NCBI GenBank assembly: GCA_000310025.1
Contig: FN649751.1
Coordinates: 1,973,313-2,019,097, forward strand
Reading direction: 5' to 3'
Length of the DNA: 45,785 nt
Origin: Ectocarpus siliculosus
Taxonomy: Eukaryota > Sar > Phaeophyceae > Ectocarpales > Ectocarpaceae
The notes under the pieces were generated by a model, which had not been told where the DNA came from, did not search any database, and worked only from the letters and a program-made list of their open reading frames with translations. Below are positions 1 to 45,785 of this stretch, piece after piece; the stretch's first letter is position 1, and each line of letters starts with the position of its first letter. The translations under genes and the position numbers were made by a program.

Positions 1-158
1 TTGGGGAAAAAAAAAAAAAGGCCCCCAAATTTGGGGGGGTTTTTTTGTGGGGGTGGGAAGGGTGTCCCTTTTCAAAAGGGAGGGGGGGCCAAGGGTAAAA
101 TGTTTTGGGCAACCAAAAAAGGGGTCCCCCCCCCCCCCCCCCCCCTTTTCCCCCGAAG

Positions 159-1477
159 GTAATCGCCTACACGCGGTCGAAGCTCCACTTCGCCATGCTC
201 AGCCTCTTCCTCGAGCTGCGCGCCCTGCTGCCGAACGCCATCGTGGGAGCCATCACGAGAGAGAGCATGCGGAAGGCCCTATCGACCGGCATCAAGGGCC
301 GCCAGGTGCTCGACTTCCTCAAGTGGCACGCCCACCCGGTCGTGAGGAGACGGACGCCCGTCGTGCCGGAGAACATCGCCGACCAGGTGGGTGTGGGTGT
401 GTGTGTGCGCGTGCGCGTGCGTGTGCCTGTGCCTCATTGAAGTACGACCATCCCCGCTTTGAAGGACACAAAACTTCAAGACATCCTCCGCTTCAAGAAC
501 ACTGACTTGTTTCCAGCAGTAAGGTGCCCCGCATAGTACCGTAGGGGAGGTGTCAAGTTTGACGAGACTTCCCCGCTTGAAGGACTCTGAACTTCAGTCG
601 ACATCCTCCGCTTTAAGAACACTGACTTTTTCCAGGAGTATGGTGCCCCACATAATACCGTAGGGGGTGTGATTGTGCCCCGCATAATACCATACGGGTG
701 TGTGTAAAGTTTGAGGAGATTTCCCCGCTTGAAGGACAATTTTGTTTTAGAAAAAACATGCGTGTCGTCAAAGCAGGGGCAACTGGTGTAGCATCAACCG
801 CGCTAGCCGCCTGACCAAAGGCGTCAGCGTTTGGCGGGACGAAACAGTAGGAACAGGCGTTGTGACCCGTGGGCGTTCGTCATATAGGGTGGCTGCGGAG
901 GAGATTTGGGCGAGAGCGTCCAGCCTCAGCCTAACCCGAGTTCTCTGTCCATCTCTGTCTGTTGATTGGTGGGCGGGTGGTTGGTTACTTCGTTGTTACA
1001 GGTAGGTTGGTTGCTTCGGAACCTGGAGTCTTCGTTAACCAACCAAAAGCAACCACGATATCCCACAGCCAAGAGGCAAAAGAGAGGCGATCCCAAAACG
1101 TGGCCGTTAAGCGCGATCGTCACCTGAATCGCCCCCTTATGCACATGGGAATCCTTCAAAAAAATACTCAGGTTCTGTTGTGGGAACGGGAGCGAGATCG
1201 CATGGAACACCGAGACGGCGTTCTCGTGGACGTTTCATACGCCAGCCGCGACGCTTTCCGAGGCATGACAGAGTTCGCCAACGCGAAGCAGGGCCTGCTG
1301 TGGAGCAGCCCGCTAGGGGGGGAGGACGAAGAGGGAGGCGGCGGGGGCGGCGGCAGCGGTAGCGGCAGCAGCGGTGGCGGGCTAGCCGGCCGGAAAAAGC
1401 TCATGGTGGTGTCCCCGGGCATCGTGGAGAGTTTGAACGCGGCCATTGTCGAGAACGGATGGACGAGCTCGTTTTGA
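159..1477 (+). CDS. TFB2: TFIIH core subunit TFB2/p52 (GTF2H4 homologue), C-terminal part
   Basis: Two exons, 159-386 and 1172-1477, join in phase 0 (DQ|VLLWERERDR; donor GTGGGT, acceptor CTCAG) and end at TGA 1475-1477. The translation carries family signatures in order: VIAYTRSKLHFAMLSLF, NAIVGAITRES, the AHPVVRRRTPVVPENIADQ stretch, LLWERERDR and a final KLMVVSPG. TFB2 is the TFIIH core subunit that anchors and stimulates the XPB helicase in transcription initiation and nucleotide excision repair; its extreme C-terminus contacts TFB5/p8. The N-terminal two thirds lie left of the window, and bases 1-150 are homopolymer-rich and unreliable. Unusual here is a Glu/Gly/Ser insert (about 1320-1390) just before the last beta strand, absent from the human and yeast proteins as I know them. 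The intron holds a tandem repeat. Identification is firm; the left exon edge (acceptor AAG at 156-158) is less sure. Confidence 0.9.
451..739. repeat. Tandem repeat in TFB2 intron, two and a fraction units
   Basis: The motif TCCCCGCTTGAAGGAC recurs near 451, 570 and 722, giving units of about 119 and 152 bp that share the 'catcctccgcttcaagaac' and 'accgtaggg' blocks. The second unit is longer because a block with 'ccccgcataatacc' is duplicated within it. Reading frames across it are therefore internally repeated and not genes. Confidence 0.85.
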
Positions 1478-2827
1478 CTGGGGCCGCGCGCCTTTGTTTG
1501 ATTGGTGTCACATTTCTGAGTGTAGTGAGTATTCTGCCGACAGTACGGTAGACGGTGGGCACACACACGAGAGAAATGTCTTTCGTTTGTTCGTGTGCTC
1601 TTGCGCCTTGTTGTTGTTCGCTTGCTCGTGTATCTTTCGCCCGCCTGTCTCTTCACGCTGCAGATGTGACCGTTTTTGTTGTTGTGTTTGTGTTACTACA
1701 TGTAATGTACTTTTTTGTGGTTGGTGCTTTCGGGAAAGTAGTGGTGCTGGCGGTGGTACTTGTAAGCTGTGGGTGGTGCTGGTCTGGCACGCTCTCGGGA
1801 CTTGGTGTCGCCGCCGCCACGGCTGTGCTGCTGCTGCTGCTGCAGTCACCGTGTCGTACCTGCTGTCGATTGATGATGCCGATTGTATGAAAGATGGGAT
1901 GGTGTGATGGTAGCGTTGTTTGTGGGAACTAGGGGGGAAGACTATGCCTAGAAAGTTTTAGCGTTTAGTTGGATTGACGTTCCGTTAAGACATCTAGAGT
2001 GGGATTTGTTCTTGTTTTTCCCGTGCAGCTTCTACAGGCACATCTCTCGAACGTCGATATGTCGAACCTACAGCTATGTACACGAATAGATGGAGAGGTG
2101 TGTGCGCCTAGAGCAAATGATTCGTTGGGTTCTCTGGCTGCGAGAGCCTTGGTGGAAAAAAAGAACATGCCAACTTCCAGGGCAGGCCACCCGACACGAG
2201 AGGACTCGAGTCGAGACCAAGAACAACGGAGGCAGCAGCAGCCGCAGCCGCAGCCGCAGCAGCAGCAGCAGCAGCACCTCTCGGTCCCAGCACACACGCA
2301 CTACTCAAACCAACTTTTGATGTGATGTTATGGTGTGATGTGTGGATCCCAAACTGCGATTCTTCCACGCTGCCAAAGTACACGCGAATCCTGTAGAGGC
2401 ACATGTCTCTCTCCCCTGCCCTCTTGTGATGATGCCTCCACCCCCCCCTCCCCCATCGCCGCCGCCGCCGCCGCCGCCGCCTCGACCCGCCTACGCGCAC
2501 CGCACCATCTGCTTGCTAGCATCATCTCCAGCTAATGTTTCAAGGTACAGAATCGATTCAACACTTCAAGACGAGCCCACCACTCGCCGGTACAAAACAA
2601 CACTAACGCAATCGTCCGACTTGGTGCACTCTCCTTCAGAAGATCTATGTTACGCAATGCCGTCGGTCTACATGACAACCACAGTCAGCCCCCCTCATCA
2701 CTCCTGCCCAAAAACGATAAACGCCCACACATGATCTCATGGAGCGAAACCATAACACTAAAAATCAGGACCAAACACGAGAGCCCCCGCTTTATGACAA
2801 GTGACGGGGGCCGGCCCCCACCGCGCT
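1478..2827. other. Intergenic, low-complexity; no gene seen
   Basis: Region downstream of TFB2. It contains GT/GTT-rich sequence (1560-1760), a short CTG run (1829-1842), CAG/CCGCAG runs (2232-2276) and a GCC run (2458-2480). Open frames on both strands here are products of these runs and lack family signatures. It probably holds the TFB2 3' UTR; I could not place a polyadenylation site. Confidence 0.6.
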
Positions 2828-2982
2828 ATTCCGCCGCATCGGACAATCGTCCTGTTATCCTTAATTAAACGGCAACACCGGAGGTATCCGACGACAATAC
2901 TATTAACTATTATTCCGCCGCATCGGAATCGCCCTGTTATCCTTAATTAAAAGGCAACACCGGTGGTATCCGATGACGATAC
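2828..2982. repeat. Two tandem 84-bp units with TCCG..CGGA inverted motif
   Basis: Units start at about 2828 and 2912, each with ATTCCGCCGCATCGGA, then TGTTATCCTTAATTAAA, then CGGCAACACCGG or a close variant, then GGTATCCGA(C/T)GAC(A/G)ATAC. Each unit contains short self-complementary pieces (TCCG/CGGA, TTAATTAA). Lies between the convergent 3' ends of TFB2 and the SET gene. Confidence 0.85.
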
Positions 2983-3749
2983 AAATCACAACACCACGCG
3001 GAGACCAAAAAGCGAACAAAGAAAAAAAGGGTGCAAGTACACATCAAAAATCGTCTACATGTATGTTCTCTACGTATGGCGCCCGCTAGCTTAACCCAGA
3101 GGAGGAGGTTGATCCTCCCTCTACCCTGCTACTGACTGCTGCACACCGTCTCTTTTTACTTTGAGGGGCCACCCGCCCATCCTTCTCACGCTCTTATCGC
3201 GCCGAGAGTTTGCACCTATGGCGAACAGCCGCCGGGTGATGTGGAGAATACTCGTCGGCCGTTTCTGGTATCGTGTAAGACGTGTCAGGCTATCTATAAC
3301 AACCAATTCGGACCACCCTTGGACCTGACTGCTGTGGTAACACAGCCGGCCCCGATCCTTCTCCGTATCTTACATGCCCGTTTGCAATCAGCAAAAAAAT
3401 CTGGAATGTTGTTGGGCGTTGTTTCTTTTTTTTAAGCTACCCCGGTCGGGACTGTCTATCCCGACCATATTCATGCTTGAAAGGCAATTCCTTTCAGTGG
3501 TACTCAATGGCACGACAGAACGAAGTTCGATTGTCGAGCTGCTCTGCAGCACAGAGCACAACTAAAGTTCAGCAGCACGCAGTAGTACACCCGACGCGAT
3601 CCTCCTGCCTTCAAGAATCAACCGCAGAGAGAGAAACCTGCTTGTATGGCACTGCCTCGATTCAGACGGCGACACAAAACCTTTTGCCTGCCTAACAAGA
3701 CCATCCGAAAACAAAAAAAAGAAGAGGGTAGAAAAGAACGCGCGTTCTC
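2983..3749. other. Intergenic; no gene seen
   Basis: No frame with family signature on either strand. It should contain the 3' UTR of the minus-strand SET gene that ends at 3750. Confidence 0.5.
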
Positions 3750-5353
3750 TTAAAGCTGATCCTCTTTCTTGCTTTGGCGCCCGCGGCACCCCGGCGCCCG
3801 GCAAGCGCACTCCATAGCCACCGCCGATCCTCCTAGGCCGACGGTGTGAGGGGGCGGGTACGAGTACAAGAGCTCCTCTCCGGCGGGAATAACCCTCAGG
3901 GAGAAAAAGCAAACGCGCCTCTCTTGCGAGTCACCCTTGCCCGCGGTCACCTGCGGCGGGGAACAACAAAAGACAGAAGCGCAGGGGTAGATGTTGGCCG
4001 GGTTCGAGTTACTTCTACAAGCTGAGTAGCGGGGGGGAAAGGCATATGCGTGTGTGCCCATGTGGCGGGGAGCGACGTTTTTTTTATCGGAAAATCGCCT
4101 CCCGCGATCATTTACGCGACTTGGCGACACAGGGGTGAGCTTTCGGAGCACGGCAGTATAAAAGGCGGAAATAGTCCGCGACCTCGTGCTACATAAATCA
4201 ACCATTTGTTCGAGAGTGCACCCACCAAAACTGTGTGAGAAATTGCTCCACGGGGAGGTCTCCCACCAGCCTTCGCGTACCCCCTCCCCTCTGTTTTCCA
4301 ATCTACCGTGCCATCCATCCTCCCGGACCCGCTTTCTCACCACTGCTGCTACAGCAGGAGTCGACTTGTTTCCAAGTACGTCGTGTACCCCTATTGAGTG
4401 TGTTAACACGACCTAATGATCTTACGCTCAACAAACTATCTCGTGTACGGTTACAAAACCTGAGAAGCGCTCACCGCCAGCATGTAGACGTTTGGGTCGC
4501 ACGAGTGGTTCAAGGCCCGAGCGAGGTTTCCCTTGCGAGTGGCGTCGATGAACATCTCGTCCTCCCCGAGGCGAACAACGCGTTCCTGCAGATCATAACA
4601 GCAAGAGAGAGGGCGCGGTAGTCCAGGAGGAGAGGCGTTACTGGAGGGAGGGGGGGGGGGTTCTGATGGCCATGCCTGCCTAACTAACGAGCGAACGGCC
4701 GTGGAAGAGTGCTGTTCACCCACCCACGTCGTGCTCATTCACCTTGGCGGGTAGCACTTAGCTACGCTTGGTGCCGCTGCAGCAGGATTAGGTACCCGTA
4801 GCAGCGTTAGGATAGAAATAGCCGCAATACCTTAGCTCTGCATACGTACGGTGTGGAGGGTTGCGGCATTCGGAAAACGTCATGCCGAGCATGTCAACAC
4901 TTAGGTGCAGCAAAGCATCACGGGCCGCCGCTCAGGGCAACAGCTGAGAACACGTAACTGGCGTGGATGACCGCCGCCCCAATAGAACGGTGTCAGAGCG
5001 AGCTTGGACGTGTGCGACGGCACCGGGAATCATGACTGAAACGCAGAGCTGGTGCGCCCAAACATAGGCGCTAGTCACCTCCACAGCAGTTCCATCCTAC
5101 GCACCCACGGTGTCCAGTGGCCGAAACCTGCAAAAATGTGTTTGTTTGCTACCCATCATGAACACATACTGATGACTTGAGTCGTACAACCCATTATAGT
5201 ACGTGCATCGTTCGCTCGACATCATACCTGAGTGTTGGTCCGGCGGTACCCCTCGACTCGCTTTTTCGCCTCGTCAAGCTTAATGCGCTCCCCCACGAAC
5301 TCGGCCACCAGCTCATGGGCACCGATGGCTTGGGTGGTGAAGACGCCGAACCC
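3750..5353 (-). CDS. Last three exons of SET gene: SET and post-SET domains
   Basis: Exons 5228-5353, 4475-4585 and 3750-3950, all joined in phase 0. Key motifs in order: GFGVFTTQAIGAHELVAEFV, GERI, FIDATRKGNLARALNHSCDP followed by N (cofactor-binding R/NHSCxPN), VCFFSLRVIPAGEEL, LYSY (position of the catalytic tyrosine), and post-SET CACRAPGC (CxCx4C). The stop is TAA at 3750. The SET-I segment is short (about 10 residues between GYRRTNTQ and GEDEMFIDAT). IDATRKGN is closer to SET2/ASH1-type than to KMT2-type enzymes as I know them, so substrate lysine cannot be assigned. The acceptor before GFGVF (ACAAAAG) has a weak pyrimidine tract. Confidence 0.9.
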
Positions 5354-8300
5354 CTTTTGTTGTGATTTTCACCGTTTTTGGTGACAAAAATTACAAGCAA
5401 GGGAGACAGCCGGGCCGGCGCAACAGCCGCACAAGAGGGAGGTGGCACGGCACGCGTCAGGCACGCAGGCAGCGTATGCATATCACGAACGGAAGAAAGT
5501 CTGCGCATAACTTAAGAAATCGTGAAACTCGAGGGTCAGCGTAAATAAACGTTCATGTCTGTTGCTTTGCAACAACTACCGCCGCCACAAAACTCCGTCC
5601 GTGCAAACAGAAACATGGCGTGCATGTACCCACAGGCGGGCGAGTTTTTCGAAGCCCAGCTCTTTCTCCTACCCGACGCCCCCCCTCCTCCTAAACCCGT
5701 CTTCACCTGTACGGTCGACTTCCCCAAGCGTAGGCGTGTCCTCGAGACGACCGCGATCTCCTTCAAGAACCCCCGGAACGCGCGCAAGTGCCGCCCCGCC
5801 TCCTCCCCGCTCCGCTCCCTCGCCGCGTGGGCCGCCTGCAGCACCTTCCACTCGGGAACCACCGCCTTCGGAGCCTCGCCCTTGATCTCCTCCCCAAGGC
5901 TGGGATTGGTGCCGCTGGGTACCTGGCCGAGGGCATACAGGAGTTCAGGAGTAAAGACTAGGCGTGGACGGCAGCAGGGCGTGGGGACATGATTCGACCG
6001 GTGCCGGTGCGCATACCATGGTAACTTGATGCTCGAGAGCTACAAAAGCCTTGGCTCTCTGGCTCGCAGCTAGGCCTTCGACGACTCATCTCGTGAAACG
6101 CCACCATCCGTGCCGTGATATACGTTGCCACCCCCTCCAAAGTAGTCCTACAATGACAGGCAATCGACTCCCCCTTTTTGACGCATGCAACAGTCCGTGC
6201 GAACAGCGTAAGGCTTATTTACCGGCTGGCCTTCGGGTGACTGGGCAAGGAACTCTCCGTCCGGGGCAGCGAACTGCCGGGTCACCGGAGTTGGCATGGG
6301 AAGCGTGTACGCCCTGCGCTTGTGCAACGTGGGGAGGTCGATGGGTTCACACTTGGCGCTCCCGACCGGTCGCCTGGTTCGATACAAGTGCGAACAGGCA
6401 GGAAGGCGGCGAGTGGGGGGCCGTGATCAAGGCGGCGCCGCCGCGAAGGAACGAGAGCATGAGACATGATCACCTGTGCGTCGTGACGGCCTTTCTGCTT
6501 CCGCTGATGGTTTCTGCTTTCCTAATTGAGACAGCACTACAATAGGTTTTACAGCTTCTGAAGGGCGTCAGGTTTACGATGGTTGGGCATGCGAGAGGGA
6601 GAGTGAAATAATTCAAGAATCAATACCAACACGCCCCACACGTAACACTCGCACCACCAATCGCCTCAGCTCGTCAGCATTCGCGTCAAATAGTCGCTCC
6701 AGTGAGAGGTCGTCGAAACAACTCCTCCTCCGAGTGTTCTTGACAACACTCTTCAATCGAACGGTACACAACGCGGCCATGAAGGTGTCCCAACATGGAG
6801 CCTGTGGATCAGAAGCAGCTGCAACCAACACGCACGCGCTGAGCCTACGGCCGAGACCGCAACTTTCGTCTCTCCTGTCTCAAAAAAAACATCCGCTGTG
6901 TGTGTGGTCTTGGCTACACCCACCTCAAAGCCTTGTCGGTGCAGTCGGTCCTGTACAGCGACAGCGACTCCCTCAGCGCGCTCTCCTCCTCGCCCATCTC
7001 CCCGCGGGTGTACAGCAGCGCCGGGCTCGAAGCCACCGCCACCGCCACCTCGACCGCCGCCTCCACCCTCCCCCGGCGGGCCGCCAGCTCCCCCTCTGAC
7101 CTCCTCTTCTTCTTGCCCCCTCCGCTGCTCGCGGCGGACGACCCTTCCTCCTTGTCCTCCTTCGTCTCCTGCTCCGCGCGGGCGCGAGCGGCCGCGGAAG
7201 CGCGCCTGATGGCCACGTGCATGTAGTACGCGTCCTCGTTGGCCGGGGTGAGCTCGAGGCCGGCGAAGGGCCCGTCGAGCGGCCAAGCATCGGAGGAGGC
7301 GGCGGGGCCCATGATGTTGTGCTGGGAGGCCTTGGTCTCGGCGGAGGCGAGGCGGTCCAGCAGGGCCTGCGCCTGGGGCCAGATCCGTTCCGCACCCTTG
7401 AGAACGTTCCTGGGTTTACAGTGTAACGTGCATTATTCATGGGCAGCGGCAGCGGCGGCGGCGGGAAAGCGGGGGTGTGGGGGTGGGGAAGGCTGAGGGG
7501 TCTTCGTGCGAACGATGGGGGGTATTTTTGGGTTGACCACGTTCAGGAACGAGACATTTGATAGGGACAAGGGAATGTGGAGACACCGTGTCTGTCTCCC
7601 TCAGGTCCCGTCCTAAGTCGACCAAACAACGCGCATGCTCAAGGTGCCACCGATGTCCTATCGCGTGGACCAAAACATGACTCCCACACGCAGGCAAGCC
7701 CGCTAAAAAAGGCACACGCGACTAGGTTGCATACGATACCACACCCCGGGGACCGATCTTCAAAAGCTCGATTACGCCACAATCAATGATACACGTGTTT
7801 GAAAAGCTCTCGACGAGACGGTTCCCAAGCCACCATATTTTTCACCGCCATCACCGCTTGTTCATCTGCAGAGTAAATCGAGCTTCGAGACAAAGGGGGT
7901 TGAGCATCTTACGCACCCCACGATATGTAGAATGCGCAAAAACACGTCCCCTCTTCCCCCTAAACTTACGTGGCCTCCTTGTGGTAGATGGTGCCGGGGC
8001 CGTTGAACGTCCTCGCGTTGGCGCACAGCAGCTGCACGTCCAGGGCGAGTTCGTGGATCGACCCGTACAGCTCCCACTGCGACCGCCGCCGGATGGTCGA
8101 GAAGTCGATCGGGTGCTCGATCGCCTCCGCGTACCCCTCTACGCCGTCGGGCACCGGGTCCTTGAACAGGTTGAGCGGGTCCAGCTGCTGCAGACGGTCG
8201 AGCGCGAGCGTGGTCACCATGCGCAGCAGGCGCCGCCGTTCGATCGGCAGCTGGCCGGCGAGGTCTTCTTGTTCTTGTTGTTGTGGTTCTGTCTCCACGT

Positions 8301-11300
8301 CAAGGCGACTGCCGCCGGCGCCGGTCCCCCGGGAGATGTCGCCGCCGCTGACGCCCCTGCCGTTGCCAACGGCACCACGAGACGTGCCGCCCCCGCCGCC
8401 CCCTTCGCCCCCGCCGCCGCTGCTGCTGCTGCCACCACCTCCGCGGGGGGAGGCATCTCGGCGGAAGCCAAACGCATCCCCTTCCCTGCTGCCCCCACCT
8501 CCTCTTGCCGAGCCAGAGGAGGCGGCCCCCCTCGCAGCGGGAGGGGAGGCCGACTGGCGACGCGCTTCGCTCTCCCGGGCAGCGGCTGCCGCCGCCGCTG
8601 ACAGCTAGGGACGGCGGCCGACCACAACAACAACAACACAACACAGCGGTACGGGGTGAGGGGGGGAACTTGTACTCATGCAAACGCATGCCGGGGTCAT
8701 CAGATCATTGACCTCGCATCCCGGGACGGAGCGATATGCAGGGTTTTGGCCGGCCCAGGCTACGTTTCACAAGGATGAAAAAGAGAACAAGCATAGGTCA
8801 TCATCCTTGCGTTTGCTATGCCAAGCCAGCGGGGGCGCGGTGGGGGGGTCACTTGCTCCCTCAGCCTCTCGCCAAAACTGCTGTTTCGCCAGCTACGGAG
8901 AGGTCTGTTCGCGGTGCCTGCGTGCAGAAAGGTTGACAGGCGGCTAACGCCGACTAAGTCTTAGACCACTATTTAGCTTTCCCCAGACCCTCTCTAGAAG
9001 ATGACGACGAATCAAGGCCAAGGCCAAGCGCATGCATTCGGTATTGTACTTGCTTGCTTGTGCCTGTGGCGGAGAAAAGCATGAGCGAGCAACTGAGAGC
9101 GGTCCTTCCACATGCACATCCCCCCCGACTCGCCGACACCGTACACAGCCACCCCACAAATCAGTGTTTAGCACAACCCTCGCCATACCTCGGCTGAGGA
9201 CGACGACCGCTTTATCCCCGCGTGTCCCCCCCCGGAGCCCGCCGCCCCGCCTTCTGGCTCTCTGGAACGCCCGCCCGCCACGGACGCCTGCTGGCCGTTC
9301 CCCTGCTGCGACACAGCGCCCTGGCTCGTCAACCCTCCGCCTCCCGCCCACGTCGTCCCGCGCAGTGAAGAAGGGGGGCCGGCGCCACGCTTTGGGCGGG
9401 ACCTTCGCTCCCGGCAAGTGGGGCACTCCCACTGGGCATACCACGAGAATTATCGGAGATGGGGGGGGTAGTTGGGGTCGATAAGAACCCGAGTGGAACA
9501 TTGGGTAATCGAAAACACTGATGTAAGCAGCCGGGAAATCTCGATTCAGAATCATCTTATTTGTTTGGTTCCAGGGTACAGAAGCCTTGCAATTATAAGC
9601 CGCCTATTTGGGCGAGGGTCGTCTTGATGTCGACGACCGTCGCACTTGTTCCGTTTCATTCCAACACCGAACTCTGCCGAAGGGGACGATCAGAGTAACG
9701 CCAAACCGGAGATCAAAATACCAACCAAGGCGCAACCACGGTAACCTGAACGATAAAACACTGCATGACAAAAAAGCGCAAAATCAGCCAATCAGCTGGG
9801 CGAGGGCGGAAGGGAGAGGGGGGGGGTGGGGTTGGGGTTGGGGGGTGAGGGGACCAGACAGAGAACAATCAACCACGCCAGGCGGCGACGCAGCATTCAG
9901 CCCACATCCTACCTTGATGCCGCCCCCGACGAGGTCAGACTTTTCTATCCCGTCCTTCCTCTTGAGGCACGGGAAGCAGAAGGAGTGCATCTTCGCCAGC
10001 TCCTGGCTGGAGCAGACCATCAGCCCGCCGTCCGGGTGCAAGCGGCAGTACGCGCACACGTCCATCTTGCCCTCTTGGGTCGCTCGCATGTGTTTCAGGT
10101 TCCACATGCGGTTCTCCTTGCGCAGGGGGTCTTTCTTCCCGAGAGTGACTTTTTCGCGGTCGCCGCCGCCGCCGCCGCCGGCAGCGCTTGCCTTCGTCGC
10201 GGGTGGCGCGTCGTCTTGTTTTTCCTGCCGTGCGGGCCTGCCGCCGCCACCGCCGCCGGCCCCTCCGTCGTTGCTGCTACTCGACGAGGGGGGTCGGCGG
10301 ACGTGAATCGGCCCACTCCCCCCCGACCCGGCGCTGCCCGGCGCCCTCCCGGACCCTCGGGCACCGTGCTTCACCCCGTTACTCTCGTCCCCCTCCACAT
10401 CCATGTGGTCGCTCACCCTACCGCCGTCTCGGGTCTGCCCCCGGCCACCGGCGCTGCTGCTGCCGCCGTCGCGCGGTGCTTCGGTGTCTTTCGCCGGGAA
10501 GCCTTCGCTGGTGCCGCTGCCGTCGCCGCCGCTCCTGCTCGCTCCGCGCGGCGTATCTATTCTCCGCGCTGGTTGTTCCTCCTCAATGCTGCTCTCCGCC
10601 GGTTGAGACTTCCAGCTTGACGAGCCAATCTTGAGGTCGGACGACGGTACACGCGACCGCCAGCCATCTCCCGCAGAACCGAAAGCTCTCGACGAACCCT
10701 CCGCCCCCTCCGCCGCGTCCCTTTTCTCGACCTGTTGCGTGAGAGCGCGCTCCTCCTCGGCGAGCTCCGGGTACCCGGCTTCTGTCGCCACCTCGCTCGG
10801 CACGAGCCCCATCTCTACCATGGTGGCCGCCAGGCCGGCGCGGAAGGGTCCCGTCGCGCGAGCGCCGAAGCTCACCGCCGTGCCGTCGAAGACCCTGCCC
10901 GGGCCCAGCGCTCCGGCGAAGGGCGCCCCGAGCCTCCGCTTGTCGGTGTAGGCATGGTGCTTCGGCCTCTTCCCGGCTCGGGGCGAGATGGGAAGGTGCG
11001 CCGCCAGCGCTCCGAGATCCTCGTCGGCTTTTATTTTGCTGCCGTTCGTTCGCCCCCTCCGGTTGCTGGCGTCTTCGCCGTCCCCCGGTACGCTGCCCGT
11101 CGTTCGAGGCACCCCTCCCTCTCTCCCTCCCGGATTCACGGCTCCGCCGCCATCGCGGGCGGCGGCCTTCTGCTGATGAGCCGGCGTCCGGTTCCGCGGC
11201 CTCGGCCTCTTGGCGACGTTCCTCATCAGGATGTGCACGTGCTTCTCCTCGTACAGCAGGGACCGCAGGAGGAGGTTGTCCAGCTCAGGGGAGAAGACCT

Positions 11301-14300
11301 TGACCCGGCTGACTTCGCGCGGCGGATCCACCGCGTCGTTGACGTTGACCACCATCAGCGGCACGGTAGAGTACCCCTGCGCCGCCGCCACCGCCGCCGC
11401 CTCCTCCGCGGCCGCCGCAGCCGCAGCCGCCGCCGCGGCCGCCGCCGCGCGCTTTGGGTTCTTGCACCTGGCCTTCTTTTCGCGGCTCGTCAGCAGCGGT
11501 GAGGTCGTCACAGACGATGACCTCTCCCGCTGGAGCTCGCCGCCTTTAGGCTGCGATTTGGCCTTGTGGGGTTTCTTCGCCTTAGTCTCCTCGCGTTTGG
11601 TCATCTGCGTGCGATCCTCCGGCGTCCAGTTAGGCTCTTTCTGCTCGAATGTTTTTGGGGGGGGGCATCGGACGAAAGGTTTGCGCCATTTGTTTCCCGG
11701 ATCGTTGGGATGAGAGGACGCGCGCGGGCTATACAATAAAGCAGAGGAAAAGGACCAAAAGTCGAACAACTGAAACGACAGCGTGTGGCGGTAGTATAGG
11801 TCTCGCACACGAAATATATCCCTCAAGACGGCAAGCGTGGCATGCCTTGCAGCAGGGACACAGCGCGAGAGTCTCCAGCGCGTGTATGCTACAATGGATG
11901 TAAGAACTTCGGATTGAGGCTTGTCTCCGTGACTCGGCGCCGTGCTCGTGCATCTGTGTGCGGCCCCGTGTCGCGACAAATCTGTAAAGTAGTTTCCTCA
12001 CGGCAAACGTTCCTTTAGAAAACTCGGCTGGTCGTCTTCACGTGCCGGGATGCTGACGGCAGAGAAAAATTTCTGGTGTGAGTGTGTGTTCGTCCCATCT
12101 ATTCTGGCGGTAGTTTACTCACCTTTCGGTGTAGATCCTATATCTGACGTAGGGAGGTCTTGTACGGGGCGAAAAAAAGTACGACGCTGCTATACATCCA
12201 CAACCCCCCCACAGATGATCAACTCAGGCTTACCCCGGCTATCAGATTGACCCGCCCGGCGTCGGTACAGGATGGGCAGTACCACGGGTCCTCCTCCGTT
12301 TGGCGGTTGGCGGCAAGGTGGCTATCCGTGCCGATCGGGAGGCATTCCTCGTGGAACACCCGGGGGCACTCGTCGCAGCAGGTGAGGTCGCCGGACTCGC
12401 CGCAAGCACTGGGGAGCGCCGAGAAGAGGGACACGCGTGTTGTAGGGGGAGGCAGAGAAGGGTTAGGGGAAGAGGAGGGAAGCGGGAAGGCCTCAAGGGC
12501 CAAAAACAAAAGAAACACTAGGGTTGACAAACATGATGAGAGTCGACATTGAGTGTTTCTGCAGACGTCCGAGCGACGAGGCTGCTGGTAAGCGGGAGAA
12601 CACTTCGGCGCAAGGTCCGCGGACCGTCACGCACTTCCTAACACAAGGCAGACAAGCGCCCTCGATGCTAATACGAATCAATAAAAGCCACACGCCTCCT
12701 TTGTCCCCCCCCCCTCATATCTTCAGCCACCTGCAGAAGAAGTGGTTGCCGTCTTCCCCGACCAAGGTTCCATCTTGCGCGATGCTCCACAGCGAGACTT
12801 CCGCCAGGAGCTCGTCCTTGACCGCCTGGGACGCGGCCTTCCCGGCCCAGTCCTTCCCGCCCCAAGGAGACCGTTTCTTCCCCTTCCCTTTCCCCTTCCC
12901 CTTCCCCTTCGCTCCGGAGGGACCCGTCCGCTCGGAGTCAGGCGGCGCCCCGCCGGCCGCTCCACCCGCTGAAGCACCGACGCCGCCGCCAGAACCACCT
13001 TTCTTGCCGCCGGAGTGCGTCGGAGTGGCGGCGCGGGGATGGCTCCCGGCCACCTTTGCGTTCCCGACCCTGAATCCCGCGGCAGGCGGAGTCACGCCGC
13101 CGACGCCGGTGCCGACGCCGTTGTTAATGTGGCCGGTGTTGGCTTTCGTGGAGCCGTGGTTCATCACAGCGGCAAGGCCTTGACCGGTCCCTTCTTTGTG
13201 CCCCTCCAACCCCTTGGCAACCTTCGCCCGCTTCTGGCCGCCCGCGTCCGCCCCGCCACCGCGAACACCGCTCGGTTTCTTCCCCTTCCCCTTGCGCGAC
13301 GCCGATGACGCCCCGCTGGACATCTCCCCGCAGGCGCCCCGAGCTGGGACGTTGATCGAGAGCTGCGGCCGGACCGGGGGGACGGGTCTCTTGCCACCCG
13401 AAGCAGCAGCGGAAGCGGCAGCAGCAGCGGCGGCGGCGGCGATAGCAGCGGCGGCCGTAGCAGCGGCGGCAGAAGCAGACGCGCCGGGTCGGATGGCCCC
13501 TTTGTCGACCCTGTGGGGAGCGGGAGCAAAGCCTTTGGAAGGGAGGGAAGAGGAGGACGCGGATGCGACGCCGAGCATGCCGAGGCTGGTGGTGCCCTGG
13601 CCTTGGCCTTGGCCTTGACCTTGACCTTGGCCGCTTCTGAACCCGCTGGTGCTGCTGCCGCTGCTGACGCCAACGCCGTAAGCGGCGGCGCCAGCGCTCG
13701 CGCCCCCCCCCGCGGCCGCAAAGTACCCGGAAGCCGCTCCGGCGCCGCCGAGCATTCCTACTGAGGGCGGTCCCATCGCGCGCAACACGCCGTTTCCCGC
13801 TCCCGCCGAGCTTGCCCTCTGAGAGGTTCCAACGCCGGCACCCGCGGACGCGTTGAAGATGACGGACGCAACGCCGCTGCTCCCGCCGCCAGCTCCTACT
13901 CCTCCTCCTCCCCCTCCTCCTCGCGCACGAGACGTGCTGGTGCCCTGGCCGCCGACGTCGCTGATGTCGACCCAGGCGTCGCTGCCTTCTGGACCTTGTC
14001 CGGCACCGGGGTAGTGCCCGCTGAGCACAGGAGGCCTCAACAGGGGAACCGCCTGGCTCGTCTTGATCCGCACCGCCGGCTCTTTTCGCGAGAGGGGGCG
14101 CGTCTCGACCGGCGGCGGCGGCGGCGGCTCGGCCCGCTGCTGCTTGGCAGGCTGCTGCTTGGCAGGCTGCTCGACCTGGCGTGGCTGTTTGGGCTGTTTC
14201 GACTGCTGTTCGGGCTGTTTCGGCTGCTGTGTGACCGGTTGCGGCTGCCTCGGCTGCTGTGTGACCGGCTGTGGCTGCTTCGGCTGCTGTGGCTTCTTCT

Positions 14301-16279
14301 CCTCGGTCTTCTGCGGCTGGCTCGGTCCCTCGGGCTCGTCCGGCTCATCCTCCCAGCTACCGTTCTACCAAGAGACCGCAAGAAGGAATTCAGCGCAGAC
14401 CAAAAGAGCGCGAGCGGGTAAGAAAGCAGCGTGAAAAACGCCCGTCCGGGCCAACGGCGCGGTGTGCACGAGTCCGCCAGCGGGAACGTTGGGTTAGTTA
14501 GGTACAGCAGTAACACGCAGAAGTTTGGCGATGGAGGGAGGGAATAAAGAGCGCGCTGTGGTCTCGCCCAGCGACGCCTGCACGGACAAGATTAACTTAC
14601 AGTCGCCAATGCGTATCGCCTGCGCCATGTACGAAAAAACTAATACTTTTCCATACTGTCGTGTCTCTAATGAACGTGTATCACCGGTGCTATGCACGAA
14701 AAAAACTGTTTCACCTGCAAAAAAAGGGATAGCGTGAATAACGAAGAATAGAAACCAATTTGCTGCAACAGCAGCAGCTCTCCGCGATCAAGTCCAGACA
14801 AAGCTCTTGGAGTGCTTGCTGCTTACCGGGAAGTTAAGCGCGGGGTGGGTGTCGCCAAAAACCCTTTTCGCCTCCGCGTCGTAGGCTCCGGCAGCCTCCT
14901 GTAAGCGCAACACACACACACGAGGGACCCAGCGCAAAACACATCGTCCCACGAAGAGGGGATAACCAAGTAAGTAAGAGCCACAGCAGCAGCTTACGAA
15001 AAAGGCAGAAGAACGGCGACTTTCTCCTTCTTGAATCGACGATCGACCGATAGGCTCCGTGCAAGACAAATGCTGCAAGGTACGCGCGTAGTCATGTCTT
15101 TGCGTGGCAGGAACCCCGGTGCTGTGTCCCGAAACCAACCGCCGGCAATAGGCTCACAGTCACGCGTAACGGTGCTGACATCACTTTCATTCACGGGGCC
15201 GTAAAGTTAAGCGTGCGCGGAAGGAGGAGAGCGTGGCTTCCTTCACCTTCTCGGAATGGTACGAGCCGATGATCGCCTCGCGGCGGCCGGACCGCCTGCG
15301 GATCTTGGCCGTCCACACAGCCGTGCGGACACCGCCGATCCTGGTCGTGCCGCTCCAGTAGACGCCGGTATACCTGCACAGAAAGGAATGGGAGGGTAAC
15401 ATACAGACCCGGGGGGAATTCATTGCATACACTGTTGTCAAAACGAACATACTTTCTATTCGCCTACTATTTGGGCCATCAGGCCTGGGTCCAAGCCGTT
15501 CCTTCAAAATGGTATACCACGTGAACATTGCTTTTAAGTCTTAAACTTGGCCCGTGTGAAACCGGACTTGCATCGGGCGGGAAAACCTAGCACAGCAGCT
15601 CGTTTTTTCGCAGGATTACCGTGCGGGTCCTATTGCTGTACGTTTGTCCCGCAGGCCCCCAACAAAAGAAAACTAGAACCGCCCTCGACACACAGCACCC
15701 AACGGGGGGAAACGATACGTACTTGGATTCCTTCGGCCCTGCTTTGCCGGCGGCCTTGCAGTGCTCGCAGAACCACTCGTCGTCGGGGATCTTGCGGAGG
15801 GGGGGGTCCACGCAGAAGGTGTGGTACTCGCCTTCGCAGCCGTCGCACAGGAGGATGAGGTCCTGCTTGTCGTTCTTCTTGCACACGAAGCAGCCGCCCT
15901 GGTCTAGCGGGTGACCGTTTGGGTCGCCCGCTTGGAGGGAATCAGGGACGGCCGGGTCGGCGGCGGCGACGGCGGCGGCGGCTTCGCCCGATAAGCTGTT
16001 GCTGCTGTCGGCGGTGTTCGTCGAGGCGGCGGCGTTGTTGCCGCTCGCGGTTTGGCTTTCGCCATCGCCGGAGTCGCCGCCGCCGCCGCTGCTGCTGCTG
16101 CTGCTGCTGCTATCCCCGCTGCTGCTGCTATCATCGTCGCCGCTGCTGCTGCTATCGCTGCCGCTGTCGCTGCTGCTGTCATCGGTGCTACTTTCGTGGC
16201 CTTTGACGTTGTTCCTAATGCTGTCGTTGGCGCCACGCGCGAGGGCCGCGGGCCTCGACGAGCTCGGCGGCTTCTCCAT
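3750..16279 (-). CDS. Giant PHD-AP2-PHD-zinc finger-bromodomain-SET protein (putative histone lysine methyltransferase)
   Basis: Minus-strand gene with exons 15723-16279, 15247-15373, 14827-14898, 12731-14364, 12234-12408, 9913-11640, about 9353-9431, 7970-8604, 6924-7409, 6223-6373, 5707-5922, 5228-5353, 4475-4585 and 3750-3950. Phases agree at every junction except around 9353-9431, where the small exon's lower edge is unresolved. The firm exons sum to 6,219 nt, a multiple of 3, so the protein is about 2,070-2,100 residues. Approximate domains: PHD1 130-174, AP2 187-252, Gln/Pro then Gly/Ala-rich linker 253-780, PHD2 795-850, Cys-rich finger 1375-1440, bromodomain 1565-1670, SET 1945-2080, post-SET. 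PHD and bromodomains read modified histones, AP2 binds DNA, SET methylates lysine, so a nuclear chromatin regulator is expected. The order PHD/bromo/SET recalls KMT2 (MLL/Trithorax), but I see no FYRN/FYRC and no extended PHD. ATG at 16279 is the first in frame in a GC-rich leader; an upstream exon cannot be excluded. Confidence 0.85.
5707..5922 (-). CDS. Exon of SET gene: pre-SET region and first SET strand
   Basis: Reads VPSGTNPSLGEEIKGEAPKA, then a helical Arg/Glu-rich stretch, ending RLRLGKSTVQ|GTGAAG. LGKSTVQ continues into GFGVFTTQAI of the next exon, giving the usual SET opening (K-S-x-x-G-x-G-x-F). No Cys-rich pre-SET or AWS is present. An alternative upper edge at 5957 (acceptor GCCTAG) would not fit the phase of the preceding exon. 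Confidence 0.75.
6223..6373 (-). CDS. Short exon of SET gene between bromodomain and SET
   Basis: About 50 codons: RRPVGSAKCEPIDLPTLHKR, then RAYTLPMPTPVTRQFAAPDG and FLAQSPEGQP|GTAAAT. Its composition is that of real protein, unlike the surrounding intron. It joins in phase on both sides if the next exon starts at acceptor GGCCAG (5923). Function unknown. Confidence 0.7.
6924..7409 (-). CDS. Exon of SET gene: end of bromodomain and Ala/Lys-rich region
   Basis: Starts NVLKGAERIWPQAQALLDRL (last bromodomain helix), then a charged Ala/Arg/Glu-rich helical region with KKKRR, ending DCTDKAL-AG|GTGGGT. Two left-over bases plus G of the next exon give Arg, so the phase agrees. No further family domain is recognised. 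Confidence 0.8.
7970..8604 (-). CDS. Bromodomain exon of SET gene
   Basis: The exon starts after TCCCTAG with an Ala/Ser/Gly-rich stretch, passes a QQQEQED tract, and then encodes a bromodomain: LALDRLQQLDPLNLFKDPV (helix Z and ZA loop), YAEAIEHPIDFSTIRRR (the P-x-D-F/M-S-T-I signature), and LALDVQLLCANARTFNGPG with the conserved acetyl-lysine-binding Asn and a following YHKEA. It ends GCC AC|GTAAGT, and the split Thr codon joins to NVLKGAERIWPQAQ, the C-terminal helix, in the next exon. Bromodomains bind acetyl-lysine on histones. Confidence 0.9.
8655..8760 (-). mobile_element. Retroelement tail fragment in SET-gene intron
   Basis: On the minus strand it reads 'GCTCCGTCCCGGGATGCGAGGTCAATG' (in pieces), then 'CATGAGTACAAG' and a C-rich end. 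This matches the tails near 25300, 25760 and 45700 (shared blocks CTCCGTC, GATGCGAGGTCAATG, ATGAGTAC, then a C run). It lies within the unresolved intron between the finger exon and the bromodomain exon, which may have disturbed that region. Confidence 0.6.
9353..9431 (-). CDS. Small exon of SET gene: second half of Cys-rich finger (lower edge uncertain)
   Basis: The acceptor ATGCCCAG at 9432-9438 is followed in phase 0 by WECPTCRERRSRPKRGAG, the expected W-x-C-P-x-C closing motif after the CPCLKRKDG half in the preceding exon. The frame stays open to a TGA at 9330-9332. No donor gives phase 0. The best looking one, GACGAC|GTGGGC at 9352, leaves one base and would need an acceptor 4 bases inside the bromodomain exon (GTCAG at 8601-8605 instead of CCTAG). 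A missing extra exon is the alternative. Confidence 0.5.
9913..11640 (-). CDS. Exon 6 of SET gene: long linker and first half of a Cys-rich finger
   Basis: A 576-codon exon from acceptor GAGCAG (KEPNWTPEDRTQ) to donor ATCAAG|GTAGGA. It includes an Ala run (11395-11450), a folded-looking patch (VNVNDAV, SPELDNLLLRSLLYEEKHVH) of unknown type, basic tracts such as RPRPRNR, and Gly/Ser-rich sequence. The end, DVCAYCR, then MVCSS, then FCFPCLKRKDG, matches the first half of the zf-4CXXC_R1 (CDCA7-like) or a PHD-like Cys pattern, completed by the WECPTC of the next small exon. The finger class is inference. Confidence 0.75.
12234..12408 (-). CDS. Exon 5 of SET gene: PHD finger 2
   Basis: Joined to the previous exon it reads FFCSACGESGDLTCCDEC, PRVFHEEC and, after a 20-residue loop, WYCPSC, a complete C4HC3 PHD finger. 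The loop between the third pair and the last pair (GTDSHLAANRQTEEDP) is a few residues longer than usual. It ends RVNLIAG|GTAAGC in phase 0. Confidence 0.88.
12731..14364 (-). CDS. Exon 4 of SET gene: Gln/Pro and Gly/Ala-rich linker, start of PHD2
   Basis: A single 1,634-nt exon opening with an acidic NGSWEDEPDEPEG, then a QP/QQPK repeat region, a Gly/Ala/Ser-rich tract, an Ala run (around 13440), a GQGQGQGQ run, and near the end a basic GKGKGKGKGKKR run. The last residues (LAEVSLWSIAQDGTLVGEDG, then NHFFC) are ordinary sequence and supply the first zinc ligand of PHD2. It ends TTC TGC AG|GTGGCT, leaving two bases that complete a Ser codon with the next exon. It probably acts as a flexible spacer with nuclear-localising basic stretches. 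Confidence 0.8.
14827..15373 (-). CDS. Exons 2 and 3 of SET gene: AP2/ERF-type DNA-binding domain
   Basis: Exons 15247-15373 and 14827-14898. The split codon AA|G gives K before YTGVYWSGTTR. The next join (HSEK|EAAGAYDAEAK) and the following one (LNFP|NGSWEDEP) are phase 0. The sequence has the AP2 layout: YTGV start, basic strands (WTAKIRRRSGRR), the GSYHSEKEAAGAYDAEAKR helix equivalent to the plant 'GTFDTAEEAARAYD' element, and the closing LNFP. AP2 domains bind GC-rich DNA through the three-stranded sheet. Length, about 66 residues, is normal. The acceptor before EAAG follows a long GT/pyrimidine tract and is convincing. Confidence 0.88.
15723..16279 (-). CDS. Exon 1 of SET gene: acidic Ser-rich N-terminus and PHD finger 1
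   Basis: 185 codons plus two bases; ends at donor AA|GTACGT. Residues 30-75 are Ser/Asp/Gly-rich, encoded by imperfect repeats of Ser codons (agc/tcg). PHD1 follows at about 130-174 with the full Cys4-His-Cys3 set: CFVC, LLCDGC, HTFC and WFCEHC. The aspartate/hydrophobic pattern DLILLCDGC is that of PHD fingers that often read histone H3 tails. A basic PKRRR sequence lies in frame just upstream of the chosen ATG, so the start may be further 5' in an unseen exon. Confidence 0.85.
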
Positions 16280-18773
16280 CGTTTCTCGTCTTCGCTTGGG
16301 GGAGTTGAAGTGTACCGCCCACCACACAAACGAGGGTCTAATACCGCTTCTCTCTCTTCCGATCGCAGACCCGTTTTCTTGTTTGGGTGAATACTGAGGG
16401 AAAACTGCTGCCCGGTCTTCGCTTTGTTTCTCGTCTCGCCTCGCCTTCGATCGAGCCCCCTAATAGTAACGCAAGAAGTAGCAAACCAGCAGCACCGAAA
16501 ACGGTAAACTTGTGTTGAAACAAAAGACGCTCGAAGTCTCCAACACTGGAGGACACGAGAGGAAGTTGCTGCGGTTTGCGAGAGTAGTTGCATTACCTCA
16601 GCTCCGTGCGAACCTCTATGTACGACGCACGACATGTGTACATACGGATCGTGGATACGACGATATTTGCGACATGTTTCAGGTTGCGGCGGGATTTTGC
16701 TTGCTAGCCTCGGGGTCATTCACAATTACTAACCAAGCCAAACTGTTTCCACACGCACCCAAACAAGCAACATCATTGGCCTCGGTCGCTTCCCCTCAAA
16801 CTCTAATACATCGATATATATGCTACTTCTTACAACCAAACCTTTGGATTTGAAATCCGTGAGCGACACACAAGTTTACGCACAGCACAGAGAGTGTGGC
16901 TGCTGTAGGGAGTGCCGGTGCCGACAAAAAAATACTGCCCGGGCTCAAGGAAATCCGATCATCGATTGCGCCCCACGCAGAAACAACACAATATGCGTCC
17001 ATATCTTGACGATTCCGGTGTAAGTGAGACAAGGATCCATGTACGCGTAGAGGCGGTGGGTGCCCCTGTGCCCCCCGGGGGGTGGGTGTCTGTCCCTAAA
17101 ATCTCTCTACATTACAAAAGCAACAGGACGCACGAGTACAGAGAGGGGTTGGATCACGTGTTCGCGTCCACACAACACAAGCTGATTGGGAAACGCGCGG
17201 TGCGATGGATTCACCTGTGCGCCGCGTTAGAAGATGATGGCGCGATGCAGGGATGAGTGATCAAGGCCGCCGTACGGCGCAAATGGGTTGAACCCAAGGC
17301 GTACGTAGAGACTTTGTCAGGCTTTCCTACGATATTTTTGTGTCCCCGGATCTCTCCTGCCTTCCGGTCGCTCTGTCCGCATCTCTCTAGAAGCTAGATC
17401 GAGAGTCCGTGCTCTGATCCACTGGTTCTCAAGACAAAGAACACATGTACTATACGTTTCGGTTAAGCGATTGGTACCACCGTATTGGACTACGTATTAC
17501 AAGCTCAGAGCTTTGGTTTGATTGGTGGGAAGCGAGTGGGTTTTTTTTTTTTTGTGTGGACTACAGCAGAGAGTTTTTTTCCCGCTGTCCTCTGTCTGAC
17601 CCGGCCGGTGCGCCGAACGCCAAACATCCAAACATACACCGAAAGGTGTAGACTGGCGCCCACAATAGACGGAACGACAACACGTGAACATACAGAGTAG
17701 TTTTAGTGTCCTGCTGAACGACATGTGTCCAACGAACTGATCCAAGCAGAGTACACGGGTTCTCCCTCTGTCTTTTCTACGCCGCCTCCCTGTCAATCGT
17801 GGACCTTTTTTGACCCTCTTGATGATGTTGTCAATCAAGAGCTCACACGCTTTCGATACACTTGCACACGCTATGAACGAAAAGTGTTTTACCTATCGGT
17901 GTACAATCTGGACATGAAATCGTTGTATAACACTCATGCGCACCACACCTTGTAAGGTGTGAGTGAAACAAAAAACACAAAAAGCGGTTCAATTGATGAT
18001 ACGCTACCGTAACAGCCGTACATATCTAGTAGTCTACAGTCAAATCTCAAAACACCGCCTCTCTCTGATGTTCATTCATACATAAGTACAGTAAGCACTC
18101 TTGCCCCACGAATCTCCATTCCAGCCTCGAAAACGTTTGGCTCATTCACCCTCCACCCTCCACGGATGGACAGCAGCATAGTCTAAAATATCGTAATTAA
18201 TTCCGGAAGTACTAAATTACTCCAAATCTTGGCGATCGCTACGGCTCCAACCCGCACGCTTACCCCCCCTCTCTCCTTTAAAATACCTTGCAAATGACTA
18301 GGCATGTAGGCCTGAATACTGGAACGAATGTCCATCCCTTCACCCCGCAACAACCGCTACAAACGTAAAATAGCCTACGGCTGGAGTATGTAGCGTCGGG
18401 TGGGTCGATTCCTCATTGTATTCCAACACCACCACGAACAAGTTGCCAACAACTACTACTGCACAGTGCTGTGCATGGACGCGGGTCTGAAACGTGACAT
18501 GCCGTGCCTCTGCGCTGGTGCGTCCATTGTGGGGGCGCGCTTTCCCTTGTCGACTACCTGTGCACCAAACCCCACGTAGTGCGGCACCTTTACGCGATCT
18601 CACACATCCCGCCCATGAATTTTCCGTACAACTCAAAAATTTCAAGCGATGGTTGACACGTCGACGTAAATCATGACATTCCACCTCTGGTAATAAGAAG
18701 ACGGGTATAGACACACCGTCGGCCGCGCCGTTGCTTCACCGTTCTCTTTAACGGAAGTGAAGTTCCCTTCAGT
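16280..18773. other. Intergenic region between the SET gene and the STPGR gene
   Basis: Should include the SET-gene promoter and leader (C/T-rich sequence near 16400-16460 on the minus strand) and the 3' flank of the STPGR gene. Open frames on both strands carry no recognisable domain. A perfect hairpin lies at 17944-17961. Nothing else is supported. Confidence 0.5.
17944..17961. other. Perfect 18-bp palindrome (hairpin)
   Basis: CACACCTTGTAAGGTGTG pairs over eight bases around a central GT (seven bases with a 4-nt loop in RNA). Intergenic; no role assigned. Confidence 0.6.
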
Positions 18774-18990
18774 CTAAAGTACACCAGTTTCTCTTCTAGG
18801 CAGACGATAACGTGAACTAGTCCAAGTTGATGCCGCCGCGCGCCGCCGAGAGCCATCGCGCACCGGATCTATCACGGAAGGTCGCTCGAGGCGCACGAAC
18901 CGACTGCCTCGTCCCCCAACCCTCCACGGGTCCGCCGCAGCCACCGCCGTTGCTGCTGCCGCCTGAAAGGGTTCGCGAAGAGGAAATAAG
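18774..18990 (-). CDS. Possible alternative last exon of STPGR gene
   Basis: The STPGR frame at its end reads TGG TAT TTG TGA GT, so the stop codon overlaps a strong donor TT|GTGAGT (19072-19073). Splicing there to the acceptor GTGCAG at 18991-18993 gives a split Phe codon and an open frame (LFPLREPFQAAAATAVAAAD and onwards) ending TAG at 18774-18776. Phase agrees, but no conserved motif supports it. Confidence 0.3.
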
Positions 18991-19073
18991 CTGCACGCGT
19001 GACCTATCTATGAAGTACTGCGTACCGTGGGGGGGGGGCAACGTTACCCACCTACGCTCAGCGTGTTAGGTAC

Positions 19074-22000
19074 TCACAAATACCACGGCAAAACGGGATT
19101 TTGTCTGGCCGGGGCGGGCTTCGAACGAACCCTATTCCGTTGGAGCTTGAAAAAGCTACCGGCGGGAAAGATATGCACCGCTCGAGACCCGCGAACAACA
19201 TCTAGAGAGAATCGAACCTTGGCAGCCGGCGATAGGCGTTTCCGGCATACTGCCCCAGGTCGGATCGTCCCGCCTGCCTTTCGTTCACTCATGGTCGTGG
19301 CGGGGGGGTCTGGGGGGTCAGAAACCACCCCAGCAGTTCCTCTGGGCAGCTCCGACAAGTAGAGGGCAGTGCGTGGGGTGGAGAACCGCGGTTTGAGAGT
19401 CTTGTAGCCGTCAGCGAGGCGTCGGGTATCGAACGGCGTGCGGCGGACGCGGAAGGGGATGGACGGCCGTGCCGGATCGGCATCCCCGGCTCCTCCCTGC
19501 GGCGCGGGAAGAGTGAGGCTCTCGGCGAGTTCGATGGCGTAGGTGCCCGGCCCCAGGTTGGGGTTTCCGTTGACACGCCAGTCGGGTTCCTGGGTGTTGC
19601 TGAAACTCGCCGCATACCTGTTGTTACGTTGGTTTGCATGCGGAGTGTGACGGGGGGAGAAGAATGAATTGAATATCAAGAGAGAAATGGCTTCATCGAA
19701 TGTATGTTGGTATTTGGCCGAGAATACAACAGGCTTGCGAAGGACGGTGAGTAGACTTTGACACGGCAAGAGTAGGTGGTTATTCTCTCCGTGCACAGCT
19801 AGTTGAAGAAAGCTCCCTGGAACTCTTGTGCGAGACCGGCTTCTTGGTGCCGTGACCACGGCAGTGACGTTAGCTTGACGCCATCGGCTGAATACCAGCT
19901 CAGCAATGCTTCCACTTCCACGACGGTCGTGTTGTTCTCCATCCGTTTCCCAAGTTGATTGATCCCCAAAATCTAGCACCCCCGCTTGTCCCATCTTTCA
20001 TGACTAGTTTTTTTTTCACAGGCCAGTCAACAAGCAAACAAAACCTAGCCATATCCGGATCTCCCTCCCGATTCCCTGCCCTGTCACCGCTTATTCTACG
20101 TCGACCCACCTCTTCGGGTGTCGTCGCATCGCCGTCGCAAAAGATTCTTTGCCGAAATGGTCAAGTTCTAGGCGAGTCATGTATCGTAGAATCTCCTGGG
20201 GTAGATACGACTTGCATTCCCGGGGGACGGCACGCTCGATGTACCCCCCTCGACCCCACGCGTCTTCCACATCGTCCCAGGGTCCCTGGTTGGGGGACGC
20301 CCCGCTTGACGGCTCTTTGGTCCACCTTTTACGGAGGCACATCAGGGTGGAGGGTCGACGATGAACGACACACGTACAATAACCGACGATATTAGTGATT
20401 GTTGTTTTCACACGTGATTGCTGCCGGGAGAAGTCTGCCCAGTGCCAAAGGCCCGCAAAGGAAAACAAAGGAACTTCCCTGCGCACCCAAGCAGAACGGA
20501 ACATGCGGCGGGCCGCGGCGAGGTGGGTGTGCGGATCATCACCGACGACAACGGGGAGGATGAGATAGGCCGTGACTTCTTCCCGAAAAACCGTGGGAAT
20601 ACGGAACGGAGACCGCGATAGAGTAAAAAACAAGCCTGGTGCGGGTCTCGGAACGGTGGCCAAATAACCCGCGCTCACACGTTAGACTAACAATGACACA
20701 CGGGGGTCCAGTAGTACCTCACGGTGGTCGAGAATTCCAGCCGTGCCGACCCTGTCGAGGTAACCGGCCTCGCTTCGTACTGCCCAGGTCCTATCGCAGA
20801 ACCTGTTGTTTGTCCTAATCCACGACGAATATAGGAATCGTAGTTGCACTTCTCACGTGGAAGCGGCAAGATCATCGAAGCTTTGGACGTAGCGTCGATG
20901 CCCGGAGACGTGTCGTAGTATCCCGGGCCCATGAGCTGTATGAGGAAGTCGATGGGGACAGAAACATATTCGTTCGTGGGACCGGAGGCAAGAGAGGGTG
21001 GGGGTAGGGGGAAAGTGGCCCACCTGCCAATAGCCACTTGACCATTGACCATGCACTCCTTTCGGGGTTCACCACTACTACTACAAATAGACCTGCCACC
21101 AAACTATGTAGTAGGTGCTCTCCATGCCAAACACAGCCAGCCACGGTCTTGCCTCTTTCGCCATGTTGGATATTTACGGACACCGTTCATCTTCTAGACT
21201 AGTGAGGTATCCCACTACACTTTGCACGGGTCATAACTTCAGATCCACCTACTGCACATCCCTATTCCATTCCTGGGGATGCTTGTTTCATCCCTAATAG
21301 TTCACCACCCCAACTACGTGACTTCGACTCGAACGGCTGCGGGGGGGGGGGGGGGCGTCGTTCTCTCTACGTTACGCGATAACTATACATGGTGCTACCG
21401 TGGCAAGAAAAGCAGCAACAAAGTACGTTGATCGAAGCCCTCTTTTTGCATCGTGATACCTCTTGCCGTTCTAGGCCCGCGGCATCGTCGGCGAATCGCT
21501 TCCCGTAGCGAGACAATTTCGGGCAGCGGATCTCCCCGCGCTTGACCCGACCGCCGAGAGTGGACTTGTGACCGATGTCCGTCTCGTAGATGCCGTCGTG
21601 AATGCGATCAGTGATGGACGTGCGGATAAAGGGCTCCAACCCTGCGTAGGCGCTTCTGGGGCCGCCGGTGAGCGTAGACGAATCGCCGTCGCTAAAAGCC
21701 TCCGTGGAGTGGAACCTCCGAGGCACAAGCGAGCGAATGGTGGATACCGTGGAAGGACATTCGTCCACCGCCCTGGCGGTTCGATGTTGAACAGTGAAGC
21801 GCGTGCCAAGCATGTGCAACGTAAATGTTTTCAACTGTAGGAATGTAGGTCATGTGCAGATACGTATGTGTCTCGCTTAGTACTCAACGAGGAATATCTT
21901 GCTGTGTCAAATGCTGGAAAAACTTACGACACGCTTTTTGGTGACTAGTCTACTGTGGCTCCTAGTGAGGCCCCATGCTCAACATGCATTTTAGGATGCA

Positions 22001-22999
22001 AAGATAAAGATGTTGCGCGAGAATCTCTCTAGAAGCTTAATGTGTGGGTAGCGCTCAAGACCCCTTCGTTTCAATCATCTGACAAATATATGTCGTCGTA
22101 CGTGTACTACAGCGGCAGAGAATCTTATAACAACATGGACTGCTGTATCAATTGCACGTGAATGTGTTGCAAAAGTACAGTACACACATACATTTTGTCA
22201 TGTAAGAAGTGACTTTGTTCTCTCCGACCAAAGGAGATTGAGGGACCTTGCATTACAACACGACTAACGTGCCACGGTCAGAACTATACAATGTACTCAT
22301 CGAATGCATAGTGCAACCGTCTCATGAGACCGTCCGCCGTCCTCGACAATGACCGTGCGAAGCGTGCATGTGTTTGCTCCTTGACAGGACAAACGATCAA
22401 TCCTCTAGACTATGACAGCATCCGCATCGTCTTTCGTGAAATTTATGCGCATACTTGCGTACGCACAATGCAAACGTCGCCGGGTCTCCCTGATTCGTTC
22501 TCCGGATATCTCGCTCAGCCTCCTCTCTCTTGCGAGTAACCTTGGGTCCCCAGAAAAACTTCTTGCTGTGAGATGATGATGATGATGATTGCGATGATGG
22601 TGGTGGTGGTGCCGTAAAGACCCTCTTGCCGGATACCTCCGCTTTCCAAGAAGAGCTTGCGGCCTGTGTCACTTCGGTGTTCGCGTGGCTGTTGTTGCCA
22701 TCACCCCAGCTCCAAGCTCCAGTCGTTGTTGCGACGCTGCTGGCGGCACTCACGTTGTTGCTGTCATTCGTACTCCCTGCGGTGTTTTCCCCCCCGGTGA
22801 TCACTGCAGCAGAGATTCCTCTGCGTTTGTCTTCGCCGCCGGGAGCCCTTTCCGCCGTCGAACTCTCGAAAGCAACGAAAGATTTGTTGTGCACATCACG
22901 CTCGAGATGCTCGATCGAGTCGAACCTGGACGGAGGGTTCGACGTGGATCGTGCCAGAAAGCTGTCCCGCCCGCCATCGTAGAAGCGAGTTACGCTCAT
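19074..22999 (-). CDS. Sperm-tail PG-rich repeat (STPGR/SHIPPO-type) protein
   Basis: Exons 22455-22999 (lower edge 22455 or 22467), 21460-21772, 20718-20935, 20110-20325 and 19074-19617; phases agree and the total of 1,836 nt gives 611 residues. Start MSVTRFYDGGRDSFLARST. Residues about 70-160 are Ser/Gly-rich and low complexity. The family marks are Pro-Gly-Pro-x-x-Tyr type repeats: LMGPGYYDTSPGI (about 288), AIGPGQYEARPV (about 330) and NLGPGTYAIELAES (about 455). The regions between them (e.g. KSTLGGRVKRGEI, FSTTVRWTKEPSS) are spaced like degenerate repeats. STPGR proteins such as ODF3/CIMAP and STPG line flagellar microtubules, often inside the doublets, so a role in flagella of swimming cells is likely. 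The last exon after about residue 540 is Arg-rich and unlike the rest; see the alternative 3' exon. Confidence 0.75.
21000..21075 (-). mobile_element. Possible degraded retroelement tail in STPGR intron
   Basis: Minus strand shows CCCGAAAGGAGTGCATGGTC then AATGGTCAAGTGG followed by a C-rich end (CCCCCTACCCCC). The GGTCAATGGTCAA block is shared with the tails at 25330, 25800 and 45730. Short and diverged; no gene. Confidence 0.4.
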
Positions 23000-24927
23000 T
23001 GCCTTTCCAACCCTACATTGCAATCGACTGTCTGTACGTAGACTAATAGTGTGAAGAACATACGTATTACATGCTGCATCGGTCGCGCAAATCATTCTGA
23101 CTCTGCATCGGTTTCAAAAAAAAAAAAGGCGCGCGCGGGTCGCAGTCTACAACATCATTGTGAGTTGGTCGAGATATCATTGTTTGCTGTTGTTGCTGTT
23201 ATGTCGTCTTCGTATGTACGTAAGTAGAGCACATTACTGTATGGCCGACCATTTTGAGGGGTGGCCGGTCGCTCCTCCCGTGGTGTCGATATCTACTATT
23301 ATTACAGTCTATATAGTCAAGGTATATCCTGGGTTTCTGGGACCCTTTGAAAGTTCCTTCCGCACGCCAAGAAGAGAGATTTCATCACGGCGCGACAAGT
23401 TGTGTCGGAAGGCCAATCGTACTATTATTGTTGTGAGTGCTGCCAGAGAGCGAGGATTGGGTACACCCTTTCTCGTCATTGTATCAGCACATACATTGAG
23501 ATCGTGCAGCGAAATCTCCCGCGTGTGAAAGCTACAATGGCTAGTCGGCACTGTGAAGGAAAGGATAAAGCCTACAGTCAAGGATTTAGTGTGCTTCGTT
23601 CTTCTCTACTTGTCTCTACTGGTAGTTTTTTTTCTGGGACTTCGGAAAGAACCCAAGAAAAGTTAGTTGTCTAGAGATGTTGTTGCTTTCTCATGGCGAC
23701 TACTGCTTGCATATGATGTTGGGCTCGCCAGTCGTTGGCTGCGACCGCCCCTCCATGTGCGTTTGCCCGCAAACTACCCTCCTTGCTGCGCGCCGCATAC
23801 AGAAGAAGCACAGCAGTGGCCACAAACCCGAACTATTTTCTACCGAGTAAAACGAAGTGTCTTGCCCTCATTTCGCACTGCACGGGCACCCAGGTGTGGC
23901 CGCGTGATGTCGACTCCAGTTGTACACAGAGAAAGCCTCACGGGCGAGATGTAGTATGTACAGATAGTCTGGAAAATATAAAACTCCAGCGCATACGTAC
24001 CAGCTGTCTCACACAGCCACAAAAATCCACGCGAACGAAGATGCAAACAAAAAAATGTGATTTGGCTTTACTGCATATACTGTGTGGCACACATTCGAAA
24101 CCATGCGTTCACTCCCCTACTTCCAAACCGACAGGAGCAAGCCTCGTGCAAAAAGAGGCAACAAAGCCCAACCAAAAGGGAAAGGGCGGGGGGGCGTGCA
24201 TGCACGAAACACACACGCGGGAGCAAGAAAAGCTTACCGCGTATAACGCTAAAAAAGAATAGGAAACATGAAAGGACTACAGACAGACCTGAAGCGATGG
24301 GGGAATTGTAGCAGCCATCAACAACTCCACGAGCCCCCTCCTATTGATACAAGCAGGATCCCGGCAGATATGGGAGTATTTCCCAGTCCCAAACCGGAAC
24401 AAAACCAAACATTCCGCGAACCCCACGAAAACGATGACAAAAACTATTGTACGAATTACATCTCCATTTGGCGTTTGGCGTTGCAGGCGGGGCTAGACGC
24501 TAGTTCAGAATCTCACAACACGTCTTCATTCTTCGCCAGTAAAAGAGATAAAAAACGAACTGCAGAATACGATATCATACAGACCAAAAACAGGAGGTTT
24601 AATTACGCCTCCGAAATACTTCCCAACCTCTGCTACAACTCCACCGAACACCGATGGCAGGCCAAACAGGCTGGAACAACCCAAAAAAGCGAACAAAGCG
24701 ATTAAACCAATCAACTTTCACAGCCGACATCCAAAATCGATTCATTTCACCACCGCCCCCACCACGCCACTTAAAGGTGTGCTCTTGATACTGTCGTAAA
24801 CAAGTCCTACACAAATACGGCCAAGGGAGAGAGCAGCGGGTGTGTCACGAGCGGACGCTTGCTCGCTACGACCACTATTAAACGTACGACGACACCAACA
24901 AACTTGCGCCGCAGCCAAAAACAAATC
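23000..24927. other. Intergenic region between STPGR gene and TIC21 gene
   Basis: Upstream flank of the STPGR gene (with an A-run at 23118-23128) and downstream flank of the TIC21-like gene. Frames such as 24268-24705 (+) have no domain and an A/C-rich composition expected of reversed 3' UTR. No gene supported. Confidence 0.5.
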
Positions 24928-27900
24928 TCAGCCGCTCTTGGCCAGCTTAGCCAGCTTAGGCGTCCTCGCGAGCAGCCACAGGGACGCCGCTAGCGAGCAG
25001 AAGTGGCTCAGCAAGGTGTTGGTGTTGGCCTGGACGATGAAAACGTCCAGGGCGCGGAACTGCGCCTGCGCCACCTCCGCGGCACCGGCGGTGCCCACCA
25101 TCACGGAGGGCTGAAAACCTGATAATATAACAGTACAATAAAACGAGGGTTAGCAGTGGTCCACGAAAGGCGTACTTGGTGGTGGGGCGGTTTTTCGCCC
25201 CTGCGATGTCCGTGTGCTCGGTGCGCTGGGCAAGGGCGGCAGCACGCGGCGAAAATACGGACACGTCGAAAATGAAGAGAGGCGTGTTGCGGGGGGGGGG
25301 GGGCGTACTCATTTGTTGCTTGCCTTAATAATTTGACCATTGACCACGCGTCCCTTTCGAGACGGAGCACCGTTCCTACACCTACTAGAGACACCACCAA
25401 CATTTGGGAGCTCTTTACGTTTCTGCCACAAACTCCATAAAAATTTCTTGCACATCTTATCCCCGTCCTCTAGGGCCTCTTGTGCCCACCATCTATCCCC
25501 AATTATCGCGATCGTTTTTTCGCTGTTGTCTAATTTACCAAACTTGTCCATGTCACACCCTCTCTGTCTCATTTCCTCCTCGAGATCCTCTCTTTCCTTC
25601 CTGTACAACTCACACTCCCCAACGGGGGGGGGGGGGGGGGGGGTANNNNNNNNNNNNNNNNNNNNNNNNNNNNNNNNNNNNNNNNNNNNNNNNNNNNNNN
25701 NNNNNNNNNNNNNNNNNNNNNNNNNNNNNNNNNNNNNNNNNNNNNGGGGGGGGGGGGGGTGTATTCATACTCATAGTCGTGCATGCCGTAGTCGTTTGAC
25801 CATTGACCTCGCATCCCTACAAAGCCGGGACGGAGCACGCCGGGTTCTCACCGGACCAGGCTCTCACATCACCAAGCGCGAAGCGCCGTGAGGTATTCGG
25901 CGAGTCGCATGAAGGGTGAGCTGCACCCTGCTAAGGGTGTTCGGCATCTTGTGCTTACTTCCTTGCGTACGGATGACAGCTACGCATGACTTAATTTATT
26001 TTCTGGTGCTTTCACTTCCAGAGACAGTTGTAAGCACTGTGTAACTGCCTCGAGGAAGCTTGACCATTTTAACACAACGTGGTGCGATCATCCCCCGTTG
26101 CGCGGAGTGAGGTTTCTCGACCCCGCACAACATGATCTACTCGACTACCATTATGGTTACCGCCAAAAAAAAAACCAGAGGTAAAAAAAAAAAAACGGTA
26201 ACCTGGTTGCCGAGTTCACGAAGTGAATTGGCTTGTTTTACAACGTCGTTGCCAAGCGACGAAAACCCAATCCCGATGGCAAACACCGAGTGGGGGGCTT
26301 GTTTTACAACGTCGTTGCCAAGCGACGAAAACCCAAACCCCGATGGCAAACACCGGGGGGGGGGACCTTCGACGACGCACGGTTGTGATGGTAAATAATT
26401 GCGCGGTCACCGCCCTCCAAGCATCGGAATGTTGCGGCCCGGACGGGGTTGGAAAGGTACTCGTTTTTCTCTAGCCTGGATGCACGAATGCCCACAGAGA
26501 CGGTCTACCCGACCAGAATCTACCAGCTCGAGCAGGAGCAGCGCCTCCCCTCCCGGCTGGAAGCCTCCACATCAATCAACGGGTGTTGTTCATTGCCATG
26601 AGCGGCAATGATCGGCAGAGTAGCGCACATGCATGAGAGCACTCTCCATCTACCCTTTGAGGAAGCAAAGAAGCAAGAAGCGGAGTCACAAGCAGCCAAG
26701 ACGCGCTGTCACTTCTGCCCTGCACAACACACACCAACGCCAAACAATCCACACGGGTCAACAAGAATCACCCCATAGACAGCTTGCGCGCGATGTCCGC
26801 GGGTTCCGCCGTTTCGTGACTTCTCCCTCTCCCCCCGCTCCTCACCTTGGGCGTACAAAACCTTAGCGACCAGCGTGCCGACGATCTGCTCCGCTCCGAC
26901 CAGAGCCAGGAGCATGCCCGCCACGTTGATGTACAGCCCCATCCTCAGCGAGCTACGCATGCGCACTTGCGCGTCGTCCACCTCGGCCAGAGTGCCCAAA
27001 TTCCTCCACCCCTTCGCCTTCAGGTTGTACCCCCACGTCCTGCGCGTGCGAAAAAATCCGCGTTGTGGAAATTAGCGCAGGAGTCGTCCGGTTTGGTCGG
27101 TAGCGCGCGGGGCGAGCGAGGGGGGGCGTTACGATCGGGGCTTGATTGAGCTCACGGCTTGTTGGCTCTCTCGCGCTCGTGGGTCTCTCGTGATGCGCCT
27201 ACGCAAACCCCACAGCGACACCTCTTTCGGTGGCTAAACCCACAACAGGAGTCTCCGTTGTCGGGCGGCGTAGCAGGAAGATATGGGGCACTAACCCAGA
27301 GACCGGAGAGAGACACGGCAACGCTCAAACGAGAACAAAACGTCCGGTTGGGCAAAATTGATTGGATTGTCTCCTGCTTGGAAAAATGTAACAAAACATG
27401 GGTCAGAAGCGACCCACTCACCGCAGCATTTACCGTCTATTAACCGGGTAGGCGGCGGCGGTGTGGAACAGCTGTAGTAAAATTACCAACTCACCAGCAG
27501 ATGCTCGCTGCCGAGCAAGCAAGGCTAGCCACGGCCAGCGCGACCCCGTTGCCGAGGATGTTGCCTCGGGTGGAGCGGTTGGTGACGGCGTTGGAGAAGA
27601 GAAGGATGATAAAAGCCACCGTCGACAGGATCGTTTGCGCCCACCACGAAAGCCAGCTCACCTGCCGTGGAATACGAAGAACGGTTCCGGAAGAAACAAA
27701 GAGCTAACAGGGTCAGTGCAATGGGGCGCGTGGGGGAGGGGGGGGCGGAACACCTGTTCCTTTCCGGAGGGGAGACTGGGGAGTGCGTTAGCTCTGCGTG
27801 AAACGATGAAACTCCTCTCCATCGCGGCCGTACAACAGAAAACAACCCAAAAGCGTGGTACGAATGACCAACAGCAAGAAAGTGGTGTTCCAGGCGGAGC

Positions 27901-29456
27901 ATGAAAGGGCTCTGACTCCCTGTTAGTTCCCACAAGAGTCCAAGTGGGAGAATGAGTGTGTGCACGCAAGGTATCTGAACACCTTACCCCCCAACCGTAC
28001 CACATTTAACATAACGGGGGTAGTGCAGAAATATCAAGGATACCCTTTTGTAGGTGCACGACACGCGGTACGGCCGCCTGGTGCAGGTCAGGCGAATGTG
28101 CAATCGAGCTTTTCACGTGTGTTCTATCCGTGGCCGCGCCGGGACTCAAGACCAATCAGACCATACGTCTCTTTGCAACGGGGCGGCCGTACAGAACACA
28201 TCAAGATCTCCCAGCAGCAGCAGCAGCAGCAGCAGCAGTGCCGGCCCTGAACTTACAGCAATATACGCAGGAAGTACGACCAACAAGACACAGGCGTGGC
28301 GGCACCCACCTGTCGGAAAACCGTCGTGCTGCGCTTCAGCTGCTTGACGACAGACCTTTGAGCGTAGGGCGTGTGTAAAGGCCGGCGACGGACGGTGCCC
28401 GGTAAAAGATTACAACACCCACCAAGATACGCGAACAAGACACGCGAACTAATGTAGGCAAAAACATTAAAAAAAGTATGAACCCTGAACCAAGCAAAGC
28501 GACGTTTGCTTTTGCGCATCGACCTTCAACGAAGAGTTAACGAGGTTGAGGAAGTCTTTCTGTACCAGCGACGAAGTTCGTCTCGTGCCAGAATTACAGA
28601 ATACCAGTCATTACTGTCCATCGACCGGTAGACTCCGAGTGAATATCGTCGCGCAACAGTTGATGAATACTAGGGCACATCAGGTCCTCTACAGCAGTAT
28701 TGGAAGCCTAAAGAACTCAGGCGTCGGGTTCATGTAGACTAGACTGTTCGAGAGGATGGGTCATTTCAACTATTGAACATGCATACAACGGCACATGTGC
28801 ATACATGTAGCATGCGCTGGTTAGACCCCAAGGAGGGAACTACTTGCTGTTCTTTGCCGTAAAGCGGAACATCGGAACCATGCAAGCAGCAACATTGTCA
28901 ACTCAGCAACCCAGCGTTTCCAAGCCCACACGTCTATGAGAGTGCAGCAAACAGTTGTGGCCACCCCGCCCTAACCTAACAAGGACCATCATGCCCGCAC
29001 GACGAAGCAAGAGGGTGGTAGTCCAACTCGGCCACCGGTGAAACATATTGAGTGTTGACAGTTACACACACACCTATCCAAGATCTCCTCGCCATCGCTG
29101 TACTCCTCCCCATCCACATCGTCATACTCGTACATCTCCTCATCCTCGTCCTCCTCCGCCGCCACGCCGCGCAGGCGCGAAGGCACTCGCCCCAACAAGC
29201 CTCCCCGGGCCGCCGCCCCCAGTCGCACCCACGGCCGAAGAAATCGTTGCTGTTTTCGAGACGGTTCGAGAGACATCAACGCTGCTCCTGCTGTCGGCGA
29301 GCGAGGGGTCACTGCTCGCGCGTTGATAGCACCGTGGCAAAGGAAGGCGGAGCGGTGGCACCCAGCGGCGGCTGGTGGCGGAGAGACGAAGCCGGCAACA
29401 GAGCCTACCGTCAGCGCGAGGACGGCGGTGGCGGAGCCCATTCGAAAAACGTACAT
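24928..29456 (-). CDS. TIC21: TIC21/PIC1-like plastid inner-envelope protein (DUF3611 family)
   Basis: Exons 29074-29456, 28310-28355, 27495-27661, 26846-27039 and 24928-25118; all phases agree, 981 nt, 326 residues. The N-terminus is a heterokont bipartite presequence: hydrophobic MGSATAVLALTVGSVAG, then FVSPPPAAAG with Phe right after Ala-Gly (ASAFAP-like), then a Ser/Arg/Ala-rich transit region and an acidic EEDEDEEMYEYDD stretch. The mature part has the DUF3611 pattern: VVKQLKRSTTVFRQVSWLSW, membrane helices around TILSTVAFIILLFSNAV and NILGNGVALAVASLACS, WGYNLKAKGWRNLGTLAEVD, GLYINVAGMLLALVGAEQIV, LVAKVLYAQG and DVFIVQANTNTLLSHF near the end. Plant TIC21 has been proposed as a protein-import component and as an iron permease; which applies here is unknown. 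The start is ATG 29456 or 29441. Introns carry a LINE remnant, a gap and a repeat copy. Confidence 0.88.
25290..25645 (-). mobile_element. Truncated non-LTR (LINE-like) retrotransposon, 3' end
   Basis: The minus frame running down from the gap edge reads VGECELYRKEREDLEEEMRQ, then KTIAIIGDRWWAQEALEDG and KKFLWSLWQKRKELPN, typical of the C-terminal end of LINE reverse transcriptases after the 'H-x-L-x-x-C' motif. The reading frame ends with TGA in ATGAGTACG at about 25309 and the element stops in a 13-base C run (minus strand). The 5' part is lost in the N gap. It sits inside the last intron of the TIC21-like gene, in the same orientation. Confidence 0.7.
25646..25745. other. Assembly gap (100 N) flanked by G runs
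   Basis: Exactly 100 N, preceded by a G(20) run ending GGTA and followed by 14 G. The gap size is a placeholder; the homopolymers and repeats probably broke the assembly. Confidence 0.98.
25746..26366 (-). mobile_element. Dispersed repeat copy 1 (about 620 bp, poly-C tailed)
   Basis: Reverse-complement match to 45281-45785 over nearly its whole length: C-run, GGTGTTTGCCATCGGG, TTTTCGTCGCTTGGCA block, GGTAACC with a homopolymer T run, GGTCGAGTAGAT, TGTTGTGCGGGGTCGAGAA, AGACAGTT-like and AGCACCAGAAAATAAATTA blocks, GGTGAGAACCCGGCGTGCTC, GATGCGAGGTCAATGGTC, GGCATGCACGAC and a terminal C run. The last 90 bp resemble the LINE tail at 25290, suggesting mobilisation by that machinery. Lies in a TIC21 intron. 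Confidence 0.8.
26232..26363. repeat. Tandem 66-bp duplication inside repeat copy 1
   Basis: CTTGTTTTACAACGTCGTTG begins at 26232 and 26298, with units ending GATGGCAAACACCG plus a G run. Copy 2 at 45281 has only one unit. Each unit contains CGTCGTTGCCAAGCGACG, which can pair CGTCG with CGACG. Confidence 0.9.
28212..28238. repeat. (CAG)9 microsatellite in TIC21 intron 2
   Basis: Nine perfect CAG triplets. The + frames through it are not coding; the small exon 28310-28355 lies nearby on the minus strand. Confidence 0.95.
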
Positions 29457-29815
29457 GATACCTTGATTCCTGTTGCCCTCTCAAGCAACGAGGAGAGCAA
29501 CCAAACGCTCAACTGCAGCTCCCACGACAGGATCCGACAGACCCCAAGAAGTCTGTAGAGGGTGCGGACACACTTGTGTGCCTGTGGGTCTATTCAAAGA
29601 CCAGAGCCAGACCGAGACGGTTGCAGATGATTGCAATGCAATAAATGATTCCAAGAGAGAGGCACAGGGGGGACGCATAATCATCTCAATATCACACACC
29701 TGTACCATTTGTTTGAATTGCGGCGGAATACAGGATGTCGCGGATCCCCGGGTCGGAGCGAGGTTGTTTGGTCCACACCACAGCAATAGCCGACTGCTCT
29801 GTGGCGGCAACAAAC
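29457..29815. promoter_or_regulatory. Shared upstream region of divergent TIC21 and PHAX genes
   Basis: Only about 360 bp separate the two opposing start codons (29456 minus, 29816 plus), so both 5' UTRs and core promoters must lie here or overlap the first exons. I see no clear TATA box or named element. A bidirectional promoter is inference from spacing. Confidence 0.5.
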
Positions 29816-31779
29816 ATGTCGACCTTTGACGATGACGATATGGACTTCGGGGGTGATGATGATGGGGTGAGCTTGGAATTTTTGGAAGCTCTAGCAGCAG
29901 CAGTGTGTGTTGAGAACCAGACACCTCGGATCTCCACTCTTCCTCCCCAAAATTCAAAAATGAGCACAAACCAATCAATGCTCTGTACCCTTGGTATAGC
30001 AAGGATGGTCTGCCCTTTGTATCAGCACGACACGCGCGCGCTTCAACGAGGACGCATTGGAATGGATTGTGGGACCCCATGCATCAGCATCCCATTCCAT
30101 TCCGCCTCTCCTCACTACAATGTGTTGCGGACTTGCCCTCACACCACCGAGCTCGCAACTGGCCTGTATGTCCCTACACTCGCAACAGGACGATTTCTTG
30201 ACGGGCAAGCTTGCAGCGTTGGGCATCGACGAAGACCTAGAGCTTTCGGGGGGCGAAGAAGAAGATGACAACCGTGCTCCCGCCACAGACCCCGCCGCCG
30301 ATTCATCCAACAAGCCCCCCGGCATCGTGGCACCATCGCCACAGCAGGCTTCCGCTTCCACAGCAGTAGCAGCAGTTCCCGCTGCAAGTCGTTCGACGGC
30401 TCCCGCGCCCGCTGACGATTGGGGAGCACCACCAAGTGAGGGCTGCTCCCCCGGTGACGCGGGCATCTGGGGAGAAGTAGACTCGTGGGGGGAGACCCGA
30501 ATAGCAACACCAACCGTCGAAGCACCACCCGCTGCGGGAGGAGGACGGGGAACAGCCGTGGAAGATGGGGAGCTCGTGCAGATGATCGACCAGCCCTTGC
30601 GGACCTCTCGCGGCAGGGAGCAAAGGTCTGCCCGGGACAGCGGTAGAGGCGGGGGGCGAAGAGGCGGGGGTGGCGGCGGCAGGGGCAAGCGGGGGCGGCC
30701 GAAGAAGGACGGCAAGGCGCGAGGGCGGAACGTGACGATCAAGGAGTGCGCCGAGTGGGTGTGCGAGCGCCTCGGCGAGCCCAAGTACTACCTCATGTGT
30801 CAAGTGGTGTCCACCATCGGTTACAACAAGACCAGGGACTTGCTGGAGGCTGTGCAAGAGACCCAGGTGAGGTGGCGCTGCTGGTGGTGGTAGGAAAGAA
30901 AAGGGCGGAGAAAAACGGCGTCACCGTTTGCCGCCGCAATGTCGTTCAAAAGTTTGACGACAAAGCTCTGCTGTGGCCTATTGCCGAGCGACGAACTAAC
31001 CGGATGGCATGCGCATAGGTGCGACGACAGTGTTTGCTCAAGAAGTAGTCACGTGGCATATTTTTTCTTGTCAGCTTACATCAAGTCTGCTCACAGCTAG
31101 TCTGACCTGCGGGGCGCTGGTAGCACACACTGATGCCCTAAATACTGTTTCATCTTTCATCGGGTCCTGATGACCTCTGCGCTGCTCTAGTACGCCGAGT
31201 GTCGCCAAAAGTAGTTCTACAGACTACACGCCGGTGAGCGTGAACAACCCCAACCCACGAAGCACGAATGCACCCTTCGACGACCCACCATCGTGCCTCG
31301 AAACGCCGTTGTTGCTGCTGTCAAGACACACCCCTCAACCCGCCCCGCCACCCCCGCCCGCCCACAACACACGCCCAACAAAACAGGAGACGGGGGGTAT
31401 GCCGACCGCGGACGGGAGTCGGAAGCGCACCGCGGGAGGCGTTTTCTTCACCCTCCTCAAGAAACACATGGAACCGTCCCGGCTCAAGGAGCTGTACGCG
31501 GACGAGCTGCGCGTCAAAAAGGAGAAGGACAGGGCGCGCAGAGCGGCCAACAAGCGCAAGGCCGAGGCGGCCTTGGCAGGGGAGGACGTCATGACGCCTA
31601 GAAATCCCCCGAGGAACAGAGGGCGCGGCGGCGGTGGCGGCGGTGGTGCCACGAGGGCGGGGAGAGATATGGGGAAATGGGCCGGCCCTACCGCCGGAGC
31701 GGGCGGTAGGGATGGTTGCGGTGATGCTGTTGCGGCGAAGCGCGCACGAGCGGGCATCAGCAGCCTCTCCAAAGAATGA
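29816..31779 (+). CDS. PHAX-type RNA-binding-domain protein (RNA_GG_bind) with AT-hook-like motif
   Basis: Exons 29816-29866, 30189-30866 and 31387-31779; all joins are phase 0, 1,122 nt, 373 residues. The start MSTFDDDDMDFGGDDDG is acidic and joins DDFLTGKLAALGIDEDLELS. The middle is Ala/Pro/Ser-rich. Residues about 180-192 hold GKRGRPKKDGK, an AT-hook-like basic motif. The RNA_GG_bind domain follows: ECAEWVCERLGEPKYYLMCQ, VVSTIGYNKTRDLLEAVQET, then GGMPTADGSRKRTAGGVFF with the family's GG and R-R/K-x-x-G-G-V-F-F signature. The tail is a Lys/Arg-rich helix (LKELYADELRVKKEKDRARR) and a Gly-rich end. PHAX exports capped snRNA precursors together with CBC and CRM1. Several protists have only the core domain, so the exact role is open. 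Family assignment is strong. Confidence 0.88.
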
Positions 31780-32882
31780 GACAGCGGGGATGCTGCCTGC
31801 AAGGCGTTTTTTTCTCAGCATAAACTGCCGTGCCGCTCATAGTGCGAGATTGGGCGACACCACGTGGTTCTTGTAGGACGACTATTAAATGGTAAGGGAG
31901 GGGTCACTCCGTGGCGCCGTCCATCTATCTACCCCGCGCATGTTGTTCTCGTGTGCGCTTTCTCAGTGTCACCACCTATGTTTTTTGGACGGGTGAGTGA
32001 AGTGCTGCGCTAGGCTTGGGGCGGCAGGTTGTCTCATGCATTAGAGAACGTGAGCGGTAGTGGCTGCAACCATGTTGAATAGTGCTTCTTTATTGCGCTG
32101 GCGGTCGCACACACGCCTGTTGTGGATTTTAGATCCCCGAAGGGAACTCGTCACATGCCAACGGAAATCTCCGCTTGGCAGGGGTTCCAGCTTGCAATAC
32201 AACGCGCCCGGGACTCGGTGTGCTGTCATGTTCTGTGTGTCATGGATTTGCCATTGACATAGGCGTTGGCACTGTCGTGTAACGGTTTACGCTCTCTACT
32301 TGGCTATCGTCACCCTATGGGCGATATTTTTAGTGCCGTTGAGATAGGCGTTGGCACTGTCTACTAACGGTTTTAAGTTCTGTACTTGGCTATCGTCACC
32401 CTATGGGCGATGTTTTCAGGGTTATCATTGCCCTGGATGTGAATCGCCCTGACACCCGGTGGCTGGAGACCATCAGGTCTTGTCGATATCTACATTCCTA
32501 CAAACAGCGGGTTAAGCTCGGGAAGACTTGTATTTGACTCATGTAAGCTCGGGTCAACGGTTCAACAAGGTGAAACGTCAGCTGCGCTCCTGTGATGTTG
32601 ATCGGGCAGTAGAGCATCCCTGATTTCTGGATTGTTCACATGTCATTGCCATGCATGTGTCCGAAACCCAAGAGTATCCGTCTGGGGATCAGCGGGGGCG
32701 TGGATCTATCTCGGAGAGTTAGGATGTTATAGTTCTCATCGAAGTGAAACAAGTCCCTGCCATTGTTTTATGTACAGCGTTAAGAATGCGACGGTTCCAA
32801 AAAGCAAAATTGCGGAAGCCCACTTTCCTAAGCACGTTCACAACGGCCACATCAACTCAAGTCACTCGAGTGCGCCAAGAAC
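31780..32882. other. Convergent intergenic region; contains tandem repeat
   Basis: Holds the 3' UTRs of the PHAX-type (+) and ATAT (-) genes. No gene supported. A direct repeat lies at 32258-32425. Confidence 0.5.
32258..32425. repeat. Two tandem 86-bp units with ATCG..CGAT hairpin
   Basis: Units start ATAGGCGTTGGCACTGTC at about 32259 and 32344 and share ACTTGGCTATCGTCACCCTA followed by TGGGCGAT. The last block can fold as ATCG/CGAT with CCC/GGG. Similar in layout (about 85 bp, two units, small hairpin, between convergent 3' ends) to the repeat at 2828, but without sequence identity that I can see. Confidence 0.85.
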
Positions 32883-35478
32883 CTAGCCCGCTTGCTGTTT
32901 CGACCGCTTGGCGGCCCCCTCGAAGTGCTCTTTGAACACCATGAAGCGGTTAGGCTGGTCCAAACAATTGTGAAGCCCGAAGTGCTTGCCGAGGAAGGGC
33001 TTCAGCTTCGGGGACGGCCTGTCGTACGCGATCTCCGTTGGCGTTAGCCCTTCCTCCTGTCGAAACCGTGCGCGCGAGGGGAAGGTTGGACGCAGTAGTA
33101 GCTCACCTCTCAGAATTTTAGTGCTGTGTTCGGTTTGTGTCTGAGGCGACAGGATCAGTCTCTTCCGAAAGCAGGAGCGTGTGTTGCCACTGCTGCAGAC
33201 TTGATTCAAGGGATGCTGTCGAACGATTTCGTCCCTCCTAGATTGCCCTTCTTCGGCTTTCGAGGAAACTACTATTCGCAACATGTCGTGTACCGTGGTC
33301 AGAGAGCCTGTTGATGGATCTTACAAGGCCAAGCAAGGACGCTGGCCGACCGTTCGCAAAGTCTGTATGTACGTGCTTTCAGGAGACAAACGTTTCTGGC
33401 ACGAAGGGGTGCCTTGTTGAAGTCGTAGGTCATTCGTTCGAAGAAATTATTGCAAGATCGATTCCTTTCCTGCCCACGAGTGTAGCGCTGTGCCTATCTA
33501 GCAATATCTTCACAGTGCTGAGTCCCGTACATATCCCACCTTCAGAGCTGATTTGAATAGGTCAAGGCCAAGGCCCCGCCTTTGCACACTCTCGTGCACA
33601 TAGAAATCTAGGAGGCACATGGTGTCCTTCTCGATCATTGATCCGTTATCGTCCTGAGGCTCGCGATGCAACAACAGCGGCAGTAAGGGTCCAATGTGTG
33701 TATCAAAGAGAGAAAGTTGCTTTGCTTTGACCGAGGAATACCAAGCGTGTGGCTACAGCCACCAGCTCATACTAACTCCCACGTGTGCTGAGGAGGAAAA
33801 CTTTTGAATGTCTGCCTGTGTTCGCATTCTGTTTGCATCTCTTCGCGTGACTAAGAAAAGTACGTTCATTTGTTGTGCGTACTAGGGACGGACAGACAGC
33901 ACGATCGACGAAGACGTCACGCCATAAAGTTGCTGGAGGAGCTAAACCCCGTCGCAGGAAATTTCGTGTGCAGTAGGGGTGCGCAAAGCATCTTTGTGGG
34001 CCCGTGAAAACCCACTGAGAATCAATTCACCGATGAACGAAAGGCTGTTTGCTTCACTTGCCCTCTAAATTAACCGTCCTTGAGAGTCGCGAGAAGTCTG
34101 AATGCGGTCTAGGTCAATTGATTGGATAGTAATCATGAAGGAAGAAGACAGTCTACGGTCAGACAACATGTGGTTGACTGGTGTGTCGAACCTAAAGTGC
34201 TGGTTTTACGTTATAAATTTTCGGGCGAGTTCGTCGAGTGGTAAAGATCTCCGCTCTCGGTTTTTCGTTGATGTGCAAGGTTAGACTCATACCCACGAAA
34301 TGGCTCTCTCCACATCATTCCAATAATATTGGGACATCAAAAGGTTTCCGTGTCGACAGACCTCTTACATTCTCGTACATTGATCACTTTCATGTTCGAA
34401 ATGTATATCCAAACCACAGGAAGATCCAGGTCAGCTTTTCGAACTTATGGCCGTGACATCTCTGTTCAGAGTGCGCTTGTTCGTGGTGAGTATACCAAAT
34501 TCCGTGACGTGACGACCCGCGGGAAAGACCGTTGAGAAATCACACGACGTTTTGGTGCGTGTACTCTTTCTTACGCTCACCGGGTATAAAAATAGATACT
34601 TCCGTCCCAGCCGCAGGAAACCTTGCAGGGTACCTCCAGTGCCGTCACACGTGATGTACAAGATGTCGTCCTTTGCCCGAATCTTGTCCGCCGTTGTCAA
34701 TGGCGTTGTTTGTTGTTGCGCCTAGGGCAAGTATCGGTGTACCGTGTTGATGTCATGAGCCACACATACACCACATGCTATGTTTGACCCGAAGCATAGG
34801 GTAGTCTACAAAGCTTTTACGCCAGCTCATGTGTGTATCGGGGGAGATATAAGCAAAATTGGGAGGAGAAACATTATTGGCGAATGCAAAAGTCGAACAA
34901 ATTCATCCCAAGCTACGGTCGGTCCCGGATTGTTTGTCACGCATGAAGCACCGAGAGATAGAATCGATCCTTGTCATGTACGTTGCCCTGTCGGCGCATA
35001 ACACACAAACAAACAGTTTACCTCTCTCGCAACCGCCGCCTTGTATTTATGAATGATTAGTGTGCATGGATGTCTGTACCTTGCTCGATAGTTGTCCCAT
35101 TTCATTCAGTGCCTTGTCGAACGCCTCGGAGCTTCGTGCGTCTATTGAACCTGCAGCAAATCCACCGAGCGTACCGGTGAGTCACAATCATGGCGGCCGT
35201 ATTTCGAATACCCGAGCACATAAAGCCCAGACGGTGCATTTCCTGTGATGGAGTGCGCCTGTAGTCGGGAGAAGTTGTACATGGGATCCAGGAAACGGAT
35301 AAAGGTGTCGTTCGGGCTACCAGGTACATGAAAAGATACAGCCCGGTGTGTGTATCTTGCGTCTTGTCCGTGGGAATAGATCGTTTCGTAGAATATACTG
35401 TACCTCACCTATTTTTTCGGCGTTCCATCGAGATATTCCAGGTTCAAAAATGTTATTCTTCATGAAGGACAGATCCAT
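32883..35478 (-). CDS. ATAT: Alpha-tubulin N-acetyltransferase (ATAT1/MEC-17 family)
   Basis: Exons 35409-35478, 35080-35150, 34581-34721, 33540-33653 and 32883-33056; phases agree, 570 nt, 189 residues. Start MDLSFMKNNIFEPGISRWNA. The sequence then follows the family: ALNEMGQLSSKAQQQ and LTTADKIRAKDDILYITCDG, the GFLRLGRKYLFLY strand, CLLDFYVHESVQRRGLG (catalytic-site Cys and acetyl-CoA pyrophosphate loop), LTPTEIAYDRPSPKLKPFLG (the catalytic Asp of the YDRPS motif) and KHFGLHNCLDQPNRFMVFKE. It ends soon after the catalytic domain (about residue 189), so the long disordered tail of animal enzymes is absent. The enzyme acetylates Lys40 of alpha-tubulin inside the microtubule lumen, mainly in axonemes and stable microtubules, fitting a flagellate life stage. 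Confidence 0.93.
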
Positions 35479-36132
35479 CACCCTGCCGCGGTATCGCCTG
35501 GGTTTCGATGGCAGGGTGAACTGGTTGATAAATCAATTGTCCGTGCAGCGGTGCAGCGGTGCAGCGGTGCGGCGGTGCGGCGGTGCGGCGGCGAGGCAGT
35601 TTTTTAATTGCGCCGCAGTTGATTGCGCCGCATTTTTCAGTTGGGCCGCATTTCTTGGATCCATCGCCCATCGCCCGAGAGTTGACGTGTTGGCGTAGTT
35701 GCCCCCGCGGCGTGCAAACGTCCAAACCACCCCGTGGTATGTTCTGTGGGGACCTGCAGCAGGTTTCCCTACTCTTTTTAAATGTTTGGATCATGTGCTG
35801 GCAAGGCTGGGGGGGACTCGGACGCAGAGAACAAGCGACGTCCAAAGAGATATGAAGGCGAGAGACCGACAGCTCCTCATTTTACTATTTTATCAAGCAA
35901 CGCGAGACAATAGGCAGTTAGCGCATTAGTCTACACGCTGGGCGTCGTGCACATGAGCGTATCATTTTTATTGTTTTGTTGTTGTCCTTGTCGTCCTATA
36001 TAATCAACTCTCCGCTCGTTCGTGTAGTCTGCGCAGTAGGCGGTCTATGGACATATTTCGCGGACGCCACTTAATCTCTTGTTCCAGATCACACAGGTTC
36101 ACGGTCACAGGCGCTTCGAGCATCGTATATCG
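35479..36132. promoter_or_regulatory. Shared upstream region of divergent ATAT and C2-protein genes
   Basis: About 650 bp between opposing start codons (35478 minus, 36133 plus). Contains the 8-bp VNTR at 35543-35590 and, just after it, three spaced GCCGCA motifs. No TATA box is evident. Bidirectional use is inferred from spacing only. Confidence 0.45.
35543..35590. repeat. Six-copy 8-bp VNTR (GTGCAGCG/GTGCGGCG)
   Basis: Three GTGCAGCG units are followed by three GTGCGGCG units, 65-112 bp upstream of the ATAT start codon. The sharp A/G switch between halves suggests expansion of a single mutated unit. Confidence 0.95.
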
Positions 36133-39100
36133 ATGAACTTCTCTGTATCGTCTGGAGCAGGTCAAACACGCGAACTTGTCGTCAAGCAGGCGGAGAGGGT
36201 TGCGCGCCATACGCTGGTTGCAGATATCAGCAAGCTCGAGGAAAGGATTTCCGACGGTGAGTCTATTGCATCATAATCACGTGTGTGTGTAGACTGCATG
36301 TTTACATGTACATTCCTGCTATATTTGAGTCAACAGAGCTTAGTTGTAGCTCCACTGCTGTTGTAAGAGGTAACCCCCCTGCGGACGACAAGCCCAATGA
36401 AACAATATCACACGAAGAGTCCACGACTGTCCAACGGGGGACCTTTTCAGTCAGGTGTAAATATCGACAATTACCCAACTGTTCTTTACTTCGCCTTCCG
36501 ATACCAGGTTTAGTGCGCGGTGGGCAGGTGTGACGAAATGCTTGCAAACCTAATTTAGTCCTTTCTACGAACTTTGCTCTCTTCTTAAACCTTCCCCTTC
36601 CTGTCGGAAACTTGGTGCTCCGTACGAAACCTATTCCTCGCGTCTAAAAGACGAACGCGAATACGAAGCCAAGGCCGCCGAACGACAGAAGGAGCAGCGT
36701 CGAAAGGAACAAGAATTGAAGGAGGCGGCCATACAGAATGTCGTGTCCGGAGCTAGCAGCAAGGTGACTAGTTTGGTGAAACCAGCTCTACGTTATCGTC
36801 TGCGCTCTAAAAGTAGCCTGCTATGTGGCACTTGCGCGGTGGTACACAGAAGAAATGAGTGCAAACAATCATTATATAACCGTCACCTCGCAACAGGATA
36901 CAGAGATAAGAGACAACAGTATCCCATAGGTAAACAGAGTTGCAGATCATACGGAAAAACAATCAAATTGAGCTATGATGTGGATCAATTCTGGCTGTGT
37001 GAACGTGGTGGACGCAAAAAGATGTGGTTTCACAACCAAATCCTATGAACGCCGCACGGATTGTCGCCTGACTATACTGTTCAACGGAATCTGCCCTCCC
37101 CAGCTCTCAGGCAACTTGTTCGACAGGATGCAGGGCCTCGCAAAGCTTCATGAATCCGCCAAATCGGCCATGAAGTTCGAACTTGGGCAACTGGCGAACG
37201 TGGGAAAGGGCGCGGGCAAGGCCACGCCAGCAAACGGAGGGTCTTCGACCTCAGGTGCACTCAGACGAACTCCCGCAGTAAATACATCAGGACGAGAGGA
37301 TGATGCCATCTCGAAGACCTTCACATAAGAACAGACAAGGAAATCAGCTGAGCATTAGACTATACAACCTGGGGACTTCGAGAACCACCAAAATACATTT
37401 CGAGCTGAATTCGGATCACTAGAATATCCAGCGCAACGAAAAGAAGATGTCAACACGTGCATGTCGCAAACAAAGACGCACGAAAAGGCCCCTATCAATT
37501 AAAAACCTCTTGGCGGGTCCGCTCAACGCAGCGTCCGCCTCCTTCTCGGCCGGTATCTCTGGCTGCGATCCCCGACGCGGCTTCAATACCTCCGTTCACC
37601 TGATGCACACAACCCGGCTTTGCTGCCCGTAGGTGCGAGCGAGCTGAAAATGCCGCTGCCGGGGGCATCGTCGGTTGTGGTGAAGGTTGTGCATCCCGCC
37701 AACGTATCCGTCCTGAGAGCCAAGCTTCACCGAAGTCTGGGCATCCCCCTCGAAGATGTTAGGTATTGAGAGGGAAGCTAAATAGCGCTCGGACGACACT
37801 TAAGGATTTGAACCTCTGTGTGTGTGTCCTAGTGCAAACGTAATATATTTTGGTCTTAAATCTCTCGAATGCAGGATAGCTATTGTTATGATGGGGCATG
37901 CACGACGAATGGATGCCTCCGAAGGACCCCCCCTTCCTATCTCGACCTTCTGAACACCCTTTGCACCCGCCCGCCAAAAACTTGCGCCCCCCTTCTCCAG
38001 GATAGTGCATCGCCACAAAACGCTCAAAGACGACGATCTAGTCCCGGACGACTCGGTGGACAACGGAGAGCAAGAAGAAGTAGAAGACGTGCTGGGCGGG
38101 GAAGGTCTTGATTTGAGCTACCTCTGGGTGGTGGACGCGGGAAAAGTGCTGTCTCGATCGAACAAATCCACCTCCGACACGGAAGGCTCATCTCACACCG
38201 CTAAAGGGGGCACTACTACCGACTCTGAGGTGAAGAATCAATACGGGCGGGCGGGGTGTGGCAGAGCACGGACGTTCCACACGTCCCAGCCATCGCTAGA
38301 CGGTGTACCTTGCGTCTCCATGTGGGCAGCGAGCGGCCTCGTTTGGGGTTCGGCAGCATGTCTATCACCAGCGACACGTTTGGACACCGTTCATTCTCGC
38401 ACTGCTCTGATGTCCATTGTATGACGATGTTACCCTGGGCCTATGGCATATTTCGCCGCAATCGCACTAACATCGCCCGCGAGCCGCAAATGGCCACTGC
38501 ATGGCACATCGAAAACAGTATTTTTCGTATGGTTGGAAACCATCTAGCTAAGTTCCACAAGATGCGTTCGCAATGGTTGATCCCATCACGAAATCGAGAA
38601 GTTTCAGCAAGACAATTCGACGTGCGAATACAATATGTTTGCCAAACGCTGTCGTACTACCGAGCCCTCCCTGTCATATGTTGGGACCCTGCAGCAGGAG
38701 GCAGAGCAACGAAGGCCAGGAGACGACCGAGTAAGCGGTAACGGCGACGCCGAAGGGGTCGAAAACGAGCAAGGCAGCGGCGCACACGCCGCAAAGAAGG
38801 AGGGCGACGGTAGATTACCCCTTGATAAGGCAAGTGGCAAGAAATCTCGAGATGCCACCAACGGCGGCGGAGAAAACCTCGTTGGTTCCCTCGAACTTGG
38901 AGATGGAGGCGGCGAAAACGCACAACCGAGCATAGCCCAAGTGGACACCAAAGCGGAAAAGCGGGCTCGCAACACCGAGAAGCGCGGAGAAGCTGGCGGC
39001 GGCCGTGCCGGCGACAACGGCGACGCACGGCCTGAGCAGCCGCAAGTTAAAAAACGCAAGGGGAGACTCGTTCCCGGAAGCTTGGTGTTGACGTCTGTGT

Positions 39101-41543
39101 CGGCGGCGGACCTGCCGGACACAGAGAAGGGCGTGTTCTCCAAACAGGTGTGCCCTTAACCGTCTCGCGACCGCGCACAGCCGCCGACCTCAGACACAAA
39201 ACGGACCTCCTTGCAGGTTGAGAAATAGGAGACGAAATCCTGGCAACGTCTCGTTGGGCCCCCGTCGTCTAATCGGTGCCGTTATTGTTATCTACCGGCT
39301 TGGGGGCATGCGTCCTGCATGCTTTCCTGAATTTTTTTTTTCTCTTTTTCCTTCTGCGTCTTCTTCTCGTCCTCTTCCGTGGCCTCCTTCGTTCGACTAG
39401 GACCCGTATCTCGTGGCCAGGTGGGGGGAACAGGAGGTGAGGACGAGCGCTAAGCGCGACTCCGGCAAGGCCTGCTCGTGGGTGAAGGAAGAGGTCGCGC
39501 TCCTTGTTCGCACGAAGAAGCAGCTCCAAGAGCCGATAGAGATCGAGGCGAGTGAGTGCGTGAGCGAGTGAGCGAGTGAGCGAGTGAGCGAGAACACGTT
39601 CCTACCCGCCAGAGTACTACGGTACGCGCTCCATCTTTTCCTTGCGGAGTGCGTGGCACAGCTGACACGCAAGCGGAAGAGGGGTATCAACAATCCGTAG
39701 AAATTGTCTTGGCGAGGAACCTCGCATGGCGACCGCTTTGCAGTCGAATATTGCATGCACATGGCAGTGCTGGACCTCCAACCCAAAACACGTTGCGTTC
39801 GTTTCGAGCCGGTGGATGGTTGAGCCGATCTGAGCTGATCCCCGAGGGGGAGGGCTGTATTAGTCCGAACATGAAGTTGGAAGACGCAGGAGCGTTACGG
39901 AGGCCACGTTAGGGCTACCAGTTACCGGGGACCAAGCGGAGTCGGGAGGCGGGGTTGGAGCCGAGACGCCTCCGGGTTGCCATCGTACAATCGGCGTTTG
40001 ATGCCTGAGTTATTCTCGCACGCTCGGTGAACTTCAGTAATGAATGCTTAGTTTTCGGTGAATCTTGAGACACGACTGCTCAACGCCGATGGTCGGAGAG
40101 ATTACCGCAAGGCCGCCATAGATACGGACCGCAGGCAGGAACAGGAGGCCCTACCTGGCCCTATACTTGCGTCCATGATTCAATCCGCACAGACAAGAGA
40201 CAACAAACAGCAACGACAACGACGGCGGTGGTTTCGTAAGTAGTTCTCGGTAGGAGGCAGTCTCGGCATTCGCCGAAGAAATGACACCCGACTTCATGTC
40301 GCGAATCCTTAAAGAGCGAGAGACAACACCAATACAGCTAACAAACGACAGCGGATTCATACACCTCATGGTGGGAGGAGGTCCCGGTTCATCTCCGGAA
40401 TAACCACGGCCGACTCTCTGCAGGTGTGGAACGACAACGCCGGCGACAAGAAACCAAGTCCCGACGTCCTCATCGGAAAAGGGTCCCTCCCCGTCAAGCA
40501 CCTCGCCTCCGCCGATCCCGCCGCTCCACCCCACACGACTGGCGGTGGAGGCGGCAGCAGCGGTGGCGGCGGCGGCGGCAGCGCCTCTGCCGGGGTAGGG
40601 AAACGCAGGAATCGCGGGGGCGATGGCGACGAGCGGAACGACAACTACACAGATGACGAAGGGGGGAGTGACGGGGGGGTGGTGGTCACAGTGGCTCTCG
40701 TGCCGGGCGACCGGAGGGCACGGAAGAAAAATAACGCGACGGCTGGCGTCGTCACCCTCACGCTGGCGTACACCCCACCCAGGTGTGGCGAAACCCCGTG
40801 TCTTTTGAGCCGGATCGCGATCAGCGTCCTGCGAGCATATTGTACGCGGATCGTGCGAGTGCTTGTGCGCCGTCAACCCTACTCCTGGTGCTGGCCTCGG
40901 TCGATTCCACGTTTCGACAGAGTTTAAGGTGTATCGTATGGTTCTTCTCCTGTCTTGGGGTGTTCCTGTGTTTGTTGCGTTAATATGGTCGAATCAGACG
41001 AAACATTAGCTCTTGCAGGTTGGCGCACACACACGATTTTCTCCCGCACAGACAATAAGCGTGAGTGCGCGTTCATCACAACCGTTCTGGCGCCAGTCTA
41101 CATACATTTCGATGTACTTCGTAAATGTTTGGCGTATCGGCCGGGGTCACACAGGAGCGTTGGCTCTATTTTTTTGTTTTTCTCCCCCCACCTTTCCTCC
41201 TCTTGCCTTTGTCTTAACGTGCCCACATCACACACGACCATGGGCCTCCAGCTTCCGGTATACTCTACTGCCGTACCCATCTCTTTTACACCTCTGGCGT
41301 GACATGTACGTCGCCGTAACGCCGACTGACCCACGACATCTCAGGAGGAAGCCTCCCAGGGCCACGAATGAGCAGGAGGCGGCGGAGGCGGCGGCCGCGC
41401 AGGCCAGGCGAGAAGGCGACCGGACCGCGACTGAAACGGACGACGACGCCCTCAGCAGCATCGCGGGGCTTTCTGCGTGGTCCATCCAGGGGAAACGAAA
41501 TCACCTGTCTGTCCAAGAGTTGGGGGTGAGGAAGAGAGAGGGA

Positions 41544-41579
<36 letters not shown>

Positions 41580-43765
41580 GGAATCGACAGAGGGGTGGGG
41601 AGGCGGGGGGAGGAGGCAGAGGGATAATACCAGAGGGAGAGACAGGTTCAAGGACACAGAAAGGGGCTCACGGAGAGAAAGCGTTTCGTCGGGTAGGCGA
41701 TGCGTGAGAGTGGAACCTTACCGAAAAGTCTAATTTAGCGGGGAACCACCCCGTCTGGGTGCGTTGACGCTAGACGAACGGATGACGACGTGAATCGGGT
41801 GGCAGCTCATGAGTTGTTTCTACTAGCGACCAAAACTATGTCGATCCGAATTGGCTCTCACTCGTGTTTCCGGACCAAGAGAAGGCAATTTGAGACAAGA
41901 AATCTTATTCTATGGTGTGTATGGTAGTTGGTAGTGAACAGGCAATCTCACTGTGTGCATCGCACACCCTACCGGAGCCAAGAATTGGACGTGGTGGTCG
42001 CCATGTTTCCTACGAACGGTGGGCAACACCAGTATCGTGAACGCGCACGATCCGACGCGTTGACCAGATCGCGCATGTTCGTGTATAGCAAAACGTACAT
42101 TCATTCGTCACCAAAGCCTGGAACCACACACACACATAAATTGCCCGAAGTACGAAATCCCCCCCCCCCCCCAAACTTCCACCCTAACACATCATCTCAC
42201 CTCCCGAGCGCGTGTGGGATGAAAAACTTCCGCGCAACAGGCTGTGATGTCCCAGACATTGGAAGGCTTCAACATCAGGGAAGAGCTTGGCAAGATCGAG
42301 TGAGTAATCAATCCAAATAGACAGGGAAGTAATTGCCAGTCGCCACGCCGCCTCGCCCCTCTGACCAAACGGTAAGCGATGACGTAAAAAGGGAGGGTGT
42401 AGGCCTCATTCAATCGAGGCCTCTACAGCATGTGCCACAACCTAGGAACCTAGTTTTTCGCGCAACCCTCGTTCTGTATTTGATCAGTGCGCAGGTAAGG
42501 CTCTCGAAGCTTTTATTTATCTTGAAAATCAAACCCTCATCTTCTTGAATACCAGTTTCTTGAACGGTGGCGCGTTTCATACATAATCTAGGGAAACAAG
42601 TTTTTGTTTGTTTCCTATTACACGCGTCGTGTCTGCTTTCAAATCATGTCAGCTTCTGGCGGTAGTCACAACATCACTCCTTGCCCGGACGCTGCCCTTT
42701 GACTCGCTCGGTAGTTGTCTCAGGTTCGTGCAGGGGATCATCAACGAAGGATTCGGCCAACGCGGAGCGTTTGCCTACATTCAAGAGGTAAAACAGGTCT
42801 AACGCGCCTGCCTCCTATAGCAGTCCTCCCCGACCCACGCTATTTGGCTGGCGGCGGAGGCATGTTCGGTGTGGGGTTGTACAAAGGGGAGTTTCGTTAC
42901 CTGGTACTTCTCTCGTGTCTTTGCTCATGCGATGGCTTGCTTTGGGGTGTGCTGGTAGAAAATCATCTCGATAATGAACCCCTGACTTCGGTTGGCACAA
43001 GCTTAGTGGTGCGATGTGTTTTTTTGGCGAGAACGGCCTAGGTAAACTGCCAACATGTACCCACCGACCAGCGGTCGTAGTGCTCTGCCCCTGCCGAGAT
43101 ACAGCCAAAGATTGTCTACTCACCACCCGCTGTGCACTGGATTGCCGGCCGATTGCTGCCTTTGTTTCTCGTTTGTTATTTTTTTCCTCCATATTGTATA
43201 ACCTTTTTCTTCCACGCCACTCTTTGTGTTGGATTCTTCTCGCCCTCTCTGTTTTCTCTTTGATTTTATTTTCGCAACATGGTAACAACAAAAATAAACC
43301 CACTTCGTCTGGTTCATCGGTAGTCTCGTCCACATTGATTGGTGGATTCGGGGGTTGGTTACACATCAGACGAGCTCTTCTCCATAAGAAGGAGAAATGA
43401 ATAAGAACACATCCGATCCATGCTACAGGAGGAGCATTATTTCCTTGTGTATCGCCGGCGTGATTATTTTGCTTTGCAGGAACACTTGGTCGGACACCCA
43501 ATCTATGCCCCCCGCGGCGCTCGGAAGCGTTTGCTGGCCCTTGCGGAGCTGATTCGTCTGCAGATGAGAGCGGAAAAGGAGAAAGTTACGGCCGTGGAGG
43601 TGAGACGAAGTGGCGGATTGGCCGAGTGTACGATAATCTTGAGTGTGTAAACGCCAATCAAGTCCCCCCCCCCCCCTCCCCTCTCTTCCTCTGTCTCTGT
43701 CTCTGTCTCTGTCTCTGCCTCTGTCTCTGTCTCTGTCGCTCTCTGTCTGTCTGTCTGCGTGTGTG

Positions 43766-43824
<59 letters not shown>

Positions 43825-44860
43825 CTCAGATACTTTCGTACAGCTTGGATCACACACAGTAGGCCTATAGAAGTATTCCCTTAAGCTCCCCTCATCCCCC
43901 GTCTTCTGCTTGCTGGTCGTGCATTCGTTTTTACAAGTAGCGAGATGGTACGGCAATCAATCCTCGTTTCTTCGTCGAAGAAGAAGTCGGAGTTTTCGCC
44001 GAATGTCCGTCGGGAAAACACTAGTATCTAGCGTTTGTGTCCCTGGATGAGCTAAAGCATTCAAGGAGTATCTTCCTAAACGCAACAACATATGAATTCC
44101 ATACATGTGCAGAGGATAGCCTACCAACAAGGTTTGGATCGAGAACTACACAGCGTTTCGGGAAAACACATTCCCCCTGCTCAACAGCACAAACCACTTC
44201 CGAGCGAAGCAGCACCAAAAACATGCGGTATCCATCCTACCGGCGCGAATTCTTGCATGCATGCAAACACCAAAAAAATCAGGACATCGCCGAGGACGGG
44301 TCGCCGTTCTGGTCTCCAGCGCTCGAGCGGGGCTACACGACTGATGGAGTTGCGTTCTTCGATACGCTGGCGGCGATGAACTATTCCCTCGAGGAGGATA
44401 GGGCCAAACTCGAGTTGACGAAAACGAATGAGTTCACCACCCAACAACAGGTAAACTACGTTGCAACTGGCAGAGATGGTAAAAAGGGGATTCATTTGGG
44501 GGGCTTCGTTCCATCATCGTCAACAACAACAACCAACCAGCTTGGCCATCGGCATACGGGATTTTGAATGCAACTGCCTGACCACGTCCGTTTGCCTGAC
44601 CCATACAATATGCCTTACATTGAACTTGCATGCGCCATAATCGGATCGGTGTGTATGCCAATTCAGCCCCCTTGATCTTCTCCATCCTCGCTGCTCGGTA
44701 TTTTGAGTGGTTCGAGTTTTTCTGTCTACCGGCTCAACTTCCACGTCTCGGAGGGATGATCACCACCCCCCCTCATCTCTTCCCCCACCTTTCTTTGCCG
44801 CCCAAGGATGCTCCTCCTCAACCCAAGCCCCCCAAGCCGCGCAGCGCCGCCAAGGAGAAG
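36133..44860 (+). CDS. Unrecognised multidomain protein: coiled coil, ubiquitin-like region, C2 domain (3' end not in window)
   Basis: Exons 36133-36256, 36337-36454, 36559-36763, 37104-37254, 37633-37762, 38001-38229, 38695-39147, 39401-39547 (or -39559), 40424-40782, 41345-41525, 42241-42299, 42446-42494, 42653-42787, 43480-43599, 44283-44450 and 44807-44860. Phases chain through all 16 and give about 894 residues so far. Visible parts: start MNFSVSSGAGQTRELVV; a charged coiled coil (EYEAKAAERQKEQRRKEQ) near 120; a ubiquitin-like stretch at about 205-265 (SVVVKVVHPANVSVLRAKLH, LGIPLEDVR, HRHKTLKDDD); a Gly/Glu/Lys-rich region; a C2 domain from about 455 (GSLVLTSVSAADLPDTEKGV, DPYLVARWG, VWNDNAGDKKPSPDVLIG) with a Gly/Ser-rich loop before the last strand GVVTLTLAYTP; and a hydrophobic segment at about 720-745 (FRATLVLYLISAQLLAVV). 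C2 domains commonly bind membranes or proteins. I do not recognise the family. Exons after 42240 are small and less certain; the last donor at 44861 shows the gene continues. Confidence 0.65.
38695..40782 (+). CDS. C2-domain exons of the unrecognised gene
   Basis: Exon 38695-39147 ends GVFSKQ|GTGTGC and continues in phase 0 with DPYLVARWGEQEV from 39401, then EPIEIE and VWNDNAGDKKPSPDVLIGKG from 40424. This reads as a continuous C2 beta sandwich including the DPY motif and the D-x-IG motif near the end. The loop between the last strands is enlarged by a Gly/Ser run and Arg/Asp-rich sequence (about 65 residues). The acidic calcium-binding loops are only partly conserved, so calcium dependence is uncertain. 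Confidence 0.75.
39552..39589 (+). repeat. 8-bp tandem array of GTGAGC/T splice-donor motifs
   Basis: GTGAG(T/C) hexamers start at 39552, 39560, 39568, 39576 and 39584, exactly 8 bp apart, directly after the C2 exon. Because 8 is not a multiple of 3, successive donors change the reading frame. Only 39560 joins the next exon in phase without a stop among the GT donors. Confidence 0.85.
41541..41576. repeat. (GA)n microsatellite in an intron
   Basis: Uninterrupted GA dinucleotides right after the donor at 41526; a GA-rich stretch continues to about 41660. Confidence 0.9.
43665..43822. repeat. (CTCTGT)n and (CT)n microsatellite in an intron
   Basis: A C run, then CTCTGT hexamers (43691-43740), a short TCTG run, then about 56 bp of CT. 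Open frames on both strands here are repeat artefacts. Confidence 0.95.
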
Positions 44861-45280
44861 GTGAGGGGACAATTCAATGTGGTGGTGGTTTTGGTGACGA
44901 ATAACGGAGTGAACCAGGGTCCCCTCTACCACTCGTTTTGAATCATAGTTTGGACACTCGTCGGAGATGATGGCGGTGACTGACGTTGGTGGTGGCGTGC
45001 TGCAAATTAGACTAAAGGAGAGGGTTTGGGTCCGTCGCTCAATCCAACCGCAACGAGCGGCAGGGAACAACGGCAAAAATGCTGTACACAATGATTTTTA
45101 TCCGTACGTGCATTTTTGGGCCTGTCTTCTTTACCAGCTCGTTTGACACACAAATGCCGGTGCGATAAACACCAGCTCGCCCCAGATGTCCGCTGCCCAA
45201 GCCTCGGAATGTCCTATTTTTTCACAAGCTAGGGTACACCACAGCTACCAGTTCCTTTCTCCCCCCCCCGAGGTCAATCC

Positions 45281-45785
45281 GCCCCCCCTGGTGTTTGCCA
45301 TCGGGGTTGGGTTTTCGTCGCTTGGCAGCGATGTTGTAAAACAAGCCGATCACTTCGTGAACTCGGCAACCAGGTTACCGCTTTTGCCTTTTTTTTTTTT
45401 TTTGCGGTAACCATGAATGGTGGTCGAGTAGATTATGTTGTGCGGGGTCGAGAACCCTCACTCCACGCAAAGGAGACAATCGCACGTTGTGTTAAAATGG
45501 TCAAGCACCCTCGAGGCAGTTACACAGCGCTTCTAACTGTCTCTGGGAGTGAAAGCACCAGAAAATAAATTAGTCAAGTAAGCACAAGATGCCGAACACC
45601 CTTAGCAGGATGCAGCGCACCCTTCATGCGACTCGCCGAATACCTCACGGAGCTTCGCGCTTGGTGATGCGAGAGCCTGGTCCGGTGAGAACCCGGCGTG
45701 CTCCGTCTCGGCTTTGTAGGGATGCGAGGTCAATGGTCTAACGACTACGGCATGCACGACAATGAGTACCCCCCCCCCCCCCCCC
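45281..45785 (+). mobile_element. Dispersed repeat copy 2, ends in poly-C at window edge
   Basis: Inverted relative to the copy at 25746-26366. It contains GGTTACCG, a T run (about 15) and GCGGTAACC, forming an inverted repeat around the homopolymer, and ends GGCATGCACGACAATGAGTA followed by at least 16 C, where the window stops. It lies downstream of the last visible exon of the C2 gene and may be in one of its introns. Confidence 0.8.

Follow-up and report, generated by a model that had tools for sequence, protein, structure and literature searches.

An Ectocarpus siliculosus SET-domain protein predicted to join PHD fingers, a divergent AP2 domain and a bromodomain in one polypeptide

Introduction

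Histone methyltransferases commonly find their genes via separate factors. The locus analysed here, in a window of 45,785 nucleotides of Ectocarpus siliculosus (the whole stretch of DNA that was analysed; contig FN649751.1, positions 1,973,313 to 2,019,097), raises the question of whether a single polypeptide might carry a SET domain, histone readers and a DNA-binding domain of its own. In the portions available to us, PMC13076208 reports that brown algae lack PRC2 and also DNA methyltransferases except DNMT2 homologues, and that their SET proteins include trithorax-related ones as well as two families specific to brown algae; PMC3145265 lists TRX-related proteins of E. siliculosus; and PMC12629598 records AP2 domain proteins in Ectocarpus. 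The window gene or its paralogue, described below, may be among the brown-algal SET families of PMC3145265 and PMC13076208, the available portions of which do not mention AP2 together with SET.

Results

Fourteen exons form one reading frame

The locus reads as 14 minus-strand exons, from 16279 to 3750, which join via 13 introns, all of them GT-AG, into one open frame of 2153 residues that begins with an ATG at 16279 and ends with a stop codon ending at 3750. The encoded order from N- to C-terminus is PHD1, AP2, PHD2, a zf-4CXXC_R1-like finger, bromodomain, SET and post-SET. An earlier note on this DNA had proposed phase-consistent exons encoding PHD, AP2, PHD, a Cys-rich finger, bromodomain and SET; the exon phases bear this out, and all six parts are present in the proposed order and on the proposed strand.

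E1 (15723..16279) carries the ATG, a Ser-rich N-terminus, PHD1 (residues 130-174, about 15892-15758) and the first AP2 residues (KESK), with relatives P0010, P0011 and P0012; E2 (15247..15373) holds the first half of AP2 (YTGVYW...IIGSYHSEK; relatives P0010 and P0013) and E3 (14827..14898) the second half (EAAGAYDAEAKRVFGDTHPALNFP; relative P0010). E4 (12731..14364), open throughout its 1634 bases, encodes a long low-complexity linker and the start of PHD2 (HFFC), the remainder of which lies in E5 (12234..12408; SACGESGDLTCCDECPRVFHEECL...WYCPSC; PHD 2.6e-7 on the fragment). There follow E6 (9913..11640), with a linker and, from about 10068, the start of the zf-4CXXC_R1-like finger; E7 (9189..9431), where the finger finishes (WECPTC, to about 9408) and a linker follows; E8 (7970..8604), with a linker and, from about 8202, the bromodomain; E9 (6924..7409), with the bromodomain end and a conserved segment (SSDAWPLDGPF); E10 (6223..6373), a conserved segment with VGSAKCEPI and PTPVTR; and E11 (5707..5922), a pre-SET segment without a Cys-rich pre-SET. 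The SET domain is spread over E12 (5228..5353; part 1, GFGVF motif), E13 (4475..4585; part 2, NHSCDPN) and E14 (3750..3950; part 3, GEELLYSY, to about 3858), the last of which also encodes the post-SET (CACRAPGC, about 3809-3786) and the stop. Joining the exons rebuilds AP2 across E1/E2 (SKYTGVYW) and E2/E3 (SEKEAAGAYD), and PHD2 across E4/E5 (HFFCSACGESGD).

Base composition separates exons (G+C 0.61-0.74) from introns (0.51-0.57). The third codon position has the highest G+C in every one of the 14 exons taken whole, whereas the 13 introns display no consistent period-3 pattern of G+C, with differences of up to 0.11. Within E4, cut into eight sub-stretches, two (13956-13753 and 13548-13345) show the reverse of the third-position pattern and another two show it weakly; these four are of low complexity. 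Triplet-type repeats rich in GCT and CCG occur in coding exons at 16066-16205, 14099-14313 and 11380-11448, where they encode Ser-, Gln/Pro- and Ala-rich runs; variation in their length between strains is possible.

The start codon at 16279 is likely but not certain, because P0011, a gene model of Ectocarpus sp. 4, extends upstream of it. A stretch similar to the upstream exon of P0011 is found at 17211-17280 (minus strand) and may be 5' UTR, since the frame from there to the ATG seems not to be kept in this genome. A promoter scan of the upstream region gave 2 sites versus 2.0 in shuffles, and its consensus, being bacterial only, is uninformative here. Elsewhere in the window, an open frame of 297 codons on the plus strand (30000-30893) encodes, as read by eye, an AT-hook-like GKRGRPKK stretch.

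Homologous gene models and the case for one gene

Homologous models came from three protein searches: the first with residues 1600-2153 against proteins of about 1184-3767 residues (8000 candidates scored, with at least nine matches; of those listed, P0001 and P0002 belong to the family), the second with a PHD1-AP2 query against proteins of about 220-700 residues (4 of 94 matched) and the third with a bromodomain-SET alignment (at least eight matches among 8000 scored candidates; among those listed, P0014-P0019 belong to the same family, several as fragments only, and P0020 and P0021 are other SET proteins). P0010, a partial record from Ectocarpus sp. 12, aligns with PHD1, AP2 and the first part of E4 (residues 98-341; 91.5% identity). 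P0002, from Ectocarpus CCAP 1310/34, is without SET and aligns in two blocks within residues 486-1991, with 63-64% identity, and P0014, from Ectocarpus sp. 12, aligns with residues 1129-2153 at 93.0%.

Six models from Ectocarpus and relatives were checked junction by junction, and 12 of the 13 junctions are reproduced free of gaps by at least one of them. P0010 does so for E1/E2, E2/E3 and E3/E4, and P0002, which is orthologous to the paralogue, for E5/E6; P0014 reproduces eight junctions, among them E6/E7 (also gap-free in P0015, P0002 and P0017), E7/E8 and E11/E12 (also gap-free in P0015 and P0001). The bromodomain is joined to SET in both P0015, from Scytosiphon, and P0001. P0014 spans the interval from 9353 to 8604, one of two places at which, according to the earlier note, a break between transcripts would count against a single polypeptide. 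The other, between the AP2 exons and PHD2, is bridged in two steps: P0010 joins AP2 to E4, which contains the start of PHD2, and P0002 joins E4 to E5, but it is the only model to do so and its splice is six residues longer, the extra residues breaking the PHD2 Cys pair. The exact E4/E5 junction is matched by none of the six models, and no homologous model reaches residues 342-485, inside E4, where the link is the open frame of E4 itself. Among the matches listed for proteins of about 1184-3767 residues, no single model has both AP2 and SET.

These two places leave a slim chance that the locus comprises two neighbouring genes, one encoding PHD1 and AP2 (E1-E3, perhaps with the start of E4) and the other PHD2, finger, bromodomain and SET, starting inside E4 as the paralogue might. 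Such a division would fit a paralogue that is without PHD1 and AP2, a P0002 model that begins in the E4 equivalent, the in-frame Met found in E4 from residue 449, the weak or reversed periodicity of the low-complexity middle of E4, and the short PHD-AP2 protein that would result from reading E3 into its intron, where a stop is met after 12 codons. Yet P0010 splices E3 to E4 and continues upstream of the first E4 Met in the same frame, at 88.8% over 89 positions; only 462 bases lie between E3 and E4; and E4 stays open for 544 codons, a run of at least 543 being reached in 1.6% of 2000 first-order resamplings. The start Met of P0002 was considered as the sign of a separate gene start and rejected, as the paralogue in this genome has Lys there and its frame continues upstream. 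We judge the locus to be, very probably, a real and single gene, and the predicted order from PHD1 to SET on one polypeptide is well supported by the exon phases, by the domains that the junctions rebuild and by the models of homologous genes.

Reader domains

In the joined protein, Pfam matched PHD (1.1e-15, two stretches, PHD1 in E1 among them), bromodomain (5e-15, from E8) and SET (2.1e-19, from E12). The nearest PDB relatives of PHD1 are fingers of KDM5/Lid, CHD4 and BAZ2, with KMT2C/D close behind, and those of PHD2 are in CHD4, ZMYND8 and PHF21A; several of these fingers read unmodified H3K4. The bromodomain is nearest to those of polybromo, BRD9 and BRD7 and has the conserved Asn (NARTFN, aligned to NAMTYN of BRD9). 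The zf-4CXXC_R1 family scores 9.1e-4 and 19.8 bits in the whole protein and 26.1 bits on the fragment alone, against a cut-off of 22.7; its alignment spans 60 of 99 positions, and relatives score 23.5, 21.5, 18.8 and 16.9 bits. An NCBIfam scan returned only matches far below cut-offs.

A divergent AP2 domain

The earlier note had suggested an HMM search of the joined protein for PHD, AP2, bromodomain and SET; all were matched by Pfam except AP2. With E up to 10, PF00847 matched neither the fragment nor the full joined protein, in a scan whose filters drop most matches above 0.1. Neither was AP2 found in a six-frame PF00847 search of the E. siliculosus genome (492 contigs, 189.5 Mb; three candidates scored), as expected because the domain is divergent and split by an intron. 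A profile built from five plant AP2 domains gave 27.9 bits on the AP2 piece, compared with a maximum of 13.0 in 20,000 shuffles, and 21.2 bits when scored within the whole protein. In the PDB, the AP2 piece matched plant WRI1 at E 1.5e-7 for both repeats together (single repeats, 0.02-0.1), followed by two ATP sulfurylases (0.15) and then AtERF1 (0.38), and a single hhalign comparison with plant AP2 gave 93.6%, spanning strands 2-3 and the helix. Given the similarity to WRI1, the shuffle-controlled plant profile and hhalign, we assign the stretch, at residues of about 180-260, as a divergent AP2 domain.

It is barely credible that this resemblance is due to chance. ATP-sulfurylase is the sole Pfam family listed for the piece, and the two ATP sulfurylases outrank AtERF1 in the PDB search; but the Pfam match, at 17.4 bits, lies below its cut-off of 24.3 and involves only residues 14-62 of 81, and both the profile score, more than any shuffle attained, and the WRI1 match speak for AP2. 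An ATP-sulfurylase identity was accordingly set aside as chance.

Whether the domain still reads DNA sequence is a separate matter. There is an appreciable, if minor, probability that it makes general contact with DNA or nucleosomes, or offers a protein-binding surface, with targeting left to the PHD fingers, the bromodomain and partners. Besides the missing Pfam match, strands 1 and 2 are set about 10 residues further apart in each of the three aligned algal sequences (window, P0010 and P0013), and the arginines with which AtERF1 reads the GCC box are not conserved. On the other side, positions that anchor the AP2 fold are retained (GV, WTAKI, IGSY, AA.AYD, G and NFP), and identities of 71-72% between the first AP2 exon and the distant relative P0013, and of 95.9% over linker and AP2 in Ectocarpus sp. 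12, suggest selection on the domain. The window AP2 may bind DNA sequence-specifically, and this is the reading that we carry forward.

The SET domain forms an algal clade

The C-terminal SET with its post-SET matched Set1 best in the PDB (73.1 bits), followed by KMT2A (65.5), SUV39H2 (62.4) and SETD2 (61.1); for the Scytosiphon SET, Set1 (88.6) and KMT2A (70.8) come before the first member of another class (66.8). In SET trees of 16 and 17 sequences, the family falls in its own algal clade, apart from all other rows, with support 98. An attempt to place the SET with the H3K4 class by phylogeny did not single out that class: with trees of 16-17 sequences, AU values for the clade joined to the H3K4, H3K36 or H3K9 class were 0.50, 0.10 and 0.55, none of them rejected. 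bp-RELL and c-ELW exclude the H3K36 placement.

Five family rows were compared at motif level: window, paralogue, Ectocarpus sp. 12, Scytosiphon and the second copy in P0001. In all five, PNC is changed to PNV or PNL and YDY to YSY or YAY, and there is no aromatic residue at the column aligned with Y3883 of MLL1, Scytosiphon having a Phe one position earlier; the window SET alone has RA in place of RF beside NHSC. These changes would be expected if the SET domain were weak, inactive or acting on a non-histone protein and the whole protein were mainly a reader and scaffold, to which we give a small chance. Similar changes are nevertheless seen in other SET classes outside the family (PNC is also missing in P0021 and EHMT2, and YSY is also found in P0020), and all five rows retain GxG, NHSC and the Tyr of YxY, and four of them the post-SET CxCx4C.

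Two further sequences bear observations of their own. P0001 (eukprot g10027.t1) contains the bromodomain-SET unit twice in tandem, with halves 95% identical; NHLC replaces NHSC in the first copy, and PHD and AP2 are not listed for it. An uninterrupted SET-like frame at C2:113444-113773 in the E. siliculosus genome is 37% identical to the window SET, has NHSC replaced (KNNSEKPNVY) and is perhaps a degenerate third relative.

A nearby paralogue without detectable PHD1 and AP2

A census of SET domains in the genome, made exon by exon, returned at least 17 matches. Among them is a paralogue (C26:2160855-2170767) on the same contig and strand, about 142 kb beyond the end of the window, with PHD2, finger, bromodomain and SET and with 75-81% identity to the window gene over the exons compared. 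No match to PHD1 or AP2 better than E 0.8 was found near it in 38.4 kb, reaching about 15 kb upstream. The PHD1-AP2 query gave 10 matches in the genome, four of which are exons of the window gene; of the other six, four are confined to the PHD part, and the remaining two enter the AP2 part of the query (L010, to residue 75, and L007, to residue 102) but matched only PHD, and not AP2, when compared domain by domain.

P0002 and P0017 group with the paralogue, whose branch is longer than that of the window copy, and P0014 groups with the window copy. P0002 had been considered an orthologue of the window gene and was rejected as such, the locus at C26:2160855-2170767 showing that it belongs to the paralogue. 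Since Scytosiphon falls outside both copies, either these split after the Scytosiphon lineage or a second Scytosiphon copy is missing from the data. Pieces of PHD1 and AP2, which may or may not be linked to SET there, are present in the more distant relatives P0012 and P0013 and tentatively favour a loss of PHD1-AP2 from the paralogue over a gain by the window copy.

Discussion

On the evidence of its domains, we lean towards regarding the window protein as a chromatin writer of trithorax/KMT2 type that carries a DNA-binding module of its own. Like KMT2/trithorax (MLL) and SET1 proteins, which provide the best PDB matches to its SET, it ends in SET and post-SET, and KMT2A likewise has PHD fingers and a bromodomain upstream of SET. 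Animal KMT2A/B have a DNA-binding CXXC domain of their own; the window protein differs in having AP2 where these have CXXC, which is not among the 11 Pfam families listed for it, and its SET falls in a clade of its own (support 98), whose joining to the H3K4 class the AU test does not reject. FYRN and FYRC are not listed in the joined protein (Pfam, E up to 10), and extended-PHD gave no match over the Pfam cut-off; the same scan of P0003 placed FYRN over the cut-off and FYRC below.

The earlier note knew of no described plant or animal methyltransferase with this order. This holds for the exact order, which was not found in the texts examined in a literature search on architectures with AP2, SET and bromodomain, but not for the combination of AP2 with a methyltransferase. 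According to the available part of PMC5725981, a survey of SET proteins in Archaeplastida, the trithorax class III-3, which like the window gene has PHD and SET without PWWP, carries additional AP2 domains, and the legend to its Fig. 5 names AP2 as well as bromodomain among the domains of the trithorax class; the Archaeplastida types in its Table 2, unlike the window gene, have neither AP2 nor bromodomain in the order named. AP2 with PHD-SET is therefore already reported in Archaeplastida, at least in that part of the source, and what is new here is this predicted brown-algal variant and its domain order. No AP2-SET fusion is described in the available portions of PMC3598677, PMC12246861 and PMC4501334, the last of which reports apiAP2-type genes to be absent from the stramenopiles scanned there. 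In apicomplexan complexes of ApiAP2 and PHD proteins, as presented in the accessible part of PMC8396726, AP2 and chromatin readers cooperate as separate proteins, whereas the window gene would place AP2, readers and SET in one polypeptide.

How might such a protein work? AP2 would contact DNA and bring the protein to, or hold it at, selected promoters; both PHD fingers, which resemble fingers that read unmodified H3K4, would read the H3 N-terminus, and the bromodomain would read acetyl-lysine. Because of these two kinds of reading, binding would be strongest on acetylated nucleosomes that do not yet have H3K4 methylation, where the C-terminal SET would then methylate a nearby lysine, with H3K4 as a first guess. 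Lacking PHD1 and AP2, the paralogue would perform the same chemistry minus the DNA address. Put tentatively, it is plausible that the window gene encodes a self-addressing methyltransferase, in which AP2 reads a DNA motif while the same chain reads the histone state and writes the mark, and that the nearby duplicate lost this address or never gained it.

If this proves true, the protein would by itself connect DNA sequence with chromatin state in brown algae, a lineage whose complex multicellularity arose independently and which, in the available part of PMC13076208, is reported to be without PRC2 and non-DNMT2 DNA methyltransferases. The paralogue, with no detectable PHD1 or AP2, offers a natural comparison for the window gene, and a natural AP2 fusion beside a paralogue without AP2 would allow a direct test of what an address domain adds to the enzyme.
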